Source: Deltaproteobacteria bacterium (GTDB lineage Bacteria; Myxococcota; Myxococcia; Myxococcales; SZAS-1). Taken from it: a stretch of DNA of 44,791 nt. Location of the stretch: positions 1-44,791 of the forward strand of contig JAFEBB010000059.1 of NCBI GenBank assembly GCA_018266075.1, written 5' to 3'. The notes beneath the pieces are model-generated. The model did not search any database and was not told where the DNA came from. It saw only the letters and a program-made list of their open reading frames with translations. The translations under genes were made by a program, and so were the position numbers. Below are positions 1-44,791 of this stretch, piece by piece. Position 1 is the first letter of the stretch; every line of letters begins with the position of its first letter.

Positions 1-1
1 C

Positions 2-100
2 GAGGCCCATCTTGGCCTCAGCAAGGTGTCTCAAGAAATCGTGACGCGGGGGACCATCGGGCTCCTGGCGGGCCACACGCCGCCATCAGGCTTCTTCTAA
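2..100 (+). CDS. C-terminal fragment of an unidentified protein (5' end outside window)
   Basis: An open frame enters from the left edge and ends at TAA (98-100), giving 32 residues that finish in HTPPSGFF. Codon choice is compatible with a real gene, and a small hairpin overlaps the stop, which fits a true 3' end. There is too little sequence to name a family. It is kept because it reads straight from the window edge to a hairpin-flanked stop. It could also be chance in GC-rich DNA. Confidence 0.3.
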   Translation, partial: EAHLGLSKVSQEIVTRGTIGLLAGHTPPSGFF

Positions 101-115
101 GCGAGCCCCCTCGCT
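100..115 (+). terminator. Small hairpin at the stop of the left-edge fragment
   Basis: AGCGAG-CCCC-CTCGCT is a perfect 6-bp stem with a 4-nt loop beginning at the last base of the TAA stop. No T-tract follows, so it is at best a weak intrinsic terminator. Confidence 0.3.
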
Positions 116-348
116 GACCGGCGTTTGGCGAGCGAAGGTGTCTGACGTGGAATCTCGTGGTGCGCCCGAAGCGGAGCGAACCTTGCGTTCCTTCCTTCCG
201 TGGATGACCGTTAACTGATGCAGCCACACTCCAGACCGCCTTGCCGGGCCTCAAGTGACGGCCGCCTGTGGATGAACGGGTGCAGCGCGAAGGATGTGGC
301 GCGCGGCGCGTGAGCGTCGCGCAACTCGCTCCGCATCCGGAGGCGTGA
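116..348. other. Leader region of the giant glycosyltransferase-like gene
   Basis: No credible gene was seen in these 233 bases. The only clear signal is GGAGG at 339-343, five bases before the ATG at 349, a good Shine-Dalgarno that fixes the start of the next gene. No confident -35/-10 pair was recognised. Confidence 0.4.
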
Positions 349-3300
349 ATGGCTCGACGCGCCCTCACATCGCCTTTCGTCGTCTGTCTCGTCGCCACCC
401 GCGAACGCGACGTGCTCCTACAACGAGCGCTCGCTACCGTCGCACTGCAAACGCGCCTGCCAGACGCATTGATCGTCGTGGACGACGCGGACGGAGGTCC
501 GACAGCGGCGACGACCGAAGCCGTACGGGCACTGGACCTATCGGCCGGCGTGGAGCGAATTCTCCTGGGTCACCGGCGCACACGAGGTGCAGCGGGCGCA
601 TGGAACGCGGGGCTCGACGAGGCTGCTCGTCGATTCGGGCCGCCCGAGAGCGTGATCGTCGCCATCCTCGACGACGACGATGAGTGGAGTCCCGATCATC
701 TTGAGCGCTGCATTGGTGCGATTGGTCCCGATGTCGATGTCGTCGCGCCGGATATCGTGCGGCATGACGCGAGGCACCCGGAAGGGCGGCTACAGCGTGC
801 GCCGGACGAGCTCTCCGTGGACGTGGCGCTCGTGGGTAACCCTCACATCCAGGGCTCAAACCTCGTCGCACGGCTCTCGACGCTGCTCGAATCGGGACTC
901 TTCGATGAGCATCTGCCGAGCACGACAGACCGCGACCTCGTGATCCGCCTCGCCGACATTGGGGCGCGCTACCGACGGGTCGATGCAGCGACCGTTCACC
1001 ACGATGCCGCCATTGACCGTCCGCGGCTCTCTCTTCCCGCGAGCGACGCCAAGCGAACGGGGCTGGCGAGGTTTCTTTGGAAGTACGGAAGGCGAATGAC
1101 TGCGTCACAGCGGGAGGCCTTCGGCAACCGTGCGCGGGAACTCTTTGGAGTCGATGTCGCGTCGAGCAATCCGGGGCCGGCGGTTGCCGAGACGTCGCCT
1201 CCAACTTCAAAGGAAGCCGAGTTCGGATCTCGCGTGACGCTCGTTGCCGGCGTTGTTGCAGATGGCGACGCCGCTGGCGTGGCGCGGGTCGAACCTCTTC
1301 TGCGAGACCTCCTGTCTCTGCATGCCGAGGAGGGACTCGGGGGCCTGGACGTGGTCCTTCTGGAGAACGGAGACGGCAGCGGCACTCTGGGCGAGCTCGT
1401 GGACCGCATGAACTCTTCTGGCCTGCGATGTCACCACGTCACCGTGGCTCGGCAACGGGAAGATGCGCTTGCCGGCGCATTCGGGCCGGAGTTCGTCCGT
1501 CGCGACGGGCGCCTTGCGATTGCGGAGTCGAGGACGCTCCTTCAGCGCTACGTCCGGTGGCTGATGCGGCCTGGCGCGATCGCCTGGATCCTCGACGACG
1601 ACAAGCGACTCGATGCGCTTGTGCTCAAAGGGGGGCGAGAACTGATTCGTGAGCGATTGCCAGTCATCCAGCGCATCCGGAGCCTTGAGCAAACGGGTGC
1701 TTCTGCCGTCCTTGGCGTCGATACTGGTGCTGCACCCCTGCCGGCCGTTGCCACGCTGCGCGTACAGCTCGTCGACCTTCTTTCGAACCTCACAGCGATG
1801 CAAGCAATGGAGCCGCAGAAGGCGTGGCTCTCGCCGGCTCAGGAGAACGCGAAAACCGCACGAGACGCGCCCGACTACTACTATGACCTCGCGCGGAGCC
1901 AAACAGCGCACCTCGAGACGCCGTTCTGGTTCGACGCGGGCAAAACCCCAGTCTCCGTTCGCGAAGCGATGTTGTCCTTGTGCACCCGAGCGCCCCGCGT
2001 GCTGGCCGGCGAGCAGGTCTTCCGCCCGCTATTCGTCGAACAGGACCAATCGCTCACAACACGCGCATCCATCATTCGAGGTGGCAACACGCTGGTGTTC
2101 GACCCAGATGCACTGGTCGACGTGCCGCAGTTCGTGCCAGCGCCCGACGGTCGCCCATCCCGACGGTCGGACATCGTCTGGGCGCTCCTCAATACCTACG
2201 TCCGAGCGCGTCCCACTGTTCAAGCTCCGTTTGCGGTGTTCCACGACAGGAGCGACCTTGGTGAGGATGCCCTCAACCTCAGCAGAATCGTCGACGACAT
2301 CCGCGGTTATGCTCTCTATTCCGCGCTCGCGGACGTATTCGAGGACAGGCAGAGACGTGGGTTGGACGTCCTCGCCCTCGACAGCGCCGGCGAACGCCTG
2401 GTTGCCGAGCGCCACGGGAAATACCTGCAGGAGCGCGCTGCGGCGCTGAGCCTCGCCGTTCATCGCTCTCGTGGCGTTGCGAAGGCCATCCTGCGCCTCA
2501 TCCGCGAACCCGGGTCGTGGTGGTCGACGGATCTCGAGGTCAAGAGTGCGCTGTGCGGTCTGGAAGAGCTTGCGAACAAGGTCGAGCTCTTCCTCCATCT
2601 GGAGCGAGTTGCGGAGTTGGAGACCCAGCTTGCAGCCACAGAGCCCGTACTTGCTTCGACGTACCTCGGCAAGCTTCGCGAGGTCCTAGCAACGGCCATG
2701 GGAGACCGCGACAGGCCACCGCCCGCGTGGCTCCAGGAAGAACGGACGCGGGTCGCGCGTGCCCAGGTTCAGCGGTTGGCGCAGACGAAAGGTCAGCTCC
2801 GGCCTCTTGGGGCGGGCGCTGAGGGCGTCGTCTTCACAGACGGCGCGACGGTGTTCAAGTACTTCGACCACTGGAGTGCGCGAGGTGCAAGCGAGCGACG
2901 CGCCTTCCTCCATTCCCTCGTTGGCAAATGGCGGGGCACCTCGGGGCTATACGAATTGACCGGCCTCATCGAGGACGGCCCGCACTCGGTTCTCGTGTAC
3001 CCGTACGAGCCAAGTGAGCCGTACACGGGCGGCCATGGCCCTGGACTCGTCAGACTCCTGCGCGAGTTTCGCGCGAACGGGATCGCCTGCCGCAATCTGC
3101 ATCCGAAGAACCTGCGTGTTGTCGGCGACAACGTTCGCCTCGTGGACTACGGCGCTGACCTCCGGCCTCTCGATGACGTTGAATGGCGTCACATGATTCG
3201 CCGCGCTTTCCTCTGCTGGAGGTGGGCTCATCGCTCCGATCTTGAGTCGCTCATGAAGCGAGCCCTGAGCGAAGACATCGAAGAGCTTGACGGTTGGGAG

Positions 3301-5526
3301 CGGATGCAGCGCGCAGTCGTGCCCACGGACGCGAAGGAGGATCTCGACCAACTCATCCTCCGCATCGTCCACGAGGCGCGACCGGGTGCCGTACTCGACT
3401 TTGGTTGTGGAGCAGGGTCATTGGTGCGCCGATTGGCGACAGATGGAGTCGTCGCGCTGGGGTACGACGTGGCGTCGAACCGGCGCTGGGCGGAGCAGGG
3501 TGGCACGCTAACGACCGACCGCAACCTTGCGCTCTCCCGCGCCCCATTCGATCTCGTCGTCTGCTCCCTGGTTCTGTGCTCGCTCAATGACGTGGAATAT
3601 CGCGAGGTCATTCGCGAGGTCAGAGCGGCGCTTCGGGTCGAAGGAACGGCCGTCATTGCGGTGTGCAATCCGTTTCATGTCCTGGGGGGCGATACCGCGC
3701 TTCAAGAGCGCCACGTGGAACCTGGCAGCGATCAGGACACCGCTTTCACCTGGACCAAGCAGACTCGAGCGACTGGCCGGACGAGGGCCGACGTTCACCG
3801 GCCATTCCACGTGCTGAGACGAGACCTGCTCCGCGCCGGACTCCTGACCCAATCGCTGAACGAGACGGAGTGCGTCGACGAGGAGCGATTCGAGCCGGCG
3901 TCGGACTTCCTTGTGCTCACAGCGCGCGCCATTGCGCCGGGTCCACGGGTGTCGTTGCTCATCCGCGCGTCGGCGATGGACTGGCGAACGGTCGAGCACC
4001 AGGTGCGCCACATCGTCGACCAGTTCGAGACGCCTCATGCGTTCTTCGAGCGAATCGTCGTCCTCGACTCACGGCGCTCGGACTTCCCTCGCCAGCACGA
4101 CGAGCCTGACCACGCGGCCGCTCGCGCCGCGATTGAACGCCTCGTGGCCAATGGGACGATCGACCAGCTCGTCGAGGCTCCGACAGGTGGGTCGCCGGTG
4201 GCTGCTCTTCACGAGCGGTGGTACGGATTGAGTGCTTGTGAGCCTCACACCGTAGCTGGCTACCCTAGCGCTGCTAGCCTCGTTGGCTTCGAGGCTTGCT
4301 CCGGCGACTACATCCTCCACCTGGACGCGGATGTTCTCGTCGGGCGCAATGGAACTGGTGACGAGCCTCTGCGTGAGCTTGCTGAGGCGCTCGAGGCCGA
4401 TCCGGTTGCCGTCTCGGCCGCGGTGAGCATTGCTTCACTCCACCCCGGTCCCTTCACGCAGGGCGGAGAAGAAGGGGCGTGGCGCGTCGAGGCCCGTGCG
4501 ACTCTTCTGCACCGAAGCCGCCTACTTGGCAGTCGGCCATGGCCGAATCGGCTTCGAGGCGCGCAGGTTGAGCTCACGTGGCACCGAGCGTTGGACGAAC
4601 GCATCCGAGGCGGAGACCTGTCGTCCCTGCGGCGTGGAAGAACGCCCACGTTCTTCATCCACCCCCCGAATGAGCTCAAAGTCGACCGCGACCGCCTTCA
4701 CCTCATCGGCGAACGCATTGCTTCCGGCGTCATGCCTGCGGAACAGCTTGGTCACGTGGAGCTCGTCCCGGACTTGCACGCTTGGTTCACGCCGAAGCGC
4801 ACAGAGCCTGTCGTCATCGTCGCTTGTGGTCGAAACGTGCCTGCGGGTCGGGTGCTGCGCTGGCGCGAGTCACTCGCTGCGCAAACCGACACAAGCTGGG
4901 GCGTGGTCGTTGTTGAGGATGGAGGCAAGCGGGCGAGCCAGGAGTTCGTTCGGCACGCGCTGAGCGGCTGGTCGTCCCGTGCCACTTTGCTGACTCCGCC
5001 TCACCGTCGTGGCGGACTCGCGAACATGGTTGCGGTTCTCGGACACATCGCGAGCGAGCCGGAGACCATCGTCATCCAGGTTGATCTGGACGACGCCCTT
5101 CTTGGGAAGAACGTTCTTGCACGCGTCGTCGATGAGTTCCGCTGCGGCGCCGACCTTGTCGTGGGTGGCATGCGTCGCACGGACAAGTTCGGCGCCCCTC
5201 CGCCTGTGTTCGACAACGCTCGCCAACGGCGCGGCGGGGGCGTCTGGCAGCACCTCCATGCGTTCCGACGGCAGCTCTTTGATCGCGTGCCTGATGAGGC
5301 GCTGCGTCTCGATGGCGAGTACGTCGACCTTGCTTGGGACTGGCCCTTAATGCTGGGACTTGTCGAGGCGGCAGAGTCGCCGCGGTACATCGACTCCCCC
5401 TGTTATCTGCATGAGCCGTCGGGACCTGGAAAGACGGGTGTCGAGCGAACCGCCCGCGAGGCGATCATCAACCGAATCGTCAGGCAACCGGCGGTTCACG
5501 CGAACAGCGCCCGCTCTCAGCGTTGA
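349..5526 (+). CDS. Giant multidomain glycosyltransferase / kinase-like / methyltransferase fusion protein (1725 aa)
   Basis: One uninterrupted frame carries six apparent domains. (1) A GT-A/GT2-like domain (about 8-250) has VVDDAD at 43-48 and ILDDDDEW at 106-113. (2) A second GT-A-like unit (about 293-700) has WILDDD at 413-418 and RRSDIVW at 605-611. (3) A kinase/APH-like domain (about 812-985) has a Gly-rich loop at 821-828, K837, a catalytic-loop motif RNLHPKN at 915-921 and a metal-site motif DYG at 933-935. (4) A class I methyltransferase (about 1000-1195) has SAM motif VLDFGCGAG at 1015-1023. (5) A GT-A-like domain (about 1199-1470) has DAD at 1326-1328. (6) A GT2-like domain (about 1486-1715) has VVVVED at 1519-1524 and DLD at 1579-1581. 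No signal peptide or membrane segment was seen, so a cytoplasmic location is expected. Such fusions usually assemble surface glycans or decorate natural products; the substrate cannot be told. Third positions are less GC-biased than in neighbouring genes, suggesting transfer. Domain boundaries are estimates. Confidence 0.85.
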   Translation: MARRALTSPFVVCLVATRERDVLLQRALATVALQTRLPDALIVVDDADGGPTAATTEAVRALDLSAGVERILLGHRRTRGAAGAWNAGLDEAARRFGPPESVIVAILDDDDEWSPDHLERCIGAIGPDVDVVAPDIVRHDARHPEGRLQRAPDELSVDVALVGNPHIQGSNLVARLSTLLESGLFDEHLPSTTDRDLVIRLADIGARYRRVDAATVHHDAAIDRPRLSLPASDAKRTGLARFLWKYGRRMTASQREAFGNRARELFGVDVASSNPGPAVAETSPPTSKEAEFGSRVTLVAGVVADGDAAGVARVEPLLRDLLSLHAEEGLGGLDVVLLENGDGSGTLGELVDRMNSSGLRCHHVTVARQREDALAGAFGPEFVRRDGRLAIAESRTLLQRYVRWLMRPGAIAWILDDDKRLDALVLKGGRELIRERLPVIQRIRSLEQTGASAVLGVDTGAAPLPAVATLRVQLVDLLSNLTAMQAMEPQKAWLSPAQENAKTARDAPDYYYDLARSQTAHLETPFWFDAGKTPVSVREAMLSLCTRAPRVLAGEQVFRPLFVEQDQSLTTRASIIRGGNTLVFDPDALVDVPQFVPAPDGRPSRRSDIVWALLNTYVRARPTVQAPFAVFHDRSDLGEDALNLSRIVDDIRGYALYSALADVFEDRQRRGLDVLALDSAGERLVAERHGKYLQERAAALSLAVHRSRGVAKAILRLIREPGSWWSTDLEVKSALCGLEELANKVELFLHLERVAELETQLAATEPVLASTYLGKLREVLATAMGDRDRPPPAWLQEERTRVARAQVQRLAQTKGQLRPLGAGAEGVVFTDGATVFKYFDHWSARGASERRAFLHSLVGKWRGTSGLYELTGLIEDGPHSVLVYPYEPSEPYTGGHGPGLVRLLREFRANGIACRNLHPKNLRVVGDNVRLVDYGADLRPLDDVEWRHMIRRAFLCWRWAHRSDLESLMKRALSEDIEELDGWERMQRAVVPTDAKEDLDQLILRIVHEARPGAVLDFGCGAGSLVRRLATDGVVALGYDVASNRRWAEQGGTLTTDRNLALSRAPFDLVVCSLVLCSLNDVEYREVIREVRAALRVEGTAVIAVCNPFHVLGGDTALQERHVEPGSDQDTAFTWTKQTRATGRTRADVHRPFHVLRRDLLRAGLLTQSLNETECVDEERFEPASDFLVLTARAIAPGPRVSLLIRASAMDWRTVEHQVRHIVDQFETPHAFFERIVVLDSRRSDFPRQHDEPDHAAARAAIERLVANGTIDQLVEAPTGGSPVAALHERWYGLSACEPHTVAGYPSAASLVGFEACSGDYILHLDADVLVGRNGTGDEPLRELAEALEADPVAVSAAVSIASLHPGPFTQGGEEGAWRVEARATLLHRSRLLGSRPWPNRLRGAQVELTWHRALDERIRGGDLSSLRRGRTPTFFIHPPNELKVDRDRLHLIGERIASGVMPAEQLGHVELVPDLHAWFTPKRTEPVVIVACGRNVPAGRVLRWRESLAAQTDTSWGVVVVEDGGKRASQEFVRHALSGWSSRATLLTPPHRRGGLANMVAVLGHIASEPETIVIQVDLDDALLGKNVLARVVDEFRCGADLVVGGMRRTDKFGAPPPVFDNARQRRGGGVWQHLHAFRRQLFDRVPDEALRLDGEYVDLAWDWPLMLGLVEAAESPRYIDSPCYLHEPSGPGKTGVERTAREAIINRIVRQPAVHANSARSQR

Positions 5527-5588
5527 GCCGTTTCGGAGGAACGATCAGGCGCGATCACGATGACTCTGCGGCTCGGCCATTCAGCTTT

Positions 5589-5610
5589 CCATGTGCCATC
5601 CATGTGCCAT
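5589..5610. repeat. 11-bp perfect tandem duplication
   Basis: CCATGTGCCAT occurs twice without a gap (5589-5599 and 5600-5610). Shortly after, TGTCCTG also occurs twice. Short direct repeats of this kind are often arm-type integrase sites near attachment sites, but that role is inferred only from position, about 135 bases from the tRNA-like sequence. Confidence 0.6.
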
Positions 5611-5744
5611 GCGGGTGTGTCCTGGCATGTCCTGCGATGATCTGACCTGCACCCCCGTGTTTCCCAACTTCTTGAGCGGTTTCGCTAACTTGTGCGGCAA
5701 GCGTGCGTTCTCGCTCGGTTATTGGTTCTTACTGGGAAACTGAC

Positions 5745-5767
5745 TTCGAATCCCGTCAGGGACGCCA
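5745..5767 (+). other. tRNA 3'-end fragment, candidate attachment site (attR-like)
   Basis: These 23 bases read as the end of a tRNA gene: a T-loop TTCGAAT (5745-5751), the 3' strand of a T-stem CCCGT, a 7-nt acceptor strand CAGGGAC, discriminator G and CCA. The bases before the T-loop (CTGAC) do not pair with CCCGT, and no anticodon or D arm precedes it, so this is not a working tRNA. A lone tRNA 3' end is what tyrosine-recombinase elements leave at their distal junction. The intact tRNA would then lie to the left, outside the window. Chance similarity is possible. Confidence 0.45.
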
Positions 5768-6064
5768 ACCGCCGCACGAGTGGCCATGAATCGCGTGGTC
5801 ACATTCGGCGGCGAGGAGCTGGCCCCCTGGGCCGATGGCCACTTCCGCGCGCTCTTCCGCGGGGCAGGCTGCGCCGAGTACGGCAGGAGACGGTGCCCAA
5901 GCTTCGGCAAGCCGGGCTCGGCCGGCTCGCGCGTGTCGAGAGGTCCGCCTGCGTCTTCTCCCGCTGACCGACCTTCACCAGCTCCGCAGCGAGCGCGCGT
6001 CGGGCGAAGCGCGCGACCGTGCCAGAAGCGCTTCGCGCTCCACCCGCGACGGCGCAGATGCTCG

Positions 6065-7168
6065 CTATTCGAGAGTGATGCGCACCAGCGCGAACTCCGA
6101 GTTGAACCAGCCCGGCGTGGGCCGCGAGAACGTGACGTAGAGGATGCGCCCGTCGTCCTCCGAGAGCTCGGAGTGGAGAAGGGCGTCGTAGCTCGTTCCG
6201 CCGGCGTCCTGGCGATCGGTCGTGAAGAGCGTGGCCTCGCCCGACCACTCGCCGGTGAGCTTGGGCGCGGTGCGGTACTTCACGTCGTTCGAGAGCGGCG
6301 CCGAGTACACGACGAGCCACTGGCCCAGGTGTGCGTTGAAGGAGACGTTGAGGATCGAGGCGCCGTCGAAGACCTCGGCGGCGTCGCCGAGCTTCGACGA
6401 CCAGTCGCTGCCGTTCCAGAACTGCCACGCCGAGCGCTGCTGCGCCTGCGCAAAAGGGACGCGCGCCAGCTTGCACGGCCAATTGAATCCGCGCTTGTTG
6501 CAGCCGAAGGCGAAGATGAATCCATCCTGCTCCACGGCGGCGCTGCCGAAGCTCGGCTCGTCCTGGCAGAAGAGCGCCATCGGCTGATCCGCGCAGACGT
6601 TGAACGCCGGGCGCGTGGGCAGCGCGTCGAAGCTCGACCACATCGCCATCGACTGGCCCACGCCCTGGAAGTTGAAGTCGCCGGGCGCGGCGGTGACGAG
6701 GCCGTAGAACGCGAGCGCCGTGCCCGCATCGGCGTCGAAGACGATGGCGCCGGGCCAGGTGGCCCAGCGCTGGCCGCAAGGCGTCTCCAGGCAGCCGCCG
6801 TCGGGGAGCTGCTGGTGGGCGAGGTCGACGGCGAGCTCGTCGGACGTGGGTTGGAAGAGGCTGAGCGGCGCGCCGGCGTCGTCGAGGCGATCCGCGAGCG
6901 CCAGCCCGCCGTCGATGACGGCCGTCGCGCTGATGGAGAACGTGTTCGATACGAAGTTGAAGCCCTGGGCGTTGGGCACGCTCAGGAACGTGTCGCCGAA
7001 CGCCCAGACTTCCTGGCCCCAGACCCGCGCGGTCTCGGCGCCGTCGCGGCCAACGATGAGCGGCGACTGCTGCAGCGCGCCCAGCTCCTCCACCTTCGCG
7101 ACCTTGCCCGCCGGTCCGCGGCTGCACGCGGCGAGCACCAGAACAGCCAGCGCCAGGCGGGTGCGCAT
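6065..7168 (-). CDS. DUF4185-like secreted lipoprotein
   Basis: The 367-residue product starts with a short signal peptide and lipobox LAAC, so it should be a lipid-anchored envelope protein. The motif VWAFGDTFLS after an RDG tract, with later blocks rich in aromatic residues and DG turns, matches the DUF4185 style of beta-propeller seen in secreted proteins of unknown activity, some related to glycoside hydrolase folds. The start at 7168 was chosen because the lipoprotein signal begins there and because its ATG shares one base with the TGA of the gene before it. That makes translational coupling likely and places this last in a three-gene minus-strand operon. No enzyme activity can be assigned. 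Confidence 0.6.
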   Translation of the reverse strand: MRTRLALAVLVLAACSRGPAGKVAKVEELGALQQSPLIVGRDGAETARVWGQEVWAFGDTFLSVPNAQGFNFVSNTFSISATAVIDGGLALADRLDDAGAPLSLFQPTSDELAVDLAHQQLPDGGCLETPCGQRWATWPGAIVFDADAGTALAFYGLVTAAPGDFNFQGVGQSMAMWSSFDALPTRPAFNVCADQPMALFCQDEPSFGSAAVEQDGFIFAFGCNKRGFNWPCKLARVPFAQAQQRSAWQFWNGSDWSSKLGDAAEVFDGASILNVSFNAHLGQWLVVYSAPLSNDVKYRTAPKLTGEWSGEATLFTTDRQDAGGTSYDALLHSELSEDDGRILYVTFSRPTPGWFNSEFALVRITLE

Positions 7169-7593
7169 CAGCGGCTCGCGGACACGTGGTACGTCGCGGC
7201 GCACGTGACGTCACCCCTGGGGCCGCGCGCGTGCTGCACCTGCACCAGCTCGCCCTCGAGCTTCTGCGGCGTGCCCGCGAGCCTCGCCGAGGAGCGATTG
7301 CCGTCGTCGAGCTGGAGCTCGTTCTTGCTGCCCGCGTAGACGCCCGTGTACGCGCTCGACGCCGTCTTCGCATTCGCGACGGCCACGTGGATCTCCCAGC
7401 CGTTGGCGGTGAGCGTCCACTGCTCGTCGATGGTCGTCACGCCGAGCGCCGCGCGATCCGGGCACGTGGACATCGTCTCGGTGAGGCTGACCTTCCACGC
7501 GCCGAGATACGGCTTGGTCCACGCGTCGGGAGGCTGGTTCGGCGGCGGGGCGCCGGCGAGCGCGATCGCTACGAGAGCAACGAGCATCCGCAA
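7168..7593 (-). CDS. Small exported protein of unknown function
   Basis: The 141-residue product has an N-terminal signal peptide (MRMLVALVAIALAG) followed by a Pro-rich stretch. The mature part has paired Cys residues (STCPDRA and VTCAAT) that could form a disulfide, and alternating hydrophobic strands suggest a small beta-rich domain. The gene starts 3 bases after the RCC1 lipoprotein gene ends and its stop overlaps the next start, so it sits in the middle of an operon of secreted proteins. No family was recognised. Confidence 0.7.
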   Translation of the reverse strand: MRMLVALVAIALAGAPPPNQPPDAWTKPYLGAWKVSLTETMSTCPDRAALGVTTIDEQWTLTANGWEIHVAVANAKTASSAYTGVYAGSKNELQLDDGNRSSARLAGTPQKLEGELVQVQHARGPRGDVTCAATYHVSASR

Positions 7594-7596
7594 ACT

Positions 7597-10500
7597 CTAC
7601 GGCAAGAGAACTTGTTGGGGCGCCGTGGTCCACGCATTCCCGTCACCGACCTCACCGCTGCTGTTGGAGCCCCAGCAGTAGAGCAAGCCGCCCGCTCGGA
7701 TGCCGCAGGTGTGCGAGCCCTCGAAGAAGTCCGAGCCCACGGAGACCGCGACCCAGTCGGTGAAGCTGCCGATCTGCTCGGGCACCGACTGCGACGTGTT
7801 CGTGCCGTCGCCGAGCTCGCCGTAGGTGTTGTCGCCCCAGCAGTAGAGCGCGCCCTGACCGTTCGAGCCGCGGATGCCGCACTGGTGAGAGCCGGTGACG
7901 TCGTAGGCGATCCAGTTGCTCGCGGTGCCCACCCGCGTGGGCGCGCTGCCGTTCACGACCTGGTAGAGGCTGCCGTCGGTCTTGAGGCCGAGCGCGGTGT
8001 ACGGGTCGCCGCGGATGTTGGCCCAGTTGGCGTCGGTGCCGTCCTGGGTTCCGGTGGGGCTGCTGTACGTGAACGACCAGAGGGTGCCCGGGCTGCGCAC
8101 CGCGATGAGGCCGTACTCGCCGATGCTGGCGGAGAGGTAGGTGTTGTTGTCCACGGGGGTGGGCGTGGGGATGTCATAGACGCCCGCGCCCGCGTCCACG
8201 GGAATCTCCCGGCCCCACGCGAGCAGCGCGCCGGTGCTGGTCACGCCGGTCGAGTTGTAGAACCCCGCCGACACCTCGCGGAAGGTGATGTTGGAGATGG
8301 TCCGCGTGGGCGTGGTCTCGCTGTTGGTGGTGCCGTCGCCGAGCTGGCCGTCCGACCCGTCGCCCCAGGCGTCGAGCAGGCCGCCGTCCTCGAGCGCGAG
8401 GATGTGCGAGGTGCCCGAGCTGAAGCGCACGATGGGCACGCCCGACTCGCTGAGCGTGGGCGTCTGCACCGGCGGTGCGTTGAACGATGAGTTGCCGTTC
8501 GCGAGCAGGCCCGGCGCGCCCCAGCACCAGAGGTCGCCCGCGTGCGTGCCGCAGGTGGTGGCGTTGCTCGCGGCGACGACGGCCGTCCAGCCGCTGCTCG
8601 GGCCCACCGCCTCGGGCGAGTTGGCCACCGGGGCCACGCCGTCGCCGAGCTGGCCGTACTGTCGACGGCCCCAGCACTGCACGCCCGCGTCGGCCTGCAT
8701 GGCGCAGGTGTGCGAGTCGCCGGGCGCGCCGGTGACCCAGTCGTTGTCCGCGCCCACGCGCACGGGGCTGGTCGACGACGGCGGCGACGCCGCGCCGAGC
8801 TCACCGAAGCCGTTGTCGCCCCAGCACCAGAGCGAGCGATCGGCCTTCACCGCGCAGATCTGCGGCTTGTAGCCGTCCATCTGCACGCCCACCCACGGGC
8901 CGCCGGAGACCTGCGAGGGCGCGTCGCCGCCGCAGCTGTCGCCCCAGCAGTAGAGCGACGCGTCGAGCCTGAGGCCGCAGGTGCAGTAGCCCGCCGCAGC
9001 GACCTCGGCCCAGTCGTCGGGCGGGCCCACGTGCTGCGGGTCCGGGGTGGAGAGGTTGAAGTTGGGGTTGGGCACGCCGAGCTGGCCGTCGAGCTCGCGG
9101 CCCCAGCAGTAAAGCGCTCCCGAGGTCTTGACGGCGCAGCTGTGGTTCTCGCCCACGGCCACCTGGACCCAGTCGGTGTCGCTGCCGCTCTGCGTGGGCG
9201 AGTCGGCGTTTCCGAAGGTGCCCACGCCGCTCACGTTGCCGAGCTCGTCGTTGTCGTTGTTGCCCCAGCACCAGAGGGTGCCGTCGGTCTGGACGCCGCA
9301 GGCGTGCTCGTCGTCCATGGCCACCTGGCGCCAGTTGGTGTTCGTGCCCACCTGGGTCGGCGACTGGGTGCTGCTCTCCTGGCCCGTGCCGAGCTGGCCC
9401 TGGCTGCCCTCGCCCCAGCAGAAGAGCGTGCCGCCGTCGCTGGTGCCGCGGATGCCGCAGGTGGCGCTGTTGCCGGCGCTGATGTCCTGCCAGTCGGTGC
9501 TGCCGCCGACTTGAACCGGCGTCGCCTGGAAGCGCACGTTGCTGTTGCCGATGCCGAGCTCGCCCTGGCCCGGGTCTCCCCAGCACCAGAGCGTGTGGTC
9601 TGGGCGGATGACGCAGCTGTGGTTGCCGCCGCTCACCAGCTGCGCGCCGTTGGCGGCCGCGCGCACCAGCACGCTCACGTTGGCGGTGGCGGTGAGGGAG
9701 CGCGGGTCCTGCGCGGTGTAGCTGAAGCTGTCGATCCCCAAGTAGCCCAGCGTCGGCGTGTAGAGGACCTTGTTGCCGGAGATGGTCGTGGTGCCGTGCG
9801 AAGGCGTGCCCACGGCGCTCACGGTGAGGGCGAGGTTGTTGGGGTGGGTGTCGTTGGCGAGCACGTCGATGAGCACGCTGGCGCCGTCGGTGGTGCTGGC
9901 CGCGTCGTCCACCGCGACCGGCGGGCCGAAGACGCTCACGTGCACGTGCGCGGAGGCGCTCGAGAGGCCGTCGCCGGCCGAGTAGATGAACGAGTCGTCG
10001 CCGGCGAAGCCATTGTTCGGGATGTAGTGCACCTCGCCCGAGGCGATCGCCGTCAGGCCGTGCAGCGCCGAAGACACCGTCTGCAGGCTGAGGGTGTTGC
10101 CGCTGGGCGCGGAGTCGTTGGCGAGCACGTCGATGTCGATGGCCGCGTTCTGGCTGGTGCCCGCGTCGTCGTCGACGAGCTGCACCGGCGCGCCCACGGT
10201 GACGGTCACGTTGGCGCTGGAGTGGCCGCCGCGGCCGTCGGTGATGGAGTAGGGGAAGCTGTCGGTGCCCGAGAAGCCGTTGTCCGGCGTGTAGGTGACC
10301 GTGGTGCCGTTGGTGATCACCTGGCCGTGCGTGGCCGGGCCGGCGGCGCTCACGGTGAGCGGGTCGTTGTCCGGGTCGGTGTCGTTGGCGAGCACGTTGA
10401 TGGTGACCGCCACGCCAATCGCCGTGGTCGCGGTGTCGTCGTGCGCGCTGGGCGGCGCGTCCACGGTGACGGTGACGATGGCGCTGGCCGTGCCGCCGCG

Positions 10501-10902
10501 GCCGTCGCTCACCGTGTAGTGGAAGTCCTCCTCGCCCACGAAGCCCGCGTTCGGCGTGTAGATGATCGCCGGGCCCGCCACGACCGCGTTGCCGTGCAGG
10601 GGCGTGCTCACCGAGGCGATGCTGAGCGTGTCGCCGTCCGGGTCGGTGTCGTTCTCGAGCACGGGGATGGTCACCGCCTGGCCGGTGACGGTGGTGGCCG
10701 CGTCGTCCTGCGGCAGGGGCGCGTGGTTGGTGCCCGTGGTCGACGACGTCCCGCCGCTGCCCGAGCCGCTCGTGCTGCTGTGGCCCGTGGTGCCGGCGTT
10801 GGTGCCCGCCGTGCTCCCGGAGCTCCCGGACGACGTGTTGCTGCCACCGCCACAGGCCGCGAGCAGAGCGGCCGTGAGCGCCAGCGCGAGCGAGCGGTTC
10901 AT
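7597..10902 (-). CDS. Lipoprotein with four Ig/cadherin-like repeats and fourteen RCC1 repeats
   Basis: The product has 1101 residues. It begins MNRSLALAL with a lipobox ending LLAAC, then a Gly/Ser/Thr linker. Four repeats of about 92 residues follow, each with a VLxNDxxP core (ENDTDPDGD, ANDTDPDND, ANDSAPSGN, ANDTHPNN), the pattern of Big_9/cadherin-like tandem domains. The C-terminal two thirds hold about 14 RCC1-type repeats of the form CxxxxxGxLWCWG...GELG, enough for two seven-bladed propellers. Most repeats have paired Cys, but blades 9-12 have lost them. The start was set at 10902 because AAGGGGA lies just upstream and the signal peptide begins there. It is the first gene of the operon with 7168-7593 and 6065-7168. 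A surface binding or adhesion role is inferred; RCC1 domains outside eukaryotes are not tied to GTPases. Confidence 0.9.
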   Translation of the reverse strand: MNRSLALALTAALLAACGGGSNTSSGSSGSTAGTNAGTTGHSSTSGSGSGGTSSTTGTNHAPLPQDDAATTVTGQAVTIPVLENDTDPDGDTLSIASVSTPLHGNAVVAGPAIIYTPNAGFVGEEDFHYTVSDGRGGTASAIVTVTVDAPPSAHDDTATTAIGVAVTINVLANDTDPDNDPLTVSAAGPATHGQVITNGTTVTYTPDNGFSGTDSFPYSITDGRGGHSSANVTVTVGAPVQLVDDDAGTSQNAAIDIDVLANDSAPSGNTLSLQTVSSALHGLTAIASGEVHYIPNNGFAGDDSFIYSAGDGLSSASAHVHVSVFGPPVAVDDAASTTDGASVLIDVLANDTHPNNLALTVSAVGTPSHGTTTISGNKVLYTPTLGYLGIDSFSYTAQDPRSLTATANVSVLVRAAANGAQLVSGGNHSCVIRPDHTLWCWGDPGQGELGIGNSNVRFQATPVQVGGSTDWQDISAGNSATCGIRGTSDGGTLFCWGEGSQGQLGTGQESSTQSPTQVGTNTNWRQVAMDDEHACGVQTDGTLWCWGNNDNDELGNVSGVGTFGNADSPTQSGSDTDWVQVAVGENHSCAVKTSGALYCWGRELDGQLGVPNPNFNLSTPDPQHVGPPDDWAEVAAAGYCTCGLRLDASLYCWGDSCGGDAPSQVSGGPWVGVQMDGYKPQICAVKADRSLWCWGDNGFGELGAASPPSSTSPVRVGADNDWVTGAPGDSHTCAMQADAGVQCWGRRQYGQLGDGVAPVANSPEAVGPSSGWTAVVAASNATTCGTHAGDLWCWGAPGLLANGNSSFNAPPVQTPTLSESGVPIVRFSSGTSHILALEDGGLLDAWGDGSDGQLGDGTTNSETTPTRTISNITFREVSAGFYNSTGVTSTGALLAWGREIPVDAGAGVYDIPTPTPVDNNTYLSASIGEYGLIAVRSPGTLWSFTYSSPTGTQDGTDANWANIRGDPYTALGLKTDGSLYQVVNGSAPTRVGTASNWIAYDVTGSHQCGIRGSNGQGALYCWGDNTYGELGDGTNTSQSVPEQIGSFTDWVAVSVGSDFFEGSHTCGIRAGGLLYCWGSNSSGEVGDGNAWTTAPQQVLLP

Positions 10903-11016
10903 GGTTTCCCCTTGCAGATGTGGCCGGCTGCGCTGGGCGCGCGCCCCTGTCCAGAGGCTAGCAGGGCCTCTCGGCGTGAGCACAATCCGGGACACGACGA
11001 ATCACGCCTGGCGCGG

Positions 11017-11553
11017 TTACGGCCCGCTCTTGGATCGCACGCGCGTGGCCATCCACAAGAGCAGCTCCCACGCGCCGAAGATGCCGAGCACCAACATCAA
11101 GCCCACGTCGATCGCCAGCCCGTTGAAGGCGATGGGCATCTCCAGAATGAACCCGGTGCCCACCGCGAAGAGCCCGAGGTACGCGGCGCCGGGGATGGCG
11201 ATGTTGATGATCCAGTCGGAGACCTCCATGTCGCCGTTCTTCCGGTGAACGGCGCGAAGTCGTCCGAAGATGGAGGCGAGCCGCGCGCTGCGGAACGCGG
11301 CCATGCCCACCAGGCCGATGCCCAGGATCGCCGGGGTGAGGCTGGGCACGATGAACAGGCAGCTCACCAGGAGCACTTGCACGAAGTGGGTGAGGATGGG
11401 GTCCACGAACGCGCGCGCGGTGGTGAGATCCTCGCCCGCGAGGCTGGCGCCGAAGGTCACGGCCACGAACATCAGCCCGGTGAGGGTGGCAGCGGCCTCG
11501 CCGGTGAGGAGGTAGAAGTTCGCCCAGCTCTGCGCCGTCGCGAGGAAGTTCAT
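11017..11553 (-). CDS. Multi-pass inner-membrane protein of unknown function
   Basis: The 178-residue product has about four hydrophobic segments (around residues 18-36, 55-80, 120-145 and 145-165). No signature family motif was recognised. It starts 3 bases after the stop of the receiver-fusion gene at 11557-12498, so the two are almost certainly co-transcribed and this protein may work with that regulator. Confidence 0.75.
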   Translation of the reverse strand: MNFLATAQSWANFYLLTGEAAATLTGLMFVAVTFGASLAGEDLTTARAFVDPILTHFVQVLLVSCLFIVPSLTPAILGIGLVGMAAFRSARLASIFGRLRAVHRKNGDMEVSDWIINIAIPGAAYLGLFAVGTGFILEMPIAFNGLAIDVGLMLVLGIFGAWELLLWMATRVRSKSGP

Positions 11554-11556
11554 CGC

Positions 11557-12498
11557 TCAGCTCTTGAAGAGCTCGGCGAGCAGGCTCCGCAGCTCCGCAG
11601 CGGTGATGGGCTTCTCGGCCACCGAGTGGAGCACGCCGCGCGCGAGCGCCGTCATGGCCTCGTCGGGCGGCGCGGAGGTGTGCAGCACGCGCGCGCACTT
11701 GGGCCAGCGCTCGGCCACCTGGCGCAACAGATCGAGCCCATTGGGGCCGCCGCCGAGCGCGTGGTCGCTCATCACCAGATCGAACGATCGGCTCTCGAGC
11801 GCGGCGATGGCCGCCGTCGCGCTCTCCACGGCGGTGACCTCCGCCACGGGTGCGAGCAGCCGCTCCAGGCCCTCGCGCACCAGGTGCTCGTCGTCGACCA
11901 GGAGCAGCCGCGGCAGGCGCTTGGCCTTCGCAGCGGGCGCGCCCGGGCGCCGCCACTCGAGGTCCAGCCGCGTCGGCGTCTTGCTGTCCTTCCACGACAT
12001 GCGCGTGAACTTGCCGTGCACGTGCTCGCCGCCGGCTTGCTCCACCAGCGCCTCGAAGAAGCCGAAGGTCTGCCAGCTCGCGGCCTCCTCGGCCTTGCTG
12101 CCCATGCCATAGGCAACGCCGATGGTGGCGTGCTCGTCGCTCACGTCCTCGACGGTCACCGCCGGGTAGTCGAACAAGCTGCCCATCAGGTTCGCGAAGC
12201 GGATGATGGTGTCGCGCACGTCGCCGTCGGCGCAGAGCTCGGGGAAGAAGGAGAGGATCTGCGGGATCTGCGAGCGGCCCCAGAGCCGCACGCTGTCCAC
12301 CTCGCCGCCCACGACCTCCGCGAGGATCGCCAGGCCGAAGCGCTCGAACACGTCCATCGAGTACCAGGCGCCGAGGTCCACCTGCTGGCTGAGGAGGTCG
12401 AGGTCGGCGGGCTGCAGGTGGCGCGCGAGGTTCTGCGAGGCGCTCTTGCGCAGCATGCGCACGTAGTCGAGGAAGAGGACGCCGCGGACTTGCTTCAT
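11557..12498 (-). CDS. TIGR02265/DUF2378-like domain fused to a C-terminal response-regulator receiver domain
   Basis: The product has 313 residues. Residues 1-185 resemble the Myxococcales-restricted TIGR02265/DUF2378 family, which has a heme-NO-binding-like fold (VLFLDYVRMLR, LGAWYSMDVFERFG). Residues about 197-310 form a receiver domain with an acidic pair at D202/D203, probable phospho-acceptor D245 in VMSDHALGG, T274/S275 in LHTSAPP and K296 in EKP. No output domain follows, so the phosphorylation state probably acts through the N-terminal domain. The ATG at 12498 was preferred to a GTG 13 codons upstream because the family core starts there; no strong Shine-Dalgarno supports either. It is the first gene of a pair with 11017-11553. 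Confidence 0.75.
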   Translation of the reverse strand: MKQVRGVLFLDYVRMLRKSASQNLARHLQPADLDLLSQQVDLGAWYSMDVFERFGLAILAEVVGGEVDSVRLWGRSQIPQILSFFPELCADGDVRDTIIRFANLMGSLFDYPAVTVEDVSDEHATIGVAYGMGSKAEEAASWQTFGFFEALVEQAGGEHVHGKFTRMSWKDSKTPTRLDLEWRRPGAPAAKAKRLPRLLLVDDEHLVREGLERLLAPVAEVTAVESATAAIAALESRSFDLVMSDHALGGGPNGLDLLRQVAERWPKCARVLHTSAPPDEAMTALARGVLHSVAEKPITAAELRSLLAELFKS

Positions 12499-12697
12499 GG
12501 ACGCGAACCATATCTGCGTCTGCGCGCGCGGCTCCACCCACTACAGCCCCAGCGGAATCCGGATTGGAGGAGCTCGGCGCTGTCCGCGCCGGTGCCGAAC
12601 GAGACGGGCCGCTGGATGCGCTTCGAGCGCGCGGCATCGTCGGCGACGCGGCCCGCGACGAAGGCCTCGAGCTCCTGCATCGACACGTGGCCGTCGT

Positions 12698-12787
12698 GGC
12701 GACCTGAACGGCGACGGCCGCGATGACGTGGTGGTGCCCGCGTGGACCAGTGGGACCGTGACGACCCTCGAGGGGACCTGCCAGTAG
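12698..12787 (+). pseudogene. Remnant of an FG-GAP/VCBS-repeat protein
   Basis: The last 29 codons of an open stretch read GDLNGDGRDDVVVPAW...LEGTCQ and then stop. GDLNGDGRxDVVV is the calcium-binding core of FG-GAP/VCBS repeats from secreted beta-propellers. Upstream sequence in this frame is Arg-rich nonsense with no signal peptide or earlier repeats, so only the C-terminal end of a former gene seems to remain. It sits between two minus-strand genes. Confidence 0.55.
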
Positions 12788-12789
12788 AG

Positions 12790-13464
12790 CTACGTCAGCA
12801 GCCCGACGATCAAGTTGATCGCCAGCGCCAGGATCGCCGTGTTGTACGCAAACGACATCAGCGCGTGAATCAGCACCGCCTTGCGAATCGTGGGGCTCGA
12901 GATGGACACGTCCGAGACCTGGAAGCACATCCCCAGCGTGAACGCGAAGTAGGCGAAGTCCCACGCCGAGGGCGGGTGCTTGCCGGGGAACTCGAGGCCC
13001 TCGTCGTGCTCGAAGTAGAGGTGCAGGTAGTGCCCGCCGAACGTGGTGTGCGTGAGGAACCACGAGCAGACGACGGCGATCAAGCACAGCACCACCAGCG
13101 CCACCTCGACGTTGTGCGGCAGCCCCAGCGTCTTCGCGTGCCGCAGCAGCCACATGGCCGCGAAGAGGTTGATGAAGCTCGCGCCCAGCACCAGCGGGCC
13201 GAGCACGCCGCGCCCGGGGTTCTCGGCCCAGGAGAGGCGCCGCGTCTCGTCCGGGTCGCTCTCGACGATGATCCACCAGCCGAGCAGCGTCTCCACCAGG
13301 CTGAGCACATCCCAGCTGGCGACGAGCCGCACCGGCCACTTGAACGGCCACAGCGCCACGTAGACCGCGAGCCCCGCCGCGAGCGAGTAGCCCAGGCGCG
13401 TCATCGCCCGGCGCGGATCGAGCGCGGGGAACGTGGGGAAGTCTTGGTATCGCGCTTCGCTCAT
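12790..13464 (-). CDS. DUF1345 family membrane protein
   Basis: The 224-residue product has about five membrane segments and the DUF1345 signature near its C-terminus: LEFPG, DFAYFAFTLGMCFQVSDVSI, an Arg-Lys pair, then HALMSFAYNTAILALAIN. The family is of unknown function. The start at 13464 (MSEARYQDF) was chosen over longer frames because GAGCGA precedes it and upstream residues look non-coding. A paralogue with the same signature lies at 40573-41259. The gene stands alone on the minus strand. Confidence 0.85.
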   Translation of the reverse strand: MSEARYQDFPTFPALDPRRAMTRLGYSLAAGLAVYVALWPFKWPVRLVASWDVLSLVETLLGWWIIVESDPDETRRLSWAENPGRGVLGPLVLGASFINLFAAMWLLRHAKTLGLPHNVEVALVVLCLIAVVCSWFLTHTTFGGHYLHLYFEHDEGLEFPGKHPPSAWDFAYFAFTLGMCFQVSDVSISSPTIRKAVLIHALMSFAYNTAILALAINLIVGLLT

Positions 13465-13613
13465 CGGTCGCTCGCTCAGGTCAGGCCCGTGCACCAAAGG
13501 TGGTGATGGCCCGGCCCCGCGACCAGCGGCGCGGGTGCAAAGTTCCATGCTTCACGCCTGCATTCGGGGCGGCGCATCGCGCGCGATACGATCGCCCGTT
13601 CGGAGGTGGTCGC

Positions 13614-14048
13614 ATGCGCAAGCGAGGCTGGCTCGTGGCGGCAGCGATGGGTGCAGTCCTGGGCAGCGCAGCGCCGGCGAGCGCGGAGCTGCGCGTGGCC
13701 GCGGGCGCCGCCGCGTGGCTCGACGTGGGCCCGGTCTTCACCGCCACCTTCGCCGGCGACGCGCGCGTGCTCCCGCACTTCGAGGTCGGCGGTCGCGGCG
13801 GCGTGGGGTTGCTCACGCCCGGTCCGGCGAAGGCGATGATCCCCCTCGACATCCAGGCGCGCTTGCTCATCAGCCGCATCTACATCGAGGGAGACGTGGG
13901 CCCGTGGCTGGTCATCGAAGACCACCCGGTGCACGCGCACGCCACGCTCGGCGCCGGCGTGGAGGTCGGCATCCTGGTCGCGGGCCTCGAGGTGGGCTGG
14001 CTCGATCCCGAGGGCATCCTCGGCGTGCAGGTCGGCCTTCGCTTCTGA
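13614..14048 (+). CDS. Small exported beta-rich protein, probably outer-membrane associated
   Basis: The 144-residue product has a clear signal peptide (basic MRKRG, hydrophobic core, ASA-E cleavage). The mature part alternates Gly-rich turns and amphipathic strands (GVGLLTPG, HATLGAGVEVGILVAG) and ends in aromatic F (VGLRF), as outer-membrane barrels do. At about 120 mature residues it would be a very small barrel or a periplasmic beta domain. GGAGG at 13602-13606 fixes the ATG at 13614. No family name can be given. Confidence 0.75.
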   Translation: MRKRGWLVAAAMGAVLGSAAPASAELRVAAGAAAWLDVGPVFTATFAGDARVLPHFEVGGRGGVGLLTPGPAKAMIPLDIQARLLISRIYIEGDVGPWLVIEDHPVHAHATLGAGVEVGILVAGLEVGWLDPEGILGVQVGLRF

Positions 14049-14247
14049 GCGCGCAGACGCGCGCTCTGCCCGGCCTTCGGGCTCGATCACCGCGCGGCCG
14101 CGCCCGGAGACGGAGCACGTGGCCGCGCTCGACGGCCTCGAGCGCGCGCCCGAGGCCTCTCGCAGCCACCCGGACCACGCCGCGCCCGAGGCCACCACGC
14201 GGGCGTTGCGCGAGGTGCTCCGCACCAGCCCGCTCGCGCGGTAGCCG

Positions 14248-15267
14248 CTATTCGTCGCCGCCGTCGCTGCGCGTGCGCGTTCCCGTGGCCCATGCGATCT
14301 CCCGCTCGGGCCATCGCAACGCGCCCACGCACGCGAGCGTCTTGCTGGCGAGGGTGAGCCCCTGGAAGTCGATGCAGGCCACGTCGCCGCGGAACGGCGC
14401 CCGGCCGCGCGCGGGCACACTCGGCGCGTGCTCCTTCTGCCAGCTGCGCAGCTTCTGATGGCCGCTCGGAAAGGGCGGGCAGAAGTTCTCCTCCACCGGC
14501 GGCAGGTTCCAGTAGTGGCCAACCACCTGCGCGCGATCGCGGAGCACGGGCGCGTCGCGCTCGAGCCACCAGGTCACGCGCACCTGCTTGCGCAGCTTGC
14601 CTTCCGAATCCGGAAACGGCTCGACCGGCCCGAGCTCGAAGCCCTTGATGAGGATCTCGTGCGGCGCGTCTTCCTTGGTCTTGCCCTCCACGCGCGGCGG
14701 CCGGTCCGGCAAACCGGCCTTCAGCCCGGACTCGGTGAACGGCGTGCCCACCACCACGTGCGAGGCGACCCAGCGCTGCGCCTCGGAAGAAGTTTCGGGC
14801 CGTGCGCCGCTCGGCGCGAGCACGGAGGCGACCGCGTTCAAGCTCGGCACGTGCCAGTTGGCGTGGATGACGCGCAGATCCGGAAAGGCGATGCCGATGG
14901 GCAGGTCACGCAAGAACGGCAGCACGGCTTCCCAGCGGGTGCGCTTGTCGTCGATGTCTTCGGTGGTCTTGCGGTTGGAGTGCTTGGGCTCCTCGTAGCG
15001 CGGGAGCTTCATCCACCAGGCCACGAGGTTGTACTCGTGGTTGCCCATGATGGCGCTCGCGCGGCCCTTCTTCGCGAGCCGCTGTGCGAGCTCCACGACC
15101 TCGAGGCTGTGCGCGCCGCGATCGACGAGATCGCCGAGGAAGAGCAGGTGGCGGTCGTCGGGGTGGAGCGGGTCGCCGTCGGCGTCGGGCCGGTAGCCGA
15201 GCTCGTGCAGCAGGCTCTGCAGCGCGGGCAGCTCGCCGTGGATGTCGCCGATGAGATCGAGCTTCAC
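14248..15267 (-). CDS. Calcineurin-like metallophosphoesterase (PrpE/ApaH-like)
   Basis: The 339-residue cytoplasmic protein carries the metal-binding blocks of the calcineurin-like phosphoesterases at the N-terminus: GDIHG (7-11), GDLVDRG (45-51) and GNHE (75-78), with a later NWH motif. Spacing resembles bacterial PrpE/ApaH-type enzymes, which hydrolyse Ser/Thr phosphoesters or diadenosine polyphosphates. The C-terminal half (about 170-339) is long for the family and holds a Trp-rich region, VTWWLERD..VGHYWNLPP. The substrate is not predictable. The gene is transcribed alone on the minus strand. Confidence 0.85.
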   Translation of the reverse strand: MKLDLIGDIHGELPALQSLLHELGYRPDADGDPLHPDDRHLLFLGDLVDRGAHSLEVVELAQRLAKKGRASAIMGNHEYNLVAWWMKLPRYEEPKHSNRKTTEDIDDKRTRWEAVLPFLRDLPIGIAFPDLRVIHANWHVPSLNAVASVLAPSGARPETSSEAQRWVASHVVVGTPFTESGLKAGLPDRPPRVEGKTKEDAPHEILIKGFELGPVEPFPDSEGKLRKQVRVTWWLERDAPVLRDRAQVVGHYWNLPPVEENFCPPFPSGHQKLRSWQKEHAPSVPARGRAPFRGDVACIDFQGLTLASKTLACVGALRWPEREIAWATGTRTRSDGGDE

Positions 15268-15350
15268 GCGCCGATCATAACGCCCGAAGCGACAGCGCGC
15301 GCACGGCCGCCGCGATGATGGGCGACCGAGCGCGCGCAGGGTCCTTTGCG

Positions 15351-15545
15351 TCAGACCTGGTCGATCTTGTCCTTCACGTTCTCCTTCACTTCGCCCTTCT
15401 TCGTCTCGTAGTCGCCGCGCGCCTGGTCGGCCTGGCCCTCAACCTTCTTGCTCGTATCGTGGGTGAGGTTTCCGTACGCCTCCTTGGCCTTGCCCTTCAG
15501 GCGGTCGAGCATTCCTTGGGTCTTGTCTTCGCTGCTGGTTCCCAT
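15351..15545 (-). CDS. CsbD-like small stress protein
   Basis: The 64-residue, highly charged protein has the CsbD-family pattern of Lys/Glu/Gly/Asp helices: DRLKGKAKEAYGNLT followed by KKVEGQADQARGDYE. CsbD homologues are induced by general or osmotic stress; their molecular role is unknown. The ATG at 15545 is preceded by a strong Shine-Dalgarno (GGAGAAGGAG). Single-gene unit. Confidence 0.85.
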   Translation of the reverse strand: MGTSSEDKTQGMLDRLKGKAKEAYGNLTHDTSKKVEGQADQARGDYETKKGEVKENVKDKIDQV

Positions 15546-15743
15546 GGTGGCTCCTTCTCCTCCGACGGAAACCATGCTCTCGGGCCCCGAGGTCGGGAAG
15601 CCTCGGGCGCGCGCGCGTCGGCACGCATGCCCGCTCGTGCGCGCATCGCCCGGACGCATGCCGCGTTGAGAGAGAGAAGATCTCATCGCCGTCTCAGGGC
15701 GGTCTCATGGGCGCGCGCCTACGCTCCAGCGCGAGGTCGAACC

Positions 15744-16100
15744 TTGCGCGTGAAGTTCGTTCCCGGTGAGGCGGAGTGGCCGAGCTTCACGGCGCTGCTC
15801 GAGTTCCGACGCAAGCTCGCCGCGGAGGTAGGCCTGCGGCTCGACGAGATGGACGGCTTCGGCGGGACCACGCCGTGGTCCACGGTCGCCGATCCCATCG
15901 CGCCCTTGCTGATGCTGGAGGATGTCTCCGGCTCGCTCCCTGTGGGCGTCTGCGCCACGGTGGCCGCGCGCCTCGAGCAGCTCACGCGCCACTGGCGGGC
16001 CGACGACGCCGACGTGCCGCGGGCCGCCGCGTTGGCGGCTGCGCTTCAGCTCGCCGCCCGCTGGCGCCAGCGCCTGCGCTTCCAGGGCGACGAGGGCTGA
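15744..16100 (+). CDS. Small protein of unknown function
   Basis: The frame encodes about 118 residues, beginning (L)RVKFVPGEAEW, with a middle WSTVADPIAPLLMLEDVSG and a helical, Ala-rich C-terminus. TTG at 15744 lies six bases after GAGGT (15733-15737) and is preferred; GTG at 15750 is the alternative. Codon use matches real genes in the window, while the upstream part of the open frame does not. No known family or membrane segment was seen. Confidence 0.6.
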   Translation: MRVKFVPGEAEWPSFTALLEFRRKLAAEVGLRLDEMDGFGGTTPWSTVADPIAPLLMLEDVSGSLPVGVCATVAARLEQLTRHWRADDADVPRAAALAAALQLAARWRQRLRFQGDEG

Positions 16101-16125
16101 GCGAGCTGTCCTCATCGAGGCCAGC

Positions 16126-16141
16126 GGTGCATCCATGCACC
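16126..16141. promoter_or_regulatory. 7-bp inverted repeat, candidate operator
   Basis: GGTGCAT-CC-ATGCACC is a perfect 7-bp inverted repeat with a 2-base centre. Near-contiguous dyads like this usually bind dimeric repressors. It lies about 300 bases before the next start, so it could also belong to the 3' region of the preceding gene. Confidence 0.35.
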
Positions 16142-16289
16142 ACATCCTGAGGGCGCTCTCAACCGCGGCGCGCGAGCGGGCCCGTTCTATCGATTTCCGC
16201 GGGTTGAGCTTCAAGTTGCAGGCATGCGCGCGCGTCCTACATCGACGGTTCTTTCGAAACCGCGGCCCGAATGCGCTCCGCGTGACGTA

Positions 16290-16304
16290 TTTGTGAATTA
16301 CAAA
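16290..16304. promoter_or_regulatory. AT-rich inverted repeat, candidate operator
   Basis: TTTGT-GAATT-ACAAA is a perfect 5-bp dyad with a 5-base spacer in the most AT-rich part of this intergenic region, about 130 bases before the start of the downstream lipoprotein gene. The arrangement fits a dimeric regulator site. Confidence 0.35.
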
Positions 16305-16433
16305 GTGCCTCCCGCGCCCTCGTGATCGGGCCCGCGAGCGTCGCAGATGAGGACAAATCTCATCGAAATCCGCGTTGAAATGAATGGTACGAAAGGTGCT
16401 CTTGCTGCCCGCCTCCGGTGACGAGGAGTGCGG

Positions 16434-17969
16434 ATGCGAAGCGCTGTGGTTGTCTGTGCCGCGGGACTGATGGCCCTGGGTTGCTCGCCCACGGTGGCCA
16501 AGGTCACGCCCATCGCGCCCCCGGACACCACGGGGACGACGGGGACCACTGGAACGACGGGGAATGGCTCGCGTGCGATGTGCGACGCGTGCCAGGTCGA
16601 CGCCGACTGCGGGGAGGCCGGCGTCGCCGCGTGCATCTCGGAGACCGTCCTGCCGGGCGGGCACTGCGCGCCGGTCTGCACCGTCGACGCGGACTGCCCG
16701 GCCGGCGCGAGCTGCCTGGGAACGAGCGGCACGATGAAGGTCTGTTACCCGTCGAGCCAGACGTGCGAGGGCTCCAGCACCACAACCGCCACCAGCAGCA
16801 CGAGCACCAGCAACACGAGCACCAGCAGCACGAGCGCGACGTCGACGTCCACCGGCGGCACGACGGCCAGCTCGACCGGCAGCGGAACCACCACCTCGAC
16901 CTCGAGCAGCGGCACGACCACGGGCAGCAGCTGCCCGGGCTACGCGGACCCGAACACGCCCGCGGGCTGCACCTGCTCCAGCGGCCACACCTGCGGGGCC
17001 AACAACTGCTACGGCGGCTGGTACTGCCAGCTCAGCGACAGCAAGTGCGTGGCGCCGCCGACGAGCTGCGCGGGCTCGGGCACGACGACGGCGGGCAGTG
17101 GCACCACCACCGGAACCGTCTCGACGGGAACCACCGGCGGATCGGGCACGAGCGGGAGCGTCGCGCACGGCGGCTCAGTGGGCCTGCTGCACTTCGGCAT
17201 CAACGGCGACACCCGGCCGCCGAGCTGCGAGGACACCGCGAACTACCCCACGGCGATCATCAACGCCATCGGCGACGCGTACAAGACCAAGAATGTGCAG
17301 TTCGCCGTCGACCTCGGCGATCACATGTACGTGTGCAACAACGACGCCTCCATCGCGAGCCAGCAGATGGGGCTCTTCATGCAGGGCGTCTCGCACTTCG
17401 GCGGCACGTGGTTCATGACCGAGGGCAACCACGAGTGCATGGGCTCGGGCAGCGGCTACTGCCCCACCGGCTCGACCAACGTGAACTTCCAGGCCTTCCT
17501 GCAGGCGCTCGCGCCCATCTCCAGCACGCCGTACTACAGCGTGGACATCCAGACCTCGCTCGGGCTGGCGACGTTCGTGGTGGTCGCGGACAACAGCTTC
17601 GACTCCACCCAGCAGACCTGGCTGGAGAACACGCTCACCACCGCCGACGCCAACGCCAAGTACACCATCATCGCCAAGCACCACCCCGAGGGCGACACGA
17701 GCGTGGCCGCGAACACGACGATCATGTCCATCATCCGCGCGCACAAGTTCGCGCTGCTGCTCACCGGCCACTCGCACGAGTACAAGCACCAGACCACCGA
17801 CAGCGGCCGCGACCTCGTGCTCGGCAACGGCGGCGCGCCGCTCATCTCCGCGGGCACCTTCAACGGCTACGGCGTCGTCGACCAGCAGTCGAACGGCCAG
17901 CTCCAGGTGAGCATCTTCGACGTGCAGAGCGGCGCCATGCAGGACCAGTGGTCCGTGAGCCCGAACTGA
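16434..17969 (+). CDS. Secreted metallophosphoesterase lipoprotein with Cys-rich and Ser/Thr-rich linker
   Basis: The 511-residue product starts with a lipoprotein signal, lipobox Cys C17 in LMALGC. A Cys-rich segment (CDACQVDADCG, CTVDADCPAGASC) is followed by long Ser/Thr/Gly tracts, a second Cys cluster and another linker. The C-terminal 260 residues form a calcineurin-like phosphoesterase: NGD (257-259), DLGDH (293-297), GNHE (331-334), KHHPEG (415-420) and GHSH (445-448). All metal ligands appear present, so the enzyme is probably active outside the inner membrane, perhaps as a purple-acid-type phosphatase. The ATG at 16434 follows GAGGAG by five bases. It is a plus-strand gene with its own promoter region. 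Confidence 0.88.
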   Translation: MRSAVVVCAAGLMALGCSPTVAKVTPIAPPDTTGTTGTTGTTGNGSRAMCDACQVDADCGEAGVAACISETVLPGGHCAPVCTVDADCPAGASCLGTSGTMKVCYPSSQTCEGSSTTTATSSTSTSNTSTSSTSATSTSTGGTTASSTGSGTTTSTSSSGTTTGSSCPGYADPNTPAGCTCSSGHTCGANNCYGGWYCQLSDSKCVAPPTSCAGSGTTTAGSGTTTGTVSTGTTGGSGTSGSVAHGGSVGLLHFGINGDTRPPSCEDTANYPTAIINAIGDAYKTKNVQFAVDLGDHMYVCNNDASIASQQMGLFMQGVSHFGGTWFMTEGNHECMGSGSGYCPTGSTNVNFQAFLQALAPISSTPYYSVDIQTSLGLATFVVVADNSFDSTQQTWLENTLTTADANAKYTIIAKHHPEGDTSVAANTTIMSIIRAHKFALLLTGHSHEYKHQTTDSGRDLVLGNGGAPLISAGTFNGYGVVDQQSNGQLQVSIFDVQSGAMQDQWSVSPN

Positions 17970-18095
17970 GTCCACGCGCGACGTCAAGAGAAGACAATCC
18001 GCTGTCGCTCGCCGGATCGTTCGCAGGTTTCTTGGTCTGGCAACTGCGGCTCGCGGCGCGCGAGAATTCCTTCGCACACCCCGGGAGCACGCACG

Positions 18096-18761
18096 ATGAG
18101 CACGGTGACGGTTCGATCCGGTGACACGCTGTCGAAGATTGCCGCGCGGAGTGGTGTGTCGCTCGAGGCCATCGAGCGCGCCAACCCGAAGCTGAACCCC
18201 AACCTCATCTTCCCCGGGCAGCAGATCGCCATCCCCGACGGCTTCGACGCGCCCAAGGCGCCGCCGCCGATGAACCTCTCCGGCAACGCGCCGGCGCGGG
18301 TGAACGCCCCCAGCGCGCCCACGGGCAGCTCCGGCACGAACGCGGCCGACGTGGCGCGCCAGTTCCTGGGCCAGAGCGAGTACCAGCTGCAGCCCTCGGG
18401 CAAGCTCGACATGGACAAGTGGGTTCCCAAGACCGTGGACTGCGCCAACTTCGTCTCGGGCTGCCTGGAGAAGGCGGGGCTCATCACCCACGCGCAGCGC
18501 AGCGACAACGTGAGCGGCCTGGCCAACAACCTGCGCCACGCGGGCTGGACCGACGTGCCGCTCGCGAACGCCAAGCCCGGCGACGTGGTGTGCTTCGACG
18601 GCCCCGGCGGCAAGTACCAGCACGTGGAGATCTTCAACGGCTTCGTGAACGGCCAGCCGCAGTTCATTGGCTCGAACAACGTGAACCGCGACGGCACCCA
18701 GTCCATCACCACCGACAACGGGAAGTGGGCGTACAACTTCCACGTGCTGCAGGCGCCCTGA
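18096..18761 (+). CDS. LysM domain plus NlpC/P60-like peptidoglycan hydrolase
   Basis: The 221-residue product has an N-terminal LysM motif (VRSGDTLSKIAARSGVS...GQQIAIP, about 4-48), a Pro/Ala linker, and a C-terminal domain with the Cys-His arrangement of NlpC/P60/CHAP peptidases: catalytic Cys in VDCANFVSG, then KPGDVVCFDG and His in YQHVEIFNG. It should bind and cut peptidoglycan. No signal peptide was seen, so it may be exported by another route, released on lysis or act as an effector. GGGAG lies just upstream of the start. Its stop lies 2 bases from the end of the convergent broken gene. Confidence 0.8.
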   Translation: MSTVTVRSGDTLSKIAARSGVSLEAIERANPKLNPNLIFPGQQIAIPDGFDAPKAPPPMNLSGNAPARVNAPSAPTGSSGTNAADVARQFLGQSEYQLQPSGKLDMDKWVPKTVDCANFVSGCLEKAGLITHAQRSDNVSGLANNLRHAGWTDVPLANAKPGDVVCFDGPGGKYQHVEIFNGFVNGQPQFIGSNNVNRDGTQSITTDNGKWAYNFHVLQAP

Positions 18762-18762
18762 T

Positions 18763-19175
18763 TCAAGGGTGCGTGTCGTGACGGATCTTGACGCCGTCGG
18801 CACGCGACGCAGCGTGAAACACCCGCGCGCCCGCGAGGTGTGAGAGCACCACCTCGCGGTCCGAGAGCCAGGTCGCGGTCACCTCGCCGCGACTCCCGTG
18901 ATCAGAGTCGGAGACGAGTGCGTTGCCGCTGCTGTTGGAGAGCGTGTCGTCGGCGTCGAGGATCGAGGCCTGAACGCTGAAGTTCGTGGTGGCGCCTCAG
19001 TCGCGTTCAAAGACCACGACCTTCCGCTGCCCGCTGGGCGAAGGGAAGTCGTGGAGCGGCTCGTTTCCGCAGAGCCCGTGGCGAGCACGAAGAGCCCGCC
19101 AGCGACGACGGCCACAAGCGCGAGCAAGCTCGACGCGACGATCACCCCGATCTTCGTGTCTCGCCGCCATGCCAT
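18763..19175 (-). pseudogene. Membrane-anchored FERDCGATT-type protein with one frameshift and an in-frame UGA
   Basis: Read from ATG at 19175, the product starts MAWRRDTKIGVIVASSLL, a membrane anchor. Near 19075 the coding frame shifts by one base at GGGCTC, continuing LCGNEPLHDFPSPSGQRKVVVFERD. There a TGA (18999-18997) interrupts, and the same frame goes on for 77 residues (GATTNFSVQASILDADDT to IRHDTHP) before the true stop at 18765-18763. From memory, relatives carry Cys at the TGA position (ERDCGATT); this was not checked. TGC to TGA is one base change. The gene is therefore a recent pseudogene, an assembly error, or, less likely, a selenoprotein with an additional frameshift. No strong hairpin is obvious just after the UGA. 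Confidence 0.65.
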
Positions 19176-19235
19176 GCTCGCGGAACAACCCGCCGCCACG
19201 CGGATTCCCGATTTCGAGGGACAATCCCTCCTCGA

Positions 19236-19682
19236 ATGGCCGAGTCCGACCTCAGCGGAGCCGTTGAACCGCGCCACACCTGGCGCTGGGCGTTCATCTG
19301 GGCGCTTCCGATGGCGCTCTGGATCGCAGCGTTCTGCGGCACGGGCCTCGGCTTCGCGGCGCAGGCGCTGGAGTGGAAGCACGACCACGAGAGCTGGCGC
19401 TCGACGATTCAGTCCTGGCGCGATGAGGGGCACGACGAGATCGCCGATCCGCAGCAGGAGACGCTCGACGCCGACGATCGCCGCTACTTCTTTCTCGTGA
19501 CGGGCCTCGCGCTGGGCTTCGCGGCGTCGATCGGGATCGCTTGGCTCTACCGCCGCAAGGTGCCGCCCGCGCGGCGGGGTGGCCTTCGCGCGATGGTGCT
19601 GGGCGTGGTGATCTGCGCGGTGCTCGCGCTCGCCGGCTTCGTGCTGCTGGGCATGGCCATGAAGGGCGCCATCACCGGATGA
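19236..19682 (+). CDS. Small membrane protein of unknown function
   Basis: The 148-residue product has three hydrophobic segments (about 17-42, 85-103 and 120-143) separated by a charged, Asp/Glu-rich loop. No family motif was recognised. It is divergent from the broken gene at 18763-19175, with 60 bases between the two starts. No good Shine-Dalgarno was seen, so the exact start is uncertain. Confidence 0.6.
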   Translation: MAESDLSGAVEPRHTWRWAFIWALPMALWIAAFCGTGLGFAAQALEWKHDHESWRSTIQSWRDEGHDEIADPQQETLDADDRRYFFLVTGLALGFAASIGIAWLYRRKVPPARRGGLRAMVLGVVICAVLALAGFVLLGMAMKGAITG

Positions 19683-19746
19683 GTACGATCACTGCGCGAG
19701 CGTCAGCTTGGCAAGATCCGCGCGACGCCTCGAATCCAGCGCGCCG

Positions 19747-20559
19747 TCACCTCAGCGAGATGCGACCGGAGAACCGCGCGGCGAAGATGGCCCCCATCGT
19801 CACGATGAAGAGGGGCAGGCCCCAGATGCCCCAGAAGGTGTCGACGGTGCCGTCGTCGGGGGCGTCGCGCGGGTACAGGACTTCGACCATGTCCCCCGTG
19901 CTCAGAAAGTCGAAGGCCAGGCTGCTGTGAATGGTGAAGTTGCGACCATCGACTGCATAGCGGACCACCGCCCGGCTGTGCGAGCGCCGGCCGTAGCCCG
20001 TGCGCTCGATGGACACCACCTGGCCGCTGGCGTGCTCCTGCCGAATGAGCCGCAGCGAGTGTCCCACCGCGATGAGCGCCACGGCCGCAGTGAGCCCAAG
20101 AATCAGGCGCACGCCCAGGCGATCGGCCGCTTCCGCGGGTGACACGGGCGGCGGGCTCGGCGTGGCTGCAACGGCCGTTTGGGGAGCGGGCCCTGTCGCG
20201 AGGACCACCACCCCGCGGCGCTTGGCGATCTCGGTGGGCTCCCCGCCGTCGAGCCAGATGCCCTTGCAGGTCTTGCAGGCGTCGAGCTCGATGCCGCGAA
20301 GCGAGGGCTGCTCGAACTTCGTCATCGTCGTCTGGCAGCGTGGACACGCGTTCGTCGACTGTGGCTTGAGCGCCGGCTGCACCGCGCGGAAGGCGTCGTC
20401 GACCGCGAGCAGGTTCACGGGATCGCGCGCGATGGTGGTCAGCTCGCCAGCGTCGAAGAAGGAGCCGCCGCAGGCGCGACAGCCGTCGAGCTCCACGCCG
20501 GCCACGCGCTTGCGGCTGAGCACCTCGCTGCAGCGCGGGCAACGCAACATGGGATCCAT
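19747..20559 (-). CDS. Double zinc-ribbon (zf-TFIIB-like) membrane protein with DUF3592-like domain
   Basis: The product has about 270 residues. The N-terminal half contains two zinc-ribbon repeats: CPRC...CRACGG, then CPRC...CKTCKG, each followed by FFDAGEL or IWLDGGE, the pattern of zf-TFIIB (PF13453) pairs. The C-terminal half has a hydrophobic segment (LGVRLILGLTAAVALIAVG), a beta-rich stretch (VVRYAVDGRNFTI, DMVEVLYPRDAPD) typical of DUF3592, and a final membrane helix (GLPLFIVTMGAIFAARF). A membrane-tethered zinc protein is expected; the role is unknown. Starts at 20559 or 20550 are equally possible. It is divergent from the porin-like gene at 20609. Confidence 0.75.
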   Translation of the reverse strand: MDPMLRCPRCSEVLSRKRVAGVELDGCRACGGSFFDAGELTTIARDPVNLLAVDDAFRAVQPALKPQSTNACPRCQTTMTKFEQPSLRGIELDACKTCKGIWLDGGEPTEIAKRRGVVVLATGPAPQTAVAATPSPPPVSPAEAADRLGVRLILGLTAAVALIAVGHSLRLIRQEHASGQVVSIERTGYGRRSHSRAVVRYAVDGRNFTIHSSLAFDFLSTGDMVEVLYPRDAPDDGTVDTFWGIWGLPLFIVTMGAIFAARFSGRISLR

Positions 20560-20608
20560 CGTAGACGGTTTTGCACAGTTGCGCGCCGCCGAGCGGTAGA
20601 ACACCTCC

Positions 20609-21961
20609 ATGTTTCGTTCTTCAGGGATCGTGCTGGTGGCGTTCCTCCTCGTCGCACACACCGCGCGCGCGGAGGCTCCGCCCGCGGCGCCGGCCGCGGC
20701 GCCGGCGGCGCCGCCGCAAGCGCCTCAGCCGCCCCAGCCGCTCGACGTGCGCGAGCCGCCGTTCGGTGAGTTCGACTTTGCGTGGATGAACGGCAACAAC
20801 CCGCAGCCGGCGTCGCTGCTGGCGTACGGGCCGATCACCGGTTCGATCTATGTCGATACCTACTATGCGTGGGACTTCAACCATCCCATCGACCACACCA
20901 TCTTCCCGACGACGACCGCGCCGCGACACAACGAGATCTCCCTGAACCTCGCGCACCTCGGCGTGGACGTCACCGGCCTCGACGGTCCGATTGGCCGGCT
21001 CTACGTCCAGTACGGCTCCACGGTGGAGACGATCGCCGGCCAGGACACCACCACGACACGCGGGTTCTACTTAACCAATCGGTTACTCCAGAACGTGCAA
21101 CAGGCCGCGGCGGGCTGGCACTTCCACGTGCTGCACGGCATCAACGCGGAGGTGGGGATCTTTCCCTCGTACGTGGGGCTCGAGAGCTACCTGCCCGAGG
21201 AGAACTGGGCCTACACGCACGCGTTCATGTCGGACTTCACGCCGTATTACTTCTTCGGCTTCCGCGGGCAGTTCTTCCTCACCCAGCGCTTCAAGCTGGA
21301 GCTCTGGGCCGTCAACGGCTGGCAGACCTTCGGCGAGTGGCACGAGGCCCGCGCGGGCGGCTACCTCTGGAACTGGAAGCCGCGCGCGTGGATCTCGTTC
21401 GTGAACTCGTTCTACGCAGGGAGTGAGGCCCAGGGCGATCCGAGCTCGCTCCGCCTCTATTCGGATAACAATATACAGATTCTATATTATCAGAGTCCGG
21501 CGTCGCCGTTCCTCAAGGCGATGGCGCTCTCGCTGGTCGCCGACATCGGGCACGAGCACCGTGGCAACGCGCCCTCGGGCTGGATGCGCGGCATCGCCAT
21601 TGCCAATCGCTTCGACTGGAGCATGCGTTGGAAGAGCACGCTGCGCGTCGACTATTACATTGATGAAACCCAGGCCATCAGCGCCAAGTTCCCCGTGGGG
21701 GCGGCATACGCGTGGCCGGGCAGCGGGCCGCTCAACGTGGGCGGCGCGTCCGGGACCGTCGATTACTGGCCGAGCCCGTGGCTGCTCACGCGGCTGGAGT
21801 ATTCGCACCGCTGGGCCAACCAGCCGTACTTCAGCGGGCCGGGCGGCATCACCGGGCCGGGCGGCGTGCTCCCCGCAAGCGCTCTGGGGGCCGCGGCGTT
21901 CCAGCCAGAGCTGGTCACCCATGATGACCGGGTGATCTTGAATGTGACCCTGAGACTCTGA
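20609..21961 (+). CDS. Outer-membrane beta-barrel protein, OmpL/porin-2-like
   Basis: The 450-residue product has a signal peptide (MFRSSGIVLVAFLLVAHTARA) and a Pro/Ala-rich linker. About 380 residues of alternating amphipathic strands rich in Tyr and Trp follow (GSIYVDTYYAWDFN, YFFGFRGQFFLTQ, TRLEYSHRW), ending VILNVTLRL in outer-membrane barrel style. The layout matches putative beta-barrel porin-2/OmpL-like proteins, so a channel or transporter in the outer membrane is likely; cargo is unknown. Two patches of codons unusual for this genome were seen: TTA twice at 21071-21085, and AAT ATA ... ATT CTA TAT TAT at 21463-21496. Confidence 0.8.
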   Translation: MFRSSGIVLVAFLLVAHTARAEAPPAAPAAAPAAPPQAPQPPQPLDVREPPFGEFDFAWMNGNNPQPASLLAYGPITGSIYVDTYYAWDFNHPIDHTIFPTTTAPRHNEISLNLAHLGVDVTGLDGPIGRLYVQYGSTVETIAGQDTTTTRGFYLTNRLLQNVQQAAAGWHFHVLHGINAEVGIFPSYVGLESYLPEENWAYTHAFMSDFTPYYFFGFRGQFFLTQRFKLELWAVNGWQTFGEWHEARAGGYLWNWKPRAWISFVNSFYAGSEAQGDPSSLRLYSDNNIQILYYQSPASPFLKAMALSLVADIGHEHRGNAPSGWMRGIAIANRFDWSMRWKSTLRVDYYIDETQAISAKFPVGAAYAWPGSGPLNVGGASGTVDYWPSPWLLTRLEYSHRWANQPYFSGPGGITGPGGVLPASALGAAAFQPELVTHDDRVILNVTLRL

Positions 21962-21967
21962 GGTATC

Positions 21968-22954
21968 TCACTCGCTCGAGACGCCGCCCCGGCGAAACTC
22001 GACCGACGCCGCGAACCAGGTGTGCGGCGTGCCCAGCGAGAGCCGCTCCGGCCTGGCGATCATCGTGAGCGACCGGTCCTGCACTTGAATCTCCTGGGTG
22101 AGCGCGATCGGAATGCGAAAGGGCTTGAGCTCGTCGGAGGGCAGGGTGACCACGATTCCCTTGTCGAGCAGGTTGCGCAGCACCTTGAGCACGTCGATCT
22201 TTGCGAGCACGGTTCTGCATAGATCCGACTGATTCCCGATCGCGGACTTCACCGTCTCCCACGCCGCCGGCGAGGGCTCGAGATACAGGCGCAACCGTGG
22301 CCGCGGCACGTTGGGAATCACCACGAACTCGCCATGCTCCACCGCGAGCGTGGCCGAGGCGGTGAGCACGGTCGAGAGCGGGGCGGCGGCGCCTTCCACG
22401 TCGCGGGCGACATCGATGTCGCCGCAGATGGGCTGGGCGAGCCCGCGCCCCGACCACCGGAAGCGCAGGTGGACGCGGCCCGTCCCGCGGCTGGTCTCCA
22501 CCGGCGCCGAAACCTCGAAGCGATGGCGCGAGATGCTGACCTTGGGCTCCTGCGTCCGGATCCGCGCGTTCACCTCGAGCAGGTTCGCGTCGATCACGAA
22601 GTCGCCGAGCGTGACCCGGACCAAGCCCAGGTCGGCGGAGATGTCGTTCGACACGCCCACCTTCACGTCCTCGAGCCGCAGGGCGCTGTCGTTGAGCCCG
22701 TCGGTGATCACCCGGCGAATGGTCTCGGCCACGAAGGTGCTGGGCACGGCCATCACCACGCCGTGCACCTCATCGAGCGACTCGGCCTCTTGCATGAACG
22801 CCTGCGTTCGCTCGTGGAGCTCGGCCTGGAGCTGCTCCTTCTCGGCCTCGAGCGCGTCGCGCTTCGCCTGCAGCTCGGCCTCGGTGGGCGCGCGCTCGCG
22901 ATGACAGCCGAACGCGAAGAGGCAGAGCGCCGCGAGGGCGAGCGTGCGGTTCAT
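21968..22954 (-). CDS. Periplasmic lipoprotein with coiled-coil N-terminus
   Basis: The 328-residue product starts MNRTLALAALCLFAFGC, a lipoprotein signal with C17. Residues about 25-60 form a charged coiled coil (ELQAKRDALEAEKEQLQ). The rest is a beta-rich domain (LVRVTLGDFVIDANLLEVNARI, GRVHLRFRWSG, RPRLRLYLEPS) of unrecognised family, reminiscent of lipid-binding barrels of the SMP or AsmA kind. Its ATG overlaps the stop of the preceding gene by 4 bases (ATGA), so it is translated together with 22951-23724. Confidence 0.7.
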   Translation of the reverse strand: MNRTLALAALCLFAFGCHRERAPTEAELQAKRDALEAEKEQLQAELHERTQAFMQEAESLDEVHGVVMAVPSTFVAETIRRVITDGLNDSALRLEDVKVGVSNDISADLGLVRVTLGDFVIDANLLEVNARIRTQEPKVSISRHRFEVSAPVETSRGTGRVHLRFRWSGRGLAQPICGDIDVARDVEGAAAPLSTVLTASATLAVEHGEFVVIPNVPRPRLRLYLEPSPAAWETVKSAIGNQSDLCRTVLAKIDVLKVLRNLLDKGIVVTLPSDELKPFRIPIALTQEIQVQDRSLTMIARPERLSLGTPHTWFAASVEFRRGGVSSE

Positions 22955-23724
22955 GGTTTGCCCGGGCTTCTGTGGAATGCGCCGAGCCGGGGCGTGACCG
23001 CCACCCAGAGCCGGCCCCCGCTGGCGAACACGTGTCGCAAGCTGGCCGAGACCTCCAGCTCGCCGCCGGAGACTCGCAGCGGGCCCTCGGTCACGTCGGC
23101 GAGGTGCACGTCGTCGCTCACGCGCATCGGCACCACCAGCGGCGGCAGCGCGTTCGAGATCGACTCGCGCGCCCGCGCATTCAGGATGTGCAGCAGCCGC
23201 CCGCGGAGGACGAGCGCCGCCACGCCACCCCGCAGCGGCCGCGCGTCGAGCGTGTCGAGGCCGATGGTCGCCGTGAGCGCGCGGGTGCCGGGGTCGATGC
23301 TCACCTCGGAGATGCCGCCCGAGAGGTGCACGTCCGCGGCCACGCTGGGGAAGGAGCTGAGCCACGCGCGGCCGTCGAGCGCGACCGTGCCGTAGCCGCC
23401 GCTGAAGAGCACCGTCGCGTGGTCGATGCGCGCGGTGACCCGCTCGGCCATCACCCCGGGGATCTCCACCTGAATGGGGAGGGCAGCGTCGAGGAGCGCG
23501 TCCGCCACGTCTTGATGGAGGCCGACGATCACGTCGTCGTGATCGATGAACGTGCCGGCCCGCGCCTCGGCCACCGCGCCGCGCAGCGCCTGGGTCTCGC
23601 GGGTGAGCCGCAGGATGTCCTCCTCGAGCCCGGGACGGCGCGGCGGCTCGCTGCGGCCCCACGCGAGGAGCGCGGCCAACGGCAGGACCGCGAGTGCCAC
23701 GTTTCGACGACGAACCTTCGCCAC
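22951..23724 (-). CDS. Membrane-anchored periplasmic protein of unknown function
   Basis: The 257-residue product has an N-terminal anchor (RRRNVALAVLPLAALLAWG), a short helical segment (LEEDILRLTRETQALRGAVAEA) and a beta-rich body with VLFSGGYGTVALDGRAWL, ALVLRGRLLHIL and GGELEVSASLRHVF. The layout of anchor, coiled coil and beta body parallels the overlapping downstream gene, so the two may be distant relatives forming a complex. No family could be named. Confidence 0.65.
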   Translation of the reverse strand: MAKVRRRNVALAVLPLAALLAWGRSEPPRRPGLEEDILRLTRETQALRGAVAEARAGTFIDHDDVIVGLHQDVADALLDAALPIQVEIPGVMAERVTARIDHATVLFSGGYGTVALDGRAWLSSFPSVAADVHLSGGISEVSIDPGTRALTATIGLDTLDARPLRGGVAALVLRGRLLHILNARARESISNALPPLVVPMRVSDDVHLADVTEGPLRVSGGELEVSASLRHVFASGGRLWVAVTPRLGAFHRSPGKP

Positions 23725-23772
23725 GGCGTCACGGTGGTGATGCCGCTCGCAGCAAGCAAGGGCTCGCCGGCG

Positions 23773-24105
23773 TCAGGGCGGCGACGGATCCTTGTTGAGC
23801 AGCGCGACGTCGCGCTCGAGGAAGTAGTTGAGGAACGTGCGAATGGCGGCGATGGCGCCGAGCTGGCCGATCTGCGTCCACGTGGGGGCGATGGCGGTGC
23901 GCAAGACGTCGGCGGCGAGCTCGAACTCCAGGCCCAGCAGCATCCACGAGCCGAACCGCAGGAAGACGTCGTTCCGGCTGCGGTGTGCCTTGCCCGGGAG
24001 CAGGGCCCCGAACGCGCGAAGCGCCGCGAGGGTGATGATCAGCACCGCCGCGCCCTCGATGCAGAGCGCGATATCGGAAGCGATGCGGCGGAAGAGCTGC
24101 TCCAT
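23773..24105 (-). CDS. DUF1622 family membrane protein
   Basis: The 110-residue product has two to three hydrophobic segments and the DUF1622 hallmark: FLRFGSWMLLGLEFELAAD, then TQIGQLGAIAAIRTFLNYFL. The family is a small inner-membrane group of unknown function. The ATG at 24105 follows GCGAGGTCC, a reasonable Shine-Dalgarno; an upstream start would add 16 unlikely residues. Confidence 0.85.
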   Translation of the reverse strand: MEQLFRRIASDIALCIEGAAVLIITLAALRAFGALLPGKAHRSRNDVFLRFGSWMLLGLEFELAADVLRTAIAPTWTQIGQLGAIAAIRTFLNYFLERDVALLNKDPSPP

Positions 24106-24195
24106 GGACCTCGCCTCGAAGGTCGAGCGGTGGAGCAGCGGCGTGACGTCCACCGCTCCACCGCTCGGGTGTCTTCAGAGCCTTGCGCTCGCGAG

Positions 24196-24951
24196 CTATT
24201 GCTGCGGGTTGTCCTGCGTGGGCGCGTTCGCGTCGCTGCCCTGCTCCGTCGAGGAATTGGACTTCTCGGTGTCGCTCGGCGCGGACTCCTCGTTCGCAGG
24301 CGTGGTCGCCTCGATGCGCCGCGCCCGGGGGATGTCGAGGCCTGGCTCGAACGAGGCGTGCACCGGCGCGCCCATGGGCAGGCTGTCGAGCTTGGCGGGC
24401 TTGCCGTCGAGGGTCACCACGGTGCCGCGGCCCACGCGCATGTAGAGCGTGGGCCCGTTCTTGCGCTCGATGGCCACGCTGTCCTTCTGGAGATCCACGA
24501 GCTCGCCATCGACGTTCGTCGTGCGGTAGCCCATGAGCTTCTGGTCCTGGTGCTGGGCCTGCAGGGCCGTGGTGCCGGCCTGCTCCGAGACGCGCAGCGC
24601 GTCGGCGCGGGCCTGGTTGGCCTCGGCCTGCTTCTGGATGGCGCGCTCGTTGTCCGCGACGGCCTTCGACTGCGCCACGGCGAGCTCATCCTGCTTCTTG
24701 TCGAGCGCCTGGTACTCGTCGGCGGTCTCCTTTTGCTGCGCCACGGCCGCCTGCTGGGCCTTGAGCGCCGAGGTCATGCTCGTCTCGGCCCGCGTCTGCG
24801 CCGATTCGATCGACCCCGCGCCCGCGGGCGCCGAGGCCGTTGCCGGCTCCGGCGCCGTCGCCTCTGCCGTCTCTGACTGCGAGTGAGCGCAGCCTGTCGC
24901 CAGGGCGCCCAGGCCCGCCATGCCCACCAACCACGAAAGGTTCCAACGCAT
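24196..24951 (-). CDS. Coiled-coil lipoprotein of unknown function
   Basis: The 251-residue product has a lipoprotein signal with lipobox LATGC, an Ala/Thr/Pro linker and a long Ala/Gln/Lys-rich coiled coil (about 50-135). A small beta domain follows (MGYRTTNVDGELVDLQKD, YMRVGRGTVVTLDG), then an acidic, Ser/Asn/Gln-rich tail ending NPQQ. GGAGG lies upstream of the ATG. A structural envelope role, perhaps bridging to peptidoglycan as Lpp does, is possible but not shown. Confidence 0.75.
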   Translation of the reverse strand: MRWNLSWLVGMAGLGALATGCAHSQSETAEATAPEPATASAPAGAGSIESAQTRAETSMTSALKAQQAAVAQQKETADEYQALDKKQDELAVAQSKAVADNERAIQKQAEANQARADALRVSEQAGTTALQAQHQDQKLMGYRTTNVDGELVDLQKDSVAIERKNGPTLYMRVGRGTVVTLDGKPAKLDSLPMGAPVHASFEPGLDIPRARRIEATTPANEESAPSDTEKSNSSTEQGSDANAPTQDNPQQ

Positions 24952-25089
24952 CGCTGAGCCTCCTGCCGGGTAGACGACCCCTGGCGACGTGAAATTGGTT
25001 GGGGAGCGCTCATTCCGGAAGCCCCGGGCAGGTCATTCCCAAGGCCGCAGGGCGTGCAGGTCCCGGCGCCGCAGGCGAGCGGGCGGGGC

Positions 25090-25126
25090 CTCGATTGTAC
25101 AGTTGATACTCATGAGTACTGTCGAG
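25090..25126. promoter_or_regulatory. Nested palindrome upstream of the coiled-coil lipoprotein gene
   Basis: A perfect 12-bp palindrome TACTCATGAGTA (25107-25118) is nested between ACAG and CTGT and, outermost, CTCGA (25090-25094) and TCGAG (25122-25126); the arms are slightly unequal in length. It lies in the 273-base gap upstream of the gene starting at 24951, so an operator for that gene is possible. Confidence 0.35.
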
Positions 25127-25138
25127 CCCAAATACGAC

Positions 25139-25168
25139 GAGGCGCCGGCCGCGGAGGGTCGGCGCCTC
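25139..25168 (-). terminator. GC-rich hairpin after the membrane-protein gene
   Basis: GAGGCGCCG and CGGCGCCTC form a perfect 9-bp stem around a 12-base loop, 57 bases past the stop of the minus-strand gene at 25225. The following T-richness is weak, so it may end transcription only partly. Confidence 0.5.
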
Positions 25169-25224
25169 GAGAGGCCGAAAGCGGAGAGCGAACGGCCTCT
25201 TGGACGAGCGGAGTCTCGCGACTC

Positions 25225-26175
25225 CTAGACTTCGCGCGGGCGCAGCGGCGGGCCCACGGGCTCCTCCACAATCGGCCGACGCTCGGGTGGCAGGCGCGCG
25301 TAGCGCTTGAAGACGCGGCGCGTGCCCGCGGCGCCGGCGAGCCCGCCGAGGATGGCGGCGCCGAGGTTCAAGATCAGCGCGATGGCGAGCAGCCACACGC
25401 TCGCACGCACGCCTTTGACGGCAGCCAGGCCCACGTTCTCCGCGGTCTTGCCCAGGTTCTTGGCGCCCTGCTTCACGCCCTGCGAAGCCTGGTTCACCGC
25501 GCCCTCCACCTGGCTGGCCACGGCCTCGGCGTCGGCGCGGGAGAGGTTGGTCTTCTGGCTCAGCGAGACAACCACCTGCTCGTGGTCGAGCACGGGCTCG
25601 CCGTTCTGGGCGTTGGTCATGGCCTGCTGCTCGAGGTCGGAGATGGCGGCCTTGAGCTGCTCGGGCGGAACCGGCGGCCGGCCCTGGCTCTGGAGATATT
25701 TATTGGCCTGGTCCGCGAGCGCGTCGGGCTTCACCGCGCCGCCGAGCTGACCCACCACGGAGCCCACCGCGCCCGCCGCGCTGCCCGCGAGGTTGGTGAG
25801 CGTGCCCACGACCTCGGTGACGATGCCGAAGCCCGCGTAGAACGTGAGCGCGCTCATGAAGCCCCAGAGCGCGACGCCGTGGAGCACGCCGTGGCTGGGT
25901 ACGCCGTTGCCGCTGAGCCGTCCGGCGACGAACGCGCCGAAGAACGTGGCGATGATCGCCGCGATGCCCGCCCAGATTCCCAGGCCCGTGCCCAGGCTGC
26001 CCCAGCTGTTCGAGTCGCGCGGATTCAGCGCGCTGAGCCCGATCGCGGTGCCCAGCAGCACCAGCAGGAGCCAGAGTCCAATTCCAGTGAAGAGCCCCGC
26101 GAAGATGCCGCCCCAGCGGGCGCGGCCTTCGTCGGGGCGGTCGATGATGGGGCGTTCGAGGATTGCCGTGGCCAT
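25225..26175 (-). CDS. Multi-pass membrane protein with glycine-zipper-like segments
   Basis: The product has about 316 residues. Two hydrophobic segments near the N-terminus (GGIFAGLFTGIGLWLLLVLLG and GIWAGIAAIIATFFGAFVAG) and a third (VLHGVALWGFMSALTFYAG) are followed by a Gly/Ala-rich helix and a soluble helical region with KTNLSRADAEAVASQVE. A final membrane helix (WLLAIALILNLGAAILGGLAG) precedes a basic C-terminal tail. It resembles broadly distributed membrane proteins of unknown function. The start at 26175 follows AAAGGCGGCGAC; an ATG at 26217 is possible. Confidence 0.7.
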   Translation of the reverse strand: MATAILERPIIDRPDEGRARWGGIFAGLFTGIGLWLLLVLLGTAIGLSALNPRDSNSWGSLGTGLGIWAGIAAIIATFFGAFVAGRLSGNGVPSHGVLHGVALWGFMSALTFYAGFGIVTEVVGTLTNLAGSAAGAVGSVVGQLGGAVKPDALADQANKYLQSQGRPPVPPEQLKAAISDLEQQAMTNAQNGEPVLDHEQVVVSLSQKTNLSRADAEAVASQVEGAVNQASQGVKQGAKNLGKTAENVGLAAVKGVRASVWLLAIALILNLGAAILGGLAGAAGTRRVFKRYARLPPERRPIVEEPVGPPLRPREV

Positions 26176-26351
26176 GTCGCCGCCTTTGTCCAAAGGGTCC
26201 ATTCCCGGATTGGCCATGGACGCGGCGAGGCGCATCCCAGCGGGCGGCGCGGCGAGCCACACGCCGCGGCTCGGGCTTCAGCGGGTCGGGCGGCTGGCGC
26301 GCTCCGCTGGCGGCCGCCGGTCCGCAGGCAGAGCGAAGAGGCGTCAAAAAA

Positions 26352-26357
26352 TATAAC
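26352..26357 (+). promoter_or_regulatory. Candidate -10 element very close to a start codon
   Basis: TATAAC sits in a sharply AT-rich 25-base patch directly before the ATG at 26370. If it is the -10 box, the transcript leader would be only a few bases long. No matching -35 was recognised and there is no clear Shine-Dalgarno. Confidence 0.3.
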
Positions 26358-26369
26358 ATTTGAGTTCAC

Positions 26370-27317
26370 ATGCCCGCGCGCGTCACCGCCCCCATCGCCG
26401 ATTCGCTGAGCGCCGCCAAGCGCGTGCTCCTCGCCGGCTGCGGCGGCGGCTACGACGTCTTCGGCGCGATCCCGCTCGCCCTCGAGCTCGAGGAGCGCGG
26501 CGTGGAGACGCACCTCGCGAACCTCTCGTTCACCTACTTGAACGGGCTCCAGGGCGCGCTCCAGGAGTCCACCGTCCCCGACCTCTACGCCGTGCCTGGC
26601 AGCGCTGCGGTCTGGGATCAGTACTGCCCCGAGGCGTGGCTGGCGCGCTTTCTGAGCGGGAAGCTCGGGATCGACCGGCCGGTGTGGGGCTTCGACAAGA
26701 CCGGCGTGATGCCGCTGCGCCGCGCCTACCAGCACCTCATCTCCAAGCTCGGCATCGACGCGCTGGTGCTGGTCGACGGCGGCATCGACGCGGTGCTCAA
26801 GGGCAACGAGAGCGCGCTGGGCACGCCCGAAGAGGACCTCACCTCCCTCGCGGCGGTGCGTCCGATCGAGCTGCCGACGAAGATCCTCGCCTGCATCGGC
26901 CTGGGCGCGGAGCTCCGCGACGGCATCTGTCACGAGCAGGCCTTCACGCGCATGGGCGAGCTCACTGCGCTGGGCGGCTTTCTGGGCGTGAGCGCGCTGC
27001 TCGCGTCGCACGGCGCGGGGAAGCGCTATGCCGAAGCGGTGGAGTACGCCTTCGCCAACCAGCAGCAGACGCGGCGCAGCCACGTGCACGAGGTGGTCCT
27101 CGCCAGCGCGCGCGGCGAGACCGGCCTGCGCGGCGAGTGGACCTGGCTGTCGCCGCTCTCCAGCACCTACTTCTTCTTCGACCTGCACGCGGTGGCCGAC
27201 TCGCACCTCTTCCTGGCGCACCTCGAGGGCACGCAGAACATCTGGGACGTGACCGCGCGCATCGAGGCCCTGCGCAAGGACGTGACCGTGCGCGACCGGA
27301 CCCAGATCATCCTCTGA
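26370..27317 (+). CDS. DUF1152 family protein
   Basis: The 315-residue product begins with a nucleotide-binding-like Gly-rich turn (KRVLLAGCGGGYDVFGAIPLALELEERG), the hallmark of DUF1152. Further conserved-looking blocks are DALVLVDGGIDAVLKGNE, LGLGAELRDGICHEQ and TYFFFDL. It is a soluble protein without signal peptide; the family's activity is not established. The frame is complete and of ordinary length. The gene is preceded by an AT-rich patch with TATAAC and stands alone on the plus strand. Confidence 0.8.
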   Translation: MPARVTAPIADSLSAAKRVLLAGCGGGYDVFGAIPLALELEERGVETHLANLSFTYLNGLQGALQESTVPDLYAVPGSAAVWDQYCPEAWLARFLSGKLGIDRPVWGFDKTGVMPLRRAYQHLISKLGIDALVLVDGGIDAVLKGNESALGTPEEDLTSLAAVRPIELPTKILACIGLGAELRDGICHEQAFTRMGELTALGGFLGVSALLASHGAGKRYAEAVEYAFANQQQTRRSHVHEVVLASARGETGLRGEWTWLSPLSSTYFFFDLHAVADSHLFLAHLEGTQNIWDVTARIEALRKDVTVRDRTQIIL

Positions 27318-27323
27318 GGCGAC

Positions 27324-27938
27324 TCAGCAGCTGCCGCACCGCCGCACGCCGCCGTCGCAGGTGGTGGGGTTGCCGTGCTGGCAGGTGAGATCGCAGTTGC
27401 CGGCGCAGGAGCAGGTGCTGCTGCCGTCGCAGGTGAGGGCGCAGCCCGCGTCGCTGCTGCCGCCGTCGGCGGGCTTGCAGGTCACGTCGCAGACGGAGTT
27501 GCCGGTGCAGTTCGCGGTCGCCCCGGACTCGAGCTCCAGCGTGCAGTCCGAGCCGCCCTTGCAGTCGAGCGTGGAGCCCGCGCCCGCGAGCAGGTTACAC
27601 GCGCTGGTGCCAGCGCAGGACACCGTGGAGTTGGTGCCGACCGAGATCAGCCCGCCGTCGGCGCTGCCGCAGGTGCTCTGGCCGTCGCAGGAGAAGTCAC
27701 AGTTGGTGGAGCAGGAGCCGGAGCAGATGTTCTTCGACGAGCAGCTGATCGACACGTTCGACGGCGGGGTCGCGCCGCCGCCGTCGCCGAAGGTGCAGGT
27801 GCCGCCGCTCTGGCAGGTGCAGGCGGTGTCGGTGCAGCTGCACGCGCCGGAGCAGGGGATGGGCTTGGTGGCCGAGCTGCACGCCGCCGCGCCGAGCGCG
27901 AGTGACACCACCATGGAGAAGGCAAAGACCACGCGCAT
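27324..27938 (-). CDS. Small Cys-rich lipoprotein
   Basis: The 204-residue product has a lipoprotein signal (lipobox GAAAC) and a mature part with Cys nearly every six residues, in short CxxxC-type turns (CSCTDTACTCQSG, CSGSCSTNCDFSC, CDGSSTCSCAGNCDLTC) between Gly/Ser/Asn/Asp stretches. This suggests stacked disulfide-stabilised beta turns outside the cytoplasm. It lies just downstream of a larger Cys-rich lipoprotein gene in the same direction (66-base gap). AGGAGCT precedes the start. No catalytic motif was seen. Confidence 0.7.
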   Translation of the reverse strand: MRVVFAFSMVVSLALGAAACSSATKPIPCSGACSCTDTACTCQSGGTCTFGDGGGATPPSNVSISCSSKNICSGSCSTNCDFSCDGQSTCGSADGGLISVGTNSTVSCAGTSACNLLAGAGSTLDCKGGSDCTLELESGATANCTGNSVCDVTCKPADGGSSDAGCALTCDGSSTCSCAGNCDLTCQHGNPTTCDGGVRRCGSC

Positions 27939-27968
27939 GATGAGCTCCTGGGAAGATTCCGGGCTAAC

Positions 27969-27987
27969 GACGCGCCGGCCGCGCGTC
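27969..27987 (-). terminator. Hairpin between the two Cys-rich lipoprotein genes
   Basis: GACGCGC-CGGCC-GCGCGTC forms a 7-bp perfect stem with a 5-base loop, 17 bases past the stop of the gene at 28005. There is no T-tract. It may attenuate read-through into the smaller lipoprotein gene. Confidence 0.4.
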
Positions 27988-28004
27988 CGTGACGCGGCCC
28001 GTGC

Positions 28005-29843
28005 CTATTGGAAGATCACGCTGCAGGTGCAGCCCGAGCCGCCCGAGCACACGTTCGAGGTCTCGTCCACGCAGGTGAGGCCGCTGCAACAGGTCGAGGT
28101 CGAGGTGCACGCCTGGCCCGGCTGGCCGCAGGTCGCGCCCGGCTGGCAGGTGCCGGAGAGCGAGCCGATGGCGATCTCGCAGTTCAGGCCCAGGCAGCAG
28201 TCGCTCGCCGCGGTGCAGGTGGCGTTCTGCGGCTGGCAGGTGGGCTGCGACGCGCAGGCGCCGTTCAAGCAGTACTTGGAGCAGCACTGGGTGGCGTCCA
28301 CGCAGGTGGCGCCGTTGGCGTTGCAGGCCCCGCCGCCGTCGGAAGGACCAATGCCGCCGTCGGTCGGGGGCAGGCCGCCGTCGGGCAAAGCCAGGCCGCC
28401 GTCGGGCAGGATGATGAGGCCCGCATCGGGCGGCAGCACCTGGCAGGCGTTGCCCGAGCCCAGCTCGCCGCCGGACGAGAGGCAGTAGAGGCCGTCGCAG
28501 CAGCCCGCGTCGCTCGGGTCGCAGCTCGTGCCGGCGGCGGCGCATGCGGGCGGCGGGGTGCAGGTGAGCGCACCCGTCGCGTCCGGCACGCAGGGGTTGC
28601 CATCGCAGCACTGGTCGCGGAACTGGCACGCATTGGTCGCGGCGATGCAGCAGCCCGCGTCGTGATCGCTCGCGTAGCCCTCGGGACACTGGGCGCCGCA
28701 GTTGCCCTGGCAGCCGCCGAAGCAGCGGGCGATGCCCTCGGAGTCGAGCTGGCACACGTCCTTGTGGCCGTCGCAGCAGTCCTGGCGCGCGTTGGAGCCG
28801 AAGGCGCCGCAGATGTCGCCCACCGGCTCGCAGCCCGTCGGATTCGTGCAGCGGCCGATGGTCTGGCCCGCGGACTTGTTGCAGGTGACGCCGTTGCCGT
28901 TGGAGCCGCAGCAGTCCGTGTCCGCCCGGCAGAGATCGCCGGTGAGGCGGCAGCCGCTCGCCGGGGCGCAGACCGTGGCGCCCGCGCCGGGATCCACGCA
29001 GAGGCGCGAGCAGCAGTTGGTGCCGCTGGAGCAGGGCTCGCCGTCGCTGGAGCAGCCGCCGCTGCCGCCGCCGGAGAGCGCTTGGCATCGACCCGAGTTG
29101 CCCCCGGTCGCGTCACAGCTGCCCGAGCAGCAGTCGCCGTCGGCGTAGCAGAGGTCGCCGATGGCGCTGCAGGCGTAGGCCTTCACACAGGTGCCGCCCT
29201 GGCAGTCGGTGGAGCAGCAGTCGCCCGCGGCGGCGCAGGTCTCGCCCAGCGTCTTGCAGCTCCCGCCAGCGATGGCCGCGCAGGTGCCGTTCTGGCAGTT
29301 GCCGCCGCAGCAGTCGGCGTTGCCGCTGCAGCCGGCGCCGATCTGCGCGCAGGCCGTTCCGTCGCACACGCCGCCCGTGCAGTTCAGCGAGCAGCAGTCG
29401 GTCGCCGCGCCGCAAGCCGCCCCGGACCCGCCGCAGAAGCTGCTCACCTGGCAGCTGAACCCGCCGCCGTCGACCTGGGCGCAGATGCCCGAACAGCAGG
29501 GCGCGCTGGTCGCGGAGGGATCACAGCTCGACGCGGGCAAGAGGCACGACGGCCCGCTGTCCGGATGGAAGCCGGTGGTGCCCGAGGAGCCGTTGGACGC
29601 CGAGGTGCCCGTCGACGCGCTGGTCCCGGTCGACGCGGTGGTGCCCGACGACGCGGTGGTGCCCGAGGCGGCCGACGTCCCGCCGCCGCCGTCGGGGAAC
29701 ACGCACACCCCGCTCACGCAGGTCAGCCCGCTGGCGCACGCGTTGGAAGCGGAGCAGGCGCCGCCCGCGTTGACGCCGCTCTTGTGACAGGCGGCGAGCA
29801 GGAACGTGAGACCCAACAGCAGACCGAGGTGGCGCGCGTTCAT
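28005..29843 (-). CDS. Lipoprotein with about twelve tandem knottin-like Cys modules
   Basis: The 612-residue product starts MNARHLGLLLGLTFLLAAC, a lipoprotein signal, followed by a Ser/Thr/Gly linker. Most of the rest is a chain of modules with six Cys spaced C-x6-C-x5-CC-x3-C-x4-C, for example CAQIGAGCSGNADCC and CNANGATCVDATQCC; about twelve copies can be read, some with altered spacing. This C-C-CC-C-C order is the framework of inhibitor-cystine-knot and related mini-proteins. Between modules there are Asp/Gly-rich runs (PDGGLALPDGG). The start at 29843 follows GAGGTCACC. The gene is divergent from an ECF sigma gene 130 bases away. It is expected at the cell surface; the role is unknown. 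Confidence 0.8.
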   Translation of the reverse strand: MNARHLGLLLGLTFLLAACHKSGVNAGGACSASNACASGLTCVSGVCVFPDGGGGTSAASGTTASSGTTASTGTSASTGTSASNGSSGTTGFHPDSGPSCLLPASSCDPSATSAPCCSGICAQVDGGGFSCQVSSFCGGSGAACGAATDCCSLNCTGGVCDGTACAQIGAGCSGNADCCGGNCQNGTCAAIAGGSCKTLGETCAAAGDCCSTDCQGGTCVKAYACSAIGDLCYADGDCCSGSCDATGGNSGRCQALSGGGSGGCSSDGEPCSSGTNCCSRLCVDPGAGATVCAPASGCRLTGDLCRADTDCCGSNGNGVTCNKSAGQTIGRCTNPTGCEPVGDICGAFGSNARQDCCDGHKDVCQLDSEGIARCFGGCQGNCGAQCPEGYASDHDAGCCIAATNACQFRDQCCDGNPCVPDATGALTCTPPPACAAAGTSCDPSDAGCCDGLYCLSSGGELGSGNACQVLPPDAGLIILPDGGLALPDGGLPPTDGGIGPSDGGGACNANGATCVDATQCCSKYCLNGACASQPTCQPQNATCTAASDCCLGLNCEIAIGSLSGTCQPGATCGQPGQACTSTSTCCSGLTCVDETSNVCSGGSGCTCSVIFQ

Positions 29844-29880
29844 GGTGACCTCACTGGTCCAACGTAGGCGAGGTGCGCGC

Positions 29881-29911
29881 GGAAAAGTTACGAAGACTGT
29901 GGCGTGACTGA
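29881..29911 (+). promoter_or_regulatory. Candidate ECF-type promoter of the sigma-factor operon
   Basis: GGAAAAGTT (29881-29889), 15 bases, then TGACTGA (29905-29911) resembles RpoE-class promoters, whose -35 is close to GGAACTT and whose -10 is close to TCTGA at this spacing. It lies upstream of the sigma gene, as expected for autoregulation. The match is partial. Confidence 0.35.
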
Positions 29912-29972
29912 CCGATTTCCGGGCGGTTGAAACGCAGTCCCCCGAGGCTCGTCGATGGGAGAGGAGTGTCCT

Positions 29973-30584
29973 ATGCTCGGCGCCAGCGCGTTCGCGCGCG
30001 ACTCCATGTCGAGGTCTTTGCCGCCCGAGTCGGTGGACGCCCAGGATGCCCTGGCGCTGGCGCGCTTTCTCGAAGGAGATCGCCAGGGCTTTGCGGAGCT
30101 GGTGCGTCGACACGCGCCGGGCGTGAACGCGCTCTGTACGCGAATGGTCGGGCGCGCCGTGGGCGAGGAGCTGGCGCAGGAGTCGTTCGCGCGCGCCTAC
30201 GCGAGCCTGGAGCAGCTCCGCCGCGACACCCACTTCCGGCACTGGGTCTACCGCATCGCCTTGAACCTCTGTCGCGATCACTTGAAGTCCGCGCGAGCGA
30301 GAGAGACCGCCACCGATTTCTCCATCGCCGAGGAGACGATCGCCGAAGGTTCTGCCACCGCACACGAGCGCGCCGCCTCCCGCGAGGCGCTCAAGGCGCT
30401 GGAGCGTGCACTGGGCGATCTGCCGCCGAAGTACCGCGAGGCCTTCGTGCTCTGGCACGTGGAGCACCTCTCCTACGAGGCCATGGCGGAGATCGCCGGC
30501 GCGGACGTTGGCGCGCTCAAGGTCCGTGTGCATCGTGCGCGGGAGATGCTGCGCAAGGCGCTGGGCGAGCTCCTGGACGAATGA
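29973..30584 (+). CDS. ECF-family RNA polymerase sigma factor (RpoE-like)
   Basis: The 203-residue protein has sigma region 2 (FAELVRRHAPGVNALCTRM to FRHWVYRIALNLCRDHLKS, about 40-115) and region 4 (ALGDLPPKYREAFVLWHVE to VRVHRAREMLRKAL, about 145-198), with the typical LSYEAMAEIAG helix-turn-helix start. There is no region 1.1 or 3, so it is a group 4 (ECF) sigma factor. GAGGAG (29961-29966) lies six bases before ATG 29973, which is preferred to the ATG at 29955. The stop overlaps the start of the anti-sigma gene (ATGA), so the pair is translated together. Confidence 0.92.
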   Translation: MLGASAFARDSMSRSLPPESVDAQDALALARFLEGDRQGFAELVRRHAPGVNALCTRMVGRAVGEELAQESFARAYASLEQLRRDTHFRHWVYRIALNLCRDHLKSARARETATDFSIAEETIAEGSATAHERAASREALKALERALGDLPPKYREAFVLWHVEHLSYEAMAEIAGADVGALKVRVHRAREMLRKALGELLDE

Positions 30585-31225
30585 AACCGAACCGAGGTCA
30601 CGCTGACGTGAAGACCGATGTCCGAAAGCTCATCCACGCCTACCTCGACGGCGAGCTCTCGGCCGAAGAGGCCGGCGCGTTGATCGAGGCCGTGAAGCGC
30701 GATCGCGCGGCGGGCCGCGAGCTCTCCGCGCTGGAGCGCCTGGGCGAGGTGGCCGAGCAGCTGCCCCGGCCCGAGGTGCGCTCCGACTTCTACGAGCGCG
30801 TGCTGGCGCGCGCGGACCGTTCGCCCTCGGTCTCGTGGCTGGAGCGGCTGCGCGGGTTCCGGCTGCAGCTCTCGCTGCCCCAGCTGGCGGTGCTTGCGGT
30901 TGTCTGCCTGGTGGCCGTCGTCGCGCCGTGGGTGGCGCGTCCGGCTCCGACGATCGACGCATCGGGGAAGGTGGCCGTCCAGTTCGTGCTCGCGGCGCCG
31001 CAGGCCACGCGGGTGGCGGTGGCCGGCGACTTCAACGGCTGGAACTCGGACAAGACCCAGCTGGTGCGCAACGCCGATGGCACGTTCCGGCTCTCGGTCT
31101 CGCTGCCCCCGGGCCGGTACCAGTACCAGTTCGTGGTGGACGGCGAGCGCTGGGTGCCGGATCCCCTCGCGGCCGAGGTCGTCGACGACGGCTTCGGCGG
31201 CAAGAACGCCGTGCTCAGCATCTGA
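30581..31225 (+). CDS. Membrane anti-sigma factor with periplasmic glycogen-binding (CBM48/AMPK-type) domain
   Basis: The product has 214 residues. Residues 10-60 resemble an anti-sigma N-terminus (VRKLIHAYLDGELSAEEAGAL) but lack the His-Cys-Cys zinc ligands. One membrane helix spans about 98-118. The outer part (about 129-214) is a CBM48/AMPK glycogen-binding-like domain with VAVAGDFNGW (145-154), a Gly/Pro turn, GRYQYQFVVDGERW (178-191) and a final VVDDGFGGKNAVLSI. Cytoplasmic sigma binding plus an external sugar-binding domain suggests that glucans or envelope glycans control the sigma factor. It overlaps the sigma gene by 4 bases. The sigma-binding role follows from context; the domain call from sequence. 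Confidence 0.8.
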   Translation: MKPNRGHADVKTDVRKLIHAYLDGELSAEEAGALIEAVKRDRAAGRELSALERLGEVAEQLPRPEVRSDFYERVLARADRSPSVSWLERLRGFRLQLSLPQLAVLAVVCLVAVVAPWVARPAPTIDASGKVAVQFVLAAPQATRVAVAGDFNGWNSDKTQLVRNADGTFRLSVSLPPGRYQYQFVVDGERWVPDPLAAEVVDDGFGGKNAVLSI

Positions 31226-31237
31226 TCCGGGCCAAGG

Positions 31238-31258
31238 GCTGTAAAATCATGAAACAGC
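31238..31258. promoter_or_regulatory. Hairpin after the anti-sigma gene
   Basis: GCTGT and ACAGC form a 5-bp stem around an 11-base AT-rich loop, 12 bases after the stop at 31225. It is too weak alone for an efficient terminator and could be an attenuator before the outer-membrane gene. Confidence 0.3.
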
Positions 31259-31286
31259 TCTGAACCTGGCTCGTGTGGCGCCGCAA

Positions 31287-31303
31287 ACAGTGGTAATCAC
31301 TGT
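31287..31303. promoter_or_regulatory. Perfect inverted repeat abutting the outer-membrane gene start
   Basis: ACAGTG-GTAAT-CACTGT is a perfect 6-bp dyad with a 5-base spacer, ending two bases before the GTG start at 31306. As DNA it could be an operator; as RNA, a hairpin hiding the initiation site, where no Shine-Dalgarno is visible. Confidence 0.4.
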
Positions 31304-31305
31304 GC

Positions 31306-32229
31306 GTGTCGGTGCGCGCGCGTGCCTGCCTTCTGATGCTCTTCTGCGTCGGGGTCTGGGGTCGCAAGGCCCGGGCCGACGTGCAGGCGCGCGGCTTTGC
31401 GGTGATGCGCGCGGGCGGCGGCGCCGCGTCGGACTTGTTCCTCGGCGCTGGGATGGCACCCACCGGAACCGGCAGTCTGGCGCCCTCCGCGGAGCTCGAT
31501 CTCTCGCTCGCGCCGGCGCTCAAGCTCTTCACCGACGGCCAGGCCGACCTCGAGCGCTACTTCGGCACGGGCGGCGACGCGGCGAACGCCTTCGGCGAGA
31601 TGTTGGTGCAGCTCCGACCGCTCAGCTGGCTCTACCCGGAGCTCTACGGGAGCGCGCAGGGCGCCTGGTACCACGACGTCCTCGGTCCGCCGGATCCGAG
31701 CATGCCCTACGAGCCCGCGGTCTCGCGCTCCCAGCTCTTCAGCGGCGGCGCGGCGCTGCGGGCGTACCTCGACACCACCGAAGCGCGCGTGCTCTTCGTC
31801 GCCGGCGAGCGGATAAGCACCGGCGCGTATCGATACGTGGAGCGGCCGGTGACGGCGCAGCTCTCCGCGGCCACGCCCCTCGGCCGCGACGCGCGCGTGG
31901 CCGCCTTCTACCGCTTCACCGACAACGTCACCGACGCGCTCGGCTACGCGTACACCAGCCACGAGCTCACCGCGAACGTGCTCTTCTCGCCGCTCGAGGG
32001 CCTCGCGCTGCGCGCCTGGGCTGGCTTCCGCGTGAACCACACCAGCCTCGGGGAGCTCGACCGCTTTCCCCACTGGGCGTTGAGCGCGGCGTACCGCGTC
32101 TGGGGGCCGGTCTGGCTGGAGGCCACGGGCTCCGCGGAGCTGGAGTGGAGCCACAACCCGGACGGCGTCTCCACGCTGTACACGGTCTACGGCGGCGTGC
32201 GCGCGGAGGGTGGCCCGTGGCGCCTGTGA
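31306..32229 (+). CDS. Outer-membrane beta-barrel protein
   Basis: The product has about 307 residues: a signal peptide (CLLMLFCVGVWGRKARA) and a body of alternating strands with Tyr, Trp and Phe at strand ends (GALRAYLDTTEARVLFVAG, ARVAAFYRFTDN, ALRAWAGFRVNH, WALSAAYRVWGPVWLEATGSAELEW). It fits an outer-membrane barrel of unknown specificity. GTG at 31306 was used; GTG 31312 or ATG 31336 are possible. Its end overlaps the start of a CBM48 lipoprotein gene. It lies in the sigma/anti-sigma cluster, suggesting a role in glycan export, uptake or sensing. Confidence 0.7.
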   Translation: MSVRARACLLMLFCVGVWGRKARADVQARGFAVMRAGGGAASDLFLGAGMAPTGTGSLAPSAELDLSLAPALKLFTDGQADLERYFGTGGDAANAFGEMLVQLRPLSWLYPELYGSAQGAWYHDVLGPPDPSMPYEPAVSRSQLFSGGAALRAYLDTTEARVLFVAGERISTGAYRYVERPVTAQLSAATPLGRDARVAAFYRFTDNVTDALGYAYTSHELTANVLFSPLEGLALRAWAGFRVNHTSLGELDRFPHWALSAAYRVWGPVWLEATGSAELEWSHNPDGVSTLYTVYGGVRAEGGPWRL

Positions 32230-32585
32230 GCCTCCGCATCCGCGTGGCGCTCTGCGCGCTGCTGGGCGCGGGCTGCGCCTGGAGTCCTGCCCCGCGGCTC
32301 GAGACTGGCGGGCACGTTCGCCTCCGACACGAGGCGCAACCGGGCATGACCGTGTCGGTCGTCGGTGACTTCAACGGCTGGACGCCGGGCCAAGATCCGC
32401 TGCGCGAGGTCGGTCCCGGGCGGTACGAGGGAATCCTTCAGCTGGGGCCAGGTGCGCACAGCTACGCCTTCGCGCAAGCGATCGATGGGGGCGTCGAGGT
32501 TGTCATTCCCGAGGCGGCCCCAGGCTACGTGGACGATGATCTGGGTGGACGCGACGGGGTGCTGCAAATCCCGGGGGAGCAGTAA
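32217..32585 (+). CDS. CBM48/AMPK-type glycogen-binding domain lipoprotein
   Basis: The 122-residue product has a short lipoprotein signal with C20 in LLGAGC and almost nothing else but one glycogen-binding-type domain: VSVVGDFNGW (46-55), GRYEGILQLGPGAHSYAFA, then DDDLGGRDGVLQI. The last block parallels the end of the anti-sigma factor's domain (DDGFGGKNAVLSI), so the two domains are related. GTG at 32217 lies six bases after GGAGGG (32205-32210) and overlaps the preceding gene by 13 bases; GTG 32226 is the alternative. It probably displays a glucan-binding module in the periplasm or on the surface. Confidence 0.78.
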   Translation: MAPVSLRIRVALCALLGAGCAWSPAPRLETGGHVRLRHEAQPGMTVSVVGDFNGWTPGQDPLREVGPGRYEGILQLGPGAHSYAFAQAIDGGVEVVIPEAAPGYVDDDLGGRDGVLQIPGEQ

Positions 32586-32629
32586 CAATGGATCTGCTGC
32601 GTCGTCGATCCGAGAGGAGGGCCGACTCG

Positions 32630-33604
32630 ATGAAGCGCTTGGCGGCCATCATCCTGGTGCTGATCGTTCCCTGCGTCGCGCGGGCCGGCGATGATGCGGG
32701 CACGGTGGCGCGGGCGCGCGCAGCGGCCGCTCAGCTCCCCGCGGCCGACGCGGCGGCGCTCCTGGCCCCGCTCGATCTCGCCGACGCCAAGAAGCTCCCC
32801 GCCGCTCCGGTGGCGCAGAAGATCCTCGAGGGTCTGGCCAAGCACGTGCCCGTCGCGCGCGTGGCGGCGGCGGCGGCGCAGGTGGTGGTGCGGCTCGATG
32901 ACGCCTCCGCAGCGCTCGAGTCCGCGCAGATTGCCGCGCCTGACCGCGAGGCCACGCTCGCCGAGCTGGCGCTGGCCGAGGCTCGGTTGGGTTCGCGCGA
33001 GGTGCTGCTGACCTTGGCGCAGAGCGCGCGAGGCGCGAGCGGCGAGGCGTTGGTGGCGGCGGCGACGGCGTGTGCCGACCTCCGGGACGCGGGGGTTCCG
33101 GAGGCGAAGGGCGCGCCCGTGCTGGGGCGCCTCGCCGCTCGTGGCTTTGGTCCGGAGCAGCTCGCGTCGGTGCCCGCGCTCTATCGCCAGTACCGCGCCG
33201 AGGGCGGCACCGATGACCGCGCCTTCCTCGACGAGGTGCTCGCTCGCGGCCTCAACGGCGGCAACCTCCGCGGCCTCATCGATCCCTTCGCGCCGCACGG
33301 CCAGGTGCTCGACCGGCAGGCGATGCCGCCGCGCCCCGACGCGCTCCCCGACCAGGGCTCGGGCCACGGCACCGTGGCTGGCAACACCGATCGCGGCGGC
33401 TCCTCGCCCGGCGTCGACGACGACCTCGCGGCCCGCTCGGGCGGCCAGTCCGGCGCGCCCCCCAACGGCGCCTCGGCCAACAACGGCAAGGCCAAGGGTT
33501 CCAGCAACGGGAACGGCAACGCCAACGGCAACAGCGGAAAGGGCAAGGGCAACAGCAACGGCAACAGCCAGGCCCTGCACGGCCACGATCCCGGCGAGGA
33601 ATAG
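32630..33604 (+). CDS. Exported helical protein with Asn/Gly/Lys-rich tail
   Basis: The 324-residue product has a signal peptide (MKRLAAIILVLIVPCVARA), an Ala-rich helical body of about 210 residues (EATLAELALAEARLGSREVLL, LDEVLARGLNGGNLRGLIDPF) and a C-terminal low-complexity tail of Asn, Gly, Ser and Lys (KGSSNGNGNANGNSGKGKGN). The tail could be a flexible linker or glycan-interacting region. ATG 32630 follows GAGAGGAGGG; an ATG at 32588 is possible but would put 14 charged residues before the signal. Co-directional with the CBM48 lipoprotein gene. No family was recognised. Confidence 0.7.
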   Translation: MKRLAAIILVLIVPCVARAGDDAGTVARARAAAAQLPAADAAALLAPLDLADAKKLPAAPVAQKILEGLAKHVPVARVAAAAAQVVVRLDDASAALESAQIAAPDREATLAELALAEARLGSREVLLTLAQSARGASGEALVAAATACADLRDAGVPEAKGAPVLGRLAARGFGPEQLASVPALYRQYRAEGGTDDRAFLDEVLARGLNGGNLRGLIDPFAPHGQVLDRQAMPPRPDALPDQGSGHGTVAGNTDRGGSSPGVDDDLAARSGGQSGAPPNGASANNGKAKGSSNGNGNANGNSGKGKGNSNGNSQALHGHDPGEE

Positions 33605-33683
33605 CCGCTCGCCCCAACGCCACGTCGACGCCTGCTCGCGCGCCCGGACCATCGAGGGCTGCGCACGTGCCTAAGTTGCGCGC

Positions 33684-34793
33684 ATGCGCGGCTCGTTCCG
33701 GATCTTCACCGTGCGCGGCATCCCGATCCGCGTGCACCTGAGCTTCCTGCTCATCCTCCCGCTGCTCGCGCTGGTGTTCGCGCGGATGGTGCGCGAGGCG
33801 GCGGGGCAGGGCGCGGCCGTATCGTGGCTCTGGGGCACCGGGATGGCGGTCGCGCTCTTCCTCTCCGTGGTGCTGCACGAGCTGGCGCACGCGCTCTACG
33901 GAAGGCGCCACGGCGCGGTGGTGCAGGACATCACGCTCCTGATGATCGGCGGCGTATCGCAGATGACCGAGCTGCCCCAGCGCAGCCGCGACGAGGCCGT
34001 GATGGCCCTGGTAGGCCCGCTCACCAGCCTCGGGCTCGGGGCGGGGCTGTGGGTGCTGGGGCTGCCCTGGCGCGGGACGTCGCACGTGGACCTGCACTTC
34101 GCGCTGGTGAACCTGGGCCGGCTCAACCTGATCCTCGGCGCGTTCAACCTCATCCCCGCCTTCCCGATGGACGGCGGCCGCATCCTCCGGGCCACGCTCG
34201 CGCCGCGGCTCGGCCTGGGCAGGGCCACGCGCGTGGCGGCCTGGCTGGGGCGCGGGCTGGCGGCGTGCTTCGCGCTGTTCGGGCTGCTGGGCGGGAACCT
34301 GATCCTGGTGTTCATCGCCGCGTTCGTGTGGATGGGCGCGGGCGCGGAGGCCGAGCAGACCGAGCTCAAGGCCGCCCTCGAGGGCCTGCGCGTGCGCGAC
34401 GTGATGACCCCGCTCGCGCGCGCCGCCGACGCGAGCGCGCCGCTGGAGGCCATCGCCGCGGAGATGCAGCGCGAGGGCCAGCTCTCGGTGACGGTGGTGG
34501 ACGGCGAGCGCGTGCTGGGCGTGGTGAGCCTGGAGGATCTCTCGGGCGTGCCCGCGGAGCGGCGGCTGGAGACGCGCGCGCGCGAGCTGGCGAAGCCGGT
34601 GCCCACGCTCGGGCCCGACGAGCCGGCGTGGCGCGGGCTGCGGCTCCTGGCGGAGCGGAACCTGACGCTGGTGCCGGTGGTGCTCGATGGCCGCCTGGTG
34701 GGGACGCTCTCCACGAGTGACGTGAAGCGCGCGATGCGGCTGCGGAGCGCGAGCGAGCGGCGGCGGCCGGTGCGGGCCGAGGTGCACGCCTGA
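33684..34793 (+). CDS. Site-2 protease family (M50) zinc metalloprotease with C-terminal CBS domains
   Basis: The 369-residue product has several membrane segments in the first 230 residues and the two M50 signatures: HELAH (65-69) with the zinc-binding His pair and catalytic Glu, and NLIPAFPMDGGR (155-166) with the third ligand Asp163. Two CBS motifs follow (about 240-350; RVRDVMTPLARAAD, LVGTLSTSDVKRAM), which usually bind adenosyl ligands and tune activity. The SpoIVFB-like layout fits an intramembrane protease that clips regulators. It lies 2.5 kb from the membrane anti-sigma gene, which would be a plausible substrate, but the link is only positional. Confidence 0.9.
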   Translation: MRGSFRIFTVRGIPIRVHLSFLLILPLLALVFARMVREAAGQGAAVSWLWGTGMAVALFLSVVLHELAHALYGRRHGAVVQDITLLMIGGVSQMTELPQRSRDEAVMALVGPLTSLGLGAGLWVLGLPWRGTSHVDLHFALVNLGRLNLILGAFNLIPAFPMDGGRILRATLAPRLGLGRATRVAAWLGRGLAACFALFGLLGGNLILVFIAAFVWMGAGAEAEQTELKAALEGLRVRDVMTPLARAADASAPLEAIAAEMQREGQLSVTVVDGERVLGVVSLEDLSGVPAERRLETRARELAKPVPTLGPDEPAWRGLRLLAERNLTLVPVVLDGRLVGTLSTSDVKRAMRLRSASERRRPVRAEVHA

Positions 34794-34813
34794 CACGCGG
34801 GTCGCTTGTCAGG
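34789..34813. terminator. Hairpin between convergent genes
   Basis: CCTGACA and TGTCAGG form a 7-bp stem around an 11-base loop spanning the stop of the M50 gene. A second weak dyad (CTTCC...GGAAG) follows near 34821-34840, before the convergent gene ends at 34861. Together they could work as a bidirectional terminator. Confidence 0.4.
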
Positions 34814-34860
34814 GTCGGTGCTTCCCTCGAGCAGGAGGAAGCTGAACGCGGGCCGCGTTG

Positions 34861-35583
34861 TCAGCTCAGGTTGTGGAACACGTGCTGCACGTCCTCGTCC
34901 TGCTCCAGGGCGTCCACCAGCTTGAGGACCTCGTTGGCCTTGTCCTCGGGCAGCTCCACCATGGTCTGCGGCACGTACGCGCTCTCGGAGGAGAGGGGGT
35001 GGATGCCCCGCGCTTCGATGGCGTGCTGCAGCTTGCCGAAGTCGTTGAACGCGCAGCGGATGACGATCTGCTTCTCGCCGTTCTCGCCCTTGCCCTCGCC
35101 CATCTCCTGAAGGCCGTGGTCAATCAAGTCGAGCTCGAGGGCCTCGAGATCGAGGCCCTCGGGCGCGAGGCGGAACACGCCCATGCGCGTGAAGAGGAAG
35201 CCCAGGCTGCCGGTGGTGCCGAGGTTGCCGCCGGCCTCCTTGAAGTGCATGCGCACGTTGGCCACGGTGCGGACCACGTTGTCCGTGGCGGTCTCCACCA
35301 GCACCGCCACGCCGTGCGGTCCGTAGCCTTCATAGAGGACGATGTCGTAGCTCTTGGCGTCCTGGCCGCTGGCGCGCTTGATGGCCGCCTCGACCTTGTC
35401 CTTGGGCATGTTCGCGGCGCGCGCGTTCTGCATGGCGCGGCGAAGTGCGGGGTTCGAGTCGGGGCTCGGGCCGCTCGCCTTCACCGCGATGGTGATTTCC
35501 TTGCTGATCCGGGTGAAGACCTTCGCCATCCGGTTCCAGCGGGCGAACATCGTGGACTTGCGCGTTTCGAAAATGCGTCCCAT
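34861..35583 (-). CDS. yebC: YebC/PmpR family protein
   Basis: The 240-residue protein matches the YebC/PmpR (TACO1-like) family over its length: [19 protein letters not shown] at the start, [46 protein letters not shown] and a C-terminus ending DVQHVFHNL. Members were first called DNA-binding regulators and more recently linked to translation of difficult sequences on the ribosome. It has the [10 protein letters not shown]-terminal variant. Start at 35583 follows AAGGTG. Single gene. Confidence 0.93.
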
Positions 35584-35639
35584 GGCGGCGCACCTTAGCG
35601 GTTGTGGGAGGCGCTTCCCAGCGCCGACAACCTGACTTT

Positions 35640-36668
35640 TCAGTTGCCGTCGTCGGCGCCCGCGTCCGGCACGGGCGTGGGTCGCACCGGCATGGGCGGC
35701 AGCGGCTGGCTCATCACCTGGCAGCCCTCGGCCTCGTCGCCCGGCTTCTTGGGGTCGACCTTCGCGCAGAGCTGCGTGTAGCGCGTGAAGACCTCGGCGC
35801 AGTCGGAGTTGCCCTTGGCGGCGATGTCGTCGAGGCACGACTGGCGCAACAGCTCGGCCACGCGGGTGCGCGCCTGCGCGGCGGTGGGCGCGGGCGGGAC
35901 CTTGAGGCCGGCGAGCTCCGGCGCGCGCTGCAGCGTCGCCACCAGCGGGCGCCGCACCTCCTGGACGTCGGCGAGGCTCGCGCAGTTCAGCACCGCGCGG
36001 CCGAGCAGGCTGCGCACGTAGACGCCGAAGACCTCGGAGGCCTCGGCCGCGTCGCCGGTCTGGGCCTTGCGGCTGGCGATGCGGTCGATGCTCTTCGACG
36101 CGTGCACCAGCGCCTTGCAGCTCGAGGTTGCGCTGAGCGCGCCGAGGATTGCGGTCACGGCGGCGCGGCGTTCTTCGTCGAGACCGGTGGTCGTCTTCCG
36201 GCGCAGCTCCTGCACCAGCGCTTCTTCGAGGAGGAGCGTGGCCTTGGAGTTGTAATCGTCGTCGCCGACGAACTCCTGCAGGAGCGCGTAGCCCACCAGC
36301 CGCTTGTTGGCGTTGGCCTCGTCGGTCACGAGCGCGCTGGTCTCGAAGAACGCGCGGTACTTGTCGGCGGCCTTGGCGCGCTCGAACTCGCGGTTCCAGC
36401 GGTCCTGGTCGACCTGCTGCTGGTGCTGCTGCTGCTGCTTGTTCACGTAGCTCTGGAACGCGTTGGCGAAGAAGCCGCCCACCGCCACCAGCCCCACCAG
36501 CGACTGCGACGCCATCTGGATGCGCGAGCGCCGCCGCTGACGCTGGTAGCGCAGCTCGAAGAGCTCCTCGGCCAGCTTGAGGCGGGTGAGCTCGTCGGCG
36601 TTGGCGTTCTGGGCCAGCCCGAACGCATCCTCGGACTGGGTGGTCTGGCGGGCCTTGGGTTCGTCCAT
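35640..36668 (-). CDS. Single-pass membrane protein with polyglutamine stretch, unknown function
   Basis: The 342-residue product has a charged N-terminus (about 1-48), one hydrophobic segment ([19 protein letters not shown]), a Gln-rich run (KQQQQHQQQ) and a long helical soluble part with several Cys residues that ends in a Pro-rich tail with Asp/Gly ([18 protein letters not shown]). No catalytic motif was recognised. The start at 36668 (MDEPK) is preferred to a TTG three codons earlier. Divergent from the RsgA gene. Confidence 0.7.
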
Positions 36669-36753
36669 GGGGCGCAAAGCCTAGCAGTGGCTCTGGGCGC
36701 GCGCCGCTGGGCCGTGGTACGGACCGCTGCAACGACGTTTTCGAGGAGCGCGC

Positions 36754-37773
36754 TTGGAGCTCTCGCAACTCGGCTGGGACGAGCAGTGGCTGGCGGCCTT
36801 TCAGGCGCTGCGCCCGTGCTTCGCCTCGCTGGCGCTCGAGCCGGGCCGCGTGCTGCGCCAGGATCGCGGCTGGTTCAAGGTGCTCACCGCCCAGGGCGAG
36901 CGGCTCTCGCGCGCAGCGGGCAAGCTGGCGCACGGCGCGGAGAACGCGCTGGAGCTGCCGGTGGTCGGCGACTGGGTGGCGATCGCGTTCGCGCACTCCA
37001 AGCGCGAGGCCACGGTGCACGCGGTGCTGCCGCGGCGGAGCCTGCTCGCCCGCCGCATGGCCGGGAACGACGAGCCCCAGCCCATCGCCGCCAACGCCGA
37101 CGTCGCGTTCCTGGTGCACGGGCTCGACCAGGAGCCGCACCTCCGCCGCACCGAGCGGGCGCTGGCGATGATCGCCGCGAGCGGCGCGCAGCCGGTGCTG
37201 GTGCTCAACAAGGTCGACCTCGCCGCCGACGCGCCCAAGGCCATCGCCGAGGTGCAGGCCATCGCCCACGGCGTGGCGGTGCTGGCGCTCTCGGCCGAGC
37301 GCGGCGACGGGATGGACGCGTTTGCGGCGCTGCTGCCGCCCGGGCGTACGGGGGTGCTGCTCGGGCCGAGCGGGGCAGGGAAGTCGTCGCTCGCGAATCG
37401 ACTGCTCGGCGAAGCGCGGCTGGCCACGGGCGCGGTGCGCGCGGGCGACTTCAAGGGCCGGCACACCACGACGCGGCGCGAGCTGGTGCTCTTACCCTCG
37501 GGCGCGCTGCTCATCGACGGCCCGGGCGTGCGCGAGTTCGGGCTGCTCGAGGGCGAGCTCGCGGAGACCTTCCCGGACATCGACGCGCTCGCGGTGAATT
37601 GCCGCTTCCGGGACTGCGCGCACGCGAGCGAGCCGGGCTGTGCAGTGCGCGCGGCGGCGGAGCGAGGCGAGCTCGATCCCGATCGGCTGGAGAGCTTCCT
37701 GAAGCTGCGCCGCGAGCTGGACACGGGTACGTCGGGCGCGCGCGCCGAGCGACACGGAAAGCGGAAGCGGTGA
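36754..37773 (+). CDS. rsgA: Ribosome small subunit-dependent GTPase A
   Basis: The 339-residue protein shows the circularly permuted GTPase order of RsgA/YjeQ: N-terminal OB-like domain (about 35-100), then G4 NKVD (152-155), then the P-loop GPSGAGKSS (204-212), a TTTRRE switch and DGPG, and finally the zinc motif C283-x4-C288-x-H290-x5-C296. RsgA checks late maturation of the 30S subunit. All key residues are present. A TTG start at 36754 is preferred because GAGGAG lies five bases upstream. Confidence 0.96.
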
Positions 37774-37803
37774 GAGGCGGCACGGGCACGATAAGCTGGG
37801 AAG

Positions 37804-39054
37804 ATGAAGCTCGCTCTCGGCTTGTTGATTGTGTTGGTGCTGGTGTTCGCTCTCGCGAGGAGCGCGCGCGCCGACGACAAGCTGAAGCGGGCGGCCGCTG
37901 CGGCTCAGCTCGGTGATGCGTCCACGGCACAGGCGCTGATCGCCGAGTCGCTGGCCAGGTCAGATCCGCAAGCGCTGCTGATCGCCGCATGCGACGCGCT
38001 GAATCGTGCGAAGGGGGCCGAAGCCCGGGTGTTCATCCAGCGGCTCGAAGCGGTGCGACCGGGCGCGCCGGAGGTGGCGGTGCTCAAGATCCTCGCTGCG
38101 CAGAGCGACGCTGGGCCTGAGTTTCATTGGCTCAATCGTGTCGTGGCGGCGCTCCCGGAGGCCAAGCTTGCTCAGCTTTCGCCGACGATCTTCACCGAGC
38201 CGCTCTCCACTTCTCAGCCGCTGACCGATGCCCAGCTCAAAGCCGCCTCGGGCAACGGCGGGTTCCTCGTGCGGCTCGGTGCAATGGGGCCCGTGCCTTC
38301 CGACGCGCTCATCGACGAAGCCCTGGAGCTGAGCAAGGCGAACCTGCCACCGTCAGTTGCGATCGCGGTGATCACCGTGCTCACGGATTCCAAGCTGGCC
38401 GAAGCGCGTCAGAAAGGTGCCCTCGCGGCGGCGCGCCAGCTCCTCCAGCGAACCGCCGAAAAGAACCCCGGCACGCTTTACCTCCAGGTGTGGTCGGTGC
38501 TGCTGGGAACAAGCGACTCTGAGGCGCTGAGCGCGAGCGAGCTCGATGCGCTCGAGAAGGCCGTCACCGCGCAGGACACGTCGTTGCCGATGCCTGAGCT
38601 CTTCGACGAGCTCGAGCGCGCGTACGAACGCCTGCCGGAACGCGGCAGCGCCTACGAGCTCGCGTGGAACACGCTCTTCAAGCTCTACCCGCTCAGCATG
38701 CACGTGGTGCTCTTGCGGCGCGTGAAGGCGACCGCGACACGAGGCGATGCGGCGGCCACCGCTCGCGCCGCGCACGTCCTTGCGGTGGTGGGGCGCGCCT
38801 TCACGACCCAGCGCAGCATCGTGGAGCTCAACATCGGGCGCGGATTGCTCTCGACCGCTTCGGAGCTGACCCACGATGGCGCGCTCGCCGCCGAGTCGGG
38901 GAAGGCCAAGGCCGAGTTCGAGCTCCTTCAGCGGCGCACCGCGGCGCTTCGCTTCATCGCGTCTTTTCCATTCGCGGGGATCACGCGCGACCTGATCGCG
39001 GCGAACACGCACGGCGAGATCGCGTTCCTCGCGAGGCTCCCGAACGTGCCCTGA
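37804..39054 (+). CDS. Exported helical-repeat protein of unknown function
   Basis: The 416-residue product has an N-terminal signal or anchor (MKLALGLLIVLVLVFALARSARA) and is otherwise almost all alpha-helical, with Ala/Leu-rich repeats reminiscent of TPR/SEL1-like proteins (AAAAAQLGDASTAQALIAE, AARQLLQRTAEKNPGTLYLQVW). No single family was recognised. It follows the RsgA gene by 30 bases and may share its transcript. GGGAAG precedes the ATG. Confidence 0.7.
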   Translation: MKLALGLLIVLVLVFALARSARADDKLKRAAAAAQLGDASTAQALIAESLARSDPQALLIAACDALNRAKGAEARVFIQRLEAVRPGAPEVAVLKILAAQSDAGPEFHWLNRVVAALPEAKLAQLSPTIFTEPLSTSQPLTDAQLKAASGNGGFLVRLGAMGPVPSDALIDEALELSKANLPPSVAIAVITVLTDSKLAEARQKGALAAARQLLQRTAEKNPGTLYLQVWSVLLGTSDSEALSASELDALEKAVTAQDTSLPMPELFDELERAYERLPERGSAYELAWNTLFKLYPLSMHVVLLRRVKATATRGDAAATARAAHVLAVVGRAFTTQRSIVELNIGRGLLSTASELTHDGALAAESGKAKAEFELLQRRTAALRFIASFPFAGITRDLIAANTHGEIAFLARLPNVP

Positions 39055-39060
39055 CACGAC

Positions 39061-39381
39061 TCAGTTCAGGTACTCGCGCGCCGGCTTCTTCTTGGCCTTC
39101 TTCACGCCCGCGTCGGTGAGGATGTACCTCACGAGCAGATCGCCCTCGTCGGCTTCCACGCGCGCCTCGAACGCCGGCCCGCTCAGCGCCCCGAGCACGG
39201 CCTCGTTCCGCAGGTTCGTGACCCGGCCGGTGAGCGTGTCGCCGGCGATCTGCTGGCTCTTGCCGTCGCGGCGGTGCAGGTCGGCCGCGGCCTGGTAGAG
39301 CGTCATCGCCAGCGCGGGCGAGAGCGGCCGGTTGCTGAAGAGCACCGAGATGAGCCGCCAGCCGTCGACCTTCTTCGCCAT
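39061..39381 (-). CDS. Small soluble protein of unknown function
   Basis: The 106-residue product contains LISVLFSNRPLSPALAMTLYQAAADLH and, near the end, DLLVRYILTDAGVKKAKKK, faintly like a winged-helix wing, then a basic tail. It cannot be assigned. Its start lies 9 bases after the end of the EamA-like gene, so the two may be co-transcribed on the minus strand. Confidence 0.55.
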   Translation of the reverse strand: MAKKVDGWRLISVLFSNRPLSPALAMTLYQAAADLHRRDGKSQQIAGDTLTGRVTNLRNEAVLGALSGPAFEARVEADEGDLLVRYILTDAGVKKAKKKPAREYLN

Positions 39382-39390
39382 CGGCAGATT

Positions 39391-40434
39391 CTAGCCCGCC
39401 CGCGGCGCGGCGTCCGCGGAAGTCGCGCGCGCACGCGGGCCGAGCAGGCCAGGCGCCGCCAGCACGCCGATGGCCAGCACCACCAGCCCGGCACCGACGA
39501 GCTCGCTCGACGCCGGCATCGCAAACCCAAGCAGGCCGGCGAGCGCGAGGCTCCCCACCACGCCCGCGAGGATGCTCGACGCGCGGTTCACGGGCACCGC
39601 AAACGAGCTCTCGCGCGGATCCAGCAGCACCAGCGCGCCGAACACGCCCGTGCCCTCGGACAGCAAGCCCACGAGCAGGCCCCAACCCGCGAGCTGCGGA
39701 TGGAGGAGGCGCGCGAAGCCGTCGCGGAGGTGCGGCAGGTCGGCGAGCGCGAGGACCGCGAGGATGGCCAGCAGCGCCGGCGAGGCCACCATGTGCTCCT
39801 CCACGAAGTAGCGCAGCCGCACCTCGTGCTCGGGGCGCTTACCGAGCTTGCTCATCAACTGCAGCCGCACGAAGTACGCGCCGAGGTACACGGCGACGTC
39901 GAGGCCGGCCGCGGGCGAGAGGGTGAGGTCGTCGCCGCGGAAGGTGACCGCGAGCGCCGCCAGGCTGAGCCCGAGGCCCGTCCAGGAGAACCAGCGCACC
40001 GCGCGGTGGCTCGCGGCGTCGACGATGGGCGCGATCACCAGCACGCCGCCCTTCATCAAGAGCACCATGAACACGATCGACACGCCGCGAAACGTGTACG
40101 CCAGCGTGGTGGTGACGATGACCGCGGCGCTCGCGATCCCCGAGAGCAGCGTCCAGCGCGCGGGGCAGGGCAGGTGCACGCCGCCGAGGGTCACGTGGTG
40201 CGCGTGGCGCCACCAACCGAGGGCCGTGATCACCGCGAGCGCCGCGAGCGCGGAGGCCACGGCCGTCGCGGGCAGCAGCTCGGCGCCGGGGATCGCGCTT
40301 TGCCCCGGGATGCTGCCGTCGGAGAGGACCTTGGTGAGCGCCGCGTACGGCACGTAGGCCGCGAAGTAGCCGAACGCGAATCCCCAGATCGATCGGCTCG
40401 CGTGGGCGTCGTGCGTGGGGCCGTCGTTCGTCAT
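39391..40434 (-). CDS. EamA/DMT-like multi-pass transporter
   Basis: The 347-residue protein has about ten hydrophobic segments spread over its length, in two similar halves, the layout of drug/metabolite-type transporters (EamA). Landmarks include SIWGFAFGYFAAYVPYAALTKVL at the start and NRASSILAGVVGSLALAGLLGF in the second half. An inner-membrane exporter or importer of small metabolites is expected; substrate unknown. AGGGGGC precedes the ATG at 40434. Divergent from the DUF1345 gene. Confidence 0.7.
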   Translation of the reverse strand: MTNDGPTHDAHASRSIWGFAFGYFAAYVPYAALTKVLSDGSIPGQSAIPGAELLPATAVASALAALAVITALGWWRHAHHVTLGGVHLPCPARWTLLSGIASAAVIVTTTLAYTFRGVSIVFMVLLMKGGVLVIAPIVDAASHRAVRWFSWTGLGLSLAALAVTFRGDDLTLSPAAGLDVAVYLGAYFVRLQLMSKLGKRPEHEVRLRYFVEEHMVASPALLAILAVLALADLPHLRDGFARLLHPQLAGWGLLVGLLSEGTGVFGALVLLDPRESSFAVPVNRASSILAGVVGSLALAGLLGFAMPASSELVGAGLVVLAIGVLAAPGLLGPRARATSADAAPRAG

Positions 40435-40572
40435 GCCCCCTGAGGATTGCAAGCGGCTCGCCCGGCGTCCAAGGGGGGATCGCGCGCAGCGCTTGCGGCG
40501 TCGGCGTGTCGGGCGGAGCGCGGTGCAAAGCCTGCGTTCATGCGAGAATCGAGCGTCGCCTGGAGGCCTGTC

Positions 40573-41259
40573 GTGTCGATGCCTGTCCACGCCGGCGCTG
40601 ATCGTCGCGCGCTGCCCTCGTTCGCCGATCCGAGGCGCGCGGTGGGGCGGCTGGTGCTCTCGGTTGCGGTGGGCGTCGTCGCGGCCATGCTGATTCCGCA
40701 GACGCTGGGCTGGGCCGTGCGCGCGGTCGCGGGCTGGTGCGCGGGCGGGACGTTCCTGCTCGTGGCGGCGTGGGTGGTGATCGTCCGCTCCGACGTCGCC
40801 GTGACACGCATGCGCTGCAGCCAGGAGGATCCCGGGCGCTTCCTGGTCTGGGTGGTGGTCGTGGTGGGGAGCTTGTTCAGCCTCTTCTCGGCGGTGGGGC
40901 TCTTGCAGCACTCGAAGGAGATGTCGCAGCACGCGAGCCTGCTCACGCTGCTCTGCCTCTGGGCGGTGGCGTGCGCGTGGTGTCTGACGCACAGCGCGTT
41001 CACGCTGCGGTACGCGCACCTCTACTACCGCGACGACGGCAACGGCGAAGGTGGGCTCGACTTCCCCGGCCGCCAGGCGCCCGACGATCTCGACTTCGCC
41101 TACTTCTCGTTCACCATCGGCACCTGCTTCCAGACGAGCGACGTCTCCATCAGCGAGCGCATCATTCGCCGCACCGTGCTCCTGCACGGGGTGATCTCGT
41201 TTGCGTTCAACACCGCGATCCTGGCGCTGGTGTTGAACCTCGTGTTCGGGCATCTGTAG
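40573..41259 (+). CDS. DUF1345 family membrane protein (paralogue of 12790-13464)
   Basis: The 228-residue product has about five membrane segments and the DUF1345 signature LDFPG...DDLDFAYFSFTIGTCFQTSDVSI...HGVISFAFNTAILALVLN, clearly related to the protein at 12790-13464 though only moderately similar elsewhere. GTG at 40573 is preferred because GGAGG (40562-40566) precedes it by six bases; ATG 40579 is the next option. The function of the family is unknown. Confidence 0.82.
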   Translation: MSMPVHAGADRRALPSFADPRRAVGRLVLSVAVGVVAAMLIPQTLGWAVRAVAGWCAGGTFLLVAAWVVIVRSDVAVTRMRCSQEDPGRFLVWVVVVVGSLFSLFSAVGLLQHSKEMSQHASLLTLLCLWAVACAWCLTHSAFTLRYAHLYYRDDGNGEGGLDFPGRQAPDDLDFAYFSFTIGTCFQTSDVSISERIIRRTVLLHGVISFAFNTAILALVLNLVFGHL

Positions 41260-41260
41260 T

Positions 41261-41280
41261 CGTTAGCCGATCGGCTAACG
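41261..41280. terminator. Perfect 20-bp palindrome between convergent genes
   Basis: CGTTAGCCGATCGGCTAACG is a perfect palindrome starting 2 bases after the DUF1345 stop and ending 12 bases before the end of the convergent SDR gene. As RNA it gives an 8-bp stem with a GATC loop on either strand, fitting a bidirectional terminator. Confidence 0.6.
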
Positions 41281-41291
41281 AACGACGGCGC

Positions 41292-42215
41292 CTACTTCAC
41301 CGGAAACGCGTGCAAGAACGCGCGAACCGTCTCCAGCTCGTCGTACTTCGGCTTGAAGCCCGTCGCGGCCTGGAAGCGGCTGGCGTCGATGACGATGGGG
41401 AACTTGATGTGCTCCAGCGCGCCGCGCGGCAGCGAGGGCAGCCCGCGTCGCCCGAGCAGGAACGTGAGCAGCGGCTCGGGAATCGGAATCGCCGTCCGAT
41501 GCGTCTCGCGGATCAGGTACGACAATGGCAGCGGCTGCGGCCCGGCCACGTTGAACACGCCCCGCGGCCGCTTCTCCACCGCGCGCACGATGGCGTCGGC
41601 GGCGTCGTCTTCGTGCAGGAACTGGAAGAGCGGGTCGAAGCCCATCACCGTGGGCACGCGCTTGCCACGCACGAAGTTGGCGAGCGTGCCGTGCCCCGAG
41701 GGCCCGAGCGTGTAGCAGACGCGCAGGATGGTGGTGCACAGCTCCGGGAACCGCCACAGCGCGGTCTGCGCGTAGAGATCCGCGGCGACGAGGTCGCTCA
41801 GCTCGGGGAAGTGCGCGAGCGCCTGCGGGGGCTCGTCCTCGGTGTGGTACAGCGGCGTGTCCGGGCCGGCGCCGTAGAACGTGTGCCGCCCCACGAAGAT
41901 GACCTGCTTGGCGCCGTAGGTGTGGCTGTGCGCGAACACGGCCTGCGTGCCGCCGAGGTTGATGCGGTAGCGCTCGTCGCCGCTGGCGGAGAGCGCGCTC
42001 ATGGTGCCCAGGTGGATCACCACCTCGGGCCGCACGGTGCGGAAGACGTCCTCTGCGGCGCGCTTGCGCAGATCGAGCTGGTAGAGCGGGATGCCGCGCG
42101 GCCGATCGGCCCACGGTCGCGCGTCGATGCCCACGACCTGATGACCGGCCTCGTGCAGCTCGAGCGCCACCCGCCGCGCCACGTGCCCCGACATGCCTGG
42201 GATGAGCACCCTCAT
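41292..42215 (-). CDS. NAD(P)-binding SDR/epimerase-like protein with atypical active site
   Basis: The 307-residue protein has a Rossmann start (MRVLIPGMSGHVARR; GxxGxxA rather than GxxGxxG), DAR after the second strand and extended-SDR landmarks (HLGTMSA, NLGGTQAVF, GVFNVAGP). At the place of the YxxxK pair it reads LVAAD (142-146), so the catalytic Tyr and Lys appear missing. It may be a degenerate epimerase or an NAD-dependent enzyme with different chemistry. It starts within the last 4 bases of the acyltransferase gene (ATGA) and so is translationally coupled to it. Confidence 0.75.
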   Translation of the reverse strand: MRVLIPGMSGHVARRVALELHEAGHQVVGIDARPWADRPRGIPLYQLDLRKRAAEDVFRTVRPEVVIHLGTMSALSASGDERYRINLGGTQAVFAHSHTYGAKQVIFVGRHTFYGAGPDTPLYHTEDEPPQALAHFPELSDLVAADLYAQTALWRFPELCTTILRVCYTLGPSGHGTLANFVRGKRVPTVMGFDPLFQFLHEDDAADAIVRAVEKRPRGVFNVAGPQPLPLSYLIRETHRTAIPIPEPLLTFLLGRRGLPSLPRGALEHIKFPIVIDASRFQAATGFKPKYDELETVRAFLHAFPVK

Positions 42216-43012
42216 CGCACGAGCCCCTTGCGGTTCTCGCGGCCGTTCTCGATGAGCGAGGCGATCTTGTTCTTCACCTGCTCCACGTAGCCGTTGATGA
42301 CGCCGTCGTCCTCGTTGCCGTTGCCCTGAAAGTGCATCGGCTCGCCGTAATAGACCTCGAGGCCCACCGGCAGCGGCAGCATCACGCCGTAGGGCGTCAC
42401 CGGGATGTACGGCACGCCCACCATGCGGCCGACCTTGTAGAGATTGGTCACGGTGGGGATCGCGTCGCCGCCGCCGATGAAGCCGAAGGGCACGATGGGC
42501 GACTGCGTCTTGAGCGCGAGCCGCATGAACCCGGTGCCGAAGTCCACCAGCGAGTAGCGCTCCTTGTAGAGCTTGGCGGTGCCGCGTGCGCCCTCGGGGA
42601 AGACGAGCAGCACGCGGTCGTCGCGCAAGAGCCGCTCGGCGTGCTCGGGCAGGCCGGTGAACTGGCCGGTGCGCTGGGTCCAGGTGTTGGCGAAGGGCAG
42701 GGCGTTGAGAAACTTCTCCACCATCGCGTGCGCGAGCCGCGGCGGATCCATCTCCAGGAACAGCGAGGTGAGCACCATGGCGCCGTCGAGGGCCACGCCG
42801 CCCGAGTGGTTGCCGATGAGCATGGCGCGGCCGCGCGGCGGAATGTGCTCGACGCCGTGCGCCTTCACGCGGAAGTAGTTCCGGTACATCCACGCCAGCG
42901 GCGTGAGGCTGATGCGCAGGTGCTTCTTGCTCACGCCGTAGGGATCGACGCCGAGCTCGTCGAACGGCAGCTCGAGGCGATCCACGCGCTCTCGGATCGA
43001 TAGCTCTCGCAT
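42212..43012 (-). CDS. PlsC-like lysophospholipid acyltransferase family protein
   Basis: The 266-residue protein shows the acyltransferase signature N68-H69 with D76 (NHSGGVALD, H-x6-D spacing as in DGAT-like members rather than H-x4-D), then FANTWTQRTGQF and the substrate motif FPEGARGT (138-145). It should transfer acyl chains from acyl-ACP or acyl-CoA to a lipid or glycolipid at the inner membrane. GGGGGG precedes the start. It is the first of two overlapping genes with the SDR-like protein, hinting at a joint step in lipid modification. Confidence 0.85.
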   Translation of the reverse strand: MRELSIRERVDRLELPFDELGVDPYGVSKKHLRISLTPLAWMYRNYFRVKAHGVEHIPPRGRAMLIGNHSGGVALDGAMVLTSLFLEMDPPRLAHAMVEKFLNALPFANTWTQRTGQFTGLPEHAERLLRDDRVLLVFPEGARGTAKLYKERYSLVDFGTGFMRLALKTQSPIVPFGFIGGGDAIPTVTNLYKVGRMVGVPYIPVTPYGVMLPLPVGLEVYYGEPMHFQGNGNEDDGVINGYVEQVKNKIASLIENGRENRKGLVR

Positions 43013-43090
43013 GACCCCCCGCGGCTCGTGGCCGGTGCGAGAAGGCTAGACGAATTCGCGTCCCAGGATTCGGGAAAAGCGAGAGGGCTC

Positions 43091-43115
43091 GGTTGCCGAT
43101 TGACGCTCGGCAACC
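43091..43115 (-). terminator. Intrinsic-type hairpin after the efflux operon
   Basis: GGTTGCCGA and TCGGCAACC form a perfect 9-bp stem with a 7-base loop, 31 bases past the end of the TolC-like gene. On the minus strand a short T-run (CTTTTCC) follows about a dozen bases later. A transcription terminator is likely. Confidence 0.6.
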
Positions 43116-43116
43116 A

Positions 43117-43140
43117 GGAACCAGGAGCGAGGAACCAGGA
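43117..43140. repeat. Short direct repeat GGAACCAGGA
   Basis: GGAACCAGGA occurs at 43117-43126 and 43131-43140, next to the terminator hairpin. It looks like simple-sequence expansion in an untranslated region. Confidence 0.6.
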
Positions 43141-43146
43141 ACGGAC

Positions 43147-44460
43147 TCAGAGAATCCCGAGCGAAGCCATGAGCTGCGCTCGCGCCGTGGCCACGCTGTA
43201 CACGGCCGACACGCGCTGCGCCGCCGACGAGGTAAGCGTCGCCTGGGCGTCCGAGAGCTCGATGATGTTGCCCACGCCGGCCTGGTAGCGGCCCTCGGCG
43301 AGCGTGAGCTGGGCCTTGGCGGCGTCGAGCGCCTCGTCGGCGGCGGTGAGCGCTTCCTTCGCGGCGTGCACCGCGAGCTGCGCCTGCTCCACCGACTGAC
43401 GCACTTGCAGATGGAAGGCGTCGCGCTGGGCCTCGATGATCACCCGGTTCGACTCCGCCTCCTGCACCTGCGCGTTGGTGAGCCCGCCCTGGTAGAGGTT
43501 CCAGCTCATGGTGAGCTGGCCGATGAGGTTGGGGGTCATCTGGTCGTGGAAGAGGTTGTCGCCGGTGAGCGTGCCGGAGGCGCTCGCGCCGAAGCTCGGC
43601 CAGTACGCGCCGCGAATCGAGCGCAGCGTGTAGTCCTCGGCCTGGAGCTGGGCCTCGAAGGCGGCGCTCTCCGGCCGCGCGGCGTAGGCCTGGTCCACGA
43701 GCTTGTCGAGCGCGCCGTCCTCGCCTTGGACCGGAGCGAGCTCGGTGTCGGTGACCTCGTAGTCGGTCGGGCCTTCGACGCCCATGGCCGTGTTCAGCGC
43801 GGCCTTGGCGGTGGCGTAGTTGTTCGACGCCTGGATGAACTGCACGCGCGCATTCGCCACGTTCGCCTTCGACTGCGCCAGCGCGATCTCCGGCTGCGTC
43901 CCCGCCTCCACGAAGCCCTTGGTCTGATCCAGGTGCGCCATCTGGGCGTGCAGCGTGGAGTTGGCCACGGCCACCAGGTCGCGGTTCGCGCGGGCGGTGA
44001 AGTACGCGGTGCGCACGTTCTCGTTCACGGTGACGGTGTTGGCCCGCTCGGTGTCCGACTGCGCCGAGGCCGTGGACTGCGCGGCCCTGTAGCGGCCCCA
44101 GGTCTGCTGGAAGTCCCAGATGGTCTGCGTGGCCGTGAGCGAACCCGACCAGTACGAGGTGGTGTTCGGCGTGGTGCTGGTGGGCACGCCGCCACCGGGG
44201 TTGATCACCGTGGCGCTGCCGTTGTTGTTGGTGGAGAGCCGGTAGCTCGCGTCGAGCCCCACCTGCGGCAGGTTGGGTGCGAAGGCCTCGTCGGCGCGCG
44301 CGTCGGCGGCCAGGGTGGTCGCGTGCTGCTGCCGGAGCGTGGGCTGGTTCCTCGACGCCGACTGCAGCGCCTGCTCCAGCGAGAGCGTCTTCGTCGACGC
44401 CTCCAGGTGATCGGACGGGTCGGCCGACAGCGCCAACGCGAGTACGAGAACGGGAATCAT
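43147..44460 (-). CDS. TolC-family outer-membrane efflux protein
   Basis: The 437-residue protein has a short signal (MIPVLVLALALSA) and the TolC/OEP duplicated fold: SLEQALQSASRNQPTLRQQ at the start, long helices (DTERANTVTVNENVRTAYFTA, VEAGTQPEIALAQSKANVANA), strands with GSLTATQTIWDF and MSWNLYQGG, then EGRYQAGVGNIIELSDAQATL near the C-terminus. It forms the outer-membrane channel of a type I or MacAB-type pump. Its start overlaps the end of the permease gene by 4 bases, so it serves that ABC exporter. Confidence 0.92.
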   Translation of the reverse strand: MIPVLVLALALSADPSDHLEASTKTLSLEQALQSASRNQPTLRQQHATTLAADARADEAFAPNLPQVGLDASYRLSTNNNGSATVINPGGGVPTSTTPNTTSYWSGSLTATQTIWDFQQTWGRYRAAQSTASAQSDTERANTVTVNENVRTAYFTARANRDLVAVANSTLHAQMAHLDQTKGFVEAGTQPEIALAQSKANVANARVQFIQASNNYATAKAALNTAMGVEGPTDYEVTDTELAPVQGEDGALDKLVDQAYAARPESAAFEAQLQAEDYTLRSIRGAYWPSFGASASGTLTGDNLFHDQMTPNLIGQLTMSWNLYQGGLTNAQVQEAESNRVIIEAQRDAFHLQVRQSVEQAQLAVHAAKEALTAADEALDAAKAQLTLAEGRYQAGVGNIIELSDAQATLTSSAAQRVSAVYSVATARAQLMASLGIL

Positions 44461-44791
44461 TCGAACCTCAGGGCGTCGATGGGGTCGAGCCCCGACGCCT
44501 TCACCGCCGGATATAAGCCGAATCCGACGCCCACCAAGGCGGAGAACACCACCGCCACCACCATCACGTCGGGACGCAGCACCAGCGGCAGCCCCATCTT
44601 GTTGGCGAACATGAAGCCGGCGCCCACGCCCGCGCCGATGCCGAGCAGGCCGCCCACCGTGGACAACGTGAGCGCCTCGATGAGGAACTGCAGCATGATC
44701 TGCACGGGCGCCGCGCCAATGGCCATGCGGACGCCAATCTCGCGCGTCCGCTCGGTCACGCTCACCAGCATGATGTTCATGATGCCGATGC
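44457..44791 (-). CDS. MacB-type ABC transporter permease, C-terminal part (cut by window edge)
   Basis: Only the last 110 or so codons lie in the window. They read IGIMNIMLVSVTERTREIGVRMAIGA, the hallmark near the C-terminal FtsX/MacB domain, then three membrane helices and a final GLYPAVKASGLDPIDALRFE. MacB-like permeases couple ATP hydrolysis to export of macrolides, peptides or lipoproteins through TolC, and a TolC-family gene directly follows with a 4-base overlap. The N-terminal part is outside the window. Confidence 0.92.
   Translation of the reverse strand, partial: IGIMNIMLVSVTERTREIGVRMAIGAAPVQIMLQFLIEALTLSTVGGLLGIGAGVGAGFMFANKMGLPLVLRPDVMVVAVVFSALVGVGFGLYPAVKASGLDPIDALRFE

Follow-up and report, generated by a model that had tools for sequence, protein, structure and literature searches.

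A six-domain protein with a GT75-like domain, a candidate glycoside synthase of mobile gene cassettes

We describe a 1,725-residue protein, P0001, in which four GT-A folds, a protein-kinase fold and a class I methyltransferase are joined in one polypeptide. Its gene lies near the start of the window, by which we mean the whole stretch of 44,791 nucleotides analysed here (positions 1 to 44,791 of contig JAFEBB010000059.1). One of the GT-A folds is a divergent GT75-like domain that Pfam does not recognise; glycosyltransferases, a pseudokinase and a methyltransferase accompany it in the same chain, in an order that is conserved. The reading we favour, with about even confidence, is that P0001 is a soluble multi-enzyme glycoside synthase encoded by a mobile cassette, the product of which likely serves in conflict. 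We infer the chemistry from folds and residue conservation, and the role from the company the genes keep. If true, this would link glycan or nucleoside biosynthesis to mobile immunity.

The gene occupies positions 349..5526 (+) as a single uninterrupted ATG frame that is coding-like from end to end (codon-position GC of 0.74/0.49/0.72), and its domains follow the order GT1, D2, helical linker, KIN, MT, GT3, GT4. Glycos_transf_2 from Pfam matches three stretches of the protein (best at residues 16-149, E = 1e-26), and outside these and a Methyltransf_23 stretch there is no Pfam or PDB sequence match. Eight further proteins, encoded by bacteria, archaea and virus contigs, show the same six-domain order, and full-length relatives are 53 to ~31% identical to P0001 over nearly the whole length. 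Because the order recurs in this way, a chance open reading frame, a chance fusion, a chimera and an assembly error are all excluded. An earlier note, written from the sequence alone, had proposed one frame with six domains in an unfamiliar combination. The frame and its domains are confirmed by Pfam, AlphaFold and the eight proteins, and the combination is indeed absent from Pfam, NCBIfam and the searched literature. No NCBIfam or PADLOC family covers P0001, with PADLOC giving only superfamily-level matches to single domains; none of the INPHARED phage records matches it, and the literature searched for this gene set held nothing relevant.

A scan of GTDB species genomes recovered full-length relatives in six public genomes, namely a Myxococcota bacterium carrying the closest relative (L012, 53% identity), a Neomarinimicrobiota genome (L013), two methanogenic archaea (L014 and L030), a gammaproteobacterium (L015) and a member of the Poribacteria (L016). 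Family profiles were built from P0001 and these six proteins, all seven with identical domain order, and gene calls in the public loci were ORF-based. Two IMG/VR contigs (L093 and L094) encode versions of 1964 residues that end, at the C-terminus, in a fused histidine phosphatase; they came up only with the D2 profile, and P0001 alone matched nothing in IMG/VR. The D2 domain is rare, occurring in 9/195 genomes of the window's phylum (its own genome included), 3/369 Gammaproteobacteria and 2/395 Bacteroidota, or two and one, respectively, besides the query genome. On a tree of GT1 and D2 the phyla are intermixed, and one well-supported clade unites an archaeon, Planctomycetota, Campylobacterota, Bacteroidota and a Pseudoalteromonas plasmid. 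This intermixing points to horizontal transfer between phyla. The six-domain form is not a single clade on the same tree, and some of the split forms described below may derive from ancestral fusions that were later broken up.

The first domain, GT1 (residues 1-268, 349..1152, +), is a GT-A domain of the GT2 family as judged by Pfam, alignment and the family profile. It scores 94.1 bits against PF00535, well over the cut-off of 23.3, and carries the DxD expected of the family as DDDD at 108-111, with LDDDD kept in all seven aligned sequences, followed by a conserved TDRD at 193-196.

The second domain, D2 (residues 289-791, 1213..2721, +), consists of a GT-A domain with its core and a helical domain. 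An AlphaFold model of residues 276-990, with an alignment of 27 relatives, reached a pLDDT of 90.8 and a pTM of 0.91 and contained a GT-A domain, a helical domain and a kinase fold; the helical domain (residues ~644-791) goes with D2, as it does in MtdL. The GT75 mutase MtdL supplied the first Foldseek matches to this model. In VIA-align, MtdL aligned with residues 295-791 at a Z score of 22.2 (300 of 370 residues, rmsd 3.4 Å), compared to 16.1 or lower for all other GT-A proteins.

The residues of D2 agree with this match. MtdL binds Mn2+ through its DDD motif together with His287, and its Arg159 has been proposed as the nucleophile; the enzyme also requires Asp195, Arg257 and Asp260, with Arg289 in contact with the diphosphate (PMC9937993). 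D2 has a DDD at 416-418, R605-x-x-D608 and an HxR after the last core strand, and we drew the residue correspondences from motif order and spacing: the Arg-to-Asp distance is 38 residues in D2 and 36 in MtdL, and the distance from the RxxD Asp to the HxR His is 24 and 27, respectively. Eight positions (D416, D418, R471, D509, D513, R605, R606 and D608) are invariant in 20/20 D2 relatives, while position 632 is His in 16 and Gln in 4, and R634 is kept in 14.

Sequence comparison gave a weaker result. When RGP and MtdL sequences were aligned to D2 with hhalign, the segments GGNT..RRSD..HDR and ..QNT..RFGD..HPR fell in register, but not significantly so (E = 0.15-0.33). That the Arabidopsis RGP1 probe is GT75-like was confirmed by its PDB matches to 8cid (MtdL). 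P0001 has no Pfam match to RGP, and the RGP profile was absent from the 189 and 36 genomes tested, so that the attempt to place D2 in GT75 by sequence failed. Since the three-part fold and the DDD, Arg, RxxD and His residues agree with the family and a significant sequence match is lacking, we call the domain GT75-like and do not file it as GT75. Like MtdL, Hyg20 and the plant RGP/UAM proteins, D2 combines GT-A, core and helical domains with a DDD, the matching Arg and Asp residues and an HxR; unlike them, it has no significant sequence similarity to the group, replaces the His with Gln in a fifth of its relatives and is fused to glycosyltransferases and to kinase-like and methyltransferase domains. 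On the strength of the model, D2 is probably an NDP-pyranose/furanose mutase and not an ordinary glycosyltransferase. Four GT-A domains had been anticipated in the earlier note, and four GT-A folds there are, including residues 293-700 and 1199-1470, the two segments it had named beforehand as a check; the margin in favour of MtdL and the GT75 residues speak against counting D2 as a transferase.

The C-terminal third of the protein holds two further GT-A domains, GT3 (residues 1192-1476, 3922..4776, +) and GT4 (residues 1478-1718, 4780..5502, +), which are supported by AlphaFold, a match to the chondroitin polymerase K4CP and alignment. A model of residues 1188-1722 showed two GT-A domains (pLDDT 89.3, pTM 0.82), with a DxD at 1326-1328 in GT3 and a DxDD at 1579-1582 in GT4, each kept across 16 relatives. 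Across the two domains together, K4CP ranked first (Foldseek E = 3e-18, VIA Z = 22.3), at 13-15% identity; the rmsd over the pair is ~21 Å because GT3 and GT4 are placed differently relative to each other than their K4CP counterparts. GT3-GT4 has the K4CP-type arrangement of two tandem GT-A domains, each with a DxD, and its predicted structure resembles a dual-domain polymerase. It shares the GT-A tandem with K4CP and heparosan synthase 2 and differs from both in its low identity, its domain placement and its inclusion in a larger protein. The match supports the glycan-type chemistry that had been suggested at the outset.

Between these halves lies KIN (residues 806-985, 2764..3303, +), for which AlphaFold, VIA and residue counts indicate a protein-kinase fold (Z = 14.4 to Mnk1). 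All 24 relatives share the Gly loop, Lys837, Asn921 and Asp933 without exception. The whole residue set of an active kinase is thus kept except for the catalytic-loop Asp, which is Asn in 21 of the 24, including P0001 (Asn916, codon at 3094..3096, +), and is retained only in L003, L028 and L034. Judging from these residues, ATP binding is plausible and ordinary phosphotransfer doubtful. The kinase- or APH-like domain of the earlier note has a kinase fold but lacks the catalytic residue of a kinase. The two Bacteroidales proteins among those that retain the Asp (L028 9983-14725 and L034 10007-14770, ~1580 residues) have a different layout, with two GT2 domains, the kinase fold, GT3-GT4 and a C-terminal radical SAM domain.

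KIN is followed directly by MT (residues 985-1190, 3301..3918, +). It was predicted as a class I methyltransferase and is one: it matches Methyltransf_23 (PF13489) at 996-1108 with E = 3e-10, carries an LDFGCG motif at 1016, aligns with its relatives and matches PDB 3e8s (E = 1.6e-5).

The adjacency of KIN and MT, as in WbdD and O7 ORF6, raises the question of a self-contained polysaccharide assembly protein, in which the glycosyltransferases would polymerise a chain, KIN would phosphorylate its end and MT would methylate the phosphate. There is a precedent in Klebsiella O7 ORF6, a single protein that unites a methyltransferase and a kinase with a coiled coil and two GT2 modules and in which mutating the kinase catalytic Asp abolishes kinase activity (PMC11231755). 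Methyltransferase and kinase fold share one protein in P0001 as they do in WbdD and ORF6, the latter also with GT2 modules (PMC11231755, PMC3482155). The resemblance of GT3-GT4 to a two-site polymerase and the presence of UDP-Glc/GDP-Man dehydrogenase-family genes just upstream in three relatives (L014, L016 and L030) fit such a role as well. P0001 departs from ORF6 and WbdD in having lost the kinase Asp, in its extra, mutase-like domain, in the opposite order of its domains and in that neither AlphaFold model shows a long coiled coil that could serve as a ruler. Without the catalytic Asp, a WbdD-like phosphate-methyl cap is unlikely. A crude scan for Walker and signature motifs and hydrophobicity in stretches of 10-25 kb recognised no ABC export pair in L012, L013 or L016, and L014 and L015 may each have an ABC ATPase nearby; the window lacks its upstream side. 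The partner genes of the family, described below, encode nucleotide- and amide-type enzymes. We therefore regard this explanation as unlikely. Phosphorylation and methyl-capping of a glycan, as the earlier note had it, does not fit the Asn in 21 of 24 relatives, and control of chain length finds no support in the models or in the crude motif scan, which recognised no export pair near most six-domain relatives.

Several observations place relatives of the gene on mobile DNA. In L012 the six-domain gene and an SLOG gene lie between the portal and terminase genes of a prophage, and the terminase is matched by 100 phage records over >=80% of its length. The same genome holds a sister prophage, L097, whose two flanks match those of L012 at 84% (over 7.3 kb) and 90% (over 6.3 kb) identity; its portal-terminase interval measures 647 bp (7264-7911) and holds a small unrelated ORF, compared to 6,067 bp (9653-15720) in L012. 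This is a cargo site carrying different inserts, and the GC3 of the L012 cassette (0.70) lies below that of the phage genes (0.86-0.90). Because the insert is discrete and has a sister prophage as natural comparison, its function could be tested directly by comparing lysogens. On the IMG/VR contigs, L093 lies beside DNA matching phage AcaML1 in the vicinity of its excisionase gene, and L094 beside DNA matching phage helicase and Cas4-exonuclease genes.

Prophage cargo of this kind could act by lysogenic conversion, altering surface glycans of the host and so blocking adsorption of other phages. The position in L012, the phage-borne relatives L093 and L094 and the polymerase-like tandem are compatible with that. 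No membrane segment was found in P0001, however, and no flippase or lipid-linked sugar gene was recognised in the cassette, while SLOG, GTP cyclohydrolase II (GCHII) and NADAR partners fit poorly with surface glycans, which makes this an improbable explanation.

An SLOG gene (LDcluster4, LOG-like) lies downstream in 7/8 full-length relatives. In L012, L013 and L015 it is the very next gene; in L014 and L030 a histidine phosphatase gene intervenes, which is separate there and not fused as in the IMG/VR versions, and in L093 and L094 a second methyltransferase gene comes between. SLOG was not found for L016. The family also exists in split versions of three kinds. One set combines AsnB-like, NAT-like, GT1-D2 and GCHII-NADAR genes (L017, L019, L020, L022, L024, L025 and the plasmid L056), with KIN fused to NADAR in three loci. 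Another combines SLOG-KIN, M20, AsnB, NAT and GT1-D2 (L031-L033); L090 belongs with it but carries KIN on the glycosyltransferase protein. The third consists of GT1, KIN-GT3-GT4 and a radical SAM gene (L026-L029, L034, L035, L057 and L064). Further neighbours among the relatives encode polysaccharide deacetylase, PhyH, methyltransferase and phosphatase. The fusions to SLOG and to GCHII-NADAR join KIN to nucleotide-cleaving enzymes of two unrelated kinds, and both may be read as supplying the same kind of intermediate. With SLOG downstream in nearly all full-length relatives and AsnB-, NAT-, M20- and GCHII/NADAR-type partners in the split forms, the self-contained machine imagined in the earlier note is not supported. 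Polysaccharide deacetylase genes recur near the L088, L089, L015 and L017 cassettes, and DUF4915 genes occur in L017 and L088.

In the glycoside synthase reading, D2 would convert an NDP-pyranose to an NDP-furanose in cis. By analogy with MtdL, the metal would sit on the DDD and His632, Arg471 would be the sugar-binding nucleophile and Asp608 the base. GT1 and GT3-GT4 would then transfer the D2 product and other sugars to a small acceptor, giving a short furanose-containing chain, and MT would O-methylate the product. KIN may bind ATP as a regulatory or scaffolding pseudokinase, or else perform nucleotide chemistry other than that of a kinase. Cleavage of a nucleotide, either to supply the acceptor or to remove a by-product, would probably fall to the downstream SLOG enzyme, or in split forms to GCHII-NADAR, and the split forms would use amide-forming partners in addition. 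Since the genes move as phage cargo and within defence loci, the product would most likely serve in conflict, against phages or against competitors.

Competition between cells, and not defence against phages, is the essence of another explanation, by which the product is a diffusible nucleoside- or aminoglycoside-like antibiotic. Bacterial GT75 mutases are known from the A201A and hygromycin pathways. Indeed, the only two that have been characterised, MtdL and Hyg20, both come from antibiotic pathways (PMC9937993), and the AsnB-like, NAT-like, M20, polysaccharide deacetylase, PhyH, methyltransferase and phosphatase genes among the partners would suit such a pathway. A compact unit of 2-5 genes in prophages and restriction loci, with no dedicated exporter or resistance gene identified, suits it less, and we consider it possible yet rather less probable than a glycoside made by a mobile conflict cassette.

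The split forms are also linked to restriction. A gene for hsdR lies within ~12 kb in 6/14 split-form loci, compared to 0.32 expected; when the arrangement shared by Thalassolituus and Microbulbifer is counted once, four hsdR-linked loci remain (P = 1.7e-4). The split cassette is located inside hsdM-hsdS-[cassette]-hsdR in L031, L032 and L033, and split forms are near hsdR in L023, L025 and L090. In the first three loci (L031 5614-15726, L032 and L033), five biosynthetic genes separate the hsdS and hsdR genes of a type I restriction operon, and in L031 and L033 the last of the five and hsdR have overlapping ends. Guards of the PrrC/RloC type are likewise an extra gene between hsdS and hsdR of type I operons. 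The split cassette resembles them in its position in Thalassolituus and Microbulbifer; it differs in encoding biosynthetic enzymes and not an anticodon nuclease, and the position was unseen for the six-domain form. In the stretches read, the six-domain forms have no restriction genes nearby, so the link belongs to the split forms. Mobile genes in general tend to collect in prophages and defence loci, and such company alone is therefore no proof of a defence role. The insertions in hsdM-hsdS-hsdR suggest that sugar-nucleotide chemistry takes part in a conflict strategy absent from PADLOC.

These loci bear on hypermodification of nucleic acid as well, in which DNA or a free base would be decorated to evade or assist restriction. 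Besides the operon insertions, GCHII and NADAR act on guanine-derived substrates. In Uabimicrobium amorphum (L017 4327-8733), genes for a TGT/DndB fusion, DndB and FolE2 lie beside the split cassette; genes of this kind are known from 7-deazaguanine DNA modification. P0001, for its part, has no DNA-binding domain in the Pfam search, its GT3-GT4 resembles glycan polymerases and the restriction genes do not accompany the six-domain forms, all of which leaves hypermodification very improbable.

The cassettes might more broadly represent a new class of mobile conflict system, carried across bacteria and archaea by phages, a plasmid and restriction loci, that uses NDP-sugars and nucleotide fragments to make a furanose-containing glycoside and whose modules (glycosyltransferase, GT75-like mutase, pseudokinase, methyltransferase, SLOG or GCHII-NADAR, AsnB and NAT) have been reshuffled between single genes and one polypeptide. 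We put this forward tentatively, as less likely than the narrower reading of P0001.

The copy in the window has features of its own. The GC3 of the gene (0.72) is well below the ~0.93 of the neighbouring chromosomal-type genes from 6 kb onward, and the gene therefore looks acquired. The usual position of SLOG, here 5527..5770, has no coding frame, so that the partner is absent beside the gene and the copy may be partial or decayed; the one PF18306 SLOG gene elsewhere in the genome, on another contig, is uninformative, as the family is present in 13/14 control genomes. At the upstream edge, a contig-end repeat (1..53, +) is also found at other contig ends, the first 53-62 bases recurring at or near the ends of C14, C15, C44, C60, C104 and C125 of the same genome. 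With the repeat at at least six other contig ends, the gene adjoins a multicopy element, and its upstream side is lost.

Just past the low-GC region, a tRNA-like 3' end at 5744-5766 (CTTCGAATCCCGTCAGGGACGCC) may be the remnant of an integration site of the tRNA type; the sequence is single-copy in the genome, so that no such site is shown. Farther along, 7597-10995 (-) encodes a 1132-residue protein with bacterial Ig/cadherin-like and RCC1 repeats and a GC3 of 0.96. A tRNA-Met gene of 95 bases lies at 43112-43206 (-); it is long for its kind and thus perhaps misread or intron-bearing.
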